Shown here: positions 1 through 64,000 of the stretch, in pieces | Numbering within the stretch: position 1 is the stretch's first letter | Layout of the letters: every line of letters starts with the position of its first letter | Assembly (NCBI RefSeq): GCF_023277745.1 | Contig: NZ_CP086322.1 | Coordinates: 4,154,001 to 4,218,000, forward strand | DNA length: 64,000 nt | DNA from: Streptomyces halobius | Lineage (GTDB): Bacteria > Actinomycetota > Actinomycetes > Streptomycetales > Streptomycetaceae | Reading direction: 5' to 3' | Program-made: the position numbers and the translations under genes | Notes under the pieces: model-generated | Database searches by the model: none | Told to the model about the DNA's origin: nothing | What the model saw: the letters and a program-made list of their open reading frames with translations, nothing else

Positions 1-1262
1 CAACTCGGGGCAGGCGGCGGTGAGCCGGACCAGGACATCGTGATACTCGGCCTTGAGGTTGTCGGGCCCGGTGAGCAGCATCCGGGCGCATCTGCGCGCA
101 GGGATGTGACTGGGTCGGCGTCCGCGCAGCCTTGGTCGATGTACTTGTGCAGGAGGTTGAGACAGCCGTGAACCCGAGGGCCTTGTCTCTTCGAAGAGGT
201 GCAGGACGGGGCTGGCGGGGTCTTCGGCCCGGCGATTGCGCAGGTGCTCGCGGTAGGGATCGACAAGGCTGGCACGGTACTTGGGGATGCGGAGCATCGG
301 CTCGGGCTGATCGGCACGGGCATAGCGCTTGACGGTGTTCAAGGCCAGTTGCGGGCGGCGGGCGCATTCGAGCAGGCCCACGCCCTGGTCGAGCAGGTCG
401 TGGACCTGGTGCCAGCGCTCCGGGGTGGTCTGTGCGCGGGGCCCGTCGTACAGGGGCGCGTCCAGCACGGTGGCCCGGCAGTTGCTGTGCGCCTTCACCT
501 CGCTCAGGGCGGCTTCGCACAGGTTGTGCCACAGATGCCAGCGGTCAGCGACCTGCACCGCGTCGGGCAGGGCTCGGCGGATGGCCTCGGCGTGGGTGGC
601 CGAGCCGTCACGGCACACGACCTCGACGCCCGGATGGGACGCAGCCACGCCTGAAGGGTGTCGGCTGTGCGGTCGGGCAGCACGTCGATCCGCTCATGGG
701 TCTCGGCGTCGATCACCACGGTGGCATAGCGATGCCGCCGGCGCAGAGCAAAATCGTCGACGCCGATCACGCGGGGCACCCGCCCGGTGGGCAACGGGAT
801 GCGCAACAGGGCGCGCAGGGCAGTGTGACGCGACAAGCCCACCGCGAGTATCGCCAGCAAACGTGCCCCCGCCCGGCCAGCCAACTCCTTGACCCGGCCT
901 TGGCTTGCCTGGTCAGACGGTTTGTGCGTCGCTGGTACTGCTCCAGCACCCCGGGCACCTGCTCGCGGAAGGTGTGGCGGCAGCCGCGCGTGGGACACAC
1001 CAGACGTCGCACCTGCACACGGACCACCACCCGCCGCCCATCCACTGGAACGTCGGCCACGGTCCGCAGATGATAGCCATGCACGCGCCCGGACAACGCC
1101 CCGCAGCCCGGGCACGGCACAGAGTCCTCCGGTGTCCGAGCCGCACCAGGATCCGCTCCCCTTCGTCGACCACATCCTCGATGGCCAGGGGCCCAAGCCT
1201 CGAAAACACCGCACTCACAAGCTCGTTGGCATCTCGCACGCGAGTTGTCAACGACACCGACA
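1..1262 (-). pseudogene. ISL3-family transposase, frameshifted and cut by the window edge
   Basis: Pieces of an ISL3-type transposase are legible in order on the minus strand but in different frames. An N-terminal piece near 1160-1255 reads [14 protein letters not shown] zinc-binding piece near 1000-1120 has CPGCGAL followed by [10 protein letters not shown]. The start of the DDE domain near 660-890 has [20 protein letters not shown]. At least two frame changes separate these pieces and the rest runs off the left edge, so the gene is a decayed insertion sequence. The ISL3 assignment rests on the [15 protein letters not shown] block and the cysteine pattern. No inverted repeats were identified. 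Confidence 0.75.
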
Positions 1263-1329
1263 ACGCTCCGTCACCACCGAAAGTGAGACGGGGCCGTTGT
1301 TTAGACACTCCCGTCTCAGCCACAGCCCT

Positions 1330-1586
1330 GGACCCGACCAGCCGACTCACCGTCGGCGAGTGGCTGGTCATGTGCCTGGCGGACAAGAAGGGGCGGCAGA
1401 GCGCCATCAGCCGCGATGAGAGCAGCATGCGCCTCCAAGGAATCCGGAGCTGAAGACGAGGAATCCGGGGTCGAAGCCGTAGCGGACGGTACCGGGGAGT
1501 TCGCAGCTGAGCGCGACTCTGGTGCCCCATCCGCTCACGCTCCGCGCACGCAAACGGCCCCGGACGAGGAGTCCGAGGCCGAATAG
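1330..1586 (+). pseudogene. Possible tyrosine-integrase fragment and unknown C-terminal tail
   Basis: A rightward reading from about 1330 to 1453 contains RLTVGEWLVMCLADKKGRQS. This resembles the start of the core-binding domain of actinophage tyrosine integrases (LTVGEWL followed by a basic stretch). It then runs into a stop. An overlapping frame ending with TAG at 1584-1586 gives an acidic Glu/Asp/Ser-rich tail. Neither has a full gene around it. Lying beside a tRNA attachment scar makes an integrase remnant plausible, but the match is short. Confidence 0.3.
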
Positions 1587-1631
1587 CCCGCCTACCTGGG
1601 GAGAGACCCCAGGTCAGCGCGGCGTACGGAG

Positions 1632-1673
1632 AGCCCCCTGTCGGATTCGAACCGACGACCTTCGCTTTACAAG
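1632..1673 (-). other. Attachment-site scar: 3' half of tRNA-Thr(TGT)
   Basis: Read on the minus strand this is anticodon loop CTTGTAA, the 3' anticodon strand AGCGA, a variable loop, a perfect T arm (GTCGG, TTCGAAT, CCGAC) and the acceptor strand AGGGGGC plus T. The anticodon would be TGT (Thr). The preceding bases cannot form the 5' half: the anticodon stem fails immediately upstream and there is no D arm. Such half-tRNAs are left when an integrative element inserts into a tRNA gene and carries its own copy of the 3' end. The orientation places host DNA at lower coordinates and the element at higher coordinates. Confidence 0.8.
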
Positions 1674-1839
1674 CATGTTGGATCTTGCTTCCGTGATCAA
1701 GGGAGCCGCAGTGCGTTCGACCAGGCCAGAGGCGTATCGATGCAGGTCAGGGGCTTGTTCCGGCGGTAGTGGACCCTCACGCCAAGAGTAGTTCTTACCG
1801 GATGCTTCCCGATCCTTCCCTGGCTGTTCTTAGGCTTCT

Positions 1840-1869
1840 GTCCCCCGTCTGTCCCCCGAGCGTCCCCCG
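1840..1869. repeat. Three GTCCCCCG direct repeats at 11-bp spacing
   Basis: GTCCCCCG occurs at 1840-1847, 1851-1858 and 1862-1869, so starts are exactly 11 bp apart, about one helical turn. They lie 170 bp inside the tRNA scar. Helically phased short repeats beside an attachment core are typical of arm-type integrase or excisionase sites. That role is inferred. Confidence 0.5.
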
Positions 1870-1967
1870 AGACCCTCCACCTGGCCCTCCACATGATCAG
1901 CCGCATCAAAGCCGCAGGTAACCCATTGCTAAGCAATCGACTGACTACCGCTCAGGGTTCGTGCCGC

Positions 1968-2339
1968 TCAGAGACAGCCTGGGGCCGAAGCGCAGCCACT
2001 TGCGAGCGCCGGAAGGTCAGTACGTGCTGCGGGCCCGCGCTGTCTGTCTGCGTCGATCTGCTCTCGGGTGCGGGCGACGTGCTCCATGTCTACGGGGGCC
2101 TCCACGCCGAGCTCCGTGTGGAGGCGCTGATAGATGCCGTCTTCGAGGAGCGGCAGTTCGATGCTTTCCCACGGTGTCGGGCCGACGAGTGCGGTGAGCT
2201 TCTTGATGCGTTCGACGAGGAAGTCGCACTGCATCGACCACTTCCCGCTGATGGCTGCGTAGCGGGCGTTGTTGAGGTCGCTCCAGAGGCTGTCGAGCTC
2301 GTCGCGCACGGCTGCGCGGAGGGTTTCCAGCTCGCTCAT
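1968..2339 (-). CDS. Phage-type hypothetical protein, 123 aa
   Basis: A small acidic protein beginning MSELETLRAA with a helical, coiled-coil-like N-terminal half (ELDSLWSDLNN, FLVERIKKLTALVG). No catalytic motif is visible. The start ATG overlaps the stop of a 24-codon reading frame upstream (ATGA at 2336-2339). Size, coupling and strand match the early prophage genes at 7-25 kb, so it is probably the distal end of that module, now separated from it by the chromate cassette. Confidence 0.6.
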   Translation of the reverse strand: MSELETLRAAVRDELDSLWSDLNNARYAAISGKWSMQCDFLVERIKKLTALVGPTPWESIELPLLEDGIYQRLHTELGVEAPVDMEHVARTREQIDADRQRGPAARTDLPALASGCASAPGCL

Positions 2340-2410
2340 GTCGTCGTCCGTTTCTGTGTCAGCGGCACCGCCGGTGTCATCGTTTCATCCGGGTCGCGGT
2401 GCTTGTTCAT
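2336..2410 (-). CDS. Possible 24-codon peptide coupled to the next gene
   Basis: An ATG at 2410 opens a 24-codon frame (MNKHRDPDETMTP...) whose TGA overlaps the ATG of the 123-aa gene. A weak AGGAA lies about 9 bases upstream. It may be a genuine small protein or a translational leader. Only the overlap supports it. Confidence 0.25.
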   Translation of the reverse strand: MNKHRDPDETMTPAVPLTQKRTTT

Positions 2411-2511
2411 GGTGGGAGGTTCCTGCGTCGGCCGGCGATGCCATGCGGTCGGGTCGTCCCGTTCGTACGGCATCGCCGACCCGTCTCACCGGCTTTGTCG
2501 TGCGAGCTGGT

Positions 2512-2757
2512 TCACTGGTGGTTCAGTCCCGGCATTCTGCCGATGCTGTGTGCTTCCAGCCGGGCGAGCCTGCTGCTGGACTCAAGGATGTCCGCGTTGG
2601 GTCCGCAGGCTATGACGAGGGCGCAGCGGATCTTGGCGGGGTCGTGTTCGTCGCTGCGGGCGACGCGTAGGACCAGGCGTTCGTGCTGTCCGAAGGCCTG
2701 GTTGCAGATGCGGCACTCCTCGTGAGGGAAGGATGGGTTGCGGCTGGCGGCGGTCAT
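2512..2757 (-). CDS. Small zinc-ribbon-like protein, 81 aa
   Basis: The protein starts MTAASRNPSFPHEECRICNQ. It has a CxxC pair (CRIC) near residue 15 and further cysteines at about 45 and 51, suggesting a small metal-binding fold. No family was recognised. The frame stays open upstream, so a longer N-terminus is possible; ATG at 2757 was chosen because the downstream composition is the more protein-like. It lies on the strand of the phage early genes. Confidence 0.5.
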   Translation of the reverse strand: MTAASRNPSFPHEECRICNQAFGQHERLVLRVARSDEHDPAKIRCALVIACGPNADILESSSRLARLEAHSIGRMPGLNHQ

Positions 2758-3388
2758 GATCCGCTTGCGGTCCCACACTCCTTCGTCGCCGTGCGTCGCG
2801 TCGATGGCGTTGCCGACGTGGAAGTGTCTAGGGTCCGCGACTTCGTGAGCACTGGCTCCTGCGGAAACGCCGGAATCCGCGCACGGTGAGCAGCGGCCGT
2901 GTCGGTGGATGGTGAGCAATCGGTGGTTCTCCGTGATCGGGGTTGGTGACAGCGAGTGAGGTATCAATGGTCGTGCTGAACGCCGGTTTCGCTGACCGGC
3001 CTTCATCGGCTCTGTAGGGGCCGTTGGTTCCGCGGGGCGTTCGATGGCGACTTTCTGTCCGGCGGACGGTGCAGGATGACTGCGTCGAATAGAGGGGTCG
3101 CCCTGGAGGCCCAACGTGGGCTCATCACCGACGAGCTGTGACAGGCCCGGCATCGCGACTACGCAGTGTGGCGGAGGTACGGGATGTGTGAATCCATGCG
3201 TCCGTATACCCGGATCCCGCATGCGCTGTTCGCCGAGGCTCGGCGGTCACGTCCCACGGCTCCAGCACCGTGGCCTATGAGCACGAACTCGCCCAGCTCG
3301 ACGAGCAGGGCCACCGGCCGCTGCGGACGCGGGGTCAGGTGATCTGGGTGGTGCGGTCTGACGCGCTTGTCTGAAGTCTGGAGTGCGG
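2758..3388. other. Decayed intergenic stretch left of the chromate genes
   Basis: No convincing complete gene was seen. A rightward frame ending at about 3374 (reading VAYEHELAQLDEQGHRP) looks like the tail of a lost gene, and the minus frame leading into 2757 is partly open. The stretch probably marks the junction between the chromate cassette and the prophage remnant. Confidence 0.4.
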
Positions 3389-3823
3389 TCAGGCGGGTTC
3401 GCGGCCGAGGAGGTGGGCGCGCTGGTAGTAGGCGTACAGGCCGTCGAAGACGGGTTTGGTGACGGCCATGGTGTGGTCGTCGTCGCCGATCATCGACAGG
3501 CCGCGCAGGATGACGTCCAGGCCGGGGGCTTCGGGGGCGTCGAAGCGTTCGTCGTCGATGTCGGCTTCGTGGACGATCTCGGCGATGCGTTTCAGGGCCG
3601 GGTCGTCGGTGAGCTGGTAGCGGGTGAGGATGGTCTCGAAGCTGCAGTCGCCGTGGTGGTGGCCGAGTTCCACGCCGCGCATGTCGAACGCGGTGGCGTC
3701 GCCTGGGACCTGGTCGGGGTCGGTGACGAAGACGAATGTGGCGTCGGGGTCGATGAACCGGTGGATCAGCCAGGCGCAGGCGGCGCGGTCGATGTGGATG
3801 CCGGCGCGGGTGGCCCACTTCAT
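3389..3823 (-). CDS. chrB: Chromate resistance protein, ChrB C-terminal domain type
   Basis: A 144-aa protein with the conserved opening of the ChrB C-terminal domain: WATRAGIHIDRAACAWLIHR, then FDMRGVELGHH and DCSFETIL. In classical ChrB this region is fused behind the N-terminal domain; here it is a separate gene whose ATG overlaps the stop of the N-terminal-domain gene (ATGA at 3820-3823). ChrB proteins act as chromate-responsive regulators or accessory factors for ChrA efflux. The role here is inferred from domain and neighbours. Confidence 0.85.
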   Translation of the reverse strand: MKWATRAGIHIDRAACAWLIHRFIDPDATFVFVTDPDQVPGDATAFDMRGVELGHHHGDCSFETILTRYQLTDDPALKRIAEIVHEADIDDERFDAPEAPGLDVILRGLSMIGDDDHTMAVTKPVFDGLYAYYQRAHLLGREPA

Positions 3824-4323
3824 GCGGACTCACTCTCCTTGGGATCGTCGTTGTGGTGGTCGGGGTGGAGGGCCGCCACGGCATTCTCGGCGGCGCGCCG
3901 CTGGGGCGGGGGGAAGTAGTCGCGGCGGTGGATGCGGCGCAGTTCGGCGCGCAGCTTGCGCAGGACGCGTCTGCGGGTGGGCTCATCGGCGGTGCGGGCT
4001 TGTTCGGCCTGGGCGAGGACCTGCTGGTACTCGGCGGCGCGGGCGGTGGCCATGGCCTGGGCGAGGGAGCGTTCCTGGGCGGCGCTGGCGGGCTGGGCGA
4101 GCCAGATGGTGGCGGTGCCGTCGGCGTCGAGGATCTCGTCGGCGATCCATTCCAGGTGCTCGCGGGTGCGGGCGTCGGCGGGCAGCGCGACCAGGCCGTC
4201 GGAGAGCTGGGCGACGCCGAGCCGTTTGAGTTTGCGCCAGATGGTGATGCGCGGGGTGGAGGGCTCGCGGGGGATGCGGTAGCTCAACAGCACCCACTGC
4301 CCGCCCACCCCGGGCACGGTCAC
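3820..4323 (-). CDS. chrB: ChrB N-terminal domain protein
   Basis: A 167-aa protein with the ChrB N-terminal signature: WVLLSYRIPREPSTPRITIW, then LKRLGVAQLSDGLVALP, and a basic C-terminal helix with LRAELRRIHRRDYFPPP. Start is GTG at 4323, overlapping the stop of the upstream small membrane protein gene (GTGA). With the next gene it makes a split ChrB. It is the likely DNA-binding or sensory half in the regulation of chromate efflux. Confidence 0.85.
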   Translation of the reverse strand: MTVPGVGGQWVLLSYRIPREPSTPRITIWRKLKRLGVAQLSDGLVALPADARTREHLEWIADEILDADGTATIWLAQPASAAQERSLAQAMATARAAEYQQVLAQAEQARTADEPTRRRVLRKLRAELRRIHRRDYFPPPQRRAAENAVAALHPDHHNDDPKESESA

Positions 4324-4538
4324 GGTCTGCTGTCCCGCGGCCCCAAGCCGGCCACGCGGGCGATCCAGTACAGCCCGGACAGGGCGATCAACACGAACAC
4401 CACGTCATCGAGCGGGTCGGCGATCGGCTCCAGCACGCGGTCGAGGACGTTGACGTCGGTGACGAACGCGCCCCAGGCGAACGCGCCGATCAGCAGCAGC
4501 ACAAAGGCCACCCAGTCCAGGGCATTACGCGGTCGCAT
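4320..4538 (-). CDS. Small two-helix membrane protein of the chromate cluster
   Basis: 72 aa with two hydrophobic segments, about residues 9-27 (VAFVLLLIGAFAWGAFV) and 45-62 (VVFVLIALSGLYWIARV). This resembles DUF378-like small membrane proteins. It lies between the DUF1259 lipoprotein gene and chrB in one leftward operon. No catalytic residues are apparent; a function in metal stress is inferred from position only. Confidence 0.7.
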   Translation of the reverse strand: MRPRNALDWVAFVLLLIGAFAWGAFVTDVNVLDRVLEPIADPLDDVVFVLIALSGLYWIARVAGLGPRDSRP

Positions 4539-4569
4539 GAGTACGATTCTCCTTCACTTCAGAACAAGA

Positions 4570-5547
4570 TCAGCCAGCGGGGGTGACGGATGTCTGGTCG
4601 ACGGCCTTCTTGAGGGTGCGGGCCAGCTTCACGGCGTCGTCCTGGGCCCAGAAGTGCATGTAGAACAGGCGCGGGTTGTCGCTCAACCCGTGGTTGTGGA
4701 GCTCGACGATGTCGATGCCGCCGCCGCGCAGTGCCTTGATCACCTTCTGGACCTCGCTGGCGGCCATGGCGAAGTCGCCGTTGATGACCGCGTTGCCGTC
4801 GCCGGTGGGCTGGAAGCCGATCGCGGTGGTCACCCCCATGGCCGGGGGCAGGATCTTGCCGTGGTCGGTGATCTTCTCGTCGCGGGCGAAGGAGAACTTG
4901 TAGATCCCGCCGTTGTTGGTGCCCTTGGTGCCCATGGCTTGGTCGATGGCCTTGGTGTCCAGGTCCGGCTTCTGGTCGGACGGGGGCGAGGGCGCAGGGG
5001 TGGCGGTGGTGTTCAGCGCGGCGCGGACGCCGCGGGCGATTTTGTCCGCGTCCTTGCCCTGGGCGTGGAAGTGGGTCCACCACACCTGCGGGGAGTGGGC
5101 GAGCAGGTGCTTGTGCACCGCGGTCTGGGCGATGCCAGCCTTCCGCAGGGCGTCGGTGACCTTCGGCAGCTCCTGCTCGGTCACCACCAGGTCACCCATC
5201 GCCATGGTGGTGCCGTCGCCGTAGCGGGCGAAGGCCGCCCATGAGCCCAGGGATAGCCCCGCCTTGACCGTGACGCCCTTGGAGGTGACCTTCAGGTCAC
5301 TGCGGGGAAACCCGGTCCGGTACACGGTGCCGCCCGACAGCTTGCCCTCACGGCCCAGCGCGTCGGCCACACCCTTCCAGTCCTCCTCGCTGGTCTTGAC
5401 CGGCTCCATGCCCTTCCCCGTGGCTGCGGCGTGCGCCGCCCTGCTGTCCTCCGTTCCGGCCGAGGACCCGTTGTCACTGGCGCAGGCGCCGGCCAGCAGC
5501 ACCGCCCCCGCCACCGCGCCCAGCCGCAACGTCTTCGTGGAGATCAT
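4570..5547 (-). CDS. DUF1259 (LppY/LpqO-type) lipoprotein
   Basis: 325 aa with a lipoprotein signal peptide: MISTKTLRLGAVAGAVLLAG followed by the lipobox cysteine (LLAGAC). Two DUF1259 repeats follow, each with the pattern ...VYRTGFPRSDLKV... or YKFSFAR..., then Met/Ala-rich strands and an HNH or HFHAQGK-type segment (residues about 50-180 and 200-320). ATG at 5547 was chosen over an upstream start because AAGGAG lies seven bases before it and the signal peptide begins there. LpqO-like proteins often accompany chrA/chrB in actinobacteria; their biochemical role is unknown. Confidence 0.85.
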   Translation of the reverse strand: MISTKTLRLGAVAGAVLLAGACASDNGSSAGTEDSRAAHAAATGKGMEPVKTSEEDWKGVADALGREGKLSGGTVYRTGFPRSDLKVTSKGVTVKAGLSLGSWAAFARYGDGTTMAMGDLVVTEQELPKVTDALRKAGIAQTAVHKHLLAHSPQVWWTHFHAQGKDADKIARGVRAALNTTATPAPSPPSDQKPDLDTKAIDQAMGTKGTNNGGIYKFSFARDEKITDHGKILPPAMGVTTAIGFQPTGDGNAVINGDFAMAASEVQKVIKALRGGGIDIVELHNHGLSDNPRLFYMHFWAQDDAVKLARTLKKAVDQTSVTPAG

Positions 5548-5581
5548 CACCACTCCTTGGGTTCTCGTCTCCAGCAGTTGA

Positions 5582-5597
5582 TGCAACCATGGTTACA
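5582..5597. promoter_or_regulatory. Near-perfect 16-bp palindrome in the chr divergent promoter region
   Basis: TGCAACCATGGTTACA is symmetric except for one base pair, with core AACCATGGTT. It sits 35 bp upstream of the DUF1259 start, between the divergent leftward operon and chrA. It is a good operator candidate for the co-encoded ChrB-type regulator. The regulator-site pairing is inference. Confidence 0.45.
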
Positions 5598-5713
5598 CCG
5601 AATAGCCGGGGCGGGACAACCGCCTCGCCGGCCACCGGGGACGCTGCCGCGCCGGTGCATCCCCGGGGGCCGCACCACACCCGACGCGAGCACGAGCCCA
5701 AGGAGCCTGGCCG

Positions 5714-7102
5714 GTGACTGCTACCGACGACCCCGCACGCCCCCGCCCGAGTGACGGCCGGGATCTGATCCCGTTCCGGCAGGCGCTGCGCACCTGGTTC
5801 GCGATCTCGCTGCAGACCTTCGGGGGTCCGGCCGGGCAGATCGCGGTGATGCAGCGGACCCTGGTGGAGGAGAAGCGGTGGATCGGCCAGCAGCGGTTCA
5901 ACCACGCGCTGAGCTACTGCATGCTGCTGCCCGGCCCCGAGGCCCAGCAGCTCGCCGTCTACATCGGCTGGCTGCTCAACGGCACCCGTGGTGGCCTGGC
6001 GGCGGGCACCCTGTTCGTCCTGCCCGGCATCGTGGCCCTGCTGGCGCTGTCCGCCCTCTACGTCGCCTTCGGTACCACCGCCGCACTTACGGGCCTGTTC
6101 GCCGGGCTCGCCCCCGCGGTGGTGGCCATCGTCGCCCAGGCGGTATGGCGGGTCGGCCGCCGCTCGCTGACCCACATCGCCCACATCACCCTCGCGGTAG
6201 CCGCGTTCGCCGCTCTGGCCCTGTTCGCCGTGCCGTTCCCGCTCGTGATCGCCGCCGCCGCGATAGCCGGCTGGCTGATCGCCCGCTACCTCCCCAGCAC
6301 CCGCACACTCCCTGCCGAAGAGGCCAGCGACGGCGGGCCCGCTCCGCTGATCGCGGATGGCGCCCTGCACCACGAGCGCCCCGGCCTCCGCCGCACGCTG
6401 CGCATCGCGGCCATCGGACTGGCCCTGTGGGCCGCCCCGCTGGCGGCCGTCGCCGCACTCTTCGGCACCGGCAGCACCTTCACCGCCCAAGGGCTGTTCT
6501 TCTCCGGCACCGCGCTGGTCACTTTCGGCGGCGCCTACGCGGTGCTCGCCTACGTCGCCCAGCAAGCCGTCCACGCCTACGGCTGGCTGACCCCCGGGGA
6601 GATGGTGCGCGGCCTGGCCCTGGCCGAATCCACCCCCGGCCCGCTCATCATGGTCGTGCAGTTCGTCGCCTTCCTCGGCGCCTACCGCGACCCCGGCACG
6701 CTTACCCCCTGGGCCGCTGCCCTGCTCGGCGCGCTGCTGACCACCTGGGTCACCTTCGTGCCCTGCTTCCTGTTCATCTTCCTCGGCGCCCCGCACATCG
6801 AGCGGCTGCGCGGCAACCCGCACATCTCCGCCGCCCTGAAGGGCATCACCGCCGCCGTCGTCGGCGTCATCGCCAACCTGGCCCTGTACTTCGCCGAACA
6901 CACCCTCTTCACCACCGTGGATGCCGTCACCTTCGGGCCGCTGCAGCTCCAGCTGCCCGACCCCGCCACCCTGCGGCCCGGCGCCCTCGCCATCGCCCTG
7001 ACCGCCGCAGTCCTGATCTTCCGGCTGCGTTGGAGCATGCTGCGCACCCTCGGCATCTGCGCCGGCCTCGGCCTGACTACCGCCCTGGCCGGCCTGACCT
7101 GA
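5714..7102 (+). CDS. chrA: Chromate efflux transporter ChrA
   Basis: 462 aa, about ten to twelve hydrophobic segments, in two homologous CHR halves. The first half has the family signature FGGPAGQIAVMQRTLVEEKRW near residue 37. The second repeats it as FGGAYAVLAYVAQQAV near residue 272, followed by WLTPGEMVRGLALAESTPGP. Length matches bidomain ChrA. Start is GTG at 5714 with AAGGAG upstream. It diverges from the lipoprotein/chrB operon and should export chromate across the cytoplasmic membrane. Confidence 0.93.
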   Translation: MTATDDPARPRPSDGRDLIPFRQALRTWFAISLQTFGGPAGQIAVMQRTLVEEKRWIGQQRFNHALSYCMLLPGPEAQQLAVYIGWLLNGTRGGLAAGTLFVLPGIVALLALSALYVAFGTTAALTGLFAGLAPAVVAIVAQAVWRVGRRSLTHIAHITLAVAAFAALALFAVPFPLVIAAAAIAGWLIARYLPSTRTLPAEEASDGGPAPLIADGALHHERPGLRRTLRIAAIGLALWAAPLAAVAALFGTGSTFTAQGLFFSGTALVTFGGAYAVLAYVAQQAVHAYGWLTPGEMVRGLALAESTPGPLIMVVQFVAFLGAYRDPGTLTPWAAALLGALLTTWVTFVPCFLFIFLGAPHIERLRGNPHISAALKGITAAVVGVIANLALYFAEHTLFTTVDAVTFGPLQLQLPDPATLRPGALAIALTAAVLIFRLRWSMLRTLGICAGLGLTTALAGLT

Positions 7103-7174
7103 CCGATACCTCAGATAGGGAGTGCCATGATCCTGATAGCCCCGCAGATAATCGCCTGCTACTGAACGTAGTCA

Positions 7175-7245
7175 CTGTCAACGGGATCGCGGATTTGCCA
7201 ATCGGCTGTCAATGAAGTGCCTTCGCTGTCAACGGAGTCGCGGAT
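7175..7245. repeat. Imperfect 20-bp direct repeat at the right edge of the chromate cassette
   Basis: CTGTCAACGG followed by GATCGCGGAT at 7175-7194 recurs as CTGTCAACGG followed by AGTCGCGGAT at 7226-7245. The second copy lies in the 3' end of the neighbouring phage gene; the first lies outside it. The duplication marks the boundary between chrA and the phage genes and may be a recombination or insertion scar. Confidence 0.5.
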
Positions 7246-7670
7246 CCTACAAAGTGCTGGCCGGGTGCGTCGTTCAGGTCGAAGAGGCAGGCGAACACGT
7301 CTTCGCCGGTTCGCTCGTCCTTGATGCTGATGAGTACCTTGCCGGGCCGGTAGTGGACGCTGCTGCGCAGGTCGAAGCCGAGGGCGGTGATGCGGTGGAT
7401 GCTCATTTCGAACGCTGATTTGGGGTCGTCGTTGTGCTTGGGCATGAGGTCGCACGGGTTTGGCTTTAGCCCGTCGATGTCGCCCTTGTCGTTGTAGGAG
7501 ACCTCGAACCGTATCCAGTCGTGGAGCTGGTTCTCCCGGCCGTCCAGCGGGCATGGCGTCTGCCCCCACAGCAGTGTGCGGGCTGCCATGTTGGTGATCA
7601 TCTCGGCGTCCCACTCCCAGTGGGTCGGTCGTCGCACACCGTCTGGCGTCACGATCTCCTGTTCGCTCAT
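7209..7670 (-). CDS. Phage early hypothetical protein, 153 aa
   Basis: Begins MSEQEIVTPDGVRRPTHWEW. It is mixed alpha/beta with no motif recognised. The ATG overlaps the TGA of the preceding gene (ATGA at 7667-7670). It is the most distal gene of a coupled early operon. Part of its 3' end is duplicated just downstream, suggesting that the chromate cassette entered here. Confidence 0.6.
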   Translation of the reverse strand: MSEQEIVTPDGVRRPTHWEWDAEMITNMAARTLLWGQTPCPLDGRENQLHDWIRFEVSYNDKGDIDGLKPNPCDLMPKHNDDPKSAFEMSIHRITALGFDLRSSVHYRPGKVLISIKDERTGEDVFACLFDLNDAPGQHFVGSATPLTAKALH

Positions 7671-8140
7671 TTTCCTGCCCTCCTCTTGCGGCGCTCCAGC
7701 ATTCGCGCCTTGATCTGGAACTGGGTCGGCTCGGTGTAGGCGTGCTGTCCCCACGCCGAGGACTGGTTGTCGTGTCTGCGGGGCAGGCCGCAGTAGCGGC
7801 AGCCCATCGGGGGGGGGACTTCCGGCCGTACGGGGTCGGCGCCGACGGGGCGTAGCGTCGAGGAGGAGCCATCGGTGTGCCGGATGACGACTTCCCCGTA
7901 CTCGACGGCGACCGTCGCGTTCTTGCTGAGGCCGCGGAAGGCGAGCGCAACTGCCAGCCACTTCGGCCATGGGCCCTCAGCGTTGTGCACGCCGTAGGAG
8001 GTGCAGTACGTCTCGTCGAACTCGTCGACGTCGGCGGGCACCAAGGCATCGGCCTCGGCCCGCAGTTCGTCTGTTGTGCGGCCGTCGGGCGGTGCAGGGA
8101 ACATCTCTGCCACTGCGGCCGCGCTGATCGCGTCGGTCAT
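7667..8140 (-). CDS. Phage early hypothetical protein with CxxC, 157 aa
   Basis: Begins MTDAISAAAVAEMFP. The middle has WPKWLAVALAFRGLSKNATVAVEYG, and a CRYCGLPRRHDNQ zinc-knuckle-like segment lies near residue 125. ATG at 8140 was chosen because it overlaps the upstream stop, as in the rest of this operon. Function unknown. Confidence 0.6.
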   Translation of the reverse strand: MTDAISAAAVAEMFPAPPDGRTTDELRAEADALVPADVDEFDETYCTSYGVHNAEGPWPKWLAVALAFRGLSKNATVAVEYGEVVIRHTDGSSSTLRPVGADPVRPEVPPPMGCRYCGLPRRHDNQSSAWGQHAYTEPTQFQIKARMLERRKRRAGK

Positions 8141-8598
8141 TTGCTCACTCCCGCGGCGCCGCACTGTTCGCAGTGCTTGGAGCACAGCATTGCTTCGCCC
8201 TGCGTCTGGCCTGTGCCGCAGGCCTGACAGTTCGCCCAGGCCCGCACGCTGAATGTCACCTGGTCTGAGCCGCAGGTTGTGCAGCGCAGGCCGTGTACGA
8301 GTGGTGTCTTCCCGTCTTCGCCCGGTTCGCCGGCGGTGTAGCCAAGCAGGCGCGTCTGTGCGTCGAGCAGGTCGGGTTCAGGAACGTCCGGGTCCTGCGT
8401 GAGATGGACGAACACGGAGTGGGTGAGGCTGATGTTGGACTTCAGCGGGTGGACTTCGACCTGGGTCACGATGCACGAAGTGCCCCGTTGGCCGTCCTCG
8501 TCGAGCGTGTAGTGGGTGACCTCCCACACTGCCCGCCAGCCTTCGCCCAGGCCCGGACGATAAGCGTCAGTGCGAGGCATCCTTGTTGTGGCTGTCAC
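8137..8598 (-). CDS. Zinc-ribbon phage protein, about 153 aa
   Basis: The C-terminal third carries three CxxC-like pairs (CTTCGSD, CQACG, CSKHCEQC), suggesting one or two zinc ribbons. The first two thirds are beta-rich and hold a predicted binding surface (WRAVWEVTHYTLDEDG). GTG at 8598 was preferred to ATG at 8580 because it overlaps the upstream TGA (GTGA), the pattern used throughout this operon. Function unknown. Confidence 0.6.
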   Translation of the reverse strand: MTATTRMPRTDAYRPGLGEGWRAVWEVTHYTLDEDGQRGTSCIVTQVEVHPLKSNISLTHSVFVHLTQDPDVPEPDLLDAQTRLLGYTAGEPGEDGKTPLVHGLRCTTCGSDQVTFSVRAWANCQACGTGQTQGEAMLCSKHCEQCGAAGVSK

Positions 8599-9113
8599 AG
8601 CCAGCGCCCTTCCTGGTCTCGGTAGTTGAGGCGCATGGCCTTCTGGTCGTGCTCCTCCCAGAGCGTCAGGCGCGGCAGGGCATTGATGTGTTCGGTGTGC
8701 ACGGCCACGAGCCGGTCCCGGTTGTTGTCGTAGTGCCAGCGGTTCCATCGCATCCGGCCGGTGTTCTCCCAGTACAGGCCTGTGTGGACGAGGCAGACGT
8801 GGCGCAGGTCGGCGTCGTAGTCGTAGACCTCCCACGTGTCGGCTGGGCCGCCCAGGTCGCGAGGCCAGGATTGGGCGGTGCCGTACGGGCGGCCGAGTTC
8901 GCGGAGCGTCTTGAGTTCGATGACTGTCCGGGGATGTGCCGGTTGGAGGTGGCGGTGCTGCTGTCCGGAGATCAGTTCCCGCGCGGTGATGGCCTCGCCG
9001 CTGCGGGCGAAGGCCATGACGTCGTCGGCGACGTCGTTGTACACGTGGAAGTCCCAGCGTGCGCCTTCGAGGGGCAGGAACGTTTCGCCGACGTTGATGC
9101 CGTTGTAGCTCAT
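8595..9113 (-). CDS. Phage early hypothetical protein, 172 aa
   Basis: Begins MSYNGINVGETFLPLEGARW and contains many Trp/Tyr residues (WPRDLGGPADTWEVYDYD, MRWNRWHYDNNRDRL). No family was recognised. Stop and start overlap the flanking genes by four bases on both sides, tying it to the early operon. Confidence 0.6.
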   Translation of the reverse strand: MSYNGINVGETFLPLEGARWDFHVYNDVADDVMAFARSGEAITARELISGQQHRHLQPAHPRTVIELKTLRELGRPYGTAQSWPRDLGGPADTWEVYDYDADLRHVCLVHTGLYWENTGRMRWNRWHYDNNRDRLVAVHTEHINALPRLTLWEEHDQKAMRLNYRDQEGRWL

Positions 9114-9774
9114 CGGTCCGAGACCTCCGCAGGGGCGAGCGCGGTGAGGTTGCCGAGCCAGAGGTTGCGCAGGTCGTGGTCGAGTTGGTGGGTGTCTGTG
9201 ATGGTGCGGAGATGGAGGGTGCGGTGGATGAGTTCGCGGAGGGTGCGTTCGTCGAGTTGGTCGGTGGCCCAGTGGAGGGTGAGGCCGCAGGTGGGGTGGT
9301 AGTGGGCTTTGGTGGTTCGCGGGTGGGTTGAGGTGGTGAGTGGTATGTCAGGTATTGGCCCGGAAGTGGCGATCTGTGGGCAGATGATTTTGAGCCAGTC
9401 CTTGGCGGTCTTGGCGTAGAAGTTGATGAGCATTCGACGCGCTATATCCAGTTTCGTGGCGGTGGTGTGTCGCAGGTGGAGCCAGTCGCCGGCTTCGGGG
9501 TGCTGATGGTGAGTGATCGGCTCTGTCTGTTCGATGTCCGGGACGATGCGGAGGCGGTGTGGCCGACCGAGGACGGCGAAGACTTCGCCGGTGTCGAGGA
9601 GCTTGATCGGGTTGTTTGGCGTGGTGGCGGCGATGCGGGCGAGCTGCTGGTAGATCCAGCGGCGGCGGGGTTGGGCGAGGTGCTGACGTCGAGCTCCAGG
9701 GTGGTGCGGTCGCTGGTTCGCACGCTGATCGTGATGTCGCTGACGGTGATGGTGCGTTCGGTCTTATAGGTCAC
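9110..9774 (-). pseudogene. YgjP/WLM-type metallopeptidase-like gene, frameshifted
   Basis: The N-terminal piece (GTG at 9774: VTYKTERTITVSDITISVRT...) and the rest (RRRWIYQQLARIAATTP ... HYHPTCGLTLHW ... LRELIHRTLHL) read in different frames, with the change near 9680. Together they follow the DUF45/YgjP order: basic strand, RWIYQQLA helix, RWGSC-like turn, then the zinc-helix position. The expected HExxH is degenerate (RELIH), so even the intact protein may not be a peptidase. The downstream part alone could be translated from an internal ATG at 9433. Confidence 0.45.
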
Positions 9775-9851
9775 TGCACTGGCGTCCTGTTCGTGGTGCT
9801 TATGACGGGTGCGGGCGGGGCTGGTGAGGCCCGCCCGCGGGGTGGTCAGTG

Positions 9852-10205
9852 CTAGCTGCACAGGTTGCAGACCCAGGTCTGCGGGGTGCCGTGGGTGACG
9901 AGGTCGAGGTCTTGGCTGACGGTGCGGTTGCAGAGCTGGCAGGTCAGTTCGAAGGTGCGCAGCATTCGCAGTGGCTGGAGGGGTTCGTCGGAGTGGATGG
10001 TGAACGGGGCTGGAATGCCGCGCGCGCTGATGATCAGGCGTGAGGTCAGGTCGGGGTGGGGCTTGATGCCCTGGGCGATCAGGTGGTTGTCAGGGGCTTC
10101 GGGGAGCGCGAAGGCGTCGCCGTCCTGGAGTGCGGAGGCGGGCACGGTGGGGGCGATGGGGGTGGTGACGATGAAGCCCTTGGGGGCGGGCGTGTTCTTG
10201 CTCAT
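9852..10205 (-). CDS. Small C-terminal zinc-ribbon protein, 117 aa
   Basis: Starts MSKNTPAPKGFIVTTP and ends with two CxxC pairs (CQLC near residue 90, CNLC at the C-terminus) separated by about 22 residues, a four-cysteine zinc ribbon. ATG overlaps the previous stop (10202-10205). Function unknown; a nucleic-acid-binding role is possible. Confidence 0.6.
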   Translation of the reverse strand: MSKNTPAPKGFIVTTPIAPTVPASALQDGDAFALPEAPDNHLIAQGIKPHPDLTSRLIISARGIPAPFTIHSDEPLQPLRMLRTFELTCQLCNRTVSQDLDLVTHGTPQTWVCNLCS

Positions 10206-10681
10206 GTGGTGCTCTTCTCGGTGGCGCTGTACTTGTGGACTGCGGCGAGTTCGGTGGTCAGCTGAGTCCGGGCCGTGCGCAGCCGCTGTCGTGCGGTGCG
10301 CAGTCGTGCTTCCGCGCCGGCCAGGGTTTGCTTATGGCGGTCGACGAGTTCGGTGAGGCGGTTGACCTGCTGCGTGAAGTGCTGGACTTCGCCTGCGCGG
10401 AGCTCGACGGCTGGTCTGCGGGGCTTGTGGCTGCCTGGGTCCTTGCGAGTCTTGTTGAGCTGGATGCGGGCGAAGGTGAGGAGTTCTTCGCGGACGACGT
10501 ACTTGACCCGCTTGCTCAGAGGGCCGGTCAGCAACGCGAGGCGTGGGAAGTTGGCGTGGCGCTTTGCCCAGTTGCTGACGGCGGAGCGGCTGACACCGAC
10601 GAGTCGGGCGCCGTCAGCGAGGGTGATCAGCTCGTCCTCGCGCCCTATGTATTCGGGCCGGAGCCAGGTGACTGCTTCCAT
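10202..10681 (-). CDS. HTH and coiled-coil DNA-binding protein, 159 aa
   Basis: Residues 15-45 form a MerR/XRE-like helix-turn-helix (ITLADGARLVGVSRSAVSNW), followed by a basic linker and a long coiled coil (about 95-145) rich in Leu/Arg/Gln. ATG at 10681 follows the preceding gene with a short overlap. It is probably a phage DNA-binding or excisionase-like factor. Confidence 0.6.
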   Translation of the reverse strand: MEAVTWLRPEYIGREDELITLADGARLVGVSRSAVSNWAKRHANFPRLALLTGPLSKRVKYVVREELLTFARIQLNKTRKDPGSHKPRRPAVELRAGEVQHFTQQVNRLTELVDRHKQTLAGAEARLRTARQRLRTARTQLTTELAAVHKYSATEKSTT

Positions 10682-10953
10682 GCTGGTTGTCCTTGTTGGG
10701 TGGTGCGGGTGGGTGCGAGGTAGCGGTAGGCGTGGCCGTCGATGAGTTCGTTGATCTCGGCGCTGGCGGATATGTCGCCTGGGGTGTGGTCGGCGCGGGT
10801 GGCGACGGGGCGCTGGTGTTCGTTGCACCAGCGGGTCCAGTGCCAGCGGGAGCCGTCGGGTGCGATGTACGGGCGGGTGAGGTCGTACCTGACGCCGTTG
10901 AAGTCGTAGATGGTGGTGGGGAAACCTGCCTGCCAGGGGAGTCGGCTGGTCAC
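10645..10953 (-). CDS. phiSA1p31-like small protein, 102 aa
   Basis: Contains IYDFNGVRYDLTRPYIAPDG followed by a Trp-rich strand (SRWHWTRWCNEHQ). This resembles small proteins annotated as phiSA1p31-related in Streptomyces elements. GTG at 10953 overlaps the upstream TGA (GTGA). Its 3' end overlaps the next gene by 37 bases. Function unknown. Confidence 0.55.
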   Translation of the reverse strand: MTSRLPWQAGFPTTIYDFNGVRYDLTRPYIAPDGSRWHWTRWCNEHQRPVATRADHTPGDISASAEINELIDGHAYRYLAPTRTTQQGQPAWKQSPGSGPNT

Positions 10954-11393
10954 GAGAGGGTGTGCTGCTGGGCGTAGAGCTCGGCTGCGTTGTCGTTGCC
11001 GGGTGTACCGAGGGCGATTGCCAGGGCAGTGAGAAGGCCAGTGACGATGGCTGACCGTTCGGACCGGTGCGCGGGTGTCATAGCGAGGTGCGCGGGAAGT
11101 GCGATGTCGGCGAGGAGCCCAGCGCGCAGGCGGTTGATTTCGTCGGCGATCTGGCGGCAGACCGGTTCGAGGTGACGCTGGTGGTGCCGTCGTGCGGCGG
11201 CTTCCTGGTGCTGGTCGCAGGCGCGCAGCCGCTGGCAGATGCCGCACAGGTGACCCGGGGCGGGCTCGGGGATTTCGCGCAGGGAGAGGCGTCCGCAGCG
11301 GGTGAGGACGAGCTGATCGGGGTCGGCCGGCCAGACGGCCACGGTCACGAGGTGCGGTTTTCCGGAGACGGAGGCGCCGTACAGCAGAGTCAT
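10950..11393 (-). CDS. Phage early hypothetical protein, 147 aa
   Basis: Begins MTLLYGASVSGKPHLVTVAV and has three cysteine-containing turns (TRCGRL, HLCGICQRLRAC) in the first 60 residues, followed by helices. ATG overlaps the upstream stop. No family recognised. Confidence 0.6.
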   Translation of the reverse strand: MTLLYGASVSGKPHLVTVAVWPADPDQLVLTRCGRLSLREIPEPAPGHLCGICQRLRACDQHQEAAARRHHQRHLEPVCRQIADEINRLRAGLLADIALPAHLAMTPAHRSERSAIVTGLLTALAIALGTPGNDNAAELYAQQHTLS

Positions 11394-12043
11394 CGGCTCG
11401 CCTCGTCGTTGATGAGGGCCAGGAGGAAGGCCAGGTCCGTCGGGGCGTGAACGAGGAGGTTCGCTGCGGCCTCTGCGGCTGCGAGGGCTTCGGCGGGCTG
11501 TTCGTCGTCGGGCGCGTGATTGCAGAGCACTTCTGCGACACGGGCGCCGCCCGGTTCGACGATCTCGAGAGAGGTGTGCACGGCTTCGGGATCGTCGGCG
11601 TCGAGGAGGGCGCCGTTGTCGGACCAGTCGGTGCGGCGGAGTTCGAGCGGGGGCAGGTTCGCGGCGCTGAGGCGCGCGGTGATCGCAGTGATGCGTTCGG
11701 CGCGGTCGTGGTCTGCCTGGGTCCAGCGGGTGTGCTGGTCGCGGGTGGCGAACCAGTGGTAGCCGCGCTGCCCGTGGATGGTCGTGGTGTCGAAGGCGGT
11801 GCCGAGTATCTGCCGCCACTTCGGTGAGGGGAGGCGGACGAGTTCGCCTTCGGCGTGCAGGCGGTCGATGAGCTGGACGCACGTGAGGCTTCCGTCGGGG
11901 AGGTCCTGGACGGTGCGGTAGGTGGTGCGGTCGTATCCGGCTGCCCAGAACACGGTCATGACGAGGTCGTACCTCTGGAGGGGGCGGCCTGCGGCTTCCA
12001 GGGCGTTGAGGATGACGTCGCGGTTGAGGGTGATGGGTGGCAT
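11390..12043 (-). CDS. First gene of the early operon behind P1, 217 aa
   Basis: Begins MPPITLNRDVILNALEAAGR, with a helical N-terminal region that may be a winged helix (residues 8-70, QRYDLVMTVFWAAGYDRTTYRTV), then mixed alpha/beta. It is preceded at 12091-12140 by one of the repeated phage promoters and followed by the chain of overlapping genes down to 7209. Function unknown. Confidence 0.6.
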   Translation of the reverse strand: MPPITLNRDVILNALEAAGRPLQRYDLVMTVFWAAGYDRTTYRTVQDLPDGSLTCVQLIDRLHAEGELVRLPSPKWRQILGTAFDTTTIHGQRGYHWFATRDQHTRWTQADHDRAERITAITARLSAANLPPLELRRTDWSDNGALLDADDPEAVHTSLEIVEPGGARVAEVLCNHAPDDEQPAEALAAAEAAANLLVHAPTDLAFLLALINDEASR

Positions 12044-12090
12044 GTCGGTATTCCGTTCGTGGTGATTGGGAGGCCCCCCTCCCTGACGTC

Positions 12091-12140
12091 TATATTCTAC
12101 TCTTCACGGAGGGGGCGTCAAACCCGTTTATGCAGGTCAG
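12091..12140 (-). promoter_or_regulatory. Repeated phage promoter P1
   Basis: -35 TTGACG (12116-12121), 16-bp spacer, -10 TAGAAT (12094-12099), with AGAG just before the -10 and GACCTGCATAAACGGG upstream of the -35. It faces the 217-aa gene starting at 12043. It belongs to a family of six near-identical promoters. Confidence 0.7.
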
Positions 12141-12147
12141 CGTGGGG

Positions 12148-13809
12148 CTAGGCGGCGACTGGCTCGGCGTCCTGGGCCGCCCGCTTCTCTGCTTCAGCAG
12201 CGGCCAGCGCCTCCGCCCTCTTCTGCGCCTGCGCTTCGGCCGTCGCCAGAGTCTCGGCCTCGATCTCAGACGGTGCGTACCCCTCGGCCTTCAGGAAAGC
12301 GAGCCAAGCGGCCGTGTGGGAACCGATCTCTCCGCGCCAGACGCTGTCCCCCATCGACTGCTGCTCGTGCGCAGCGCAGACCAGCGCGAGCAGGATCTGC
12401 CAGCGGCGGGAAGCCGGGGTCTTCGCGATCACCTCGGCGAACGGATCGCTGACCCGGGTCCACTTGTTGCGGTCCTCGTTGGGGTCCGGCACCCGTAGGA
12501 AAGTCGCAGTCAGGGTGGTGTCGCCGGTGTCGACGAAGTGCTCGTACAGGTAGCTGGTGCCGGTGATCGTCGACATGATCAGCGTCCACGATGCGGGCGA
12601 GGCATCGCCCTTGCGGGTGCACAGCGTTGCCAGGAATTCATGACGCACCACCCGGGCTGCCCGCCATGCCTTGTTGTTGCGGATGACGGTGCGCCGCGCC
12701 TCCTTCTCCGCCTCCTTGTCTTTGTGCTCCCGGGCATCCTTGGGGGCATCGGGGCCGAGCTTGTGGCCGCACTTCATCCAGTCCTGGCACAGCCACACCG
12801 CGACCGGCTCGTCCCGGTCGAGGAAGGCGGCATGGCCGGGGCAGCTTCGGTGGTCCTCGGGTGTGACCAGGTTGCCGTCCGTCGTGGTGAGGTCGGTGAG
12901 CGGGCGGGCGGCGGCCTTCGCCCAGTTCCAGGACCTCTCGACGAGCGGAATGCCGGCCGTGGCCAGTTCCTCGGTGAGTTGCTCGCGCGCTGCCTGATCG
13001 GCCTTCTGGTCACGCAACTTCTGCATGGTGTGGGCCCAGTTGCCGCGCTGTCCCTCTCCTTCGTCCAGGTCGCGGTGCTTTGCGCTCCGCAGCCACCGCA
13101 GGGCGTGGTCGAGGTCCTCGACTTCGTGCAGGTCGGCGAGTTCAACAAAGTCGAAGTCGTACGAGAGTGCCTTGCTCAGGCTCTCGTCGCTGAGCTTGTC
13201 CGCCGTCTCGGCGGCCTTCACCTGCTCCGGCGTCAGCCCGAGGGATCGGGCGTGCTTGGCTTTGCGGGTCTTGCTGATCTTCATGAGCGACAACTGGCGT
13301 ACGGCATCGATGTCGTCGCGTACAGAGGCGGCCTTGCGGTGCTTGTTCTCGATGAGGCTGATCGTCAGTGCATCGTCGTCGATGCCCTTGAGGTCGGTTC
13401 GGACGATCGCCGGAACCAGCCGGAAGGGGCGGCCCGCAGCTATCGCCTTCTCCGCGGCGAGGAGCGCAGCCTTGAAGCGGCGCTGCCCGAAGATGATGCC
13501 GAGCGTCTCGCCATCGGCCTGCGGCCGCAACAGGAGCGGAGTCTGTACGCCGATTCCGTCGACAGAGGCGATCAGATCCGCATCCGGCTCCGTGGTGTCC
13601 TCGGCCTCCTGGTCGTCGCACTCCTCTGCCTCGTCCTCGCCGGTGGACGGGCGCGGCTTGCGGTGGTTGTAGGGGTCGACCACCAGCGTGCGCGGATCAA
13701 CCCACGCGAACGTGCCCGCGAATCCCTCGATGCCGATGGGCGCTTCAGGGGTTGCCTCAGCCTTGATGTCGGCAGCGGTCGGGGGTACTTCGGTCTCAAT
13801 GACGGTCAT
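12148..13809 (-). CDS. ParB/RepB/Spo0J-family protein
   Basis: 553 aa. The ParB-like domain spans about residues 30-240: WVDPRTLVVDPYNHRKPRPS, a box-I-like IGVQTPLLLRP, a box-II-like GIIFGQRRFKAALLAAE, then ISLIENKHRKAASVRDD and an HTH-like segment with LGLTPEQVKAAETADKLS. A long C-terminal half has no match I recognise. Such ParB-like proteins are common in actinophages and plasmids; partition, a nicking or nucleotide-dependent DNA role, or transcriptional control are all possible. It is transcribed alone from P2. Confidence 0.75.
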   Translation of the reverse strand: MTVIETEVPPTAADIKAEATPEAPIGIEGFAGTFAWVDPRTLVVDPYNHRKPRPSTGEDEAEECDDQEAEDTTEPDADLIASVDGIGVQTPLLLRPQADGETLGIIFGQRRFKAALLAAEKAIAAGRPFRLVPAIVRTDLKGIDDDALTISLIENKHRKAASVRDDIDAVRQLSLMKISKTRKAKHARSLGLTPEQVKAAETADKLSDESLSKALSYDFDFVELADLHEVEDLDHALRWLRSAKHRDLDEGEGQRGNWAHTMQKLRDQKADQAAREQLTEELATAGIPLVERSWNWAKAAARPLTDLTTTDGNLVTPEDHRSCPGHAAFLDRDEPVAVWLCQDWMKCGHKLGPDAPKDAREHKDKEAEKEARRTVIRNNKAWRAARVVRHEFLATLCTRKGDASPASWTLIMSTITGTSYLYEHFVDTGDTTLTATFLRVPDPNEDRNKWTRVSDPFAEVIAKTPASRRWQILLALVCAAHEQQSMGDSVWRGEIGSHTAAWLAFLKAEGYAPSEIEAETLATAEAQAQKRAEALAAAEAEKRAAQDAEPVAA

Positions 13810-13902
13810 CGTGCTCTTTCGTGGTGCGGGTGTGGGCGGGCAATTGCCGCCCCACGCCGATGTGCTGGAACCAGTTGAAAGGATTCCCCCTCCAACTCAT
13901 AT

Positions 13903-13951
13903 CAAAATTCTACTCTTTGCGATGGGGGCGTCAAACCCGTTTGTGCAGGTC
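13903..13951 (-). promoter_or_regulatory. Repeated phage promoter P2
   Basis: -35 TTGACG (13929-13934), 16-bp spacer, -10 TAGAAT (13907-13912), with GACCTGCACAAACGGG upstream as in P1. It drives the ParB-like gene beginning at 13809. Confidence 0.7.
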
Positions 13952-13980
13952 AGGCTGGGGGTTTCTCTGGTTGATCCGGG

Positions 13981-15033
13981 TCAGGCGGCGACTGGGGCGG
14001 CCTGCTCCAGGAGCTGCTGCGCCTGGCGAACGGCGGCGATGATGCGCGCCTTGCCGAGCGTCTCGTCACGGTGCGCAAACACGGCGCGTGCGTGCTTCAT
14101 CGCTTCCTCGACGGCGTTCGGGTTCGCGATCGAGTCGGCGCAGGCGACCGTCACGCGCGGTCCGAGAGACCAGATGATTGAATTCACCGCCGCGCAGGCT
14201 GCGGCTATCTCGTCGATGTCGACCATCGACCACTGGAAATCTGCCGGATCGAGCCCTCGCTCACGCAGGCGCTGCGCCGCCGAGCGCAGCAGACCACCAC
14301 TGCCGGCGGCCGGGTCGTGGATGTGCTCGCCGCGCTGCGGCTCCTTCACCGCAAGCTGGATATCTATGACGCTCTCGGCCGCGAGGACGTTCGCCATGGC
14401 ATCGGCTATGTCGGCCGGGGTGTGGTACTCGCCGAGGCCCTGCTGGGCGCCGCTGGAACGAACGAGCATCATGACCGGCGACAGCACGTCTGTCTGGCCG
14501 CGCAGATACGGTTCCGCATGCCCGGTGAGGTCGAACAGGCCCTGGTCCAGGGCAGCTTTGGTGACGGCACGCACGAGGTAGGCGCGGTGGTCGTCGATCT
14601 CCTCGTCGTTCAGCCACTCATGCAGAATGCGGGCGCGGTCGATCAGGTCGGGCCGGTGTATCCAGTGCGTCGACCAGATCTCCCGGAACATCGCGATCAA
14701 CTGCGTGTCGTCCTGGGCGAGGATCTGCGCCTTCAGGTCCGGGCCCTTCTCGTCCTTCTGCCGGATCAGCGCGAGCGCGGCGACGAGGCCGATGGGCACC
14801 TCGATGCGCGTTCCGCCGTGCTGCCGGTGCCACACCCCCGCAACGGCCTCGCCGACCCGCATGGCGTGCCCGTGCGGATCACCCGACGGCTTCACCCGAC
14901 GCGACCGGGCTGGAGACGCGGCCGCCGTGGCCATTGGGCGGGAAGGCGCGGACGGCTCCTTGGGCGCGGTGAAGGTGGCGGGGATGGGCTGCGGCTCTTC
15001 TTCCAGAGCGGCGAACAGGTCGAGTTGCGTCAC
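13981..15033 (-). CDS. N6-adenine methylase-like protein lacking the NPPY motif
   Basis: 350 aa. The second half matches HsdM/N6-methylase order: GLGEYHTPADIADAMA (residues about 225-240), HIHDPAAGSGGLLRSAAQR (SAM-binding motif I), then WSMVDIDEIAAACAAVN. The catalytic NPPF/Y expected after this is absent; the sequence reads SIANPNAVEEA and ends about 35 residues later. It may be a truncated or regulatory methylase relative. Start GTG at 15033. Confidence 0.65.
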   Translation of the reverse strand: MTQLDLFAALEEEPQPIPATFTAPKEPSAPSRPMATAAASPARSRRVKPSGDPHGHAMRVGEAVAGVWHRQHGGTRIEVPIGLVAALALIRQKDEKGPDLKAQILAQDDTQLIAMFREIWSTHWIHRPDLIDRARILHEWLNDEEIDDHRAYLVRAVTKAALDQGLFDLTGHAEPYLRGQTDVLSPVMMLVRSSGAQQGLGEYHTPADIADAMANVLAAESVIDIQLAVKEPQRGEHIHDPAAGSGGLLRSAAQRLRERGLDPADFQWSMVDIDEIAAACAAVNSIIWSLGPRVTVACADSIANPNAVEEAMKHARAVFAHRDETLGKARIIAAVRQAQQLLEQAAPVAA

Positions 15034-15143
15034 GGGTTGATCGCTTTCGGTGAGGGGGTGTGGGTGTGCGAGGGCCCGCCCCCGCAGGCGGAGGCGGGCC
15101 GGGAGAGTGAAGGAGGTGGCCGTGCTGGCCAGGTGGGCGCGGG

Positions 15144-15704
15144 TCAGCCCTGGTCGATCCAGATGACGCCGTATGGCGTGTGCCAGGTGTGGGAGAGCCC
15201 AGCCTTGTGGATGTCGGCGCGGACGTTTTCCCAGACGATGCGGTCGAACGGGTCGCGGTACGGGGCCAGGTCCCAGCCCGCGTCCGTGCCGGCCGGGGAG
15301 GTCAGGATGTCGGCGAGCGAGTCACCGAAGCCGATGACCCTCTCGCGGTACTGCTCGTGCATCGCCCGAAGCTGCTGGCGCCACAGATCACCGCGCTGGC
15401 CGGGCTCGGCGGCGTGCCATCCGCGTGCGTTGATCGCATCGTGCTGCACGAGTGCCACCCAGGCGACGGCCCGCTCCCGAGAGCGCACCGCAGGCCTGAA
15501 TGCCACCTCACCGATGACCATCTCGCGCCAGTGGGAAGGGTCGGTCATCACCGAGGCCCGATCGGCGTGCCGGGTCGCTGCGGCGGCCCGGGCGGCTACT
15601 TCGGTGCGTGCCTGCCAGTGGGGCACCAGGTAGACGTGCTGCCCGTCGTGGCGGTCGGGGTGCCACATCGTAATGCGCCACATGCCGCGCATCCAGCCCG
15701 CCAT
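15144..15704 (-). CDS. Phage early hypothetical protein, 186 aa
   Basis: Begins MAGWMRGMWRITMWHPDRHD. It is rich in Trp and His, ending HTWHTPYGVIWIDQG. No motif recognised. One base separates its ATG from the stop of the upstream gene, indicating the same operon. Confidence 0.55.
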   Translation of the reverse strand: MAGWMRGMWRITMWHPDRHDGQHVYLVPHWQARTEVAARAAAATRHADRASVMTDPSHWREMVIGEVAFRPAVRSRERAVAWVALVQHDAINARGWHAAEPGQRGDLWRQQLRAMHEQYRERVIGFGDSLADILTSPAGTDAGWDLAPYRDPFDRIVWENVRADIHKAGLSHTWHTPYGVIWIDQG

Positions 15705-15705
15705 G

Positions 15706-16233
15706 TCAGGCTCCGCTGGGTGCGGACTTGTACTCGGCCGCGGCAGCGGCGCGTGCGGCCGTGGCGGGGCAGGGTTCGAGGAGTCGGCCGAGCCCGGCCA
15801 GTAGGAGTGCGAAGTCCTCCTGGTGATGGGCGTCGACGATGGCCTCGATGACGTGGGCGGCCTGGTCCGGGGTTGTGGGGTGGGGAGTGCGGCAGTTGCA
15901 TGAGTCCGTCGCGTAAGCGGCCAGGGCCGCGAGCAACTGGGGGCGCTTGCTCAGCGGGGCGCAGCCGTCGTGCCGCTTGAGGGGCCGGGCCCTGCGCAAG
16001 TGGCTGTAGAACCGCTCTCCACTCCAGCCGCATACCAGGCACCGGACTTGCCACTACACGTCACTGCCGGGGTAGCCGCTGCGTGGAGCCCAGCCGAGCT
16101 CGTCTATGCGGGCCAGGGCGACAGCGGCGGAGACGAGATTACGGACGGTGGGGGTCAGGCCCTGGAGGTATTCGCTGTACTCCTCGGCTGAGGAATGGTC
16201 GGTGACGGTGGTGGTCTGGGTGTCGCTCGTCAC
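15706..16233 (-). pseudogene. Phage gene interrupted by an in-frame amber codon
   Basis: A GTG at 16233 opens a 59-codon frame (VTSDTQTTTVTDHSSAEEYS ... GWAPRSGYPGSDV) ending in TAG at 16054-16056. Past the TAG the same frame continues without break as WQVRCLVCGWSGERFYSHLR ... to a normal stop at 15706. The two parts form one sensible protein of about 175 residues with a zinc-knuckle (CLVCGWSG). Either it is a nonsense mutant, or the distal part restarts at TTG 15999, or the amber is read through. Confidence 0.55.
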
Positions 16234-16306
16234 GGTGGCGCTACGTCCTTGTGGTGGGTTTCGGGGTTCCTGGTTGCTGGCGCCAGGACTGGGGGCGGGC
16301 TGCTAG

Positions 16307-17164
16307 CTACTTGGTCGCGTAGGCACGTAGTACGGCGTAGGCGGTGGCGACACTGGTTTCCGGGATTGCGAGACCGAGCGGCGCATCAGGTTCAATGGCG
16401 CGTGCGTCGTGGCGGATCTTGAGGTCGTCGGTGGGTGTCCGGATGATCGTGAATCGAGGTCCGGACTGTGAGAAGGCGGCAGTCAGTCCCGGCATGGCGT
16501 CCAGCACGGTGTGCACTTCGGGGGCAAAGCCGAGGGCGGGATCTATGCCGGCGGGCAGCTGCGTAGGCAGTGCGGGGCGGGCGCAGAGGATGGCCTGGTC
16601 TGTGGTCAGCCGGTCGACGAGCAAGCCGACATGCACGCCGTCGTCATGCGAGAAGGTGATGACGACCGTGATGACGGGGTTGCCGCCGTCTTCGGCCCGC
16701 AGGTCGATCTCGGCGCGGTCTGGGCCGCCCTGGGCGGTGGCTGGGATCTTCGCGTCGCGCAGCGGCAGGCTGAGCAGCCGCAGAGCTGCGATGGCGTCCA
16801 GGCGTCCGTAGTGCGGCAGGACCTTGGTGTGGATGAGGTCCGCGAGGGCCGCACTGCCCTTGGAGGGGCCGTCCCGGCGCGTCATTGGCATGGTGTGGGA
16901 GATGGCTTCCGGAAGCCTTGCCGGGTCGCTACTGGTGCTGACGAATGCGCTGATGCGGAGAATGTCCGCCTGGGCGTCAAGGCTGACACGGAAACCGAGG
17001 GGGTGCGTCAGCATCGCGGTGGACAAGAGTCCCGTCACTTCCCACTCCGGCCCAAGGACGTCGGCAGTGTCGGAAGCGAGCGCGAGCAAGTGCGCGGGGA
17101 CGTGACGGGTGGAGTACAGGCGCGCGCTGTCGTCATCCCGGGCACAGGTGCTGTCGCTGTTCAT
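16307..17164 (-). CDS. Phage early hypothetical protein behind P3, 285 aa
   Basis: Begins MNSDSTCARDDDSARLYSTR. It is mixed alpha/beta with no catalytic motif seen. Strong ribosome site GGAGGACTCC before the ATG at 17164; promoter P3 lies 55 bp upstream. It is the first gene of the transcript that continues to about 13981. Confidence 0.6.
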   Translation of the reverse strand: MNSDSTCARDDDSARLYSTRHVPAHLLALASDTADVLGPEWEVTGLLSTAMLTHPLGFRVSLDAQADILRISAFVSTSSDPARLPEAISHTMPMTRRDGPSKGSAALADLIHTKVLPHYGRLDAIAALRLLSLPLRDAKIPATAQGGPDRAEIDLRAEDGGNPVITVVITFSHDDGVHVGLLVDRLTTDQAILCARPALPTQLPAGIDPALGFAPEVHTVLDAMPGLTAAFSQSGPRFTIIRTPTDDLKIRHDARAIEPDAPLGLAIPETSVATAYAVLRAYATK

Positions 17165-17219
17165 GGAGTCCTCCGGTGGAGTGCGGGGTGGGCGGGTTCT
17201 GGTTCACCCGCCCACCTTC

Positions 17220-17268
17220 TATCTAAATTTTACTCTCTATTGGGGCAGGGTCAACTCCGAACCCCCAG
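17220..17268 (-). promoter_or_regulatory. Repeated phage promoter P3
   Basis: -35 TTGACC (17249-17254), 16-bp spacer, -10 TAAAAT (17227-17232), followed by TTAGAT. It lacks the upstream GACCTGCAT element of P1, P2 and P4. It drives the 285-aa gene. Confidence 0.65.
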
Positions 17269-17288
17269 CTCACAGGGGGGTGTTGCGG

Positions 17289-17681
17289 CTACGAGTCACC
17301 GGCAGACGCGGGCGGCGCGGCCATCCCCTCGGCCGACTTGCGGTCGAACGCCTCGCCGTACGGGACGGTGTCGCCCCCGCTCGGCCCAGCGCCCCGGCCG
17401 GGGCGGACGATCCGGGCGGCCGCGGTGAGCGCGCATGCCTCAGCATGGCGGCCGAGGTGGATCAGGGCGCACACCTCGAACATCAGCACCCAGTGGCAGG
17501 TGGGCACGGTGTCCGCGAACTCCTCGTAGTTCAGGGCTCTTCTGGGCCCGGTGCGATATCGCCAGGCGCGCCGCACGATCTGTTCCATGGCTGTGGTGGC
17601 GCGGCCGATCTGATGGGCGTTGAGCCCGAGTCGGGTGATGATTTCCGCTGCGGTCAGTAGCGGAAGTCGTTTGTGCAGCAC
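17289..17681 (-). CDS. Small phage hypothetical protein, 130 aa
   Basis: GTG start at 17681; begins VLHKRLPLLTAAEIITRLGL, with an HTH-like opening (TAAEIITRLGLNAHQIGRAT) and a helical body. The C-terminus is Pro/Ala-rich. Function unknown; it is the last gene of the transcript from P4. Confidence 0.55.
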   Translation of the reverse strand: MLHKRLPLLTAAEIITRLGLNAHQIGRATTAMEQIVRRAWRYRTGPRRALNYEEFADTVPTCHWVLMFEVCALIHLGRHAEACALTAAARIVRPGRGAGPSGGDTVPYGEAFDRKSAEGMAAPPASAGDS

Positions 17682-17762
17682 GAGAGTGCCTGTCCTTTCA
17701 CTTCCAAAAGATGCAGGGACTGCGGGCCGGGCCCGCCCGCTCGGCGGGCCCGGCCGACGGCG

Positions 17763-18071
17763 TCAGCAGGACGCGAAGCCGAAGAACAGCCAGCCGTCCT
17801 CGCCGGAGTCCGTCGTGAGCGGCAGAGCCCCGGCCGGCCCCCACTTGTCGTCGATACGCGGGTCTCCGGCACAGATCAGCTCCTCGGCACGAGCCATGGC
17901 TGCCGCTTCGCTGCGCCGGGGCTCGTCGAGGAGCGTGACTTCGTCCTTCTCGGCGACGGCGCCGGTGTAGCCGCCGTGCCCGCGCTCCCAGGCCGCCTCA
18001 TCGCGGGCGGTACTGAACGCGGTGTCGAGGTCCGTGCCGGTGGCCGTAGTGAAGAATTCAATGGCGCCCAT
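17763..18071 (-). CDS. Small phage protein, paralogue 2, 102 aa
   Basis: Begins MGAIEFFTTATGTDLDTAF and ends GEDGWLFFGFASC. It is the same length as the protein at 18566-18874, with about half its residues identical and matching ends, including EKDEVTLLDEP. No family recognised. Start ATG at 18071 was chosen by alignment with the paralogue. Confidence 0.65.
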   Translation of the reverse strand: MGAIEFFTTATGTDLDTAFSTARDEAAWERGHGGYTGAVAEKDEVTLLDEPRRSEAAAMARAEELICAGDPRIDDKWGPAGALPLTTDSGEDGWLFFGFASC

Positions 18072-18149
18072 CAGGTGGGTCCTTCCGTGAGATTGCGGTG
18101 TCGGCATGGCGCGGTCCGCCCCGATCGGAGCGGACCGAAGATGTGCGCC

Positions 18150-18485
18150 TCAGCGGATGTGCACCCGCGGGCGGCTCGTGCGCATGACGCGCGGAGTCCG
18201 GCACGAGCGGCGCGAGGTGTGGCGGCCGATGAACTGTGCGGCCGTCACGGTGCGGACGGCGTCCTCGACCAGAGCCTGGCGGGTGCGGTTGTCGACCATC
18301 TGGCCCCACATCTCCATCGCTTCGCTGTCGTCGGCGTTCAGGCCCCACTGCCGCGCGTAGTCCTGCCAGGCGTCGACCAGCGTGACGGCGGCCAGGTTCA
18401 TGGCCGCCTCGGCCAGATGTTCGCTGATGCTGTAGCAGGTGGCGATGGTGAGCACGGCGAGCGGGTCGTGAAGCGGAGCGTTCAA
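18150..18485 (-). CDS. Small phage protein between two paralogues, about 111 aa
   Basis: TTG at 18485 was chosen because AAGGA lies eight bases upstream. The protein is LNAPLHDPLAVLTIATCYSI ..., mostly helical, with a basic C-terminus (TSRRSCRTPRVMRTSRP). Function unknown. Confidence 0.5.
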   Translation of the reverse strand: MNAPLHDPLAVLTIATCYSISEHLAEAAMNLAAVTLVDAWQDYARQWGLNADDSEAMEMWGQMVDNRTRQALVEDAVRTVTAAQFIGRHTSRRSCRTPRVMRTSRPRVHIR

Positions 18486-18565
18486 CGGAGTGGTCCTTCC
18501 GGGATTCCCAAGAGGTGCTGCGTCGCGGCTGCGCCCACCTGAAGTGGGCGCAGTCAAAGGGCCTT

Positions 18566-18874
18566 TCAGCAGGAAGCCAGCCCGAAGAACAGCCATCCCG
18601 ACTCACCCGTGCCTGTCTCTATAGGCAGTGCCCCGGCAGGTCCCGACCGGGGAAAGAACCGCGGGTCCCTGGCCTCAATCAGCTCCTCGGCTCGCTGGAT
18701 AGCCTGCGGCAGTGGGCGCTTGGGCTCGTCCAGGAGCGTGACCTGGTCCTTCTCGTAGACCGTCCCGGAGTGGTCGCGGTGACCGTGCTCCCAGGCAGCC
18801 TTTGAACGTGCGTTAAAGAAGGCTCTGTTGACGTTGCGGCCGGTAGCGGGTGTGTAGAAGGACATGGCGCCCAT
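18566..18874 (-). CDS. Small phage protein, paralogue 1, 102 aa
   Basis: Begins MGAMSFYTPATGRNVNRAFF and ends GESGWLFFGLASC. It is the proximal gene after P4 and a paralogue of 17763-18071 (shared AAWE.GH, EKD.VTLLDEP, AEELI, GPAGALP and GWLFFG). Likely a tandem duplication with a gene retained between the copies. Confidence 0.65.
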   Translation of the reverse strand: MGAMSFYTPATGRNVNRAFFNARSKAAWEHGHRDHSGTVYEKDQVTLLDEPKRPLPQAIQRAEELIEARDPRFFPRSGPAGALPIETGTGESGWLFFGLASC

Positions 18875-18930
18875 GGGTGCTCCTGCGTTGAATGGTTCAG
18901 GTAAGGGATCTGGTTGAACCCTCTGCGTAT

Positions 18931-18980
18931 ATCTAAATTCTACTCTACTTGGAGGGGGTGTCAAACTCGTTCATGCAGGT
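18931..18980 (-). promoter_or_regulatory. Repeated phage promoter P4
   Basis: -35 TTGACA (18959-18964, consensus), 16-bp spacer, -10 TAGAAT (18937-18942), with GACCTGCATGAACGAG upstream. It overlaps the 3' end of the neighbouring 54-aa gene. It drives the 102-aa paralogue gene at 18874. Confidence 0.75.
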
Positions 18981-19144
18981 CACAGGCTTGTAGGCGGATC
19001 TGACGTTTGGCCGTGAACGAGGCACACACCGTCCTGCGCGAGCTGGTCGATCAGCGCATCGGCCAGGTGGACGCATCTGAGCGGATCCATGTCCGGCAAC
19101 TGGTCCCGAAGTGCAGCTATCAGCGTGATCCGCGGCTCGATCAG
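18980..19144 (-). CDS. Small helical protein, probable CTG start, 54 aa
   Basis: The frame gives LIEPRITLIAALRDQLPDMD ..., a compact helical protein following the WhiB-like gene. No ATG, GTG or TTG fits. A CTG at 19142-19144 overlaps the WhiB-like gene's TGA exactly as the ATGA/GTGA pairs do elsewhere, so translation from CTG by coupling is proposed. Function unknown. Confidence 0.4.
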   Translation of the reverse strand: MIEPRITLIAALRDQLPDMDPLRCVHLADALIDQLAQDGVCLVHGQTSDPPTSL

Positions 19145-19602
19145 GACGTCGCCCCGACCAGAGCACTGGCCCGGTGGGCGCGCTTGCGGATGCTCGCTGC
19201 GCCAGCGCGGCGCGCACCCGCTCGCTGCGCCGTCACCCGGCACTCCCCGCACAGCGCCTCACCGAGTCGCCGGTGCCCCGCCACCCCACTGCTCGTGCCG
19301 CACGTCCCGGCCTGGGTGGGGAGCTTGGGCAGCTCAGGCGCGTTCTCGGCTGTCGCAACTGCCTTGCCGTTGACCCATATCCGGGCCGCACACACCCCGT
19401 CGAAGTGGCCGGCTTCCGGCCGCACGCGGTCGTAACACTGGACCACGAACGGACACAGGGCCGCGCAGTCCTCCATCAACGGGGCGCAGGCCTGGAGCAA
19501 TTGCTTCGGGGCGCGCACGAGCGAGTCGTGAGGAATGTATCCGTCCAGGTCTGCGCAGGGTGCGAGCGAGGTCCAGGCGGCCGAGGTGGTGGAGTTGATC
19601 AC
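19141..19602 (-). CDS. WhiB-like iron-sulfur regulator, 153 aa
   Basis: Has a WhiB-like cysteine pattern: C in WTSLAPCADLDG, then CAALC, CPFVVQC, and a GVCAARIWVNG turn where WhiB proteins carry GVWGG. The middle spacing is C-x3-C rather than the usual C-x2-C. The C-terminal part holds another pair (CGTSS, CGEC) and a basic AT-hook-like tail. GTG start at 19602. Actinophage WhiB-like proteins act as transcription regulators; here it could regulate phage or host genes. Confidence 0.6.
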   Translation of the reverse strand: MINSTTSAAWTSLAPCADLDGYIPHDSLVRAPKQLLQACAPLMEDCAALCPFVVQCYDRVRPEAGHFDGVCAARIWVNGKAVATAENAPELPKLPTQAGTCGTSSGVAGHRRLGEALCGECRVTAQRAGARRAGAASIRKRAHRASALVGATS

Positions 19603-19632
19603 GGGGTGGTGCTTCCTTGCGGTGGAGGGAGT

Positions 19633-20151
19633 TCAGAACAGGGGCGGATGCGCGACGGCGGCGGGCAGGATCGCGTCCAGAGCGGCGGCGGCCTGGAGCT
19701 GGAGCGTCATGCTGTGGCGCGACCAGGGGCGGTAGAACTGCGCGTCCCACACCCCGAGGTCCGCGTACGGCCCCGGGCACGGCACGTACGACGCCTGATG
19801 CCTCCGGTCGCGTTCGACCGCCTCGCGAAGCGCGCCGTAGCGCACCGCGGTCACGCGCCTGCCGGCGAGCTCATGAACCTCGCGCCAGGCGACGTCATCG
19901 GCACGCAGCCCTCGGGAGGCTTCGACCTCGTAACGGAATCCCCCCGGCGCCGGCGTCCACACCGTCATTGCCCCCGAGTCGGGCTCCCCGTCCAGGCGAC
20001 GCACGGTGAAACGGCCCTCGCGCTCCTTGAACTGCTGCTCGCCCCACTCGGCACGGGCCAGGCCATCAGGCAGATCGATGAACTCCAGCAGCTGGGCCGG
20101 AGTGAAGAAGTCACGGACCGCCATCTGCAGGTCGTCGTCCGAGAGCTTCAC
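19633..20151 (-). CDS. Phage early hypothetical protein, 172 aa
   Basis: GTG at 20151 overlaps the previous stop (GTGA at 20148-20151). The protein begins VKLSDDDLQMAVRDFFTPAQ and contains a beta-rich middle and WSRHSMTLQLQAAAALDAIL at the C-terminus. No family recognised. Confidence 0.55.
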   Translation of the reverse strand: MKLSDDDLQMAVRDFFTPAQLLEFIDLPDGLARAEWGEQQFKEREGRFTVRRLDGEPDSGAMTVWTPAPGGFRYEVEASRGLRADDVAWREVHELAGRRVTAVRYGALREAVERDRRHQASYVPCPGPYADLGVWDAQFYRPWSRHSMTLQLQAAAALDAILPAAVAHPPLF

Positions 20152-20564
20152 GCTCCTGCCTCCCCGACGGTGGTGTGCGAGCAGGTGGCCAAGTGCCGGC
20201 TGATCGCCTCGGAGATCGCGTCAAGACGCAGATCGCCGGGCGGATAGCAGCACAGGTCGTCAGGGGTCGTGTCCCGCACGATGCAGCGCCACAGCGGGCT
20301 GTTGGAGTCCTCCGGGACATGCGTGACGTGCCAGCCCATGAGCATGTGGCGCCGCAGGGGCAGGGCGTCCTGGCAGGCCACCACCACGAGCGTGCCATCC
20401 GGGGCGTACGCGCAGACGGCAAGACCCCCACGGGTCTCGATGTACGGGTGCAGCTCGAGCGATTCGAGGGCGGAGTGCACGTCGCCGTAGATGGCGAGCG
20501 CATCCAGCTCCTCGGGCCCGTACGCGGCGCGGATGGCGGCGACTTTCGAGGCGGCGGTCAGCAT
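20148..20564 (-). CDS. Phage early hypothetical protein behind P5, 138 aa
   Basis: ATG at 20564 (MLTAASKVAAIRAAYGPEEL) was chosen although the frame is open to 20771, because promoter P5 and an operator-like repeat lie inside the longer frame. The product is a small alpha/beta protein with CCYPPGDLRLDAISEAISRH. Function unknown. It is the first gene of the P5 transcript that includes the WhiB-like gene. Confidence 0.55.
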   Translation of the reverse strand: MLTAASKVAAIRAAYGPEELDALAIYGDVHSALESLELHPYIETRGGLAVCAYAPDGTLVVVACQDALPLRRHMLMGWHVTHVPEDSNSPLWRCIVRDTTPDDLCCYPPGDLRLDAISEAISRHLATCSHTTVGEAGA

Positions 20565-20585
20565 CAGAATCCGATCTGTATTTGC

Positions 20586-20608
20586 ATCGCGACCTATTTT
20601 GGGTCGCG
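20586..20608. promoter_or_regulatory. Operator candidate O1
   Basis: ATCGCGACCTAT at 20586-20597 is followed by GGTCGCG, giving the inverted repeat CGCGACC-N7-GGTCGCG. It lies between P5 and the 138-aa gene. Identical or near-identical 12-mers occur at three other places in the module. Confidence 0.55.
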
Positions 20609-20712
20609 TCGATTTGTCGCGGTTGATTGATGGGGAGTGCTCGGGCCAGCCCCGCTGCGGCAAAGTCGCTGTTAGGTGCTCAGCGTTGCAGGCTTCGCGA
20701 ACCCTTGCTTGT

Positions 20713-20748
20713 ATCTTAATTCTACTCTGTGGGGTGGGGGTGGCTAGT
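20713..20748 (-). promoter_or_regulatory. Repeated phage promoter P5
   Basis: The -10 TAGAAT (20719-20724) and the surrounding AGAG...TAAGAT match the family, and the CCCCACCCC spacer is present. The -35 position reads TAGCCA, a poor match, so this copy may need activation. It is flanked by O1 and O2. Confidence 0.55.
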
Positions 20749-20775
20749 GAGGAAACCTTGAGCGTCTTCATATCA

Positions 20776-20787
20776 GATGCGACCTAT
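20776..20787. promoter_or_regulatory. Operator candidate O2
   Basis: GATGCGACCTAT differs from ATCGCGACCTAT at the first positions and overlaps the stop codon of the replication-type gene. It is placed upstream of P5, so O1 and O2 bracket the promoter. Confidence 0.4.
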
Positions 20788-21638
20788 CTCGCGTTGTCGG
20801 CCAACTGCGCGCTGCCGCCATCGGCACCCTTCACACGCGCCTCACGCATCTCCTCGATGCTCCGGCGAGCCACCGCCGACAGCCCTTGCCCGCCCGGATC
20901 GCGCCGTACCGACTTCAGCACCCGCTCGTTCGCCTCCCGCTCGGCAGTCTTGAACCGCTCCTTCTCTGCCCGTTGCTCTGCCTCGCGTTGCTGCCTCGGG
21001 CTCGTCCCGCAACGGCGGCAGGAGCGACCGGGGCGATCCCGGTGCGTCGGACACGACTGCGCTGTCCCTTCCGTGGTTGGAGTCGGGGCGGCGTCGAGCT
21101 CTCCTGCAGCGTCAGCTGCGGGGGTAGGGGGGTTCTTCTCCTGTGGGTATTGGTTCTGGTTACTAACTAGAAAGCCTGAAGAACCGGCGGCGGGTTCACC
21201 GACGCCTGGTGAACCGACGCCTGAAAACCCGTCTTCGGTCCCCCCGTCTCCCTCGCCATCACGATCCGCAGCCGCTTCCGTCTCACTCTTCAGCCTGCGC
21301 CCGACCCGTCTGCCCACCTGCCTGGTGTACTCCTCGGCCGCCCACTCCTGGGCGGTGTCGTACACCTCCGTGATCCGCGTCAGCGTCCCGTCCGCAAGCC
21401 GCTCCGTGACCACCCGGTAGTAGCCGCAGTTGCGGAGCTCCCGCAGCGCGCCCTGCACCGCATCGCGGCCTTCCTTGCCGGCCTTCGCAATCGACTCCGC
21501 ACGCACCTTCCAGTCGTCCGGCTTGGCTATCAGGAAGGCGAGAATCCCGCGCGCCCGGAACGAGAGCCGGGAGTCTTCGAGGGCGGCCGTCGGCAGCACG
21601 GTGTAGCCGGTGCTGAGGTGGCGGCGCAGGATCGTCAC
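20784..21638 (-). CDS. Winged-helix replication-initiator-like protein, 284 aa
   Basis: The N-terminal 100 residues form a winged helix of the phage replisome-organiser type: TVLPTAALEDSRLSFRARGI, then LAFLIAKPDDW and GKEGRDAVQGALRELRNCGY. A long Gly/Pro/Ser linker and a basic Cys-containing segment (CRRCGTSPRQQRE) follow, ending in helices. GTG at 21638 has GGAGG eight bases upstream. Position beside nuclease and recombinase-type genes supports a role in element replication. Confidence 0.7.
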   Translation of the reverse strand: MTILRRHLSTGYTVLPTAALEDSRLSFRARGILAFLIAKPDDWKVRAESIAKAGKEGRDAVQGALRELRNCGYYRVVTERLADGTLTRITEVYDTAQEWAAEEYTRQVGRRVGRRLKSETEAAADRDGEGDGGTEDGFSGVGSPGVGEPAAGSSGFLVSNQNQYPQEKNPPTPAADAAGELDAAPTPTTEGTAQSCPTHRDRPGRSCRRCGTSPRQQREAEQRAEKERFKTAEREANERVLKSVRRDPGGQGLSAVARRSIEEMREARVKGADGGSAQLADNAR

Positions 21639-21728
21639 GGAACAAGCCTCCAGGGCAGTACAAGGAGCAGAGAGAGGGGAGATGGACGGCGACCCCGCAG
21701 CGGGCGCGCGAGGCCGCCAGAAGGGCTG

Positions 21729-22874
21729 TCAGGTGATCTTGCGGGCCCGAGTGATCTTGATGGTGCGGGCGGTCTTCTGACCGGCGGCCTTGCGCCTCGG
21801 CACGACCATCCCGGCTCGGCGCAGAATCTGGATCATGGCCTTCTCGTCCGGGACCATCGGTACGACCAGGTCGGCGTTCTCGAACTCCTCGACCATGGCC
21901 GCGACGTCGGTCTCTTCCTTGTCGTTCTCGCCGCCCCAGCCCAGGTGGTTGTCGCCGTAAGTGCCCTCGGGGGAGTCGTCGAGCATCGCGCGGACCGTCT
22001 CTTTGACCCGCTTGCTCTCCCGATACCGCTCATGAGCACGGACATAGTCGGCCAGTGCCTTGGCCCGGTCCTCGTCGTCGTGGATGAGGATCGTCTGCGC
22101 AGGCTTGCCCGGCGCGATACCGGGCCAGCAAGCGTCCACGAAAGGGCAGTTGTCGCAGATCACCGACAGGCCCGGACCGTCGTGATCCCGACGGAGTTCC
22201 TCCGGGGCATCGGCCTCCATGACGCGGTCCACCCACCACCGGGCCTCGACAGCCAGCCACTCGTCGAACGGGAACTCCTGGATGTGTTCCTCGCCCGTGT
22301 CGCGGCACACGAACCTGAACCGGATGCGCTTGACGTCGAGCGGGCCGAGCCGGTGCAGGTACCGCTGACCAGGGATGTCCGCGAACCCGACTGTCCGCAG
22401 CAGTTCCGCGTACAGCAGGACCTGCCGCATCTCCGCTGCCGTCGGCCCGTACCGCACGACGCGGTCCCAGACGCGGCTGGACTTCGTCTTCACATCCTCA
22501 ACCGTCACGGCCTCGGCAGGTTCAACAGGCCGGTGCCGCTTGGGCAACCGGGCCGCGGTCGCAGCGTCGAGCTGGACGACGTCGATGTGCCCGCGCAGCA
22601 CGTCGTCCGCGACGGTGCGCTCGACGAGCCACCCGTACTCGCGGCGAGCGTCTTCGAGGAGCCCTTTGTGGATGTACGTGCCGAGGATCGCGGCGCGCTT
22701 GTCCCCGGCGTTGGTGCGTTCGGCGCCGGCCAGGATGTACCCGGAGCGGCGCGAGCAGATCGTGTCCGACGCGCCCAACTGCGTCTGGACGGAGCGGGGC
22801 CGTCGGGCGTCGGCGGCGTGGGCGGCATCCCAGATCGACACCGGGGCCGGAAGGGCAAGGGTTGGTGCGGTCAC
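21729..22874 (-). CDS. Cas4/AddB-like PD-(D/E)XK nuclease with Fe-S cysteines
   Basis: 381 aa. Nuclease core in order: a helix with Glu (GTYIHKGLLEDARREYGW), Asp in LRGHIDVVQLDA, the E-x-K motif in VTVEDVKTKSS, and QVLLYAEL. A first cysteine in CSRRSGYIL and a later CDNCPFVDACW cluster match the four-cysteine iron-sulfur arrangement of Cas4/AddB exonucleases. GTG at 22874 has TTGGAGA six bases upstream. It is probably the exonuclease partner of the RecA-fold protein encoded just upstream. No CRISPR array is nearby. Confidence 0.8.
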   Translation of the reverse strand: MTAPTLALPAPVSIWDAAHAADARRPRSVQTQLGASDTICSRRSGYILAGAERTNAGDKRAAILGTYIHKGLLEDARREYGWLVERTVADDVLRGHIDVVQLDAATAARLPKRHRPVEPAEAVTVEDVKTKSSRVWDRVVRYGPTAAEMRQVLLYAELLRTVGFADIPGQRYLHRLGPLDVKRIRFRFVCRDTGEEHIQEFPFDEWLAVEARWWVDRVMEADAPEELRRDHDGPGLSVICDNCPFVDACWPGIAPGKPAQTILIHDDEDRAKALADYVRAHERYRESKRVKETVRAMLDDSPEGTYGDNHLGWGGENDKEETDVAAMVEEFENADLVVPMVPDEKAMIQILRRAGMVVPRRKAAGQKTARTIKITRARKIT

Positions 22875-22944
22875 ACTGATCTCCAAGAGGGCATGGCGGG
22901 GCCCGGCCCGCGAGCAACGGGCCCCGACAACACAGGGGGAAGGG

Positions 22945-24042
22945 CTAGGCGGCGGCGAACTCGTCGGCCGGCGCATCCTCCGCCGGGTCTTCGGTCTCGG
23001 CGTCCTGCTGCGCGGCTGCTGCCCGCAACCTGGCGGCATCGCTGGTCGGATCGGACATGTCCTGGGGCTTCTTCAGCTCCGCGGCCTTGCGCTCGATGTC
23101 CGCCCGCACCACACGGATCTCCTCGCGGGTCAGCTCCTCGTCCGCCTCGACCTCGCGCCACAGCTTCTTGAGACCGTCCACACCGCCCTTTGCAGCTTCC
23201 TTCACCTTGGGCATCCACGCCTGCGCCAGGTCGCCGGTCAGCTCCGGGGTGGCCTGTGGCTGGGTGTGGATCGCGCAGCCCATCAGCCCGAACACCAGCT
23301 TCTCGACGGAGAAGTCCGGCATGGTCCTCGGCTCCCCGTCACGAGGAACCTGGAACTTGAGCGAGCGCGCCCCGATGATCTGCGGCTGCTCCTCGCGGCG
23401 CAGGCGCACCCATACGGTGGCGTCGTAGGCGAGGGACTTGTGCCCCTCCACCCGCCAGTCCTTCGACTTCGGGATCGGGTCACCGTTCCCGTCGACAGCG
23501 GCAACCTCCTTGCCTCGCGCCAGGAGCAGCACGATGCCGGGCATGGTGCGCACCAGGTACATGACCTTCGCCCACCGCTCGTACGCGTCGTTCCACAAGT
23601 TCATCGAGGGCTTGACCTCGGCGTCGGGATCCTGACGCAGCTTCCGCTGTCCCTGGTTCGAGCGGCGGGCCCGGTCGTTGGTCCAGTTCACGAGCATCCG
23701 CCACAGCAGCGACACCGAGTCGATGACCAGGACGACCGGCGGCTCCTTCGCCGCGGCCGCTCGCTTGGCTTCGGCATGCACGGCCTCGATCTGGCCGAGG
23801 ATGTCGCGGTAGGCGCCGCTGTGGTCGATCAGCAGGTAGTCCGCGCCGGGGACCTGTACGTACTCATTGGCGGTGTCCTCGCCCAGCTCCAGCCAGTACG
23901 CCTGGCCGGTCTTGTTGGAACCGGTGAACTGGGCGGCGATCCAGCTCTTGCCCGACTTCTCCTCGCCCTCGATGAGGATCTTCGGCCACGGGACGACGCC
24001 GGTGGGCTTGCGGGTGCGGAGCTTCGGTATGGGATGGGTCAT
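22945..24042 (-). CDS. RecA-fold AAA ATPase, Sak4-like single-strand annealing protein
   Basis: 365 aa. Walker A GEEKSGKSWIAAQF is at about residues 26-36, the catalytic Glu region is ELGEDTANEYV, and Walker B is VVLVIDSVSLLW near residue 110. This is the layout of phage Sak4-type RecA-core recombinases. The C-terminal quarter is charged and Ala/Glu-rich. ATG at 24042 has TTGGAGA upstream, the same leader as the nuclease gene. Pairing with a Cas4/AddB-like nuclease suggests a phage recombination or DNA-end-processing module. Confidence 0.8.
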   Translation of the reverse strand: MTHPIPKLRTRKPTGVVPWPKILIEGEEKSGKSWIAAQFTGSNKTGQAYWLELGEDTANEYVQVPGADYLLIDHSGAYRDILGQIEAVHAEAKRAAAAKEPPVVLVIDSVSLLWRMLVNWTNDRARRSNQGQRKLRQDPDAEVKPSMNLWNDAYERWAKVMYLVRTMPGIVLLLARGKEVAAVDGNGDPIPKSKDWRVEGHKSLAYDATVWVRLRREEQPQIIGARSLKFQVPRDGEPRTMPDFSVEKLVFGLMGCAIHTQPQATPELTGDLAQAWMPKVKEAAKGGVDGLKKLWREVEADEELTREEIRVVRADIERKAAELKKPQDMSDPTSDAARLRAAAAQQDAETEDPAEDAPADEFAAA

Positions 24043-24075
24043 GCAAATCTCCAAGAGGCACAGAGGCGCGTTTCT

Positions 24076-24087
24076 ATCGCGACCTAT
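24076..24087. promoter_or_regulatory. Operator candidate O3
   Basis: An exact ATCGCGACCTAT lies between the stop of the 113-aa gene and the start of the RecA-fold gene. Confidence 0.5.
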
Positions 24088-24088
24088 G

Positions 24089-24430
24089 TCAGGCGGTGCG
24101 GAGCTCCCTGGTCTCGAACAGGGAGGTCCACTCTGGGTGCCGGTCGAGCATCGAGCGCACATATCGCGAGCGGAAGTCGTTGTTGAGCTTGAACGGCTCA
24201 CCCTGCGTCGCGCGCCCGTACTGCCAGCGCAGGACCTCGAACAGCATCCCGATGCCGATGCGACGCAGGCCGCGCTCGGCGCAGTCGGCGGCCAGGGCCT
24301 CCAGCTGCTCCAGGATCCAGGGATTGAGTTGATGGAACGATTCGAATCGCTCCTGGATGCTCACTCCCGCACCGATCGGGTCCGGATGCCGCAAGGGCGC
24401 AATGGGCAGCTCCAACTGCACAGGAAGCAT
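24089..24430 (-). CDS. Conserved phage protein, 113 aa
   Basis: Contains IQERFESFHQLNPWILEQLE, then RIGIGMLFEVLRWQYGRAT and FKLNNDFRSRYVRSMLDRHP. This block recurs in many actinophage replication regions, but I know no function for it. Strong GGGGGAGGATC ribosome site before ATG at 24430. It is the first gene after P6, leading into the RecA-fold and nuclease genes. Confidence 0.7.
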   Translation of the reverse strand: MLPVQLELPIAPLRHPDPIGAGVSIQERFESFHQLNPWILEQLEALAADCAERGLRRIGIGMLFEVLRWQYGRATQGEPFKLNNDFRSRYVRSMLDRHPEWTSLFETRELRTA

Positions 24431-24452
24431 GATCCTCCCCCTCCGTCTAAGT

Positions 24453-24464
24453 ATCGCGACCTAT
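24453..24464. promoter_or_regulatory. Operator candidate O4
   Basis: An exact ATCGCGACCTAT lies between P6 (-10 at 24517) and the ATG at 24430, a position where a bound repressor would block the early transcript. Confidence 0.55.
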
Positions 24465-24510
24465 ATTGCGGCATGACGAGAGGTTGATCCAACAGACCCC
24501 TCTCCCGTGT

Positions 24511-24550
24511 ATCTATATTCTACTCTACTTGGGGTGGGGGGCAACTCCGC
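24511..24550 (-). promoter_or_regulatory. Repeated phage promoter P6
   Basis: -35 TTGCCC (24539-24544), 16-bp spacer, -10 TAGAAT (24517-24522), with AGAG before and ATAGAT after the -10. It heads the 24430-to-20784 transcript. Confidence 0.65.
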
Positions 24551-25126
24551 TTATGCGCCCTCGGAAGCTGACTGCGCCTTGTTCCCCCGCTGGGAGAGGA
24601 ACGAACCCGGGCCCTCGTAACGGCCTTCACGCAACGCGGCGGCCACCTCGTCCCGCAACACCCAAAGCCCCTTCCGGGACTTCTGCATCGTCACCTCGGC
24701 CGAGTCCAGAACCGTATCCAGCAGCCACAGGTTCGACCCCGACAGTATGTAGTCAGCCTCAGGCAGCTGCCCCGCACCCCCGCGCGCTGCTTGTCCGACC
24801 GCGACCTGAGTCACACCGAACAGCTCGGCATACTCCTGGGCACCGACGAGCGGCGGAAGCTCGCCCTTCTTCATCGGCCGGACGCCGGCCCCTTGCTCCG
24901 CCTCGAGCGCGGCCAGCTCCCGCTCGTCCAACTGCCGGCCACGGCTCCCCGGCGGAAGCGCCAGCGCAACCACAAGCCCGCCCGGCCAGTACGGCTTACC
25001 GGAGACGATCACCGCGTCCTCGTACGAGAGGATGCCCTTGTACACCCAGTTGTTGCTGATCGCCGAGGCTCCGATGTTGTAGACCCGGCCGATCTCCATG
25101 CGCCCGCACAGCAGCGGCTTCGCCAC
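24551..25126 (-). CDS. HTH DNA-binding protein, candidate early regulator, 191 aa
   Basis: The second half has an HTH-like EYAELFGVTQVAVGQAARGG next to a short wing; the first half has IGRVYNIGASAISNNWVYKG. AAAGGAGG is placed for GTG at 25126. Immediately downstream is P6 with its nearby O4. It is the only visible candidate for a regulator binding the repeated operator, though excisionase or control-protein roles are equally possible. Confidence 0.6.
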   Translation of the reverse strand: MAKPLLCGRMEIGRVYNIGASAISNNWVYKGILSYEDAVIVSGKPYWPGGLVVALALPPGSRGRQLDERELAALEAEQGAGVRPMKKGELPPLVGAQEYAELFGVTQVAVGQAARGGAGQLPEADYILSGSNLWLLDTVLDSAEVTMQKSRKGLWVLRDEVAAALREGRYEGPGSFLSQRGNKAQSASEGA

Positions 25127-25395
25127 CACAGCCTCCTTTCCACTAGGACGTACCTGGAAGAGCAGAATAGTTGCAGCCGTCGCGGATCCGAGTGCCGAGG
25201 CCCCTGAGCTGGGCACTGTTAGGCTGAAGCCGCACTTTCCAAGAGGTGTAGCAAGGCCTCCGCAGCCCAGTCAGCCGGTGCTCGGGGGCCTTCACCATGC
25301 CCCGTGCCCCCACAGGCTCAGAAGGTCAATACGCCCAAACCCTGTCCGCGGGAGCCAGGCGGCATCGAAGGCAACGGGCGTGGGAAGAGCACCTT

Positions 25396-25683
25396 GTGCA
25401 CAAGCTCTCTGCCACCATCCGCCCGTACCGCGAGACCGACAGCCCCGCCGTGCTGGCGCTGATCGATGCGGATCGCCTGCCAGGCCAGCCGAGATGTACG
25501 CCGCGCATGCTCGAGCAAGCCCTGGACGGTCGCTCGCCGATCGACTCCCGCTGGTGGGAGGAACTCCAGCCTCCACGCACCGGCGTCCTCCTCGATGACG
25601 CAGGCCTCGTCACCGGCGCGGTCTCGTACGCGACCCGTCCGCGTGATGAGGCCGGGCTACTGCTGTGGATGCACTGCCGTGCA
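25396..25683 (+). pseudogene. GNAT acetyltransferase, truncated
   Basis: A rightward frame reads LSATIRPYRETDSPAVLALI and GVLLDDAGLVTGAVSYATRP, typical of a GNAT N-terminus through the central strand. After GLLLWMHC the similarity stops and the frame becomes low-quality sequence to 25854. The acetyl-CoA-binding loop is missing. Probably a broken gene at a junction between the early module and the cargo. Confidence 0.5.
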
Positions 25684-25973
25684 ATAGAACCCGGCACACA
25701 CCGTGGCGCCCACACCCGAAGGTGCGGGGGCCACGCTCCTCTGTCGGTTCTGGCGCTGACCATCAAGGCGCCCCACACGCACAGACGGCCTGACCCTGGC
25801 GGGAAGTGGGCTGCAACCTGTACCGAGGCCCAACGGCGCGGCGTACCGTTCTGACCGGCAGCCGCTCCGGGGGCCACTGCTCTGGCTGAAACTGTGGCTG
25901 TTCGGTTCCATGAAGTTACGGAAGGAGTAGCCTGACGGCGGCCAGCAGAGCCGTATACCCGGGCGGGGGGACT
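25684..25973. other. Spacer before the four-gene operon
   Basis: No gene recognised. It holds an imperfect hairpin (25703-25734) and presumably the promoter of the rightward operon. No convincing -35/-10 pair was identified. Confidence 0.4.
25703..25734 (+). terminator. Imperfect hairpin, possible terminator
   Basis: A GTGGCGCCCACACC arm, CGAA loop and GGTGCGGGGGCCAC arm pair with two mismatches. No T-run follows, so termination is only possible, not shown. Confidence 0.35.
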
Positions 25974-26750
25974 GTGGAGCGGCGGGGTGTTCAGGGACAT
26001 TACGAGCGGCTTGCTGCCGAGTATGACGAGCATTGGGTATATGGGCCGCACCACATCACCTGGATGTCTGCACACATAGCCGAGAGCCTGCATCTGTCTT
26101 CCGCTGACCGAATCGCCGACATCGGCTGCGGCACAGGAATGTTCGCACGCGAGGTGGCGCGGATCATCAACCCGCAGCACGCCATCCTCTGCGTGGACCC
26201 GTCGCTGGCGATGCTGCACCAGATCGGTACGCCACCACCCGCAGACCTGACGCCGATCGTAGCCTCGGCAGAAGACATCGCTACAGGACACGTCCAGTCA
26301 CCGTACGAGCAACTGGACGCCATCTGGTTGAAGGAATCGGTGCATCACATCGCCGATCCCGCCGCCACCCTGTATGGCCTGGCGGCTCGGCTTGCTCCCG
26401 GCGGTCGTTTACTCGTGGTCATGCTGCCGACCAGCATCGAGTACCCGTTGTTCCAGGCGGCGCTTGACCGCTTCACGGAACTCCAGCCCGACCCCGAGCG
26501 CATTGTCGGCCACCTACGGGCGGCCGGGTTGCAACCCCAACTTCGTTATGTGCAGCATGAGTTGCATCTCGATCGTGAGAAGTACATCGGGATGGTGCGG
26601 GCCCGCTACATGTCCGTGCTCTCCACGTTCAGTGACAGCGAGATCGAGAAGGGAATCGATGAGATGAGAGCCGCCCATCCGGAGTCGGTGCTCACCTTTC
26701 CCGACCGCTTCGCCTTCGTACTGGGCGTGAAACCGGGTGGTGGGCGATGA
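25974..26750 (+). CDS. Class I SAM methyltransferase, first gene of the conflict-type operon
   Basis: 258 aa. A Rossmann methyltransferase with motif I RIADIGCGTGMFAREVAR (about residues 42-58), acidic strand 2 ILCVDPSLAML, motif II-like SPYEQLDAIWLKESVHHI and post-motif LAPGGRLLVVML. GTG at 25974 follows a GGGGGGA site. The TGA overlaps the ATG of the NACHT-type gene (ATGA at 26747-26750). The substrate is unknown; small-molecule, RNA or protein targets are all possible. Confidence 0.8.
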   Translation: MERRGVQGHYERLAAEYDEHWVYGPHHITWMSAHIAESLHLSSADRIADIGCGTGMFAREVARIINPQHAILCVDPSLAMLHQIGTPPPADLTPIVASAEDIATGHVQSPYEQLDAIWLKESVHHIADPAATLYGLAARLAPGGRLLVVMLPTSIEYPLFQAALDRFTELQPDPERIVGHLRAAGLQPQLRYVQHELHLDREKYIGMVRARYMSVLSTFSDSEIEKGIDEMRAAHPESVLTFPDRFAFVLGVKPGGGR

Positions 26751-29398
26751 GCATGGCGGTGGACGAACGACTACAACGGCTCCGCAGCGAGCTCGATGAC
26801 CACTCCCGTGTCGCCGACCGCCTCGGTCTCGATCTCGAACGTCCCTTACGCAGCCTCAATGACGGCTATCCGGAGAACGCAATTTCTCTGGTCGGCAAGC
26901 TGGCGGAGAAGCTCCTCAAGGAGCTGTGGCGGCACCACGGCATCGAGGGCGACCCATCGGGCCGAGCCCTCAATGACCTGGTCAAGCGGTGCCAGCCGCA
27001 TATCCGCAGCAGTACCGTCCTAAATGCGCTGGATGACATCCGTCGTCTGCGCAACCGGTCCACGCACGACGGCTACGACATCTCCGATGAGGACGGGCTG
27101 CTCGCGATACGCCGACTCGTCGACGTCCTGGTCTGGTTCACGAGTACCAGCAGCTCTGCCTTGCTGGGCGGAGAGCCGCGCATGGATCCCGAGGTCGCCC
27201 GGCGCTGCGAGTTCCTCGCCGGGCTGTACATCACCCTCGGCTACCGTCAGGCCAAGCGATTCGTCCTTACCTCCGACACGGTCTACCAGCTCTTCTGCCG
27301 TGAATCGGGCATGCGCCTGGAGTACGTCGAGCTGATGGTCTCGCAGGACGTGGACGATCTTCGCGCCGTCCTCACCTCCAACGGCGGTGAACTGCTGCGC
27401 ACCCGTCTCCCTAAACTCACCCGCTTCGTCATCCTCAACGAGGCCGGTGCAGACGGGGAATTGCCCGGCCCTGTCCGTGAACTGCTCGGTCGCGACTACC
27501 GGCTGGTGCGCTACGACACTTTCATCGACAGGCACGTCGACCTTGCCGCCCACCTGGCCGAAGTGACCTCCGCGGAGTGTGCCGAACCACGTAGAGCCGT
27601 CACCGCCACTGTGCTGTCCACCGATACCCGCACGGGAGAGCCCCTCATCCAGACAGCCGAGGACGCAGCCACCCTCCTCGGCCGCCTTGCCCGTGACCAA
27701 GCCAACGTACTGATCACCGGTCGTCCCGGCAGCGGCAAAAGCACGCTGCTCCGAACACTTGCCGCGGGCCCCGACGCACAGCAGTTTCGCTTCTACTTTG
27801 ACCTCAGTCTCAAGCCGAGGGGCGAGACCTTCCCCGAATACGCCGCACGCCTGCTGTCCCCGTGCATGACGGCGGACCGCTCCCGTGCGTACGACCTGTT
27901 CCTCTACCTGATCCGGTCCGGTTCTGCGTTATGTGTCCTGGACGCGGTCGACGAGGGTGTGGACGAGGCCAGCCCCGCCGGCTTCCTGCGACTCTTCGCG
28001 GATCTGGCCCCGGTGCTCTCCGCTGAGTCCACCGTGGTCATGAGCTCGCGGGTGTCGTTCCTCGCCGACTCCCCCCAGGTCCGCCAGCTGCTGGAAAGCG
28101 GAGCTGCCCGGTCCGAGCAGCTGGTTGAGCAGATGTACGCGAACGGAGTCGACCCGGCCCGAGTACCGCACTTCCACCTCGTACGGCTCGCGGACCCCGA
28201 TGCCACGTTGCTGGAGATGCGACTGACCGCCTCCCTCCAACTTGCCTCTCCGCAGCCTCTCGATGCGTTGCTCGGCGCTCACATCACGAAGACCCTCGCC
28301 GACCAGGGTCAGGCCGATACCGAAGAGCGGCTGCCCGCAGTCTTCGGCAGGGCATTCCTCACCGATCAGACGGTCTTCTCCCTTCTCGATCTGCACCGCG
28401 ACCTTGGCCCTGACGCCTTCACCGACGGCCGTCTCGAACTCGGCAGCTGCGTGCTCGCTCCCCTGTTGCGGCCCGCCGGTCCGGACCAGGTCGCCTTCGT
28501 CCACACCGCCTACCAGGAGCTGCTGGCTGCCCGATTCCTTGCCACCCCCAGCGGTCGCGAAGAGGCCGCAGACCTGCCTGGCGGTGCCTTCATCACCGAG
28601 CAGGTAAGAGCCTTCCTCGCCCGCATACCGGCAGTTGTCCCTTCCGACGGCTGCGTACTTCCCGCTGGGGTCCACCTCGTCGGGCCGGCGGAACGGCTTT
28701 TGTTACGCCGCGTACGACACGCGGTCCGATTCGACCGCCACGCCGTCACGGTCGGCCGCTACCGCCGCTTCCTCGACGCCTTACGGCGCGATGGCACCTC
28801 GCCCTGGGACCACCCCGACCAGCCAGACCATGTCACCCACACCCCCTGGGCCGACCGGCTCCGCGAAGCGGACTACTACCGCAATCCCCGCTACGACGAC
28901 TACCCAGCCATCTGCGTCAGCTGGTGGAGCGCCTTCGCGTTCGCAGCCTTCGAGGGCAAGCGCCTGCCCACCGCGCTGGAATGGGAAGCCGCCGCTCGCG
29001 GAACGGACGGCCGCCTCTTTCCCTGGGGCGACGAGTCGGATGGCGCGCCGGTCAACTGCGCCGATACCTGGGTCGGTCATCCCGTGGTGACCTTCCACGC
29101 CTGGCAGCAGGAGTTCGCCCAAGAGGCACTTCGCCGAGCCTGGGTCACCCCGGTCGGCGAGAGGGCCGCGAACCGCTCCCCGTACGGCATCACCGACATG
29201 GCGGGGAACGTCTGGGAGTGGACCTCCACCAGCCTGGATGACGCCGGCGAAGCGGTCATCTGCGGTGGCAGCTACGACAATCCACTGCGCGCCGTGCAAG
29301 CGAGCAGCAAGGGCATCTACCGCAAACGTGGCTGCAGTAACGCGGTCGGTTTCCGTTGCGTACAGGACATCACCGACCCAGAGGCAGCCATCTCATGA
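26747..29398 (+). CDS. HEPN-like/NACHT NTPase with C-terminal FGE-sulfatase-like domain
   Basis: 883 aa. Residues about 1-135 form a helical region with RNRSTH (102-107), resembling HEPN/DUF4145 domains (R-x4-H). Residues about 300-460 are a NACHT/AAA NTPase with Walker A GRPGSGKSTLL (325-335), Walker B LCVLDAVDEG (395-404) and sensor VMSSRVSF. Residues about 660-878 are an FGE-sulfatase (C-type-lectin-like) fold with VSWWSAFAFAAFEGKRLPTA, WEAAARG, PWGDES, YGITDMAGNVWEWTS, GGSYDN and VGFRC. The two catalytic cysteines of true formylglycine-generating enzymes are absent. The layout matches STAND-type sensor/effector proteins of bacterial conflict systems. Confidence 0.85.
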   Translation: MSMAVDERLQRLRSELDDHSRVADRLGLDLERPLRSLNDGYPENAISLVGKLAEKLLKELWRHHGIEGDPSGRALNDLVKRCQPHIRSSTVLNALDDIRRLRNRSTHDGYDISDEDGLLAIRRLVDVLVWFTSTSSSALLGGEPRMDPEVARRCEFLAGLYITLGYRQAKRFVLTSDTVYQLFCRESGMRLEYVELMVSQDVDDLRAVLTSNGGELLRTRLPKLTRFVILNEAGADGELPGPVRELLGRDYRLVRYDTFIDRHVDLAAHLAEVTSAECAEPRRAVTATVLSTDTRTGEPLIQTAEDAATLLGRLARDQANVLITGRPGSGKSTLLRTLAAGPDAQQFRFYFDLSLKPRGETFPEYAARLLSPCMTADRSRAYDLFLYLIRSGSALCVLDAVDEGVDEASPAGFLRLFADLAPVLSAESTVVMSSRVSFLADSPQVRQLLESGAARSEQLVEQMYANGVDPARVPHFHLVRLADPDATLLEMRLTASLQLASPQPLDALLGAHITKTLADQGQADTEERLPAVFGRAFLTDQTVFSLLDLHRDLGPDAFTDGRLELGSCVLAPLLRPAGPDQVAFVHTAYQELLAARFLATPSGREEAADLPGGAFITEQVRAFLARIPAVVPSDGCVLPAGVHLVGPAERLLLRRVRHAVRFDRHAVTVGRYRRFLDALRRDGTSPWDHPDQPDHVTHTPWADRLREADYYRNPRYDDYPAICVSWWSAFAFAAFEGKRLPTALEWEAAARGTDGRLFPWGDESDGAPVNCADTWVGHPVVTFHAWQQEFAQEALRRAWVTPVGERAANRSPYGITDMAGNVWEWTSTSLDDAGEAVICGGSYDNPLRAVQASSKGIYRKRGCSNAVGFRCVQDITDPEAAIS

Positions 29399-29655
29399 GC
29401 GAGGCGCGACACGGCATCATCGTCGACCGTCGGCCCACCGGCGGAGGACAGACCGGAACGGTCGGCGCCTTCATCGTCCAAGACGAGGCGGACGGTGGCT
29501 ACTACACCTTCGACTACGCGCAGATCGTCACCGAAGGCTTCCGCACCATCCGCACGGGCGAACGCGTACGGTTCCATCCGGCCGCAGACCGCCCCGGTGG
29601 CGCGGAGTTCGTGGTCAGGCTCGACCAGCCCGACCCTGCTGAGTACTACCGGTGA
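29395..29655 (+). CDS. Cold-shock-domain-like OB-fold protein, 86 aa
   Basis: Reads HGIIVDRRPTGGGQTGTVGA, then a GGYYTFDYAQIVTEGFRTIR segment and GERVRFHPAAD. This follows the cold-shock order GxVxxF...VFVHYSAI...GFRTL...G..V.F, though the RNP aromatic motifs are altered. ATG overlaps the NACHT gene stop, and its own TGA overlaps the next GTG. Probably a nucleic-acid-binding or adaptor component of the operon. Confidence 0.65.
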   Translation: MSEARHGIIVDRRPTGGGQTGTVGAFIVQDEADGGYYTFDYAQIVTEGFRTIRTGERVRFHPAADRPGGAEFVVRLDQPDPAEYYR

Positions 29656-30929
29656 CCCTGGATCTGGAGACTGTCGCGGGGGCACGACAGATCCTCATGG
29701 TCGTGCTCCCGGTACGGCTGCTGCGCACTCCGGACTGGCCGGAGGGGCCCTTCCCGTTCGAGCTCGGCAGCAGACGGACGGATGCCGCCACCCGCGCAAC
29801 CTACTTCGCGCCCGCCTCCGCCAGAGTGCTGTACGGGTCGCCCGGACGCCCCTGCCGCTGGTATCGGGCGATGTCACTCGTCCACGACGGACTGCATCTG
29901 CAGGGCATGGAGCTGTTGCGTACTGCCACGGGACGGAGCCACGGACACGCTCTGGCGGTACTGCACTTCACCGTGGACAGACCACTGCTTCCGGTACTGC
30001 GAGCGATAGGCCACCGGCCCGATGCCGGCCCCGACCCACTCACCGGCCCGTTCGCGCCGCAGCAGCTCTTCGGACAAGTGGCCGAAGTCCGCGATGGCAC
30101 CGACGCGTTGGCGATTGCCCGCCCTTACACCATCGCCCTCCTCACTCCCGAAGCCCGCCACACGCCCGCGCTTCGGCCTGAGCCCACGGCAGCACTCCCG
30201 GCTACCGCCGACCACTGGCTGTGGCAGCTGGCATCCCGTTCCACGCCACGCGACTTTCCGCTCGCTCCGGAAACCGCCGCGGACGAATTCGATCAGGCTG
30301 TGCGCATCTCCGCCGACTGGAGCGCGCTGGTGCTGCGGCACAGCGCCGCCTTCCTCGGCCATCGCGCCGACGCCGGCGAGGGCGACTTCTACGAGTTCGG
30401 GGCCTTGCATGCCCGTACGGTCTACCTCGACGCACTGCTGCTCGGCACGCTCCAGCGTGACCACATCGACCGACTCACCGACGAACTCTCCGGGGTATTC
30501 GACGGCCCGCATCTTTCCGCCCAAGTCGGTTCGTTGGAAAGGAACATCGCGCTCTTCCGCAGTACGTACTGGCGCCAGCACCTGACCGCCCACGGCCCGG
30601 CCAACGTGCTACTGCTTGCCTTCCAGGCTCAGTACCGATTGCCCGAGCGTTTCGCGGAGATACTCGCCGAGGCCGCGGACTACAGCCGACTGGTCCAGAA
30701 CCAGGAGAGTCAGCAGATCAGCGGTGCTCTCGGGGTTCTCACCATCCTCGGCCTCCCCCTCGGCACGGCTCTCAGCGTCCTCCAGGTCCTCGGCGACGAG
30801 TCCGCCGCCCACCTGCTTGTCGCCCTCGGCCTGTCGATCGCCGCTACCGCCGCTGCCCTCACCACCCGGTACGGACGCCTCGTCATCTCCTCCCTCCGGG
30901 GTGGTGCCGGCCCTGAACCGCCTGCCTAA
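29652..30929 (+). CDS. CorA-like two-helix membrane protein, 425 aa
   Basis: A soluble N-terminal region of about 210 residues is followed by a helical domain with LTDELSGVFDGPHLSAQVGS and a long amphipathic helix. Two C-terminal transmembrane helices follow (about 355-380, SGALGVLTILGLPLGTALSV; about 388-410, AHLLVALGLSIAATAAALTT). This is CorA-like topology without the GxN signature of Mg channels. GTG at 29652 overlaps the previous TGA. As the last gene of a NACHT operon it is a plausible membrane-disrupting effector; that is inference. Confidence 0.65.
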   Translation: MTLDLETVAGARQILMVVLPVRLLRTPDWPEGPFPFELGSRRTDAATRATYFAPASARVLYGSPGRPCRWYRAMSLVHDGLHLQGMELLRTATGRSHGHALAVLHFTVDRPLLPVLRAIGHRPDAGPDPLTGPFAPQQLFGQVAEVRDGTDALAIARPYTIALLTPEARHTPALRPEPTAALPATADHWLWQLASRSTPRDFPLAPETAADEFDQAVRISADWSALVLRHSAAFLGHRADAGEGDFYEFGALHARTVYLDALLLGTLQRDHIDRLTDELSGVFDGPHLSAQVGSLERNIALFRSTYWRQHLTAHGPANVLLLAFQAQYRLPERFAEILAEAADYSRLVQNQESQQISGALGVLTILGLPLGTALSVLQVLGDESAAHLLVALGLSIAATAAALTTRYGRLVISSLRGGAGPEPPA

Positions 30930-30979
30930 GAGCACACCCGCACTTGGCGAGCAGCCGCGAGGGGCACCCTTCGTCACGC

Positions 30980-31075
30980 TGGCGGATCGAGCACGACTAC
31001 CGCGAGCTGAAGACCGCGTTGGGCCTGGACCACTTCGAGGGCCGCTCGTTCATCGGCTGGCACCAGCACGTCACC
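30980..31075 (+). pseudogene. IS701/IS4-type transposase C-terminal scrap
   Basis: The rightward frame reads WRIEHDYRELKTALGLDHFE followed by GRSFIGWHQHVT. This is the conserved region around the catalytic Glu of IS701/IS4-type transposases. Only about 32 codons remain. It abuts a truncated flavoprotein gene. Confidence 0.65.
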
Positions 31076-31365
31076 CCAGCGTGTCAGCAATGCCCGCGGC
31101 GAGCTTGGTGATCATGTTGAACGTTGCCGGCGCGACAACCACAGCTTGAGCCTGCAGTAGTTCCACAGGGGGCATCCGGGTTGAAATCCCAGCGTACGGC
31201 CTGCCCCGAGCTCCGTTCGGCGCGGTCGATGTCGAGAAACCGAAGCCCCACCGGAGTGGGGACGATGTACGGATCCCACCCAGCTGCCCGTAGCTCAGAT
31301 GCGAAGGCAGGGAGATCTCCGGTAGGGCGTGTCCCACAACCCACAAGGTGCATCACTGGACGCAT
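31075..31365 (-). pseudogene. Flavoprotein (EpiD/PPC-decarboxylase-like), truncated and frameshifted
   Basis: ATG at 31365 gives MRPVMHLVGCGTRPTGDLPA and later PTPVGLRFLDIDRAERSSG, the start of a homo-oligomeric flavin-containing decarboxylase fold. After DFNPDAP the frame shifts; VVVAPATFNMITKLAAGIAD then follows in another frame, and the gene ends at the transposase scrap. It is a remnant. Confidence 0.6.
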
Positions 31366-31485
31366 ACGAGGCCCCCTCCGTCGGGCTGATCTTGCCACTG
31401 GAAGGGGGCCGCTGGTGGTTGGACAAGGAAGACTGCAGCCCGCCTCCGTCATCGGATCGTCCGAGGGGAGGCGGGCTGGCGTGGT

Positions 31486-31701
31486 TCAGTCCTTGATGGT
31501 GTGCGGCGGTTCGAGGAGCAGGGCCCTGCTGGTCTTGCGGTCCTCGACGCGCTGCACCGCTTCGCCGGTGCCGAGAATCGCGGCTGCCAGGGCGAGGATC
31601 AGCCCGGTCGGCAGCCCCTCGACGTAGTAGGCGATCAGCGAGAGCGCCGCAGCGGCAATGCCGTAGAGGCGGGTGCTGTGGTCATGGATGAAGGTGCTCA
31701 A
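31486..31701 (-). CDS. Small membrane protein, candidate holin, 71 aa
   Basis: TTG start at 31701 (MSTFIHDHSTRLYG). It has one or two hydrophobic segments: GIAAAALSLIAYYVEGLPTG and LILALAAAILGTGEAV. It lies two bases downstream of the lysin gene, the usual holin position in these phages. No sequence family assigned. Confidence 0.55.
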   Translation of the reverse strand: MSTFIHDHSTRLYGIAAAALSLIAYYVEGLPTGLILALAAAILGTGEAVQRVEDRKTSRALLLEPPHTIKD

Positions 31702-31703
31702 GT

Positions 31704-32753
31704 TCAGTTCCCGTAGGCGAGTTGGTGCAGAAGGTCCCAGCCGCGCCGACCGATGGCCGGGTCATTGGGGCGGCCGGTGGTGTGGAGGTTGTGCTTGCGG
31801 TTGAAGCCGGAGACCGCGTCCTGGGTCTGCGGGCCGTAGTTGTCGGACAGTGGCACCGACCGGTCGAGCCATCCGGTGTCCTTGAGGGCTTGCTGGAGTC
31901 GCTTGGCCGAGGGCGAGTTACGGCCCGGGGCGAGCCCGGCCGGGAACGGCGGCGCCGCGTACGTCTTCCCGCTGCTCTTGCCGGGGATCTTCAGCCGCTG
32001 CCCGACCTTGATGACGTACGGCGCAGTGATGCCATTGGCCTGGGCGATGGACTGCCAACTGATGCCGAGACGCTTGCCGATCCCGGAGAGCGTCTCGCCG
32101 CTCTTCACCGTGTACGTGGTGCCGCCCGAGGAGTCCCCGCTGGGAGTTCCTCCGGTGGGGCGCCCCTTCAGGCGATCCGTGACCCGGCCGCGCATCCAGC
32201 TCATCGTGAAGCCCTTGGGGTCGACCTTCCCCGGCTGCCACTCGCGGTGCCCGATCACGCTTGCCGCGCTCCAGCCGTGCACCCGGCACAGCGCAGCAGA
32301 GACACGTTCGATCGCATCGAGCTGCGCGGACGGCCACGGATCGCGGCCATCGCCGAGGTTCTCGCACTCCCACCCGTAGAACGACGTGTTGCCGTCTGTA
32401 TCAGCCTGATTCGCCGCGGGCAGTGCCCGCTCAGCGATCACCGCCTGGAGAACGTCTCCATCGCCGCGACCAGCATGGTTCGCCCTGCCGTTTCCGATCA
32501 GATGGACCGTGCCGTCCTTGGCGATCACGCCATGGCACAGCGGCCCCGGGAGGCCCTCATATCCGCGCTCGCAGATGCTGACGGTGTTGCTCGTACCGGA
32601 CGTCACCGTGTGGTGGATCATCACGCCACGGACAGGACCCCACGGGCCCTTGTGATTTCGGTTGTGGGTTCGCCAGCCGGGACGCTCAACGACCCGCACG
32701 CCTTCTGCGCGCAGTGCCGCGACGAGCCGGTCAGGACTCAGGGGTGTTGCCAA
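31704..32753 (-). CDS. Endolysin: N-acetylmuramoyl-L-alanine amidase, LysM, peptidoglycan-binding
   Basis: 349 aa from TTG at 32753 ([20 protein letters not shown]), chosen because related lysins start with MATPL; the frame is open to 32843. The amidase_2 domain has [11 protein letters not shown] (zinc His), the central GWECEN, and [15 protein letters not shown] (zinc His and catalytic Lys). A LysM repeat ([20 protein letters not shown]) follows, then a C-terminal peptidoglycan-binding domain ([14 protein letters not shown]). It should cleave the amide bond between MurNAc and peptide. Confidence 0.9.
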
Positions 32754-32812
32754 CGTCGGCGCTCGATATCTCCCCGCGCCCGATCTTGAAATAGAACTGC
32801 TCCGCCCACTGC

Positions 32813-33172
32813 CTACGGAGGCGTCCCGCGCGAGACGATCCACAACTGCAAGGCCATGAGGAGCAGCGGGGCCACGAAGGACGAGATCACCAGCCGCCTC
32901 GTCGCCGCGGCCTGCGTCTGGTCCTCGCGCCGCTGCTGCTCCGCCCGCTCCAGACTCTGGTCATGCTCACCCCGCAGGCCGGCAAGCCCTGATTCGACCT
33001 GGCTGATGCGCTGATCGACCGCCCGTTGATCGGCCCGGTACACATCTTGGGTCACGACCTGGTCGAGGCGCGCGGCGAGCTGAGCGAGGTCGCCGCGCAG
33101 GTCCTCGCGCAGCTGTGACACGGCGCGGTGCAGCTCCCACAGCGTGGGCTCGGCGCTCGGCGGCACGGTCAC
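32813..33172 (-). CDS. Coiled-coil protein with C-terminal membrane helix, lysis or tail accessory
   Basis: About 119 aa with a long charged coiled coil ([36 protein letters not shown]) and one C-terminal transmembrane helix ([20 protein letters not shown]). GTG at 33172 was chosen because AGGAG lies eight bases upstream. It may be a holin, spanin-like or anchoring protein; the position directly before the lysin supports a lysis role. Confidence 0.6.
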
Positions 33173-33238
33173 CGCAATCACTCCTGGCTGCCCCGCGCCT
33201 ATTTCGATCGTACGGGTGCCAACGCTCCAACCAACGGC

Positions 33239-34726
33239 TTAGTAGTCCGCCCTGCAACTCACCCCGTCGAATCCCACCCATGCCGCCTTGCTGCCGATCA
33301 CCGGATACAGCTGTAGCGCCCCGTTGGTGTAGATGTCCAAGCGCAGGACCACTCCGCTGGCCGTGGACGGAATGAGCACTCGGCGGAATACGGCAGGCCG
33401 GTAGCCTTCCGGAAGGAGCCCGATCTGGCGGCCGGGCCGCACTTCCGGGTCCTTCAGGTCGACGTACCCGGAGAGTTCGATGGTGCGGTGCGCCGTGACG
33501 CGAACCTGAGGCGGGGCTTGGCCTTCGGTGACGTTGGCTGCAAGCTGGATGGGACTCCAGTCCGTACCGCGATGGGAAACCCATGCGCCGACGGTGATGT
33601 TCTCGGGAGTGAGGGTGGTGGTGGCGTCGCCGTCGGAAGAAGCGGTGCGCACGGTGACCTTGGCACCTTCGACGTCGAGCCAGGACCGAGCCCCGACGCT
33701 TCCGCGGTCGTTGCCGGAGGCTTCGCGGCCGTCCTGCACGTAGATCCTGAACAGGCCCGTGTCCTTGGGTCCTTTGGCGCTGATGCCAGCCGCGCTGACC
33801 TCTCCATGGTCCTTATTCAGCCCAGTCGTTGACGCGAGGACGAACGCCCCGCCTTGGACATCGAGCTGAGGGGAGAGCAGGGTCAGCTGGGCTATGTCGG
33901 GTCGCTCCCAGCGGTCGAGCTGGACAGCGGGCGCGGTCAGTTCGAGGGCGGGATACGCCTTCCCGTCCGTCCTGACGTTGGCGCGCAGGCTCCCGGGTGC
34001 TTGCTCCAGGTCGGACGCGGAGTGCAGGAGCAGTGAGGGGATTTGCTCCATGGGAGCCGGTGGATTCGGCGTGACGACGACGCGGCTACCGCTTGCTCCC
34101 GTACGTACGGTGCTGCCGGTGACGATTGCGCCGTCGATCGTGCCGCCAGTGATGTGCTTGCCGGAGAGCGCGTCGGCGGCGATGCTGTCCGCCGTCACGG
34201 AACCTGCTTGGAGGTCATTGGTACCCGCCCGTCGTGGGGTGCCGGCTACCGCATCACTGGCGGAGCCAGCGACGCCGGCCAAGCTCCGGCCGCGTAGCTT
34301 CACCCACCAGTCGGTGTACGGCAGGGGCACAGTGCAGGACCCGCCCTGCGGAGTCTCGATGGTGTCACGCAGCGTCCCCTGCGTCGGCTCGAAGTCGGCC
34401 TGCGGGCCGACGTGTACCTCTACCCGGGCAAAGTCCAGCGGGGCCGCAGCCGCGTCGGTGAACGCTCCGTCCCAGGTGACACAGAGCGCCCCGAGCGCGG
34501 CTTCCACGCTGGGGGCGCCGGGCGTCGGAGGCAATGGTCCGTTGACGACGCTGACACCACTGGTACCGTCCGGCTGCTGGCCCACAAGAGCGCGCAATGA
34601 TCCGTTCGCGTCGTACACCTCCAGGGCGCCGTCTTCGATGCTGGCGTTGGCGAGCTTCGGGGCGCGCATGAGGGCCTGGACCCGCTTTTCCAAAAGGGCC
34701 AGGCGGGTACCGATATCAGCAGACAA
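33239..34726 (-). CDS. Phage minor tail/fibre-like protein, 495 aa
   Basis: TTG at 34726 (LSADIGTRLALLEKRVQALM) begins with a short coiled coil. Then come a fibronectin-like region (VEVHVGPQADFEP...WWVKLRGRSLAGV), a DUF1983-like triple-beta segment (ADSIAADALSGKHITGGTID) and a beta-rich C-terminal domain. This is the layout of receptor-binding or central-fibre proteins at the tail tip. It follows the baseplate-type genes. Confidence 0.7.
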   Translation of the reverse strand: MSADIGTRLALLEKRVQALMRAPKLANASIEDGALEVYDANGSLRALVGQQPDGTSGVSVVNGPLPPTPGAPSVEAALGALCVTWDGAFTDAAAAPLDFARVEVHVGPQADFEPTQGTLRDTIETPQGGSCTVPLPYTDWWVKLRGRSLAGVAGSASDAVAGTPRRAGTNDLQAGSVTADSIAADALSGKHITGGTIDGAIVTGSTVRTGASGSRVVVTPNPPAPMEQIPSLLLHSASDLEQAPGSLRANVRTDGKAYPALELTAPAVQLDRWERPDIAQLTLLSPQLDVQGGAFVLASTTGLNKDHGEVSAAGISAKGPKDTGLFRIYVQDGREASGNDRGSVGARSWLDVEGAKVTVRTASSDGDATTTLTPENITVGAWVSHRGTDWSPIQLAANVTEGQAPPQVRVTAHRTIELSGYVDLKDPEVRPGRQIGLLPEGYRPAVFRRVLIPSTASGVVLRLDIYTNGALQLYPVIGSKAAWVGFDGVSCRADY

Positions 34727-34743
34727 GACGAGCTTCCTTCCGG

Positions 34744-35835
34744 TTATGCGACCGTGCCGTAGTGGTAAGCCTCGGCGCGGGCGAGGGTGAGGGTGGCGGT
34801 CTCGCCGGCCCCGGTGTCGGGTCGTACGGTCCAGCCAGTGATGCGGCACCAGCCGGACCAGTTCGTCCACTGGCCGCGGACGGAGACGCGCACGTCGTCA
34901 CCGACCTGCCACGAGCCGATCGGCGCCTGTGGATGATCGCGGACGGTGATCTGCTCGACGTGGCCGAGAGACTGCCGCCATGCCCGCTCGGCTTTCGCCC
35001 GCCGAGCCAGCACGTCCTTGCCGCGCACCTCGGGCAGCTCCAGGACGTGCTCCAGGCGCAGCCTTCGGTTACGGACGGCTTCGATCGCGCGCTGCTGGGC
35101 TCGGCCTTCGCCGCTGCCGGTGGCGATGACGACCTGCGCGTACTCGTCGGCGCCGTAGGTGACCGGCGGGCTGTCGATGATGTTGATGCCGCTGGTGAAC
35201 GCCACGTCGGTGCGCCGCGCTCCCAGACGCGGGTAGCCGAGCCGTATGCGGCGGACCGGACGCCGGTCCTTGTCCCACCAGGTGGTGCACGTGTAGTCGG
35301 GAGAGTCCGGCTCTTTCACGAGGTCGTCGAACTGATCGCCGAGGACCGGGGTCTCCCACCAGCGCGAGTGCCACGGCTCGGAGGGCGTGCCGACCGTCGC
35401 CTTCGACGTAGTCGAGTCGACGCTCAGCCCGAGGTCGCCGTCCGGGATCGATTGGGCGTAGGCGACGATGTCTCGCGCGATCTTGCACGGGTCGGCGCGC
35501 ACGTAGGGGCCGCGGCCTCCGAGCTCACCGTCGAGGTCGTGCCGCTGCTGCAGGTAGGACGTCCACCCCGCCGCCTCCACCTTCAGCTCGTCACCCTCTG
35601 GCTCGGTCTGCCAGATCAGCCCGCCCCACCGCAGCTGCCCGTTGCGCTCGGCGTAGATCAGCGTCGTCCCGGGATCCGCCAGCTCAGGGTGCAACCATGC
35701 CAAACGAGGCGACAGCGCCCCCTTGAGATGACCGGGGCCATTGAGCTCGGGGCCGAACTCAACGTCAGTGAGAGGCAGGTGAGGCGATAGCCACTCGCCT
35801 GTCAGCGCGTGCTGGGTGAGGTACCGGTAGGTCAC
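34744..35835 (-). CDS. Gp37-like siphophage minor tail protein, 363 aa
   Basis: Begins VTYRYLTQHALTGEWLSPHL. It carries an early GALSPRLAWLHPELADPGTT block and a WGGLIWQTEPEGDELKVEAA segment, typical of ReqiPepy6 Gp37-like baseplate hub proteins. GTG overlaps the upstream stop (GTGA at 35832-35835). Confidence 0.75.
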   Translation of the reverse strand: MTYRYLTQHALTGEWLSPHLPLTDVEFGPELNGPGHLKGALSPRLAWLHPELADPGTTLIYAERNGQLRWGGLIWQTEPEGDELKVEAAGWTSYLQQRHDLDGELGGRGPYVRADPCKIARDIVAYAQSIPDGDLGLSVDSTTSKATVGTPSEPWHSRWWETPVLGDQFDDLVKEPDSPDYTCTTWWDKDRRPVRRIRLGYPRLGARRTDVAFTSGINIIDSPPVTYGADEYAQVVIATGSGEGRAQQRAIEAVRNRRLRLEHVLELPEVRGKDVLARRAKAERAWRQSLGHVEQITVRDHPQAPIGSWQVGDDVRVSVRGQWTNWSGWCRITGWTVRPDTGAGETATLTLARAEAYHYGTVA

Positions 35836-36764
35836 ACCGGGCCCTCGGTGAACTCGACGTCGGCGACCATGGATGTGCCCTCATCGACGGAGAGGTCACC
35901 CTTCTCGCCCTTGCTCATCCGGGCCCGCAGGAACAGTGGCTGGCTGGTGCCGCGGTACTCGGCGGGGAGCGTGAGGGTGTCGGCAACCACAGCAGTGGTG
36001 CGACGGATCCCCTTGCCCTGGTCATCATCAATGACGGTGCTCTGGCTCTCGGCCTTACCCAAAACGATCTGCATGACGCCGAAGACGTCGGCGAAGTCGA
36101 GCCGCAGCCCCGCCAGGGTCACCACGATGATCGCTTTCGTGGCCCAGTCCGGAACGGGGATCATCCAGCGAGCCTCGGCCGGCCACGCGTGCCACTGGTC
36201 GTCGTCCTGCCACGCCTTGGTGAGCTTGTGCGGATAGGCGGTGTACAGAGTGCGTTCCCGCCTGGGGTTGGCGACCGTGCGCAGATCACGAATCATCGCC
36301 GCGGTGATCGTGGCGGTGTTCGCGGGGATGTCGAGGCGGGCTATCGCGATGCCGGTGACGCCCTTGGGCGCCTTAGTGGCGGTCGACGAGACGTTGGGGA
36401 CGACGTCGAAGAAGTTGATCGCGTCCTTCGCCGGGTCGAGGCCGCCCTCGTACTCCGGGTCCTGGACCTTCAGGACGATCAGGTCCGAGCGGGGAGTGGC
36501 GCCGGTGGGCGCGACCGGCACCGTCTCCGTGCCGATGTTGTAGGCGGTGTACGAGCCCTGCCACATGTTCGCCTTGCCGCGGATCACCGCCGACCCGTCC
36601 GCAACCTGCACGCCCGCGCCGGGCACAGGCAGCGGCGTCACCTTCAGGTCAGTGGCCTCAGTGATGCCCTCCGTTCCGTGACTGAGGTCCTTGATCATCA
36701 TCCGGAACGTCTGCGCGCTGTGGGTGGCGCCGTCGACGAGCAGAGGGGCTTGGGCGAGCGTCAT
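35832..36764 (-). CDS. Phage tail/baseplate protein, 310 aa
   Basis: Begins MTLAQAPLLVDGATHSAQTF, then GVQVADGSAVIRGKANMWQG and DLIVLKVQDPEYEGGLDPAK. These blocks recur in siphophage baseplate-associated proteins. ATG at 36764 overlaps the upstream stop. The C-terminal half is a beta-sandwich-like domain. Confidence 0.7.
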   Translation of the reverse strand: MTLAQAPLLVDGATHSAQTFRMMIKDLSHGTEGITEATDLKVTPLPVPGAGVQVADGSAVIRGKANMWQGSYTAYNIGTETVPVAPTGATPRSDLIVLKVQDPEYEGGLDPAKDAINFFDVVPNVSSTATKAPKGVTGIAIARLDIPANTATITAAMIRDLRTVANPRRERTLYTAYPHKLTKAWQDDDQWHAWPAEARWMIPVPDWATKAIIVVTLAGLRLDFADVFGVMQIVLGKAESQSTVIDDDQGKGIRRTTAVVADTLTLPAEYRGTSQPLFLRARMSKGEKGDLSVDEGTSMVADVEFTEGPV

Positions 36765-37678
36765 CGGTGGATCGAAATCCTTCGGTCTGAGAGGGAGGTG
36801 TAGGCGTCGCGCCACTTCGCCGTCAGGCGGGCTGTCGCGGTCGGATCAGAGGCCGTCCAGCGCAGTTCGCTGCGCCCGGGTGGCAGCACGAACGTGTCCA
36901 GACGGGAGTTGGTGGGGGCACTGCCGCCGTTTTCGCGGGTGACGCGGATCTGACCGGGGCGCGTATCGATCCGCACCCACTGGCCGGCGGCGAGCGTGAC
37001 GGGCAAGTCGATGGACCGGCCGGTTTCGACATGCGTGATGACCGGGTTCGCGCACGGCCCATGCACGGTGATGACCGGATGGGTATCGACGTCGCCGTTG
37101 TTGGTCACCCAGCCGGGGCGCATCTGCCCGGACGGATTTCCGCTGGTGACGCGGATCGGCGCCTGGACAGGTGCCCTGAAGCCGCCGCCGGACAGCCAGC
37201 CCAGCCGCAGCTGCGTCTGCTGCTCGAAGTCGGCGTAGAAGCGTGGGTGAGGGGCAACGAACTCAAGGTCGAGCGGCACCCAGCCCAACGCGGCCTTCTC
37301 CCACGTCGGGGCGATCTTCCGCATCCGGCCGAACAGGACCCGCACGGGCGAGCCGGGCCACTTGATGCGCAGCGGCATCAGCGCCCCGCCCACCGTGCGC
37401 ACCCGCGCCTCGTCGGCGACCGCTTCCAGGCCCGCGAGAATCTGCGCGGCAGCGGCCGGGGCGCCTGGCGTCTTGATCGCGCAGTCGATGCTCAGCGTGC
37501 GGGCCTCGTACCAGTCCGGGGACAACCACGCGCCATCAGCGCCCGGCTGCGCAACCACCTCACCGCGCACACGGGCACGGCCCAGCCCCTCGATCTCGGC
37601 GATCGGGATAGACGTGCCGTGCCCGAGAACGATGCCGCCGAAGTCGAGCTGGAAATCCTTGAGGTCGGGCGAGCTCAT
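36761..37678 (-). CDS. Distal tail protein (Dit), siphovirus type
   Basis: 305 aa: MSSPDLKDFQLDFGGIVLGH, then LSIDCAIKTPGAPAAAAQ, RVLFGRMRKIAPTWEKA and WVPLDLEFVAPHPRFYAD. This is the Dit/TMP-adjacent N-terminal domain order, with a C-terminal galectin-like region. The ATG overlaps the tape-measure stop. It should form the ring joining tail tube and baseplate. Confidence 0.8.
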   Translation of the reverse strand: MSSPDLKDFQLDFGGIVLGHGTSIPIAEIEGLGRARVRGEVVAQPGADGAWLSPDWYEARTLSIDCAIKTPGAPAAAAQILAGLEAVADEARVRTVGGALMPLRIKWPGSPVRVLFGRMRKIAPTWEKAALGWVPLDLEFVAPHPRFYADFEQQTQLRLGWLSGGGFRAPVQAPIRVTSGNPSGQMRPGWVTNNGDVDTHPVITVHGPCANPVITHVETGRSIDLPVTLAAGQWVRIDTRPGQIRVTRENGGSAPTNSRLDTFVLPPGRSELRWTASDPTATARLTAKWRDAYTSLSDRRISIHR

Positions 37679-40600
37679 CGCAGGACGCCCCCACGCTTCG
37701 CACGCCGCATCTGATACGAGACAGCGGAGGCGATGTCGTCCGCCGAGGCACGGCTCTGGCCAACGTGGATGGTCTGGCTGCCGATCGCCGGGGCCTGGTG
37801 CACGACGACGATGCGCGACCGCCCATCGGCGGCGTCGACGAGACGGCGCGGAGTCAGGGAGTAGCCGAAGCGGTCCGCGGTTTCGGCGAGCACAGCGGTG
37901 GCCCGCCCCCGTTTGGCCGGGGCGTGAGGGATGTATGACTCGCCGCGGGTCTCCCTCTCGGCGAACTTGATCAGCCCGGTCTGCGAGGAGTAGACACCTG
38001 GCTCCCACATGCCGCCGTCCGCGTACGCCTTACCAGCGTTCGCCTTCACCAGGTCTGCGAGGAACCGGTCCGCCTTGCCCGTTTTCTTTATCTGCCCCTT
38101 TGCGCGGTTGGCGATCTCGATGACCCGGTCCTCGTCCAGAGCCGCGGCCTCCGCCACCGCGTGAATGCCCTTGTTCTTCGCCAGCGCCCCGATGACCATC
38201 ACCAGGTCGGTGAGCTGATCACTGTCGAGGGCGTTCGCCGCGTTCTTGGCGGCGGTGTTGGCCTGCTTGGCCTTCGTCGGGTCCTTCGCCGCCTGCGCAG
38301 CGAGGGCTTCGGCGCTCTCGTCGTTCTGCTCGGCCAGGCGCTGAGCGAGAGCGGTGTAGCCGCGGAAGGCGAGCGTGGCCAGGTTGTTCAGGAAAGCGGT
38401 GTTGTTCTTGACCGCGTTGTTCAACTGGCCCGTGTAGTCCGTCAGCGTGGAGCGGGCGGTGCCGGCGAGCTTGGTGAGCTGCGCGGCCATGTCGTTGACG
38501 TACCGGGTGGATCCGCGGGCCATCTTGCGGGTGAGCGCGACGCCGTCCTCGCCCATCTCCTCCAGCGCCTGGGCGACGTCCGTGCCCGCGCGCCGGGACA
38601 CGGCCGCCAGGTCGTTGCGCCACGTCTGGGCGGTGCGCACCGACCTGCGCAGGTTCCGCTCGAACATGCCGAGATCGAAGTGCTCTGTGCCGCCCTTGCC
38701 CTTGCGCTGCGACTTCGAGATGACATCGGAGATGGAGAATCCGGAGCCGCCGAGGGGCTGGTACGACCAGTTCGACAGGCCGCCGTTGGCGTACCAGTTG
38801 ATCCCGGACGGATCACCACCGAGTCGCCGCACGATTTCTTCCGTGATCCGGCGCGAGCGAGGACGCTTCGACTCCGCGAGCGGGACGTAGCCCTCACCGT
38901 GAGTCTCCGGCTCCGCCCACACACGCATCGCGCCAGCGGGCGCTATCTGCGCCACGTGGTTCTCGCGGACACCGCCGTCGGCGTAGGTGACGACTCCGCC
39001 GTCCTTCTTCCACAGCGGGACGCCGTTGACGATCGGGGGCCCCAACGTCTGAGTCTGGACGTAGTTGGTGATCGTCCGTCCGCGCAGGGAGTCGATCGCG
39101 GACTGGATCGTCGCGACGCCGCTCTGTGCGGGGCCGGTCGGCACGGTCACGGAAACGTTCTTGCTGCCTGGGATGTCGGTGACCTTGATGCCCAGGGCTT
39201 CGAGCTGAGACCGCGCCTCACTCGTCGGAGCGTTTACGGTCACGGTCTTGCCGCCGGGCACTCCGGCGATCTTCTGCTTGACCGCCTCCAGGCTGCTGAT
39301 CGTCTCCTGCGTCGAGGAGGTCACCTTGACGTGCTTGCCGCCCGGCGTCTGCGCGATCTTCGCGATCAGCGCGTCAAGGTCCGTCAGCGCCATGCCGGTG
39401 GGGGCGGAGACCTGGACGCGGCGGTCCTTCAGGTCCTTGATCTTGAAGCCGAGCTTCTCCAGGTCCTCGCGGGCCTCGTTGCTGAGGGTGGCGATGGTGA
39501 CGGTCTTCTTGTCCGGGGTGGCCTTCAACGCCTGCTGGACGGCGATAAGTTCCGCCATCGACTCGTCCATGCCGGCCGTCTGGAGAAGGATGGAGACCTG
39601 CTCGGGGACGAGCCCGGCCGCGTCGGCGAGTTTCGCGGCCTGCTCGGCGCCCAGCCCGAAGCCCTGCGCCGTGCTGATGGCGGACTCGCGGGCCGTCTCC
39701 ATCTGCTTCTGCGCGGCCTTCAGCGCCTCCGGGACGCTCTTTCCGTTCGCCTGCGCGTACTGGTAGGCGGCCAGCGCGGCGTCCGCCGAGTTCGTCGAAA
39801 GTCCCTGCAACAGGTCGTACAGCTTCTGCCCGTTGCGGGTAACGGTCGAGAGTGAACCGTCCATGTTCAGCAGGGACTTGCCGTACCCCTGTGTCTGGTC
39901 GACGCCGCCCTTCAACGACTCGGACGCATCGGATACCGAGCGGTTCAGCCTGGCCTCGGCCGCAGAGAGGTTCACCGAGCCGCCGGCGAGGACGTTCAGT
40001 GCATCGTGCAGGGCACGAGCCCGGGTGTCGGCATCCGCAGTGGAATCGGACAGGCGGCGCATCGCGTCGGAGAACTTCCCGAACGGCCCGACCGCATCGG
40101 CCGCCGACCTGCCTCCAGACCCGGTGGCATCGGCGAGGTTCTTCGCGTCCTTGACAGCATCGGACATCTCGCCCTTGACCGACCCGAGGGCATCAGCGGC
40201 GTTCTTCGCCTTCTGGCCGAACTCGGTGTACCCAACTCCGCCGCCCCTCATCGCCCGCAGGTTGGCGCCGGCTGTCGCGTTCAACTCCGACTGAAGAGTC
40301 CCCAGGGACTTGCCCTGCCCGAGGTAGGAGTTGGTGAGCTCCCGCATGGAGATCCCGGCGGCCGCCATGACATCGACCAGACGCTTCTTGCCGTCATGGA
40401 CCTTCGTGTCCATGAGCGACTGCGCGGCTGCGACACGGACGCTGTCCGTGACCGCACCATTGGACTCCCGCAGAGCCTGCGTGAGAGTACTGATCCGAGA
40501 CTGGTGTTCCGCTGCCGCTTGGGCGGCTCGCTGCTGGTGAGAGGCGAGCATCGACAGCCCCACACCAGCAGCGGCGATGGCGACACCCCATGGGCCACCG

Positions 40601-42618
40601 AGCGCGCCCATCAGCCCGCGGGCCGCACCACCCAGACCGACGCCGATAGACCGGGTCAGGCCTGCGACCGGTCCGGACGCTGACCGGAAAGCCGAGGTCA
40701 TCTGCCCGACGATCGGAATGCGCGTCTGCAAGACGGCGAGAGCCTGCCCGACCCGGCCGATCGATTGGCCAGATGCGGCAGCGAGCTGCTGCTGCACCCG
40801 CATCTGGTCGCCGAAACCCCGGAACGCCCCGGTGACCGGGCCAGCCACCGTGCTGCCCAGCCGCATGAACATCGGCGTGACTCGGCGGGCCAGCAGCATC
40901 GCCATGATCGCCGTCTGCACTGGGCCGGGCAGAGCAGCAAACCCCTGAACGAGCCAGGCGACCGTGTGTCCGATCGGCACGAGCACCCCGGAGACCGTGC
41001 CAGCCGCAGACGAGACCAGATTCAGGGCCGTGACGACCATGTCGAGTGCTGTCGACCCGGCGTCCGACTCATCTCCCAGGTCCCCGATCGCCTCGGCGAC
41101 GGGGGAGACCGCGGAGCCGACGTTCCGCAGGATCTCCATCAGCGCGCGGCCGCCGTTGACCAGGACGTTCAAACCCGCCGCGGCGGCGTCGAACGTCAGC
41201 TCCTTCAGCGGCTTCCCCATCCCGCTGAACGCGTCCGTGAGCTCGTCGACACCGGACGCTGCCGCTGCCGAAAGCCCGGGCCTGGCCAGCGTGTACAAGT
41301 CGCGGGCGTAGTCCATCGCCTTCGCCAGCGGCGGTGTCGCCGCCTGCAGACCGGACGTCGCCAGCCGCGTCACCTTCTCCAGCGCGGGAGCGGCAGCCGT
41401 GTAGAGGACCTGGCCGGTGTTCTTCCACTGCGTCTTGAGCTGGGTGACCGCGCCCGACAGCCCCTTGGTCTGGGAGGCGGCGATCTCCTCCGCTGCTCCC
41501 GTGCGGGCGATCGCCGTGTGCATCTGGTCGTACGCCTCGACACCCTGATGCGCGAGAGCTGAAGCCCCGGCCAGTGCGGGCTTGCCGACGACGTTGGCGA
41601 GCGCCCCCAGGAAGTCTTTCTGCGACATCCGGTGCTGGGCCTGCTCGAAGCCCTCGATGACCGTCCGCAGGCCCTTGAAGTTGCCCTGGGTGTCCCAGGC
41701 TTCGATGCCGAGCTCTGCCAGGCCCTTGCGCATGTTCGCGGTCGGCTTGGCCAGGTTCGTCAGCATGCCGCGCAGTGACGTTCCTGCCTTGGAGCCGAGG
41801 ATGCCCGAGCGGGCCAGCATCGCCACCGCGGCCGAGGTGTCCTCGATGGAGATGCCCAACTGGGCTGCGACCGGGCCTGTGTAGGACATCGCGTAGTAGA
41901 TGTCCTGCAACCCACCGGAGGCCGCGTTCGCGGAGGCGGCAAGGACGTCCGCTGCCCGGCCCGCGTTGTTCGACGACAGACCGAACTGGTCCATCACGTC
42001 GCCGAGGTACCGGCTCGCGTCCGCTGCCGAGAGGTTGTCGGCCGCGGCGAGCTGCATCGCCGCCCTCGCGTTCGCGATCGACGACGTGGAGGTCTGGCCG
42101 GCCTTCGCCAGCTCCAGCATCGCGTCCGCAGCCTTCGCCGCAGACGTGCCGGGGATCTTCAGGTCGGCGCCGAGCTCGCGGGCCTTCGCCGCGGCCTGCA
42201 CCATCTCGACGCCGGACGCTCCGGTGACCGCGCCCCACTTGTTGATGGCGCGCTGGTACTCGTTGCCCTCTTTCGCGATCTCGGCGAGCCCGGCGACGAT
42301 GCCGCCACCGACGACGAGATTGCGCAGGTGGTGCGCTTCCTGACGGGCGCCGAGCAGCCCGTGCCGCAGCTGCCGCATCGAAGCGTCGCCGTCCGAGCCG
42401 ACACGGCGTAGACCGGCGCGGGCACCATCGGCGTGCCGGCCAAGGGTGCGCAGCCCGGATGCGGCGCCACGGGCACCGGAGCCGGACTGGCCGAGCTGCC
42501 GGTTCAGCGCAGTGACGTCCCGGCCCAGTGCGCGGACGGCGCGCGATGCCTGCCGGACCTCGGACAGGAGCCGGGATGCGTCGGCGCGCATCTGCACGCT
42601 GAGCGTGTAGTTCGACAC
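37675..42618 (-). CDS. Tail tape measure protein, TP901 type, 1647 aa
   Basis: The N-terminal 120 residues are coiled coil. The TP901-core domain follows (AINKWGAVTGASGVEMVQAA ... TSLRGMLTNLAKPTANMRKG), then hydrophobic segments (for example ALPGPVQTAIMAMLLARRV and GVAIAAAGVGLSML). Further on is a repeated region with KTVTIATLSNEAREDLEKLG-type units, then C-terminal helical segments. Length predicts a tail near 240 nm if the usual 0.15 nm per residue applies. GTG start at 42618. Confidence 0.92.
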   Translation of the reverse strand: MSNYTLSVQMRADASRLLSEVRQASRAVRALGRDVTALNRQLGQSGSGARGAASGLRTLGRHADGARAGLRRVGSDGDASMRQLRHGLLGARQEAHHLRNLVVGGGIVAGLAEIAKEGNEYQRAINKWGAVTGASGVEMVQAAAKARELGADLKIPGTSAAKAADAMLELAKAGQTSTSSIANARAAMQLAAADNLSAADASRYLGDVMDQFGLSSNNAGRAADVLAASANAASGGLQDIYYAMSYTGPVAAQLGISIEDTSAAVAMLARSGILGSKAGTSLRGMLTNLAKPTANMRKGLAELGIEAWDTQGNFKGLRTVIEGFEQAQHRMSQKDFLGALANVVGKPALAGASALAHQGVEAYDQMHTAIARTGAAEEIAASQTKGLSGAVTQLKTQWKNTGQVLYTAAAPALEKVTRLATSGLQAATPPLAKAMDYARDLYTLARPGLSAAAASGVDELTDAFSGMGKPLKELTFDAAAAGLNVLVNGGRALMEILRNVGSAVSPVAEAIGDLGDESDAGSTALDMVVTALNLVSSAAGTVSGVLVPIGHTVAWLVQGFAALPGPVQTAIMAMLLARRVTPMFMRLGSTVAGPVTGAFRGFGDQMRVQQQLAAASGQSIGRVGQALAVLQTRIPIVGQMTSAFRSASGPVAGLTRSIGVGLGGAARGLMGALGGPWGVAIAAAGVGLSMLASHQQRAAQAAAEHQSRISTLTQALRESNGAVTDSVRVAAAQSLMDTKVHDGKKRLVDVMAAAGISMRELTNSYLGQGKSLGTLQSELNATAGANLRAMRGGGVGYTEFGQKAKNAADALGSVKGEMSDAVKDAKNLADATGSGGRSAADAVGPFGKFSDAMRRLSDSTADADTRARALHDALNVLAGGSVNLSAAEARLNRSVSDASESLKGGVDQTQGYGKSLLNMDGSLSTVTRNGQKLYDLLQGLSTNSADAALAAYQYAQANGKSVPEALKAAQKQMETARESAISTAQGFGLGAEQAAKLADAAGLVPEQVSILLQTAGMDESMAELIAVQQALKATPDKKTVTIATLSNEAREDLEKLGFKIKDLKDRRVQVSAPTGMALTDLDALIAKIAQTPGGKHVKVTSSTQETISSLEAVKQKIAGVPGGKTVTVNAPTSEARSQLEALGIKVTDIPGSKNVSVTVPTGPAQSGVATIQSAIDSLRGRTITNYVQTQTLGPPIVNGVPLWKKDGGVVTYADGGVRENHVAQIAPAGAMRVWAEPETHGEGYVPLAESKRPRSRRITEEIVRRLGGDPSGINWYANGGLSNWSYQPLGGSGFSISDVISKSQRKGKGGTEHFDLGMFERNLRRSVRTAQTWRNDLAAVSRRAGTDVAQALEEMGEDGVALTRKMARGSTRYVNDMAAQLTKLAGTARSTLTDYTGQLNNAVKNNTAFLNNLATLAFRGYTALAQRLAEQNDESAEALAAQAAKDPTKAKQANTAAKNAANALDSDQLTDLVMVIGALAKNKGIHAVAEAAALDEDRVIEIANRAKGQIKKTGKADRFLADLVKANAGKAYADGGMWEPGVYSSQTGLIKFAERETRGESYIPHAPAKRGRATAVLAETADRFGYSLTPRRLVDAADGRSRIVVVHQAPAIGSQTIHVGQSRASADDIASAVSYQMRRAKRGGVLR

Positions 42619-42654
42619 CTGCCGGTGCCCTTACTCCCGCGCCCCTTTCCCGCT

Positions 42655-43008
42655 CTACCCCTGGCGTTGCTCCCACTGGCCGCGCGGAACGAGGCCGATC
42701 CGCACGCCATACCCATCGGCCCCATCCGGGACCTGTTCCTGTTCGGCGGTGATCAGCTCACAGCCGACGCACCGCACCGTGGTGGTGACGTACGCGTACC
42801 GGTCACCGCCCTGGACCTCGTCCCACTCCGCCGCCCTGGTCCCGCACTGCGAGCACACGCTGGACCGGTACGCCTCGTACGCGAGCGCCTTCGCCCGGTC
42901 CGTCTCCGACCAGCGGCCGTCACCCGCGCCGAGGAAGAACGAATGCGGGATCCGGTAGCGGTCACACAGCTCCAGCTCCGCGCGGAACTGCGCGTCCGCG
43001 ATCAGTCT
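42655..43008 (-). CDS. Tail assembly chaperone T part, made by -1 frameshift
   Basis: After the GGGAAAA site the -1 frame reads RLIADAQFRAELELCDRYRI and continues for 117 codons, with two CxxC pairs (CSQCG, CVGCE). No good independent start lies near its beginning; the frame joins the upstream gene at the slippery site. This is the GT fusion seen in lambda-like tails and many actinophages. The fusion product would be about 310 residues. The only separate start is GTG at 42858, which would give just the last 67 residues. Confidence 0.75.
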   Translation of the reverse strand, partial: RLIADAQFRAELELCDRYRIPHSFFLGAGDGRWSETDRAKALAYEAYRSSVCSQCGTRAAEWDEVQGGDRYAYVTTTVRCVGCELITAEQEQVPDGADGYGVRIGLVPRGQWEQRQG

Positions 43009-43589
43009 TTTCCCAGCTCCACGGTGCTGGTACGGACGATCTGCTGCGCCTGCCAGGCCGCGGCGAACAGTGCGTTGGACTCGGCCACTGGCCAGCTGTC
43101 GAGGAGGTCCTGGGCGTCGTCCTCGGTCATTCCCTCGACAGCCTTGCCAGCAGCGTCACGCTCGATGTGCGCGGCCGCGATCAGCGCCGCGGGGAACGTC
43201 TCCGGGTTCCAGGCATCCCCGCCCTCGGCCTGCGCCTCCGTCGGCGGGAACCGCTTGGTCAGCCCGTCCAGCACGGGCCGGGGCAGAGCCTTGAACGTCA
43301 GCGCCAAGGAGACCTCGTCGAACGCCTCCCGAGCCGCCACGAGGTCGTGCTCCGCCCGCTCCGTCTCCGCGCTGGTGGTGCGTTCGGCCTCCGCGTCGGC
43401 CATGCGGCAGCGAGCTACCTCCAGCTTCGCCTGCTCGAGGTGCTTCTTCGCGGCCAGGTCGTCGCAAATCTGCAGGGTGTGCTCCGGGAGCTGCCGGGCA
43501 CGGAGACGAGCCAGCTTGCGGGCCCAATGAGCGTCACGGGCAACAGCGTTCGCGGGCGGTGCAGGGGTGGGACGGGTGGTGCTGGACAT
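43002..43589 (-). CDS. Tail assembly chaperone G, 195 aa
   Basis: Begins MSSTTRPTPAPPANAVARDA and is helical and charged, ending TVELGKD with stop TGA at 43002. It sits between tail tube and tape measure, the canonical chaperone position. Its last codons contain the slippery heptamer. Confidence 0.8.
   Translation of the reverse strand: MSSTTRPTPAPPANAVARDAHWARKLARLRARQLPEHTLQICDDLAAKKHLEQAKLEVARCRMADAEAERTTSAETERAEHDLVAAREAFDEVSLALTFKALPRPVLDGLTKRFPPTEAQAEGGDAWNPETFPAALIAAAHIERDAAGKAVEGMTEDDAQDLLDSWPVAESNALFAAAWQAQQIVRTSTVELGKD
43008..43014 (-). promoter_or_regulatory. Programmed -1 frameshift slippery heptamer GGGAAAA
   Basis: In the G frame the codons are CTG GGA AAA GAC TGA, so the heptamer is correctly phased as G GGA AAA. 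A -1 slip gives AGA CTG ATC... and enters the long downstream frame. The stop lies one codon after the heptamer. Confidence 0.8.
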
Positions 43590-43726
43590 TCAGGACTCCA
43601 CACAGAAGCGCGATGAGGGGGAACGGGTGGGGAGCCCGGCCGGACCGTGGGGCGAGCGCCGGAACGGAGGGGGATGGCGCTGCAACGCGCGCAGACCGGC
43701 CGGGCAGTTCAAGGGCGGCGGCCGGG

Positions 43727-44227
43727 CTACTTCTCGATCTTCGGCTGGGCGCCAGCGGCCGGGATCTCCGCGTCCTGAGTCGGCTTCTCAGTGATCGAGA
43801 AGTTCACGGTGAACTTCGCGGCCTCGTTGTCCGTCGAATAGTTCGGCGACCGGGAGCCGATCCGGACGGGGAAGATGTCCATCGACCGGGAGGTAGGCAC
43901 GTCTCCCTTGCGGAGGAAGACGACCCAGCCGGTGTCGTCTTTCTTCAGCAGCTGCTCGATCTCGTCCGACACCTTGTCCTCGTAGAAGCCGAGGGAAGAG
44001 TCGTCAGCCTGGTCAGTACCGGGGATCTTCGACTCGAATGTGGAGCCCAGGTCAGGGGTCTCAATCGCCTGATTCGACAGCGACCAGCCGTCGATCGCAG
44101 CGATCGCATTGGTGAGGTCGGTGCCGGCGGTCAGCTCTGGACGGGTCGGTACGTGGCCCTGGTCGGCGACCGTCTTCAGCCACAGGACGCGAGTGACACC
44201 GCGCCGCGAATACTTCTTTACCTGCAA
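43727..44227 (-). CDS. Major tail tube protein, about 166 aa
   Basis: The body reads KKYSRRGVTRVLWLKTVADQ, then RPELTAGTDLTNAIAAIDGW and LSNQAIETPDLGSTFESKIP, the standard actinophage tail-tube N-terminal order. Related proteins start with an ATG one or two codons before the KKYSRRG block; here the only start nearby is TTG at 44227, with a weak GGACAG before it, and the frame stays open to 44314. The original start may have been lost when the cargo island inserted. Confidence 0.75.
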   Translation of the reverse strand: MQVKKYSRRGVTRVLWLKTVADQGHVPTRPELTAGTDLTNAIAAIDGWSLSNQAIETPDLGSTFESKIPGTDQADDSSLGFYEDKVSDEIEQLLKKDDTGWVVFLRKGDVPTSRSMDIFPVRIGSRSPNYSTDNEAAKFTVNFSITEKPTQDAEIPAAGAQPKIEK

Positions 44228-44368
44228 GGTCTGCTGTCCGATTCCGGGACGGCAGCCAGACGTACGAGTTGGGGTGGCCCCGTCCCTCGACGACGTGTCG
44301 GGGAACCGGCCCATCCCTGATCGGGTGGGCGTCCGCGCGGGGCCTCCGCGGTGAGGATACGGGCTAGC

Positions 44369-44467
44369 TCAACCAGAGATGGCAAGCCCGAGCCACTGCA
44401 TGTAGATCACCTTACTGTCGGCAAGCGGTACAGCCTCCAGCCAGACCTGCGCCGTCAGGGCCCTTGT
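44369..44467 (-). pseudogene. C-terminal scrap of an unknown phage gene
   Basis: The minus-strand frame reads AQVWLEAVPLADSKVIYMQW then LGLAISG and stops at 44369. It has no start. The composition is protein-like and it lies between the island and tail tube, so it may be the end of a structural gene truncated by the insertion. Confidence 0.3.
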
Positions 44468-44660
44468 CTACTGTGGCCTCATGGATGCGGCGTTGGGCGG
44501 GCGGCCTCTTCACGCCCGCAGCCCCTCACCTGCGGGCCGGGTGCCGCCCGCCGCGAGGACGGTAGTGACGATGGCGTTGGCGTGCGACGAAATGGAGACG
44601 GGGTACAAGCGCATCGCGGACATCATGCGCCTCGTGCTCGCCGTGTTCTTGCATCGCCCT

Positions 44661-44714
44661 TGTCCGGAGGGAGTACATGCAGGTGGACATGGTGGCGCTC
44701 CGCCCGCACAGGCC
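44661..44714 (+). repeat. Left arm of a 50-bp imperfect inverted repeat flanking the cargo
   Basis: GTCCGGAGGGAGTACATG followed by CAGGTGGACA and, more weakly, the next 25 bases match the region around the glycosyltransferase start on the opposite strand (49401-49451). It carries a ribosome site and an ATG whose reading frame (MQVDMVALRPHRP) ends up antisense to the methyltransferase gene, so this is a 5' remnant of a glycosyltransferase-like gene. Confidence 0.55.
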
Positions 44715-44733
44715 CCGCCGGCCGACCCTGCAG

Positions 44734-45309
44734 TCAGCGAGTTGGAGACAGCTCAATAAGAACGACGTCGATCCACCCGAGGCCACCCCACCTCCGGTTC
44801 ACTCGGAAAGGAATACCTTGTGCTTCCAGGTGCGGAACAACCAATTCCCCCTTGGTCCCGTGTGCATCTGGATAGTACTTCACATCATCGATGGCGATCA
44901 GGCTGGGGCGACGCACCATTTCTGTGGCGACTTGATACTCTCTGAAGATGAGAGCGGGATCATTCCCGGAATCCAGAAGGACGAAGTCGAAAGCCCGCCC
45001 TTCCCCCCGAAGACCCTGAAGCGTTTTCACAGAATCATCGTTGATCAACTCTACCTTATCGATCAGACCCGCGGAGTTCAAAACCAATTTCGCTTGCGAG
45101 GTGTTCAGATCGACGGACGCGACGCTCCCGCCATAGTCCCGGACATGCTGAGCAAATGTCAGAGTCGACCAGCCATCAGCGAGACGGTGTCCGGGTGCAG
45201 TATTCCGGATGCACCCGGTTTCCAGCAGATCAAGCCCATTACGCTGGCATACGCTGCGCATACGGGCCAGCTCTTGGACCAGGATGTCAGTCATGGTGGG
45301 GTGCAACAT
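44734..45309 (-). CDS. Class I SAM methyltransferase of the cargo island, about 191 aa
   Basis: Contains GLDLLETGCIRNTAPGHRLA and DGWSTLTFAQHV, an acidic strand with SVDLNTSQAKLVL, then AFDFVLLDSGND and RRPSLIAIDDVKYYPDAHG. This is Methyltransf_24/FkbM-like order with a DD pair. ATG at 45309 was chosen because AGGAG is nine bases upstream; 45318 is too close. Base composition is less GC-rich than its neighbours, a hint of separate origin. Substrate unknown, possibly a sugar given the adjacent glycosyltransferase. Confidence 0.7.
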   Translation of the reverse strand: MLHPTMTDILVQELARMRSVCQRNGLDLLETGCIRNTAPGHRLADGWSTLTFAQHVRDYGGSVASVDLNTSQAKLVLNSAGLIDKVELINDDSVKTLQGLRGEGRAFDFVLLDSGNDPALIFREYQVATEMVRRPSLIAIDDVKYYPDAHGTKGELVVPHLEAQGIPFRVNRRWGGLGWIDVVLIELSPTR

Positions 45310-45321
45310 TTCGGGCATCTC

Positions 45322-45630
45322 CTAGAAATTCGATAGCGGGGCGAGCGGCTGGAATGGGGCCAAGGCAGACTCGGGCCACTCCCAAACCTGCCCAGAGGGA
45401 TAGTCGAGCGTGGTATTGACGGCCGCTTTGCCGTCAGCGCCGCACCAGGACGCGCTCATCTTTCCTGTAGGAACTGCTGGCTGTATTCCTACAGTGCGTC
45501 CTGAGTTCCGGCAGTGCGAGCAGCTGCTGGGATTCCACTCAACAGTGTCCGGCGATCGGTTTCGGGGAGCCTCTCCTTGGAGGCCAACCGGAGTACGCCG
45601 GAAAACGGCGAGTCGTCTGGGATGAGTCAA
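45322..45630 (-). CDS. Small Cys-containing protein upstream of the methyltransferase
   Basis: The protein ends WPESALAPFQPLAPLSNF. It contains WNPSSCSHCRNSGRTVGIQP and KMSASWCGADGKAAVN. The stop TAG overlaps the ribosome site of the methyltransferase gene, suggesting coupling. The start is uncertain (as far as 45630). Function unknown. Confidence 0.45.
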   Translation of the reverse strand: MTHPRRLAVFRRTPVGLQGEAPRNRSPDTVEWNPSSCSHCRNSGRTVGIQPAVPTGKMSASWCGADGKAAVNTTLDYPSGQVWEWPESALAPFQPLAPLSNF

Positions 45631-45639
45631 CGCTCAGAG

Positions 45640-46027
45640 CGCGGCGCACTGTGCCAGGGGGACGGTGCCGCCGGCGGGTCGTCCCTCGGAATGGAGGTGC
45701 TTGATGTGCAAGGGGGCGGGATTTGGTGGGCGTCCGGTCTCAAGATGCATGGGGGGCGTACCCGAGTGACTCTGGAAGGGATGGTCTCGCCCGGCCGACG
45801 CACCTGTTGGGCGGTCGTGTGCAGTCACGGAGCACTGCTGAGGCGGGCCAACCGGACGGCTGATGAACCGCTTGAACCGCCATCAACAGTTGAAGCGTGA
45901 ACGGTCATCGAACAGCTGGAACCGGCTCTCGGAGGCGCGGCCTCCGGCATCTCCCCGCCGCAAGGAAGCGGGCGGGCCTCACGAAAGCGAATGACTGCGT
46001 TCCGTCGCATTTCAGGGAGGAGAGATC
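45640..46027. other. Divergent intergenic region before the ricin/RCC1 gene
   Basis: No gene supported. It separates the leftward small-protein/methyltransferase pair from the rightward lectin gene and presumably contains both promoters. Confidence 0.35.
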
Positions 46028-48130
46028 ATGACAACAGCGCCCGCACAAAAGACGCTTCCGAAAACTCCCGTCAGAATCACGAGCGTGCTGAGCGGCTTTG
46101 CCCTGGACGTCGAGGATGGGTCCCGGGAGGGCCAGGCGGCTGTCATTCAGTCGTCGGCTCCGGACACCGAGCACCAGCACTGGCGGTTCATCGCCGTGGG
46201 AGACGACCAGTATCGCATCGAGAACGAGTACAGCGGCGGTGTTCTCGACACCAAGGGTGCCTCCGAGGCCGAGGGAGCACCGGTCATCCAGCTCGGGTGG
46301 CAGGCTCGGGATACCCAGCGGTGGCAGATCGTTCCTGTGGCGGACGGACAGTACCGGATTGAGAACGTCGACAGCCACAAGGACATCGACGTCAAGACGT
46401 CGAAAGACAAGGCACCGGTCATCCTGGAAAAGCCACATGAGGGTGAAGATCAGATGTGGCGAATCGACCCGGTCGAGGAGCCTGTCCAGGTGGGGACGGT
46501 GCTGACCTGGGGGCAAAACACGTACTCCCAGCTCGGCACAGGTCCCGACCCCGACAGGAACACGCCTGCGCAGGTGAAGATCGACGCCTCTCTGCCCCTC
46601 GACCGGGTCAAGGCTCTCGCCAATGCCAGCTTCCACAGTCTGGCGCTGCTGGAAGACGGCACAGTCCGTGCGTGGGGGAACAACGGTGAAGGCGGACTTG
46701 GCGACGGCAGCCGCCAGGCCAAGAACGTCCCCGTAGCGGTGCTGGCCCGCCCCGGCGGTGAGCAGCTCAAGGGGGTCAAGGCCATCGCCACCGGGAGCTA
46801 CTACGGCTGGGGCCACAGCCTGGCGCTGCTGGAGGACGGCACGGTGCGCGCCTGGGGGTACGGCGACTATGGCCAACTCGGTTACGGCGCCAAAGACAAC
46901 CAGTTCACGCCGGTAGCGGTGAAGGTTGACAAGAACACGGAGCTGTCCGGAGTCAAGGCCATCGCGGGGCCCATGGTCGAGCAGTACAACTGGGAGGGGA
47001 TGTTCAGCCTGGCGCTGCTGAAAAATGGCACGGTACGGTCCTGGGGCTACAACTACTACAACTCTCTCGGCGACGGCTCCGCCGACACCCGACTCATGCC
47101 GGTCACGGTGGTGGTCGACAAAGGCAAGCCCCTCACCGGGGTCAAGGCCCTTGCCGCAGGCGCCCACCATTGCCTGGCGTTGCTGGAGGACGGCACGGTG
47201 CGTGCCTGGGGGTACAACGACTTTGGCCAGCTGGGCAATGGCAACCAATCTGCACAGGCCTTTGCGGTGCCGGTGACGATCAACGACAAGGGTGACCCCC
47301 TCACCGGGGTCGAGGCCATCGCGGCCGGCGGCAAGTTCAGTCTGGCCCTGATGAAGGACGGCACCGTACGGGCCTGGGGGCGCAACAACGATGGCCAGCT
47401 AGGCATCGACAGCATCGAAGACCGCAGCAAGAGGCCGGTCGTGGTGAAGATGGCCAAGAACGGCGCACCTCTCAGAGGGGTCAAGGCCCTTGCCGCAGGG
47501 GCCTACCACAGCATGGCGTTGCTGGAAGACGGCACGCTGCGGGCCTGGGGACGCAACGCACATGGCCAGCTCGGGATCGGCGAGACCACCACCAACGAGA
47601 AGACGCCGGTGGTGGTCCGGTTCACGAAGGGCGGCGAGCCGCTCAACGCAGTCACAGCCATCGCCGCCGGTGCCTACCACAGCATGGCGATTCGCGGCGT
47701 CTCCCTGTCGATATCGCCGGCTGTGCCGCCGGACCAGACGCTGACACTGGCCGGCGAAGTCGGCTACCCGGGTGTGCACCTGGCCGCCGAAGGCACGGTC
47801 TCTGCGGCGCAGAGCGTCCGTGTGACCCTGCCCCAGGGGAAGGGTCTGCGGTTCGTCGCTCAGGGAGGTCCCGCCGGCCACATGCTGACCGTCATGGACC
47901 CTGTTCGAGGCATAAACCACTTCCCGGGGAACCTGTCGACGGACGGGCAGACCCTCACGTTCAACAACGTCGACCTGGCCCTGCCGCAAAGGGGCTCGTG
48001 GTCCAGGGCATGGGTCGCGGTGAAAGCCTCCCCCGACGCCCTCCTGGGAGACACGAACCTGACCTTCCAGATAGGTGACCGAACCGGCCCCTCCACGCCT
48101 ATCCACGTCGTGGACCAGACGGCCGAGTGA
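46028..48130 (+). CDS. Ricin-type lectin fused to RCC1 beta-propeller, 700 aa
   Basis: Residues about 12-150 form a beta-trefoil with three QxW-like motifs (HQHWRF, QRWQI, DQMWRI). Residues about 155-555 hold RCC1 repeats, each with SLALLEDGTVRAWG followed by YGQLG or NGQLG (seven recognisable). A beta-sandwich C-terminal domain follows (about 560-700). No signal peptide, lipobox or sortase signal is present. A GGAGGAGAG ribosome site precedes ATG at 46028. It probably binds a carbohydrate or protein; the role in a tail cluster is open (decoration, adhesion or unrelated cargo). Confidence 0.8.
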   Translation: MTTAPAQKTLPKTPVRITSVLSGFALDVEDGSREGQAAVIQSSAPDTEHQHWRFIAVGDDQYRIENEYSGGVLDTKGASEAEGAPVIQLGWQARDTQRWQIVPVADGQYRIENVDSHKDIDVKTSKDKAPVILEKPHEGEDQMWRIDPVEEPVQVGTVLTWGQNTYSQLGTGPDPDRNTPAQVKIDASLPLDRVKALANASFHSLALLEDGTVRAWGNNGEGGLGDGSRQAKNVPVAVLARPGGEQLKGVKAIATGSYYGWGHSLALLEDGTVRAWGYGDYGQLGYGAKDNQFTPVAVKVDKNTELSGVKAIAGPMVEQYNWEGMFSLALLKNGTVRSWGYNYYNSLGDGSADTRLMPVTVVVDKGKPLTGVKALAAGAHHCLALLEDGTVRAWGYNDFGQLGNGNQSAQAFAVPVTINDKGDPLTGVEAIAAGGKFSLALMKDGTVRAWGRNNDGQLGIDSIEDRSKRPVVVKMAKNGAPLRGVKALAAGAYHSMALLEDGTLRAWGRNAHGQLGIGETTTNEKTPVVVRFTKGGEPLNAVTAIAAGAYHSMAIRGVSLSISPAVPPDQTLTLAGEVGYPGVHLAAEGTVSAAQSVRVTLPQGKGLRFVAQGGPAGHMLTVMDPVRGINHFPGNLSTDGQTLTFNNVDLALPQRGSWSRAWVAVKASPDALLGDTNLTFQIGDRTGPSTPIHVVDQTAE

Positions 48131-48173
48131 CGGTCAGGCCCTTTCCTCACAGGGGTGCTCGCCACGACAGACA

Positions 48174-48230
48174 CCCCGCCCGCACGGGCCCGAGCCGCGG
48201 CAAGGCCGTGGCCCGTGCGGGCGGGCGGGG
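48174..48230 (+). terminator. Strong GC-rich hairpin after the lectin gene
   Basis: The left arm CCCCGCCCGCACGGGC (48174-48189) pairs with GCCCGTGCGGGCGGG (48211-48225), with about 20 bases between. It lies between convergent genes, so it may serve both. No T-run follows. Confidence 0.65.
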
Positions 48231-48317
48231 CCGCACCACGACACCGGTGTCCAGGGCAGCGCGTTCAGTGCGGGTCGGGCACGCCGGACTGGGGCCACAA
48301 ATGTGTGGCTGTCCGCG

Positions 48318-49436
48318 CTACCGCACGTGTCCGTCGTCGCGAGGCCGGCCGTCTACACCGTCTGCTGGGAAGGATGTCCGTCGCTTTGCGTCGCGCAACG
48401 ACTCGACGGCGTCGCACCAGACGTCGAGATCGCGGTTCGCGCTCAGTTCGTCGGAGCGCGCCTTGGCCCGGCGGGAGGCCTTTTCCCAGTTCTTCGGGTC
48501 CCGCAAGGACCTCAGGGCGTGGGTCCATGCGTTCAGGTCGTCGCGGTAGGCGAAGATGCCCGCCTCGCCGAGCGACTCGACCAGCCCGGGGGTGGGGTGG
48601 GCGATCACGGGAATGCCGGACGCGAACGCCTCCACCGCCACCCGCCCCCAGGACTCGTAGATACTGGGCATGAGGATGACGCGCGAGCGGGCGTAGACGT
48701 GTGTGCGCATCTGGTCTCCGGCCACTCCGTCGACGACTTCGCAGTTCAGTAGTTGTGTCGGTGGCGGGATCTGCTGCCCGTAGGCGCCCCGGACACCGAG
48801 GAATTGCCACTCCGGCGTCCACGCGGCGATCTGCCAGAAGATGTCACCGCCTTTGTCGGGGTTCAGGTTGACCAGGGTCGCGCAGTCGCCCGGCTCGGTG
48901 CGGTACTCGTCCGCGATCACGGGAGGACGGATGACGATCGTGCGCCTGGGCAGGAACTCCCGGGGGAACCGCGCATAGTAGATCTCACCGTCCCGCCGGA
49001 TCCACTCGCTGTTGTAGACCACGAGATCGGCTCCCGCCGCATTGTGGAAAGTGGTGGCGAAGTTGTCGTGACAGATCACGACTGTGGGGATCTGACGGAC
49101 TCGGGCAAGGCCTGCAACAAGAGGGACGTTCTCGAAGTGGGACAGGAGCACGTCCGCCTTCTGGGCCTCGGAGGCGAAGTCGGCGCCTTGCTGATAGGGG
49201 ACGACGCGCACTCCGTCGATGTCGTAGCTCTTGTCCATGCTGCCGGGATGCGACAGCCAGACCGTTACCCGGTGGCCGCGCGCGCTCAGGGGGCGAAGCA
49301 TGGAGTGCAGCATCCACTCGGATCCCGCGTTGTGGGCGGGGGGATATCCGTACACCCGAGCCACGATGGACAAGCTCCGCGACGTGCTGAGCGCGAGGGG
49401 CCTGTGCGGACGGGACGCTGCCGTGTCCACCTGCAT
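48318..49436 (-). CDS. GT4-type glycosyltransferase, 372 aa
   Basis: GT-B fold: N-terminal VYGYPPAHNAGSEWMLHSML (acceptor-side loop), then ENVPLVAGLARVRQIPTVVI, and a C-terminal donor site with VILMPSIYESWGRVAVEAFA and GIPVIAHPTPGLVESLG. These are family GT4 signatures (EsWG...vEAmA). A strong GGAGGGAGTAC site precedes ATG at 49436. The target glycan is unknown; modification of a tail or surface polymer is possible. Confidence 0.8.
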   Translation of the reverse strand: MQVDTAASRPHRPLALSTSRSLSIVARVYGYPPAHNAGSEWMLHSMLRPLSARGHRVTVWLSHPGSMDKSYDIDGVRVVPYQQGADFASEAQKADVLLSHFENVPLVAGLARVRQIPTVVICHDNFATTFHNAAGADLVVYNSEWIRRDGEIYYARFPREFLPRRTIVIRPPVIADEYRTEPGDCATLVNLNPDKGGDIFWQIAAWTPEWQFLGVRGAYGQQIPPPTQLLNCEVVDGVAGDQMRTHVYARSRVILMPSIYESWGRVAVEAFASGIPVIAHPTPGLVESLGEAGIFAYRDDLNAWTHALRSLRDPKNWEKASRRAKARSDELSANRDLDVWCDAVESLRDAKRRTSFPADGVDGRPRDDGHVR

Positions 49437-49451
49437 GTACTCCCTCCGGAC
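49401..49451 (-). repeat. Right arm of the inverted repeat flanking the cargo
   Basis: On the minus strand this repeats the left arm at 44661-44714 across the ribosome site, ATG and first codons of the glycosyltransferase gene. Identity is near-complete for about 28 bases and patchy for the next 25. Confidence 0.55.
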
Positions 49452-50172
49452 GACGATACGAGAACGAGGCGCGCACGAAAGGGCTGATACGGTCTCCCAC
49501 TTGGAAGCTCATGCGCCGGTGCAGGAGTACCGCATCCCTTGATCTTCACGCCCAGCGGGAGGCGGTCCGGCCGTCGTAGCGGAACTCGGAGTCCCACACG
49601 GCGCAGCGATGTGCGCAGCCGAGGCCCCGGACGCCGGTCCATCCCAGGCCCACGACCTGCCGTTGCCCCGGGGTCTCACGGGAGTAGTCACGCTTGGCTC
49701 CTCCTTGCCGAAAAGGCTCGCGTGGTCCAGCCCTCCCAAAGACACACGTCGTCGCAGGAACCGACGTCACGACCAAGCAGCACGCCGGTGACCGGCATGC
49801 TGCAGTGTGTTCCCTGCCGCCCTCTCGGTAACGGACTCACGTCCAGTCCCACATAGCCCCACAGCTTCCGCAAGTGATGAACAACCACCCGAGTGAGGTA
49901 CTTCGTGATCCCCAGATGCACCTCCATCTTGCCTTTCATGCGGATGCGGTCAAACGTCATGAGCGGGCCAACCAGGCGGCCAGAGCGGACGCCGCGGTGC
50001 TACCGGTGAACTGCCGCCTAGATGAATGAGTCCGATGTCTGGGCGGGCCGCGACTATGGCGAAGGAAGCCCGTTGGCTCGTGTGTGACGACAAACCTGGA
50101 CGCCCTGCGGCCGATATCCCCAACAGGGGCCGGTACCGCGCACCTCTACCAATTGGGTCAGGCGGGCTTGAC
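49452..50172. other. Poorly coding stretch between glycosyltransferase and tail terminator
   Basis: Apart from a possible 90-aa minus frame (49688-49960) no gene was recognised. A minus frame near 49546-49700 reads QRQVVGLGWTGVRGLGCAHR and may be a remnant. Confidence 0.35.
49688..49960 (-). CDS. Possible small protein, 90 aa
   Basis: ATG at 49960 gives MTFDRIRMKGKMEVHLGITK followed by a hydrophobic-basic stretch; the rest is less protein-like. No ribosome site or neighbour overlap supports it. Confidence 0.3.
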   Translation of the reverse strand: MTFDRIRMKGKMEVHLGITKYLTRVVVHHLRKLWGYVGLDVSPLPRGRQGTHCSMPVTGVLLGRDVGSCDDVCLWEGWTTRAFSARRSQA

Positions 50173-50191
50173 GCCGTCCGAGTCGGACGGC
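50173..50191. terminator. Perfect 9-bp-arm palindrome after the tail terminator gene
   Basis: GCCGTCCGAGTCGGACGGC has arms GCCGTCCGA and TCGGACGGC around one base. It lies 15 bp past the stop of the 142-aa gene and may be a terminator or the insertion boundary of the cargo. Confidence 0.4.
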
Positions 50192-50205
50192 AGGAGAGTC
50201 AGGTC

Positions 50206-50634
50206 TTACCCGGTGGCGCTCAGCCGGTATCGCTGGGAGCTGGTCACCACGCCCTGGGCGGAGGCGGTGGTGTCGGTGCCGTCGTCGGCATCCAGCTCGC
50301 GCCCCCACACATCAACTCCGGGTATCTCCAGCGGATACCGCCAGGCGCCCGACGGCACGCGCTCCAGGACGGCTCGACGCCCCCGGTCAGCCATCCACTC
50401 CGCCTGATCGGTACGGCCGGCGACCGAGGTCAGCTGATAGACGAGTTCGGCATCCTCTGACGCATCCGCCAGCGGCGCACCGCCCAACGGTCCGCCGAGC
50501 GGATACAGCACCGTGTACGGCACCTCCGCAGGCTGCCCGTTCACCAACGGCAGCGCGCCGAGACCGCACGGTCGGCCCGTCGCCTTCACGATCAGGTGTT
50601 GGAGCGCGTCGGACACTGGCGCGCGGTCGATCAT
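50206..50634 (-). CDS. Tail terminator-like protein, 142 aa
   Basis: Begins MIDRAPVSDALQHLIVKATG. It has PYTVLYPLGGPLGGAPLADA and ELVYQLTSVAGRTDQAEWMA, the typical order of siphophage tail terminator (gpU-like) proteins. ATG overlaps the previous stop. It would normally be followed directly by the tail tube gene, which here lies 6 kb away. Confidence 0.65.
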   Translation of the reverse strand: MIDRAPVSDALQHLIVKATGRPCGLGALPLVNGQPAEVPYTVLYPLGGPLGGAPLADASEDAELVYQLTSVAGRTDQAEWMADRGRRAVLERVPSGAWRYPLEIPGVDVWGRELDADDGTDTTASAQGVVTSSQRYRLSATG

Positions 50635-50870
50635 TCGCCGTCCTCGGTGAAGAACGCGGCAGCGGGCCCTTCGATGGACAGCGCGCCGTAGCGGCACAGG
50701 CCCAGCGCATCCCACTCCGGCATGCCGGGAGTTGTCAGCACGGACAGGGACCGCTCACCTTCGTCGTCCAGCACCTCGGCGACGACAACCGCTCGGGCCA
50801 GCATGCTCCGCTCGTGCTCGGCCAGGACCTCGGCGAGCGACTGCTCCAAGTCCACGGTCAGCGCACTCAC
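50631..50870 (-). CDS. Small connector-region protein, 79 aa
   Basis: Begins MSALTVDLEQSLAEVLAEHE, with a beta-rich remainder. It overlaps both neighbours by four bases. Found between HK97 gp10-like and terminator genes; function unknown. Confidence 0.6.
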   Translation of the reverse strand: MSALTVDLEQSLAEVLAEHERSMLARAVVVAEVLDDEGERSLSVLTTPGMPEWDALGLCRYGALSIEGPAAAFFTEDGE

Positions 50871-51268
50871 AGCGCCTCCGTCACCGCGTGCCCGAGAGCC
50901 CGCACCAGTGCTGGACCGGTCTGGTCAACAGCCGGTCCCAGGTGCGGATAAGGCGGCTGGTTGAAGTGCCGACCGAGGCTGTCGACGCCGACGAAGCCGA
51001 ACTCCAGACGCCGAGCCTGCCGTGCCGCAGTACCCACCTCGGCAACCACAACGGGACCCGAGCGGTGCACGTCGCTCATCCACGAAGCCCGGTACTTGCC
51101 AGTGACCACGCGGGGACCAGGGCGCCCTGACGCATTGTGCTGCACACGCTTCACCAGAGCCTGGGCACTGTGCCGCATCACCGTCTCCGTCGCCGACAGC
51201 GAACGCAGCGCCCCGCGGTCCAAAGCCGAAGCCAACGCTCCCGCGTCCGTGAACACGCCGCCACTCAC
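50867..51268 (-). CDS. HK97 gp10-like tail-completion protein, 133 aa
   Basis: Contains VMRHSAQALVKRVQHNASGR, then PRVVTGKYRASWMSDVHR and ARRLEFGFVGVDSLGRHFNQ. This matches the gp10-like family: helix, TG.Y..S strand, then the E-x-G and PHP-like loop. GTG at 51268 overlaps the upstream TGA. Confidence 0.75.
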   Translation of the reverse strand: MSGGVFTDAGALASALDRGALRSLSATETVMRHSAQALVKRVQHNASGRPGPRVVTGKYRASWMSDVHRSGPVVVAEVGTAARQARRLEFGFVGVDSLGRHFNQPPYPHLGPAVDQTGPALVRALGHAVTEAL

Positions 51269-51684
51269 GAGGCCGCCTTCCGGTTGCGCTCCTCCAGCCA
51301 CACTGTCCGCAGCACAGGGAACGAAGACACCTCACCGAGGGCCGCCACCCGGTACGTGCGGCCAACCGCCTGCTCGTCCCGAGCCTCCTCGACCAGTACG
51401 GAGTCGTCCTCCTGCACCTCCGGGGCGCAGAGCGGCATCAGCATCCGGTAGCCGGGCCGTACCTCTTCCACCCAAGCCCCGTCGTGGCTCCCCTTGCCGC
51501 GGATGCGCTCCTGATGCGCATACAGGCCAGCCCTGTCGGCGTACACGAGCAAAGGCGGTGCGGGAATCAGATCACCAGTCTCCGGATCCAGCATGTCCTC
51601 CCCGCTGCCGCGGGTGATCTTCACCCTGTCCGGCATGAGGTGACGCTCCGCGAACCGGGCTATGCCCGTCTGATCAAGCGGCAC
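51265..51684 (-). CDS. Head-tail adaptor/DUF6093-like protein, 139 aa
   Basis: Reads RHLMPDRVKITRGSGEDMLD, then VYADRAGLYAHQERIRGKGS and RTYRVAALGEVSSFPVLRTV, the order of head-closure proteins (DUF6093 type). GTG at 51684. Confidence 0.7.
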   Translation of the reverse strand: MPLDQTGIARFAERHLMPDRVKITRGSGEDMLDPETGDLIPAPPLLVYADRAGLYAHQERIRGKGSHDGAWVEEVRPGYRMLMPLCAPEVQEDDSVLVEEARDEQAVGRTYRVAALGEVSSFPVLRTVWLEERNRKAAS

Positions 51685-52048
51685 CCGCAGCCCACTCCCT
51701 CAGCTGTGACAGCACACCGCGAGTCAGCTCGCCCGGCTTCCCGTCCAGGTCGCCACGGTCGAGCACCGCATCATCGAGCTGCTGCCAGTCCACGCTGTCG
51801 AGGAATCCGATGACGACGTGCCGCACGTCTGCCGGCTCCACGAGCACCTCGGCCAGCCCCTCGAGCTGCATGCCCTTCCAGCCCTGCTGCACATACAGCG
51901 TGACCTCGGGCCCCTCATCGACCGTCTGCGTGATCCGGTACGCCTCAACGGCGGACGCCACATCGTGACCGTCGATCTCGATGACTGCCGGCTCGTCGGG
52001 GGAAGCCGCGATGCGGACGCGACGAAGGCCTGGGTGCTTGGTGCTCAT
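51674..52048 (-). CDS. First gene of the remaining structural module, 124 aa
   Basis: Begins MSTKHPGLRRVRIAASPDEP. A beta-rich first half (IEIDGHDVASAVEAYRITQT) resembles small phage head-completion proteins; no firm family. It is the most upstream structural gene present, and capsid, portal and terminase genes should lie before it but do not. Confidence 0.55.
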   Translation of the reverse strand: MSTKHPGLRRVRIAASPDEPAVIEIDGHDVASAVEAYRITQTVDEGPEVTLYVQQGWKGMQLEGLAEVLVEPADVRHVVIGFLDSVDWQQLDDAVLDRGDLDGKPGELTRGVLSQLREWAAGAA

Positions 52049-52145
52049 GCCTACGACCCTAGGGGCGCGGAGAACACCACCAGCCGGGCCTGCCGGGACT
52101 GGGCAGGGCGGCTCTCGGGGTGTGTGTTTGGCTGCCGTAGCGTGA

Positions 52146-52180
52146 TTAGTATTCTATCCATCCGAGCTGCTGGCTGCTTA
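52146..52180 (-). promoter_or_regulatory. Possible late promoter
   Basis: TAGAAT occurs on the minus strand at 52151-52156, as in the early promoters, but no TTGACN or AGAG context accompanies it. It is the only candidate ahead of the structural genes. Confidence 0.25.
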
Positions 52181-52187
52181 CTCGGAG

Positions 52188-52224
52188 GCCCGCCCCAATC
52201 GCTGCGCTGGCAACCGGGGCGGGC
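52188..52224 (-). terminator. Hairpin behind the lipoprotein gene
   Basis: GCCCGCCCC (52188-52196) pairs perfectly with GGGGCGGGC (52216-52224) across a 19-base loop. It separates the structural module from the lipoprotein gene. Confidence 0.6.
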
Positions 52225-52279
52225 TCAACTCCGCTCGCCCACGTTAAGTTGGGCGGACGCTGGGAGTTGTTGGCGCCTA

Positions 52280-52996
52280 TTACTTTGCGGTGAGCTTGTT
52301 GTAGGCGGTCTGCAGATGCTTCTCCACAAGCCCGGGTGAACCTGACAGCACGATCGCCTTGTTTCCCTGGCGGACGACGAACTGTTTCATGACAGTGGAC
52401 TTGCTGCCAAAGTTCATCGTTATGAGATACCCGAACTGCTCATCGCCGAGTTTGGGAGGCGAGACCTTGTTGACCCCAATCTCAATCGGGGTGGTTCCCG
52501 AGCTCATCGTGTAGGTGGGGCATGATCCGTACGCATCGTCGACCGCGCGGAACGTATCAGACAGCTTCTTTGGCGAGTCGCTGTGCAGTTCCTCACTCAA
52601 CTCAGAGCTGAAATCATAGGTGAAGTCCGCTGTGACCTTCGTCGCAAACTTCATATTGCCGGCAGAAGCGCCGAGCTTCTCCAGGGCAGGGCAGCCACCA
52701 ATGGAGATGTCGTCGTACCTCTTGCCGGCTTCGTCCTTCGCCGGCTGCTGTACGTAGTTGTCTCCCAGGTCTTCTGCGGACAGCAGCAACGGCTGCAACT
52801 CGCCCGCGCTCACGGGCTTGCCATCTGCCACAGGCGGCGCAGTGTGCCTTGACTTCGACTGTTCCGACGGAGCCGTCGCCTTCCCAGGCTTTGTCCCGGC
52901 ATCGGTGCTGGAACCACCGGCTGAGCAGCCCGTCGCGGCCACGAGCCCAGCAATGAATATGGCGCTTCCCAAAGTGCTCGCTCGGAGCCGGCGCAT
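52280..52996 (-). CDS. Secreted lipoprotein of unknown function, 238 aa
   Basis: ATG at 52996 gives MRRLRASTLGSAIFIAGLVA and a lipobox (VAATGC). A Ser/Thr/Pro linker follows, then a globular domain with LLLSAEDLGDNYVQQPAKDE and paired cysteines (GGCPALEKLG, YGSCPTYTM). It is typical of small Streptomyces solute-binding or sensor-like lipoproteins. It marks a change from phage to chromosomal-type genes. Confidence 0.75.
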   Translation of the reverse strand: MRRLRASTLGSAIFIAGLVAATGCSAGGSSTDAGTKPGKATAPSEQSKSRHTAPPVADGKPVSAGELQPLLLSAEDLGDNYVQQPAKDEAGKRYDDISIGGCPALEKLGASAGNMKFATKVTADFTYDFSSELSEELHSDSPKKLSDTFRAVDDAYGSCPTYTMSSGTTPIEIGVNKVSPPKLGDEQFGYLITMNFGSKSTVMKQFVVRQGNKAIVLSGSPGLVEKHLQTAYNKLTAK

Positions 52997-53274
52997 GCCT
53001 ATCCCTCCCCGTTGTGCGTCAGACAGGCGTGACACTACCTGGAACCCGGCAAGTCCGTATGGGACTCCCATTGGGAAGGATGCGGCAGGGCGTACGGCGA
53101 GATCGAAGAACTACGGAGGCAGGCGGGCAGCCAGGATGCCGAAAATCGCGCTTACCCGCCCCGTCCGCACCGATACTGATGCGACCCGGCCCCCGGAGCG
53201 CCACCAGCAGTCGAGGTAGGCGTGCGCTTGCCCGTTCTTTCCTGTGCCCGTTGCCCCACAGTGCCGTACTACGG

Positions 53275-53328
53275 CTCACTGCTGCCTGGCCGCGTGACGG
53301 AGCCCTGGGCCAGGCAGCCGTAAGTGAG
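53275..53328 (-). terminator. Terminator of the seven-gene operon
   Basis: GCTGCCTGGCC (53281-53291) pairs with GGCCAGGCAGC (53308-53318), with an outer CTCACT/AGTGAG pair. It ends one base before the stop codon of the methyltransferase gene, in the right place to end the leftward transcript. Confidence 0.75.
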
Positions 53329-54171
53329 TTAGGGGCGGGTGGCGATGATGGCTTCGGTGCGTACGACTTCGTCGAAGATGCCGGCGGGGCTGAAGTCGGT
53401 GAGGGCCTGCCGGAGATCGCGTTCGAAGGCGTCCTTGTGGTCGCCGAGCTGGGCGGGGCTGGAGTAGCTGTAGGAGAACTGGAGGCCGATGATCTCGTCC
53501 AGGGTGCGGGTGAGGGTGCGGTCCCAGCGGGTGATGTCGATGTTCGGGAATGGGGAGTGGGCGAGCACGTCCTGGTGGCGTTGCTTGGGGTGGGAGTAGG
53601 TGCCGGAGCCGGCTCGCCGTTCGGGGCCGAGGTGTTGGGTGCGGACCTCGGCGATGATGTCGAGCCAGGGGGCCGGTTCGACGTCGCCGGGGGCACCGCC
53701 GGAGGCGAGGACGATGGCCCCGTTCGGTTCGATGAGCTGGTCGAGGTCGCGCAGGGTCTGGTCGCGGTCCATCCAGTGGAACGCCGCGCCCATCACCGTC
53801 AGGAGCACCGGTTCCAGGTCCATGCTGAGCAGGGTGGTGGAGTCACCGCGTCGCCAGTCGATGTTGGTGATGTCCTGCTCGGCGGCGAGCTTGCGGCCCT
53901 CTTCCAGCATGCCGGGCTCGGGATCGACGGCGGTGACATGGCCGACGAGCCTGGCCAGCGGGAGGGCGAGTACGCCGGTGCCGGCGCCCAGATCCAGGAC
54001 GCGCTCGCTGCCGCTCAAGGCGAAGCGTGCAGCCAGCATGTCGTAGAAGGCAAGGTCGTAGCCGGGCCGGAAACGGGCGTAGTAGGGGGCCGTGGAGGCG
54101 AACAGCTCGTCGGGTGTGTAGGCGGTCATCTCGTTGATCTTTCGGGTCCAGTTGGCCGAGTGTGGTGTCAT
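53329..54171 (-). CDS. SAM methyltransferase, last gene of the operon, 280 aa
   Basis: Motif I VLDLGAGTGVLALPLARLVG, acidic strand VTAVDPEPGMLEEG, then FHWMDRDQTLRDLDQLIEPN and GAIVLASGG. This is the UbiE/small-molecule class, residues about 45-160. ATG at 54171 overlaps the PhyH stop (TGATG). It likely methylates the pathway product or intermediate. Confidence 0.75.
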   Translation of the reverse strand: MTPHSANWTRKINEMTAYTPDELFASTAPYYARFRPGYDLAFYDMLAARFALSGSERVLDLGAGTGVLALPLARLVGHVTAVDPEPGMLEEGRKLAAEQDITNIDWRRGDSTTLLSMDLEPVLLTVMGAAFHWMDRDQTLRDLDQLIEPNGAIVLASGGAPGDVEPAPWLDIIAEVRTQHLGPERRAGSGTYSHPKQRHQDVLAHSPFPNIDITRWDRTLTRTLDEIIGLQFSYSYSSPAQLGDHKDAFERDLRQALTDFSPAGIFDEVVRTEAIIATRP

Positions 54172-55034
54172 CACTGAGAACGAGCCGGGGTCGAGTTGAG
54201 GTGTTGCCACCAGGTGCGCAGGGGCTCGGCTCCGGCGCTTTCGTGCGCGACGGAGCCGTCCGGGTTGCGGTCGGGCTGGCCGAGCAGCTGGCGCTCGATT
54301 TCGGTCAGGTCCTCGCGCTCCAGCAGTTCGGGGGCGGGGTCGTCGACGGGAGCGAGCCAGCGGTAGCCGTATTGCATCATCACCGCGAGCCGGGGGCGGC
54401 CGGAGGTGTTCAGCCCGCCGGCGTGCCAGGTGCGGTTCTCGAAGAGCAGCGCATCGCAGGGGCCGAGGTCGGGGGTAATCGCGCTGGGCGGGTCGATGGC
54501 CCCGGGCGGGACGGTGACGGGTCCGGTGTTGGTGTGGCTGCCAGGGGCGACCATGGTGATCCCGGCGTCGGGGGTGGGGTCGCTGAGGAAGTAGGCCGCC
54601 TTGATCGCCAGGCGGGGAACGGCAGTGGTGCCGAGGTCGCGGGCGGCGGCGCCCATGTCGCGGTGCCAGCCGTGCCGTTCGGGAACGCGAATGGTGCGCG
54701 TGCCGCCGGGCGGGATGGACGGCATGTAGATCAGGTTGCTGGACATCAGGTGCAGGTTCGCGCTCAGCAGCGCGACGAGGGTCGGCAGAACCTTCGGATT
54801 GGTGACCAACGGCAGGAAGGTGTCATCCATGGTGACGACGCCGCGGAAGCCGTCCTTGCCGTCGACGCTACGGTCCCGTCCGGCTGTGCGGTCGCTCTCC
54901 AGCAGCCGCATCGCCACGGCGGCGGCCTGCTCGCGCCATTCGGGTGTGATCACCTCGCGGAGGATGGCGAAGCCGTTGCGCTCGAAGGCGTCCAGGACGT
55001 CCCGGTCGGGCGGAGAGGCCGTTTCGAGGGTCAT
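54171..55034 (-). CDS. PhyH-family Fe(II)/2-oxoglutarate dioxygenase, 287 aa
   Basis: The HxD motif lies in RHGWHRDMGAAARDLG, a facial-triad His in LLFENRTWHAGGLNTSG, and a downstream Arg (GRPRLAVMMQYG) would bind 2-oxoglutarate. Length and order match phytanoyl-CoA dioxygenase-like hydroxylases of secondary metabolism. ATGA overlap with the phosphoketolase-like gene. Confidence 0.85.
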   Translation of the reverse strand: MTLETASPPDRDVLDAFERNGFAILREVITPEWREQAAAVAMRLLESDRTAGRDRSVDGKDGFRGVVTMDDTFLPLVTNPKVLPTLVALLSANLHLMSSNLIYMPSIPPGGTRTIRVPERHGWHRDMGAAARDLGTTAVPRLAIKAAYFLSDPTPDAGITMVAPGSHTNTGPVTVPPGAIDPPSAITPDLGPCDALLFENRTWHAGGLNTSGRPRLAVMMQYGYRWLAPVDDPAPELLEREDLTEIERQLLGQPDRNPDGSVAHESAGAEPLRTWWQHLNSTPARSQ

Positions 55035-57190
55035 CGGGTGCGCTCCTTGAGCATGAGTGCGGCCTGGGCGGAGAGGGCGGCGGCCGAGAGGTCGCAGCGG
55101 TCCAGCAGGCCCTCTGGTGTGGTGGGGCGGCCGGGGTCCCGGTAGCCGACGACATGGAACCGTCCGGTCTCGCCGCGGGCGGCCAGCAGTGCGCGGACGA
55201 TGCCGGGGTGGGTGGGGACGGCCATCAGGACGGGGGTATCGGTGCGGAACAGACGGGTGAACGCCCTCTCGGAAAGAGCGTAGGGCCAGTGCGGCGCAGG
55301 ACCGAGGACCGCGAGGTCATTGACATGCAGATAGCGGATCTTGGTCTCGGGGTGGGACTTCCGTAGCAGCCTGGCGGCAGCTGACAGCTCGCGGGCCGGA
55401 ACGTCCCCGGCCGAGGCGAGGACGAGGTCCGGTCGTCCGCGGTGGCTCAGGAGGGGCCAAACGGCGGCACCTTCGGTGAGCTCGTCGCGGAACGGATCCG
55501 GCGGAAAGGAGGGGCCGGGATGCTTGTCGGTGATCAGGAAGTTGACGCGGTCGTGTCCGGCCAGCATCACGCCGAGGGTGGCGGCGGCCCGCATTGCGTC
55601 CGCCGGGGTGTAGACGTGTACGAAGCCGTCCTCGGTCTCCAGCATGGACGAGACCAGACCGGGGTTTTGGTGGGTGTAGGTGTTGCGCCAGCCCAGCGAG
55701 GTGATCAGGTAGTTGATCGATGGCAGTCCGCCCTGCCCGGACGCGTAGCGCAGGCGTCGGTGCTTGAGGTGCTGGACGAGCAGGCTGGTGTTGACCGGGG
55801 CGAAGGCTTCGTACGTGGCCAGGAGTGCGTCCCGGCCGGTCTCGGTGTAGCCCTGCAGCCAGCCGTGGCAGATCTCCTCGTTGAGGATCTCGACCGCCCA
55901 GGGCGGCAGCGAACCGCCCCTGCCCAGTTCCAGCCGGTTGGAGGCAATCTCGTCAGGGCTGAATAGGCGGAAGGCCCCGTCCGCCGCGCGCTCGCGGATG
56001 ACCGCGGACACCAGCGGCCAGGACTGCGGTCCGCGGGAGGCCAGGGGAACCGACGAACGGGCCGTCTCCGGTTGACGGGAAGGGCCGGGGAGGGCCTGGC
56101 GGACCAGGTCGGTGGGTCGCCCCTGGGTGGTGAACAGCTCGGCGGGACGGTAGGAGGCGAGCCAGGCCGCCAGCGCCGCGAACTCCGCATCGCTGCGGCG
56201 AGGGTCTTTCAGCGGGGTTTTATGGACAGCAGGGGTTCCCGAGATCCGTCGGCCGGCCACCTGCTCTGGTCCGGTGTGGCCCTTTGGCATGGTCAGCACG
56301 AGCACCGGCTGCCGACCGGGCTCATTGAGCGGACGTAGGCGGCTGAAGGCGTCGGACAGCAGCTGGCGGAAGCCGGGCAGGGCGGCGCCGTCGTGGATCT
56401 GCGGCTCGTATCCGAGGCCGGTGAAGTAGCCGTGTACCTCGTCCTCGGTCATGTCGGCCAGCAGCGAGGGGCCTCCCATCTTCAGGCCGTTGGCCAGCAC
56501 CACGGGCAGCACCGCCCCGTGGTCCCCGCTTCCGGACAGTGCCCGGCGGGCGAGCCAGGCCGCCGCGGTCGCCCCGGTCTCCAGCTCGCCGTCGCCGATC
56601 AGCGGGACGACCAGGCGGTGCGGGGCGTCCAGCACCATGCCTTGCGCGACGGCGAGGGCGGGGCCGAGCTGGCCGCCGGTGTGGCGGACGCCGGGGATAA
56701 GCGGGGTGATCTCCCCTCCGAAACGCTCCGGGTGCGGGAACCCGCTGATGAGGGCGCGTAGTTCGGGCATCGACCAGCCCGGCCCCTTGCCGGTCAGGTG
56801 GAGAGTGCCGTTGAGGTAGGCGTGGGCGAGGGCGGACGGGCCCGCGTGCCCGGCGCCGTGCAATACCAGCAGCTCAGCCCCGGGGGGCCGCCAGGCTGTC
56901 AGCGGGCCGAGGTGGGCGAGCATGTAGTTGACCGGCGGGCAGACCCCCCAGTGCCCGCGTGGGGTCTCCTTGACGTCCGTCGTCCTGAGCGGGCGGGCGA
57001 GACGGGGGTTGTCGGTCAGGTAAAGCTGGGCGGCGGACAGATGGTTCAGGGCACGCCAGCAGGCGTTGATGGCTTGGTCGGGCACTGCCTTGGCGGCCTG
57101 GTCGGCGGCGTGGCTCCAGTCGGGGAAGCCGGGGGATGGCGACCCTGGCGGTGCCGGGGCGTCGATGCGCGGGGTGGTGGTCCGGGACAT
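55031..57190 (-). CDS. Phosphoketolase-like ThDP enzyme, 719 aa
   Basis: XFP family features in order: RGHWGVCPPVNYMLAHLG, LHGAGHAGPSALAHAYL, LIGDGELETGATAAAWLARR (ThDP-binding GDGE..E), FSPDEIASNRL (catalytic Glu block), then GWLQGYTETGRDALLATYEA and SINYLITSLGWRNTYTHQNP. About 80 residues shorter than xylulose-5-phosphate phosphoketolases and divergent in the sugar-phosphate site, so its substrate may differ. It probably cleaves a ketose phosphate or performs a related C-C lysis. Confidence 0.8.
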   Translation of the reverse strand: MSRTTTPRIDAPAPPGSPSPGFPDWSHAADQAAKAVPDQAINACWRALNHLSAAQLYLTDNPRLARPLRTTDVKETPRGHWGVCPPVNYMLAHLGPLTAWRPPGAELLVLHGAGHAGPSALAHAYLNGTLHLTGKGPGWSMPELRALISGFPHPERFGGEITPLIPGVRHTGGQLGPALAVAQGMVLDAPHRLVVPLIGDGELETGATAAAWLARRALSGSGDHGAVLPVVLANGLKMGGPSLLADMTEDEVHGYFTGLGYEPQIHDGAALPGFRQLLSDAFSRLRPLNEPGRQPVLVLTMPKGHTGPEQVAGRRISGTPAVHKTPLKDPRRSDAEFAALAAWLASYRPAELFTTQGRPTDLVRQALPGPSRQPETARSSVPLASRGPQSWPLVSAVIRERAADGAFRLFSPDEIASNRLELGRGGSLPPWAVEILNEEICHGWLQGYTETGRDALLATYEAFAPVNTSLLVQHLKHRRLRYASGQGGLPSINYLITSLGWRNTYTHQNPGLVSSMLETEDGFVHVYTPADAMRAAATLGVMLAGHDRVNFLITDKHPGPSFPPDPFRDELTEGAAVWPLLSHRGRPDLVLASAGDVPARELSAAARLLRKSHPETKIRYLHVNDLAVLGPAPHWPYALSERAFTRLFRTDTPVLMAVPTHPGIVRALLAARGETGRFHVVGYRDPGRPTTPEGLLDRCDLSAAALSAQAALMLKERTR

Positions 57191-57193
57191 GGG

Positions 57194-58357
57194 TCAGCTC
57201 CGGGTGCGGGTGGCAACCGCGTCGATGACGGCGGTGATGCGAGCGGTGCGGATGTCGGCCGTGGCGGATTCGCTGATCAGGTGCAGCATCTGGGCCTGCT
57301 CGTGGGCTGGCAGCACCGACCAGTCCAGAGAGGCCCGTTCCAAGGCGGCGGCCAGGTCGTCGGGGACGCTGCGGCCGATCCGGTCGCGAATGGGCTGAAG
57401 GGTGAGCGGGATGCCGGGCCATTCGGCCTCGGCGGCCTCGGGGGTCTCGTGAGGGATGGCGGCCTGGCCGTGCAGGGAAACGGCGACGGCGGTGTGGGCC
57501 GTGCCATCCGGGAAGGTCACCCGCAGCCGCTTGCCGCGCAGGCCGACCGGTCCGGTGCAAGGCAGCAACAGCATGCCGCGTGCCCCGGCACCAACCGGGC
57601 GAGCCAGAACGTGCAGCGTCTCAACGCCAGTTGGCAGCGGCAGCAGAACGCGATGGTCCTCGGCCGGGGCCGCGTGGCCGGGCAGCGGGGGCTGAGTGAC
57701 GGCGATGATGCCGCCTTCGCCCCTCCCGGTACGGCGGGAGGTCTTGTGCGTGAACAGGCAGCGGTCCACGGCGGCCAGCAGGCGGTCGGTGAAGGCGTGC
57801 TTCCAGCCGCCGGGGCCGCGCCTGGCGGGGAGGTGTTCGGCGGAGGCGAAGGTCAGCGCGAGGGAGACGCGTACCGGCAGCTCGTGGGCGAGCTGGTCCC
57901 GCAGCTCGGCGATGGCCCGGTGGAAGGTGGACGCGTCGTCCAGGGCGGCCGCGATGATGACTTCGTCGCCGCCGAAGGTGGCCGCGCATCCGGCCTCCCA
58001 GGGCTGCTGGTGGAACCACGTGCGGGTGACGGCACCGAGGCGAGCCATCACCTTGTTCCCGGCCAGGTGCCCGTAGCAGCCCGGCTCGGTCGCGTTCGCC
58101 TTCTCAACGTGGTCCTTGAGACCGTCGACGTCGCCAATCGCCAGCCCCACCAGTCCCCCGCCGGTCAGCGCGGCGGCGAGGGCTCGGGGAATGTGGCTGT
58201 GGAAGTCGGGGAAGGCGACCAGGCCGGTGACCGCGTCCTCGCGGCTGCCGGCGCACCAGTTACGCAGCGGCATCCATGCCGGGTCGAACAACGGCACCGA
58301 GCTCGCCAGCGGGTCGTCGGCGGGCGAAGCGTGGCAGTGCTTGGCGGTCGGGTCCAT
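57194..58357 (-). CDS. GGDEF-like protein in a metabolic operon, 387 aa
   Basis: Residues about 45-175 follow the GGDEF fold: TGLVAFPDFHSHIPRALAAA, LAIGDVDGLKDHVEKAN (metal-binding Asp), YGHLAGNKVMARLG, then the signature FGGDEVIIAA. The C-terminal 200 residues are unrelated. ATG at 58357 was chosen over GTG 58363 because GGAGG sits seven bases upstream. It may make a cyclic dinucleotide or use the fold for another nucleotidyl transfer. Confidence 0.7.
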   Translation of the reverse strand: MDPTAKHCHASPADDPLASSVPLFDPAWMPLRNWCAGSREDAVTGLVAFPDFHSHIPRALAAALTGGGLVGLAIGDVDGLKDHVEKANATEPGCYGHLAGNKVMARLGAVTRTWFHQQPWEAGCAATFGGDEVIIAAALDDASTFHRAIAELRDQLAHELPVRVSLALTFASAEHLPARRGPGGWKHAFTDRLLAAVDRCLFTHKTSRRTGRGEGGIIAVTQPPLPGHAAPAEDHRVLLPLPTGVETLHVLARPVGAGARGMLLLPCTGPVGLRGKRLRVTFPDGTAHTAVAVSLHGQAAIPHETPEAAEAEWPGIPLTLQPIRDRIGRSVPDDLAAALERASLDWSVLPAHEQAQMLHLISESATADIRTARITAVIDAVATRTRS

Positions 58358-59082
58358 CAGCACGCCTCCGAGTTCATCGACGGGGCCGGTGCGGGCCCGG
58401 CGGGCAGCAGCAGGGGCAGGGTGGTGAGCGTGTGGAGGCGTACGGTGCGGGCTGAGCTCAGCAGCGGGCCGCCGGCCATGCGGCGGTCCAGCCAGGCGGT
58501 ATGCCAGCCCGCCGCAGCGGCGCCGGCGACATCCGCCCGCAGCGAATCCCCTACGTGCAGCAACTGGTCCGGGCCCATGCCGCTGACGTGTTCGACGGCG
58601 GTGAAGGCTTCGCGCTCGGGTTTGGCCGCGCCGGTCTCGGCCGAATAGATCACCCGGTCCAGCAGGTCCCGGAAAGCTGCCGGGGTCTCGGCCGGGACGG
58701 ACGAGCCGAGGCTGTTGGTCAGGGCGAACAGAGTGAAGCCCCGCTGCCGCAGCGCGGTCAGGGCTGGTGAAGTGTCGGGAAACAGTTGCGGTTCGGCGGC
58801 CCGCTGGCGGGCTCGTTCCAGCACGTGCACGAGCGGGCCGAGGAGCCCGGGGCGGCCGAAGGCCGCGGCCAGGTCCCGGGCGAGTTCTTCGGGGGTGATC
58901 CGGCGGCGCTTCGCCCCTTGTTCCATTACCGCGCGGGCCTGCTCCAGCGAGATGCCCAGCACTTGTGCGACCTGCCCGGTCGTCGGCTCGGCTTCCGTAC
59001 GCACCAAGGTGCCGCCCAGGTCGAAGCAGATGCCACGAACCTGCGGCCAGAGGGTGCTGCGTAAGCGGGGCTGGGCGATCAC
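58357..59082 (-). CDS. HAD-family hydrolase, 241 aa
   Basis: Motif I ICFDLGGTLVR (the second Asp of DxD is Gly, as in some HAD relatives), motif II FALTNSLGSS, motif III Lys in GAAKPEREAF, motif IV LLHVGDSLRADVAG. The cap domain lies between I and II. GTG at 59082 overlaps the enolase-like gene's TGA. It probably dephosphorylates an intermediate, though the motif I change could reduce activity. Confidence 0.8.
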   Translation of the reverse strand: MIAQPRLRSTLWPQVRGICFDLGGTLVRTEAEPTTGQVAQVLGISLEQARAVMEQGAKRRRITPEELARDLAAAFGRPGLLGPLVHVLERARQRAAEPQLFPDTSPALTALRQRGFTLFALTNSLGSSVPAETPAAFRDLLDRVIYSAETGAAKPEREAFTAVEHVSGMGPDQLLHVGDSLRADVAGAAAAGWHTAWLDRRMAGGPLLSSARTVRLHTLTTLPLLLPAGPAPAPSMNSEAC

Positions 59083-60269
59083 GGGCCCGTCACCTCCAGC
59101 ACTGCCGTCTTCTCCGGCAGCCTGGGGACCTCGGTGAGTCCTGGGGCAGAACGGACGGCCAGCCGCCCGCCCTCGCCCTGGACGGGGTTGGTGAAGATCT
59201 GCTGTCGCAGCGGCTCCAGGGTCAGGTGCCACTCGACGGCGGGGATTTTGTCCCGGCAACAGGCCCCGGCCAGGGCCAGGGCGGCCGGCAGCCGATCGCC
59301 GTGGGGAAAGGTCGCCATCCCCAGGTCCGCGGCGAGCTCGGTGGTGTGCAGCGACCGCGCCAGCCCGCCCGACCAGCCCGGGTCGATCTGCCAGACGTCC
59401 ACTCCCCCGCCGGTCAGCAGCCGGACCTGCTCGGCCTCGTCGACGGCGTTCTCGCCCGCCGCCAGCGGAACCCCCGCCCCGGCAGCCCGCAACCGATGCC
59501 AGCTCCACGAGCCGGGCGGCACCAGTTCCTCGGCGAAGGCGACCTGAAGATCCGCGAGAACGGGCAGCAGCCGCATCGCCTCGTCCAGGCGGCAGCGGCC
59601 CAAGCCGTCGACCATGAACCGGCCCTCGCCTGCGGCCTCCCGTAACGGGGTCAGGGCCTTCGCGACCGCGCCCGGCCCGGCGAGGATCAGCTGCTTGGTC
59701 AGCGGCCACTTCTGCCCCCAGAACCCCGCCTTCGTGATCCAGGCTGCGGCTTCTTGAGCCTCCGAGTGGGACGGGTCGAGGCCGAGCGCGGAGGCATAGG
59801 CAGGAACGGTGCGGCGGACCGCGCCACCCAGCAGCCCGGTCACACTCACCCCGGCGGCGCGGGAAGCCAGGTCCCAGCAGGCCAACTCGACCGCAGAAGA
59901 GGCCAGCCGGGCGTGCGCCCCGCTGCGGTGCCGGCCGGTCTTCTTGCGATAGGCGAGGCGGCGCGGTGCGGCGGCATCGTGCCCGATCAGCCCAGCTGCC
60001 AGGTCGTCGGCGATGATCTGCGCGACCGTCTCACCGACGGGAGCCTGCCAGCCGGAGACGCCGTCGCCAACCAGCTCGATGGCAAACCGGGTACGGTGCT
60101 CGGCCCAGCCTGGGCCTGCGGGCGGGTCACTCGCTGCGGCGGCGAGCGGCTCGGGCAGGCCATGCGGGAGCCCGACCGGCTGTGGAGGAAGCTGCCAGGC
60201 GCGGACCGCGCGGATCACGGTGGCCGAGGCGCCTGTCCTGGCGGGGGTGGGAACGGTAAGGACCGGCAT
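59079..60269 (-). CDS. Enolase-superfamily (mandelate racemase/MLE-like) enzyme, 396 aa
   Basis: Metal-ligand blocks: FMVDGLGRCRLDEAM (Asp), VAFAEELVPPGSW (Glu), PLAAGENAVDEAEQVR (Glu), with VDVWQIDPGWSGGLAR and a C-terminal FPHGDRLPAAL (possible His base). The N-terminal capping domain is present. ATG at 60269 overlaps the previous stop (TGATG). It should catalyse an enolate-type epimerisation, dehydration or cycloisomerisation. Confidence 0.8.
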   Translation of the reverse strand: MPVLTVPTPARTGASATVIRAVRAWQLPPQPVGLPHGLPEPLAAAASDPPAGPGWAEHRTRFAIELVGDGVSGWQAPVGETVAQIIADDLAAGLIGHDAAAPRRLAYRKKTGRHRSGAHARLASSAVELACWDLASRAAGVSVTGLLGGAVRRTVPAYASALGLDPSHSEAQEAAAWITKAGFWGQKWPLTKQLILAGPGAVAKALTPLREAAGEGRFMVDGLGRCRLDEAMRLLPVLADLQVAFAEELVPPGSWSWHRLRAAGAGVPLAAGENAVDEAEQVRLLTGGGVDVWQIDPGWSGGLARSLHTTELAADLGMATFPHGDRLPAALALAGACCRDKIPAVEWHLTLEPLRQQIFTNPVQGEGGRLAVRSAPGLTEVPRLPEKTAVLEVTGP

Positions 60270-61333
60270 CAGATCTTCGCCCCCGTCAGTTCTTCCCCGG
60301 CGAAGGTGAAGCACCACGGCGACCGGTAGTTCTGCCACCACTGCGGACGCAGCCCCGTAGGGGCGAAGAGTTCTTCCAGGCTGCGTCGCATGGTCAAGTG
60401 CCACTCGATCGTCTCGGACCCGGGGGTGCGGTAGACGTCCATGAACGCGTTGTGGGCCTGGTAGGTCTGGAACCGGGGGAAGGTGGTGGTGACGGGCACG
60501 AACGTCTTGAGATGCTCGACAGCGTCCTCAATCGGGTCCAGGCCGACGATGTAGGTGAAGTCGGTGGTGATGCCCCGCTGCTTGGCCCGCCCCAGGGCCG
60601 CGGTCATCTCCTGAGGCGTGAGCTTGGCCTTGGACTCCTTGAGGATCTGTCGCCGTTCGGTGAAGCACTCGGCTGTCAGCGTCAGGTGGAACGGGCCCAG
60701 ACCGGCGGCGGCATCCATGCCCCCCTCGCTGGTCAGCACCGAGGACAGGAAGTGCAAGGTGCCGGTACAGCCGTTCTCGCCCATGGCCGCGCGGACCTCG
60801 GCGAGGTGGTCCAGCGCGAGGTCCTCATAGAGGAAGCAGCCGGTGCAGACGGTCACCGTCTCCACCGAGGCGAGGTCGTCCATGCCGGAGTTCGCCGCCA
60901 GGGCCCCGAGATAGCCCGACAGGTCCAGGGCCTTGATCTTCGGGTCGGAAGCGTCTTCGAGGGTATTGGGGCAGAACACACAACCAGTGCACTGGCTACG
61001 GGCGTTGGAGTTGAGAGTGAGCATTCTCCTCCCACCTCGCCAGTAGCCCAGCACCGCGTCGTCGTCCTCAATGCCGTCGATCTCGCCGACCTTTTCTCCG
61101 TTCAGCCGTAATTCGTGCTCGTCCAGCTCGAACGGCGAATCCTGGCGGCCGAGCGAGAGGATTAGGAACAGCGGGATGTCGGGGCGGGGGTCCAGCCGCA
61201 GCTTGAAGCGCATCCGGGGCTTGGTCAGCGGGGACCGGGCTCCGGACGCGTTCAACGCAATCAGCAGCACGTCCTCGGGGTTGATGTTCCACTCGCGGGC
61301 CACCTGTTGAAGGTGGCGGACCGATTCGAGCAT
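60269..61333 (-). CDS. Radical SAM protein with CX2CX2C cluster motif, 354 aa
   Basis: The cluster lies in RSQCTGCVFCPNT at about residues 113-125, followed by an alpha/beta barrel (VETVTVCTGCFLYEDL, LHFLSSVLTSEGGMD, GPFHLTLTAECFTERRQIL). The spacing is CX2CX2C, not the canonical CX3CX2C. An N-terminal domain of about 100 residues precedes it. First gene of the operon; promoter expected in 61334-61426. Confidence 0.8.
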   Translation of the reverse strand: MLESVRHLQQVAREWNINPEDVLLIALNASGARSPLTKPRMRFKLRLDPRPDIPLFLILSLGRQDSPFELDEHELRLNGEKVGEIDGIEDDDAVLGYWRGGRRMLTLNSNARSQCTGCVFCPNTLEDASDPKIKALDLSGYLGALAANSGMDDLASVETVTVCTGCFLYEDLALDHLAEVRAAMGENGCTGTLHFLSSVLTSEGGMDAAAGLGPFHLTLTAECFTERRQILKESKAKLTPQEMTAALGRAKQRGITTDFTYIVGLDPIEDAVEHLKTFVPVTTTFPRFQTYQAHNAFMDVYRTPGSETIEWHLTMRRSLEELFAPTGLRPQWWQNYRSPWCFTFAGEELTGAKI

Positions 61334-61426
61334 CGGCTGTGCCCTTTCTCGTAGCGGAAGTGCAGGCCATCCGCGGCGCTTCGACCGCGGTCTGGTGCGG
61401 CGGAGGTGTGGTTGCCGTGCGGTGGA

Positions 61427-61852
61427 TCACGCAGGGACGAAGGCCAAGGGAAGGTGGATCACGATCCGCTTGCCGCCCGTAACGGTGTCCGGGAAGACCT
61501 CGACCCTGCCGTCGGCTTCCCCCACTAAGGCATCGACCAGGAACAGGCCGCGGCCTCCGAGATCGTGGGCGGCCAGCAGCGGCTTCGGCTTGAGCGGGTG
61601 AGCATCAGAGACGGCCAGCACGAGCACGGTCTGCTCCTCGACGGCGAGGGTGACCGTGGCGGTGGGCGAGAGCAGGGCCGCGTGCCGCACCACGTTCGTC
61701 ACCAGCTCACTGATGATCAGGCAAGCAGAGTCGACGAGTTGCTCGGCAACGCTCCAGTCAGCGAGAACTTTGGCAGTCTCGCGGCGGGCCACCGGCACAT
61801 GCTCGGGCGTGGAGATCACCTGGAAGTCATGGTGCATCGCAATGCTGGACAT
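61427..61852 (-). CDS. HATPase anti-sigma-factor-like protein, 141 aa
   Basis: A GHKL ATPase of the RsbW/SpoIIAB type: LIISELVTNVVRHA (N-box), LAVSDAHPLKP and GGRGLFLVDALVGE (G-box). ATG at 61852 follows GGAGAAGGG. Small Streptomyces proteins of this class regulate sigma factors or specialised metabolism. It lies just upstream of the seven-gene operon. Confidence 0.8.
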   Translation of the reverse strand: MSSIAMHHDFQVISTPEHVPVARRETAKVLADWSVAEQLVDSACLIISELVTNVVRHAALLSPTATVTLAVEEQTVLVLAVSDAHPLKPKPLLAAHDLGGRGLFLVDALVGEADGRVEVFPDTVTGGKRIVIHLPLAFVPA

Positions 61853-62133
61853 GCTCAGCTCACCCTTCTCCGGGCGGCAGCCGCCCGGACCTTCAGTGAA
61901 GGTAAGAGCCATGTCAGGCAGGGGTGTTCACGAGGGTGAACTCACGGGCGCCCGAGACATTTCAGGGCCGCCCAAGAGGGAACTTCCGTCGGCCCATGGG
62001 TGTTTGCGTACGAATCAACATGCTCAATCGCGTACGACACCACGCTGGCAGAAGATGTCGTTTCCTTTGGCTGCAAGCGTCGTTCTATGTCGAACACCGC
62101 AAGACCGTGTCCTGAAGTGGAGAGGTGACCAAA
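61853..62133. other. Divergent intergenic region
   Basis: About 280 bp between the leftward HATPase gene and the rightward 81-aa gene. No clear promoter or RNA was recognised. Confidence 0.35.
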
Positions 62134-62379
62134 ATGCCAGAACCGAAGACCCGAAGCGTGCCCGCCGAACCGGGACAGCTCATGGTCCGTCCAGGTGCAG
62201 ACCTGGAGCTCTGCGGAAGTCGCTGTAGCGCGCACATGCTCATGGCGGAAGCCGACCGGCTCCGCATCGAGATCCGGTCCTCCGAAGACACGATCGCAGG
62301 ACTGACGAGCGACCCCGGCGCCGGGGCGGGCGATGAAAGCGCGCCGGACACCAGCGCCAAGAACATCACGGCCGGCTGA
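62134..62379 (+). CDS. Small acidic protein, 81 aa
   Basis: ATG at 62134 (MPEPKTRSVPAEPGQLMVRP) follows GGAGAGG at a good distance. It contains CGSRCSAH and a helical middle (HMLMAEADRLRIEIRSSEDT). Function unknown; possibly linked to the adjacent regulators. Confidence 0.5.
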   Translation: MPEPKTRSVPAEPGQLMVRPGADLELCGSRCSAHMLMAEADRLRIEIRSSEDTIAGLTSDPGAGAGDESAPDTSAKNITAG

Positions 62380-62856
62380 GAACCCCGCGACAGGCTGACC
62401 CGTAACTACGGAGCCAAGGGAGCGATGGCCATGCAGTTCGCGGTGTTCATGACTCCGCCGGGCATGGTGCTCTTGAGCCCGTCGACCAGGCAGCCCGAGC
62501 CTGGGGCAGTGCCATCACTGACCCAACTGGGCGGGAGCCGCCTTCAGCAGCCACGGCACGATGTGGCCGGAGTCCCTCCATCTGCCGGGCCAGTTTCCCC
62601 ACCCAACCCCACCCACCCGCGGTTCGGCACCACCGCTGAAAACCGCGCGGAATGGGCCAGCCGACACCGCAACCCATCGGGCCGCTCGCGGACCTCCGCG
62701 GGGCATCCGGACGCACCCGCGCCGCCGTCGTTGCCGTCCGCGCCGCCCTCACCGCCGGAGCGGACTCCCGCACCATCGAGGACGGATCCACACAGCGGAA
62801 GCAGCAGGGCTCCCCACACCTGTGGTGACGCCCTCCGGCCTGGCCACCACTCGCCT
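62380..62856. other. Mostly non-coding stretch
   Basis: Open frames here lack codon structure; one 58-codon rightward frame (62652-62828, beginning MGQPTPQPIGPLADLRGASG) is possible but unsupported. No repeats or RNA genes recognised. Confidence 0.35.
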
Positions 62857-63927
62857 TCACGCCAGCCCCGTGACCTGCAACTTCGAGTGGGAACTGGCCC
62901 AGTGGTCATCGAGCAGTCCGGACCGAGCCACCAGATAGCCGAGTTGGGCGCGACTCCTGCTGCCAAGCTCGCGGGCGGCCCTGGCGACGTACTCCTGGCA
63001 GCGCCGGACACTGATGCCGAGCTGCTGCGCCGTGACGGAGTCCGTGTCTCCGGCGACGACATGGCGCAGGATGGCCAGCGTCAATTCGTCCGATATCTGC
63101 GCGGTCAGCTCATCCCTTCCGGGCAATGTGAAAGGGGTGGCGCGCAGCCAGTCGCGTTCGAAGAGCATTGTCAAAAACGCAACTATCCCCGGCGATCTGA
63201 TCTCCAACGCCGCGGCTTCGCCAGCTGCGGCAGGAATGAAGGCGCACTCGCCGTCGAAAACGAGGAGCCAGGAGACGCTCTCATCGAGGGTGCGGACTTC
63301 TCCGCCCAGCTCCTGAACATCTCGTACATGACAGCGAACGATCTGGTCGGCGCGGGCCGAATGCTGATAGAGGCTGCGCAGACCCACCCCCCGCTCCAGC
63401 ATTTCCTGGAAGTCAAGCAGTGCCGCCTCCGGCAGATCGCCCGGCAATGAGCTGGCCGGCTGCACGCTGACAACGTTGCCTGCACACCGCTGTGCCGCGT
63501 CCGTGACGGCGTAACCGATGTCCGTCGGGCCGGAATGCCTGAGCAGCCAACCTTCCTCTGTGCTCTGAGCACGTCGATACGCTTCTTTGGCCGGGATCAA
63601 CTCGGTGCGCAGCTGATTTACCTGACGCAACGACAACTCCGCCTGATCGAGAAGTTGAGACACCAGGGTTTTCTCGACAACTTCCGGATCATTCGGGCGC
63701 AGCTGACGGTCGTTCGTCTGCGCTGTGCACAGCAGGCCATGCTTGCGAAGCCGGTCGATCGCGGAACGGAACTTGAGGGGGCCTGCATTGGTGCCACCGC
63801 GACTCGCCTGACGCATCCAGTCCGCCAGTGAGGTGCCCGTCGGCTCCAACAAGGCGCGGTAGATGAGGAAGTCCGACGGTTCCGGTGGTGGAGAGTCGTT
63901 ACGCGTTCGCTCTGCTGTTCCACCCAT
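62857..63927 (-). CDS. LuxR-type HTH regulator, 356 aa
   Basis: The C-terminal HTH reads LAILRHVVAGDTDSVTAQQL and GISVRRCQEYVARAARELGS. The N-terminal half holds a TrmB-like winged helix (FLIYRALLEPTGTSLADWMR) and a long central sensor-like domain. It resembles Streptomyces LuxR/TrmB hybrid regulators near biosynthetic genes. It is a candidate regulator of the adjacent operon. Confidence 0.75.
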   Translation of the reverse strand: MGGTAERTRNDSPPPEPSDFLIYRALLEPTGTSLADWMRQASRGGTNAGPLKFRSAIDRLRKHGLLCTAQTNDRQLRPNDPEVVEKTLVSQLLDQAELSLRQVNQLRTELIPAKEAYRRAQSTEEGWLLRHSGPTDIGYAVTDAAQRCAGNVVSVQPASSLPGDLPEAALLDFQEMLERGVGLRSLYQHSARADQIVRCHVRDVQELGGEVRTLDESVSWLLVFDGECAFIPAAAGEAAALEIRSPGIVAFLTMLFERDWLRATPFTLPGRDELTAQISDELTLAILRHVVAGDTDSVTAQQLGISVRRCQEYVARAARELGSRSRAQLGYLVARSGLLDDHWASSHSKLQVTGLA

Positions 63928-64000
63928 CAGGCCCCCCGTTCGTGTTCACGCATCGCGCGTTCCCGTACCACTGCTGACCTTGCCTGCGGAGTTGACGACG

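Follow-up and report, generated by a model that had tools for sequence, protein, structure and literature searches.

Genes and features at the locus

The DNA analysed (the window, 64,000 nucleotides in all) corresponds to positions 4,154,001-4,218,000 of the single 9.24-Mb contig of Streptomyces halobius. Four genes on the forward (+) strand lie at positions 25974-30929, adjacent genes overlapping by 4 bases, within a block shared with another genome, G306 (Table 1). A TAGCCTG- or TAACCTG-like box ends an upstream segment that recurs in most of 15 aligned loci, and the DNA further upstream differs. Since this segment is partly conserved in the 15 loci, the shared block probably brings its own putative promoter.

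Table 1. Features of the four-gene block and its borders (window coordinates).
Feature	Positions	Strand	Evidence
Part of a broken GNAT gene, left border	25358..25681	+	90% match to part of a 293-aa GNAT gene, L193:10234-11115 (related prophage)
Upstream part of the mobile block, with promoter-like region	25880..25973	+	91.4% match with G306 starts here
Gene 1, class I SAM methyltransferase, 258 aa	25974..26750	+	Pfam Methyltransf_12 4e-13; SAM motif
Gene 2, HEPN-NACHT-FGE protein, 883 aa	26747..29398	+	Profile, motif and fold evidence
HEPN domain of gene 2, residues 19-141	26801..27169	+	RNRSTH motif, residues 102-107 (27050-27067)
NACHT domain of gene 2, residues 321-445	27707..28081	+	Walker A 325-333; LDAVDE 398-403
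FGE/SUMF1-like domain of gene 2, residues 658-872	28718..29362	+	Pfam FGE-sulfatase 1e-34
Gene 3, small cold-shock/OB-like protein, 86 aa	29395..29655	+	Weak CSD/Csp matches
Gene 4, CorA-like protein, 425 aa: soluble N-terminal domain, long helices, two C-terminal hydrophobic segments	29652..30929	+	PADLOC CorA, hydropathy, AlphaFold2
Possible transposase fragment, right border, start inside the shared block	30944..31111	+	DDE_Tnp_1 6.8e-4, below cut-off

The glycine-rich SAM motif and residue D75 of gene 1 were invariant in 16 aligned sequences. Elsewhere in the S. halobius genome (C1:6,278,000-6,296,000; L195:4993-12633), gene 1 has a 46-47% relative ~5 kb away from a kinase-FGE protein; the stretch separating the two gave weak FHA and MotA/ExbB matches.

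Gene 2 is a STAND NTPase fused to a C-terminal FGS domain (Pfam). Its NACHT match scored 27.5 bits against a Pfam cut-off of 26.7, and the Walker A and acidic Walker B motifs were conserved across the alignments, which places the protein among the NACHT-clade STAND NTPases. The HEPN fold was clear, with an Rx4-6H motif, and matched that of HEPN-MNT toxins; the HEPN R, N and H residues were invariant in the alignments. PDB sequence relatives of the FGE domain were CalU17 and sulfatase-modifying factors. Active formylglycine-generating enzymes carry an active-site cysteine pair after a GGS motif. In gene 2 this stretch reads GGS[YF]DNPxRAVQ and was free of cysteines in 10 aligned sequences, so an active enzyme of this type was rejected. 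Against PADLOC-DB 2.0.0, gene 2 gave no strong model match and five weak ones, the best at 7.6e-5 over a short P-loop stretch.

For gene 3 the Pfam CSD profile stayed below its cut-off (E 0.15; 12.4 bits vs 27). Its homologues numbered 298 at E 1e-3 or better, a few of them named as the cold shock CspA family by their source.

The best PADLOC CorA model for gene 4 (PDLC01043, 2.9e-8) covers residues 244-376 only, and no Pfam family was matched at E up to 1. We take the PADLOC CorA models to be CRISPR accessories. CorA magnesium channels have a GMN motif after the first transmembrane helix; this motif was absent from the C-terminal stretch of gene 4 in 10 aligned sequences and, with no Pfam CorA match either, identity as such a channel was rejected. 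Two C-terminal hydrophobic segments were found by hydropathy, and the C-terminal region was kept in 33 aligned CorA sequences (alignment A2). The AlphaFold2 model had a mean pLDDT of 63.8, with confidence largely limited to residues 11-150. Among named relatives of gene 4, Streptomyces sioyaensis proteins were closest (92-93%). An earlier note on this DNA had assigned the four products as a SAM methyltransferase, a HEPN-like/NACHT/FGE-like protein, a cold-shock-like OB-fold protein and a CorA-like protein with two transmembrane segments; the profile, fold and hydropathy results agree with these assignments, the cold-shock match being weak.

Conservation of the four genes as a unit

Gene calls at the compared loci were simple GC3-based ORF calls. 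One genome per species was scanned with the gene 2 alignment, using peptide patterns from the HEPN region only, so that relatives without HEPN were missed; the 34 loci obtained were all in Streptomyces. Gene 2 was preceded on its own strand by a gene 1 match in all 34 (partial and ~1.6 kb away in L080), and all four genes were encoded in 30. At 89 of the 94 testable junctions a start overlapped the previous stop by 4 bases, and all three junctions had such an in-frame ATG or GTG start in 26 of the 34 loci, which, with the ORF coordinates of the window, bears out the earlier description of four rightward genes with 4-base overlaps. The exceptions were loci that end with their contigs (L107, and L080 with its partial gene 1), that have gene 2 cut short (L109 and L111), a frame break at one junction (L100 and L101) or other overlaps (L098), or in which gene 4 is inverted and ~2.5 kb away (L084).

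In a family-wide search 38 loci were fetched for gene 4 matches, and 37 gave one. Gene 2 lay within ~10 kb in 10 of the 37, comprising eight loci with the four genes in order (all three 4-base overlaps in seven, two in L067) and two broken loci (L045 and L049). Four of the eight intact loci lie on contigs equal in length to those of loci in the Streptomyces set (L042/L079, L048/L105, L051/L092 and L069/L103), so the two sets are not independent. The remaining 27 loci carried gene 4 without gene 2, 19 copies at 57-76% identity and eight at 26-35%; 13 of the 19 closer copies came from a single sister genus, where several occupy the same chromosomal site close to a dapD-like gene (named by eye). 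The occurrence of solo copies in many genomes suggests that gene 4 alone is tolerated. In L046, gene 4 is preceded by a short ORF with similarity to the beginning of gene 1 and the final part of gene 3, and the sequence of protein P0105 opens as gene 1 does and then runs on as gene 4; these cases, at least two in number, look like deletion derivatives of the operon.

Distant CorA relatives (32-35%) in L072 (4301-10610), L073 (9197-15680), L070 and L074 were followed by an unassigned protein of ~600-660 aa. In L072 and L073 a ~430-aa and a ~660-aa protein came next with 4-base overlaps (KH and VWA matches in L072), and L070 likewise has a VWA protein. These gene sets are possibly another conflict system using this CorA family.

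Across 394 genomes sampled from the class, long or full-length gene 2 matches (E 1.8e-176 or better) and strong gene 3 matches (E 1e-29 or better) occurred in the same 12 genomes; the next best were 2.5e-5 for gene 3 and 6e-33, FGE-only, for gene 2. The chance of this co-occurrence is 4e-23 under an assumption of independent genomes, which genomes are not. Nine of the 12 belong to two other families, where the gene order was the same: gene 4 stood beside genes 2 and 3 in all nine, and gene 1 was present in eight (partly matched in L183), the ninth locus, L184, having a truncated gene 2 and no gene 1. Whether the genes stay together was a check proposed earlier, and both the 30 complete Streptomyces loci and the class-wide pairing answer it positively. 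Homologues found alone had been named as evidence against the proposal; they exist for gene 4 (the 27 loci above), and in the class-wide sample the long gene 2 and strong gene 3 matches keep to the same 12 genomes.

Identity of the window to the other-family loci was ~51% for the methyltransferase, 50-55% for NACHT, ~48% for gene 3 and 37-42% for CorA. Between families (7 to 9 distant loci per value) it was highest for HEPN (65%), followed by FGE (61%), NACHT (56%), the methyltransferase (51%), gene 3 and the middle region of gene 2 (48% each) and the post-NACHT region (44%); within CorA it was 47% for residues 346-425, 44% for residues 181-345 and 32%, the lowest value, for residues 1-180. 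The dN/dS ratios of genes 1-4 were 0.37, 0.12, 0.19 and 0.15 against G306 (lowest in the HEPN part, 0.04) and 0.12, 0.15, 0.26 and 0.18 against L081. The four genes are under purifying selection, and the conservation may be read as that of a conserved switch and predicted RNase with faster evolving recognition and membrane parts.

Mobility and genomic settings

The block at 25880-30964 matched G306 at 91.4% along 5,086 bp; the flanks were unrelated, and nothing else matched within the 20 kb compared. In G306 it stands next to genes for a TraG/TraD-type coupling protein and a DnaB-like protein. A 1.03-Mb plasmid record of S. mirabilis carries a 75% relative of gene 2. In the window the operon sits in phage DNA that has endolysin, tail and tape measure genes along with a weak holin match; part of this DNA is related to phage ZL12 of Streptomyces, a 67% match covering 50% of a 7.9-kb query. 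The earlier note had placed the operon in a prophage with broken genes at its borders, and this picture holds, with phage genes around, the GNAT fragment on the left and the possible transposase fragment on the right. Where the window has the GNAT fragment and the operon, a related prophage in genome G821 (lysis genes matching at 90% across 1.95 kb) carries a 293-aa GNAT gene together with other cargo, and by analogy this cargo site resembles the prophage hotspots described in the available text of PMC9122126. The commonest flank family was present in at most 9 of 39 loci. The 5.1-kb block is self-contained and mobile and occurs in unrelated settings.

Three further features were recorded. A 2188-aa polyketide-synthase-like ORF (by eye) is part of the cargo of the related prophage in G821 (L193:3471-10037). 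Window positions 53308-60709, which include a phosphoketolase, match L100 (S. samsunensis) at 83.6% over 7.4 kb, close to the operon there. A 700-aa protein with a ricin-type lectin and RCC1 repeats is encoded at 46028-48130, near the phage tail genes.

Defence genes in the flanks

Flank proteins called at the compared loci numbered 465, of which 209 were within the limits of 150-1300 aa and 5 kb once the window, L041, L044, L047 and L067 were left out. From 34 loci, 129 were picked nearest first (at most five per locus, under a residue cap), and 128 were kept after removal of the L084 CorA copy. As control, 128 of 151 called proteins were taken from 12 regions of one genome, that of the host. 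At 1e-8, 243 PADLOC families were matched by the flank proteins vs 7 by the random host-genome proteins, a contrast that is smaller when counted in proteins because one helicase can match dozens of models. Of ten flank proteins chosen by hand, non-randomly, eight matched; the named neighbours include HmaA (E 0) in L085, MzaB and MzaC in L093, a type IV restriction enzyme in L090 and GajB-like helicases in L101 and L103. The flanks thus look like defence islands, for which a check had been proposed. Matches to DUF5753 and to HTH_31 were each seen in 10 of the 128 flank proteins.

Relation to known systems

STAND-FGS conflict systems are a published class with EADs or TIR, peptidase and kinase effectors and frequent DGRs, according to the available text of Kaur et al. 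(2021; PMC8195603). The present protein shares with them a central NACHT/STAND NTPase with an FGS domain and a predicted counter-invader setting; unlike those described there, it has HEPN, a conserved FGE C-terminus and separate methyltransferase, OB-like and CorA-like genes. No EAD was among the best 25 of 28 Pfam matches of gene 2 (Pfam may not hold all EADs), and none of the 24 reverse transcriptase matches in the S. halobius genome fell inside the window. Several of the 24 score identically, which suggests repeated mobile-element copies such as putative group II introns. In DGR-linked relatives the FGE C-terminus is hypervariable (available text of PMC7159879). Here the C-terminal stretch is conserved in three families, unlike the hypervariable C-terminus of DGR-diversified FGS sensors, and this conservation suggests that the trigger sensed by the FGE domain would be conserved too.

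The consulted part of Anantharaman et al. (2013; PMC3710099) describes HEPN-STAND proteins of bacteria, some of which contain cold-shock-like or S1 OB domains. Gene 2 resembles them in joining an N-terminal HEPN to a STAND NTPase, and differs in its FGE C-terminus, in having the OB-like protein encoded by a gene of its own and in having two more partners; formylglycine, sulfatase and CorA had no match in the main text of that paper. With the bNACHT anti-phage proteins it shares an N-terminal effector and central NACHT, as in clade 6 members, but the effectors given in the available text of PMC12169576 are a PD-(D/E)XK nuclease or none discernible, rather than HEPN; HEPN, formylglycine, lectin and CorA had no match in its main text. 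CorA effectors of type III CRISPR are bound by SAM-AMP (available text of Chi et al., 2023; PMC10600005). Gene 4 is like these in joining a CorA-like membrane region at the C-terminus to an N-terminal domain of another kind, and in matching PADLOC CorA models; it is unlike them in that the match is confined to the segment given above and that no Cas10, NrN or SAM-AMP lyase was found among the four genes with Pfam and PADLOC profiles. The prophage HEPN defences Tha (PMC11087260) and HepS (PDB titles) likewise have a HEPN protein in a prophage, but the parts of these sources consulted mention none of NACHT, FGE, methyltransferase or CorA as their partner. NACHT, NLR, HEPN, CorA and AVAST had no match in the main text of an actinobacterial defence survey (PMC10482375).

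The literature searched, from which most subscription papers were absent, yielded no set that combines a HEPN-NACHT-FGE protein with genes for a methyltransferase, an OB-like and a CorA-like protein; within that scope, the earlier remark that the exact gene set is not recognised as a named system stands. What appears new is the four-gene combination, the parent classes (STAND-FGS conflict systems and HEPN-STAND proteins) being already published.

Proposed role and alternatives

The four-gene set, which centres on a protein similar to immune sensors of animals, makes a strong candidate for a bacterial immune system without a name so far, as judged from gene content and context. That the operon is a conflict or defence module we regard as very probable, and the NLR-like defence reading first proposed for it gains support from the co-conservation of the genes and from the defence-like flanks. 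In the proposed mechanism, the HEPN-NACHT-FGE protein would serve both as sensor and as switch: the trigger would be received by its FGE domain and helical region, the NACHT NTPase would then oligomerise, and the clustered HEPN domains would turn into an active RNase. The small OB-like protein may bind the RNA substrate or present RNA, the methyltransferase may set the activation threshold, or protect self, by methylating RNA, protein or ligand, and the CorA-like protein would be a second, membrane-directed effector. A catalytic role for HEPN, as a predicted RNase, is considered probable, and a membrane effector role for the CorA-like protein is somewhat favoured. The whole, a mobile and self-contained NLR-like module of actinomycetes directed most likely against phages or mobile elements, is offered tentatively, at slightly less than an even chance.

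If HEPN were a non-catalytic oligomerisation or adaptor domain, CorA would be the sole effector. The C-terminal region kept in the 33 aligned CorA sequences fits this arrangement, and the distant CorA relatives, which belong to other operons that in some cases include KH and VWA proteins, suggest a portable effector; the invariant HEPN R, N and H residues argue against it, as does the ranking between families of HEPN as the most conserved part and CorA residues 1-180 as the least, and we consider it unlikely. The genes might also form a toxin-antitoxin-like stability or abortive module, in which HEPN and CorA toxins restrained by gene 1 or gene 3 stabilise mobile elements instead of sensing phages. 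The block does occur within phage DNA, next to genes of conjugative type and on a plasmid record, and its HEPN fold matches HEPN-MNT toxins, but a simple toxin-antitoxin pair needs no NACHT switch with a C-terminal FGE domain, and gene 4, found alone in many genomes, is probably not strongly toxic at native level, which makes such a module quite unlikely. A housekeeping stress or developmental regulator of actinomycetes, rather than immunity, would suit the restriction of the 34 scanned loci to Streptomyces and the solo gene 4 relatives at a shared site in the sister genus, but is very unlikely given the patchy presence (12 of 394 genomes), the mobile settings and the defence neighbours.

Within the immune reading, a CRISPR-independent SAM-linked signalling with two effectors was also considered, in which NACHT oligomerisation would activate the HEPN RNase and the methyltransferase would make, consume or tune a SAM-derived ligand gating the CorA-like protein. 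We hold this version to be highly improbable; if true, one NLR-like switch would fire both RNA damage and membrane leakage.

The immune module proposed here would add an NLR-like system in at least three actinomycete families, in which one NACHT switch would control two candidate effectors (an RNase and a membrane protein), alongside two accessory genes retained over deep divergence. As the unit is compact (5.1 kb), its parts could be tested singly, including what FGE-type sensor domains recognise and why the methyltransferase and the OB-like protein are kept.
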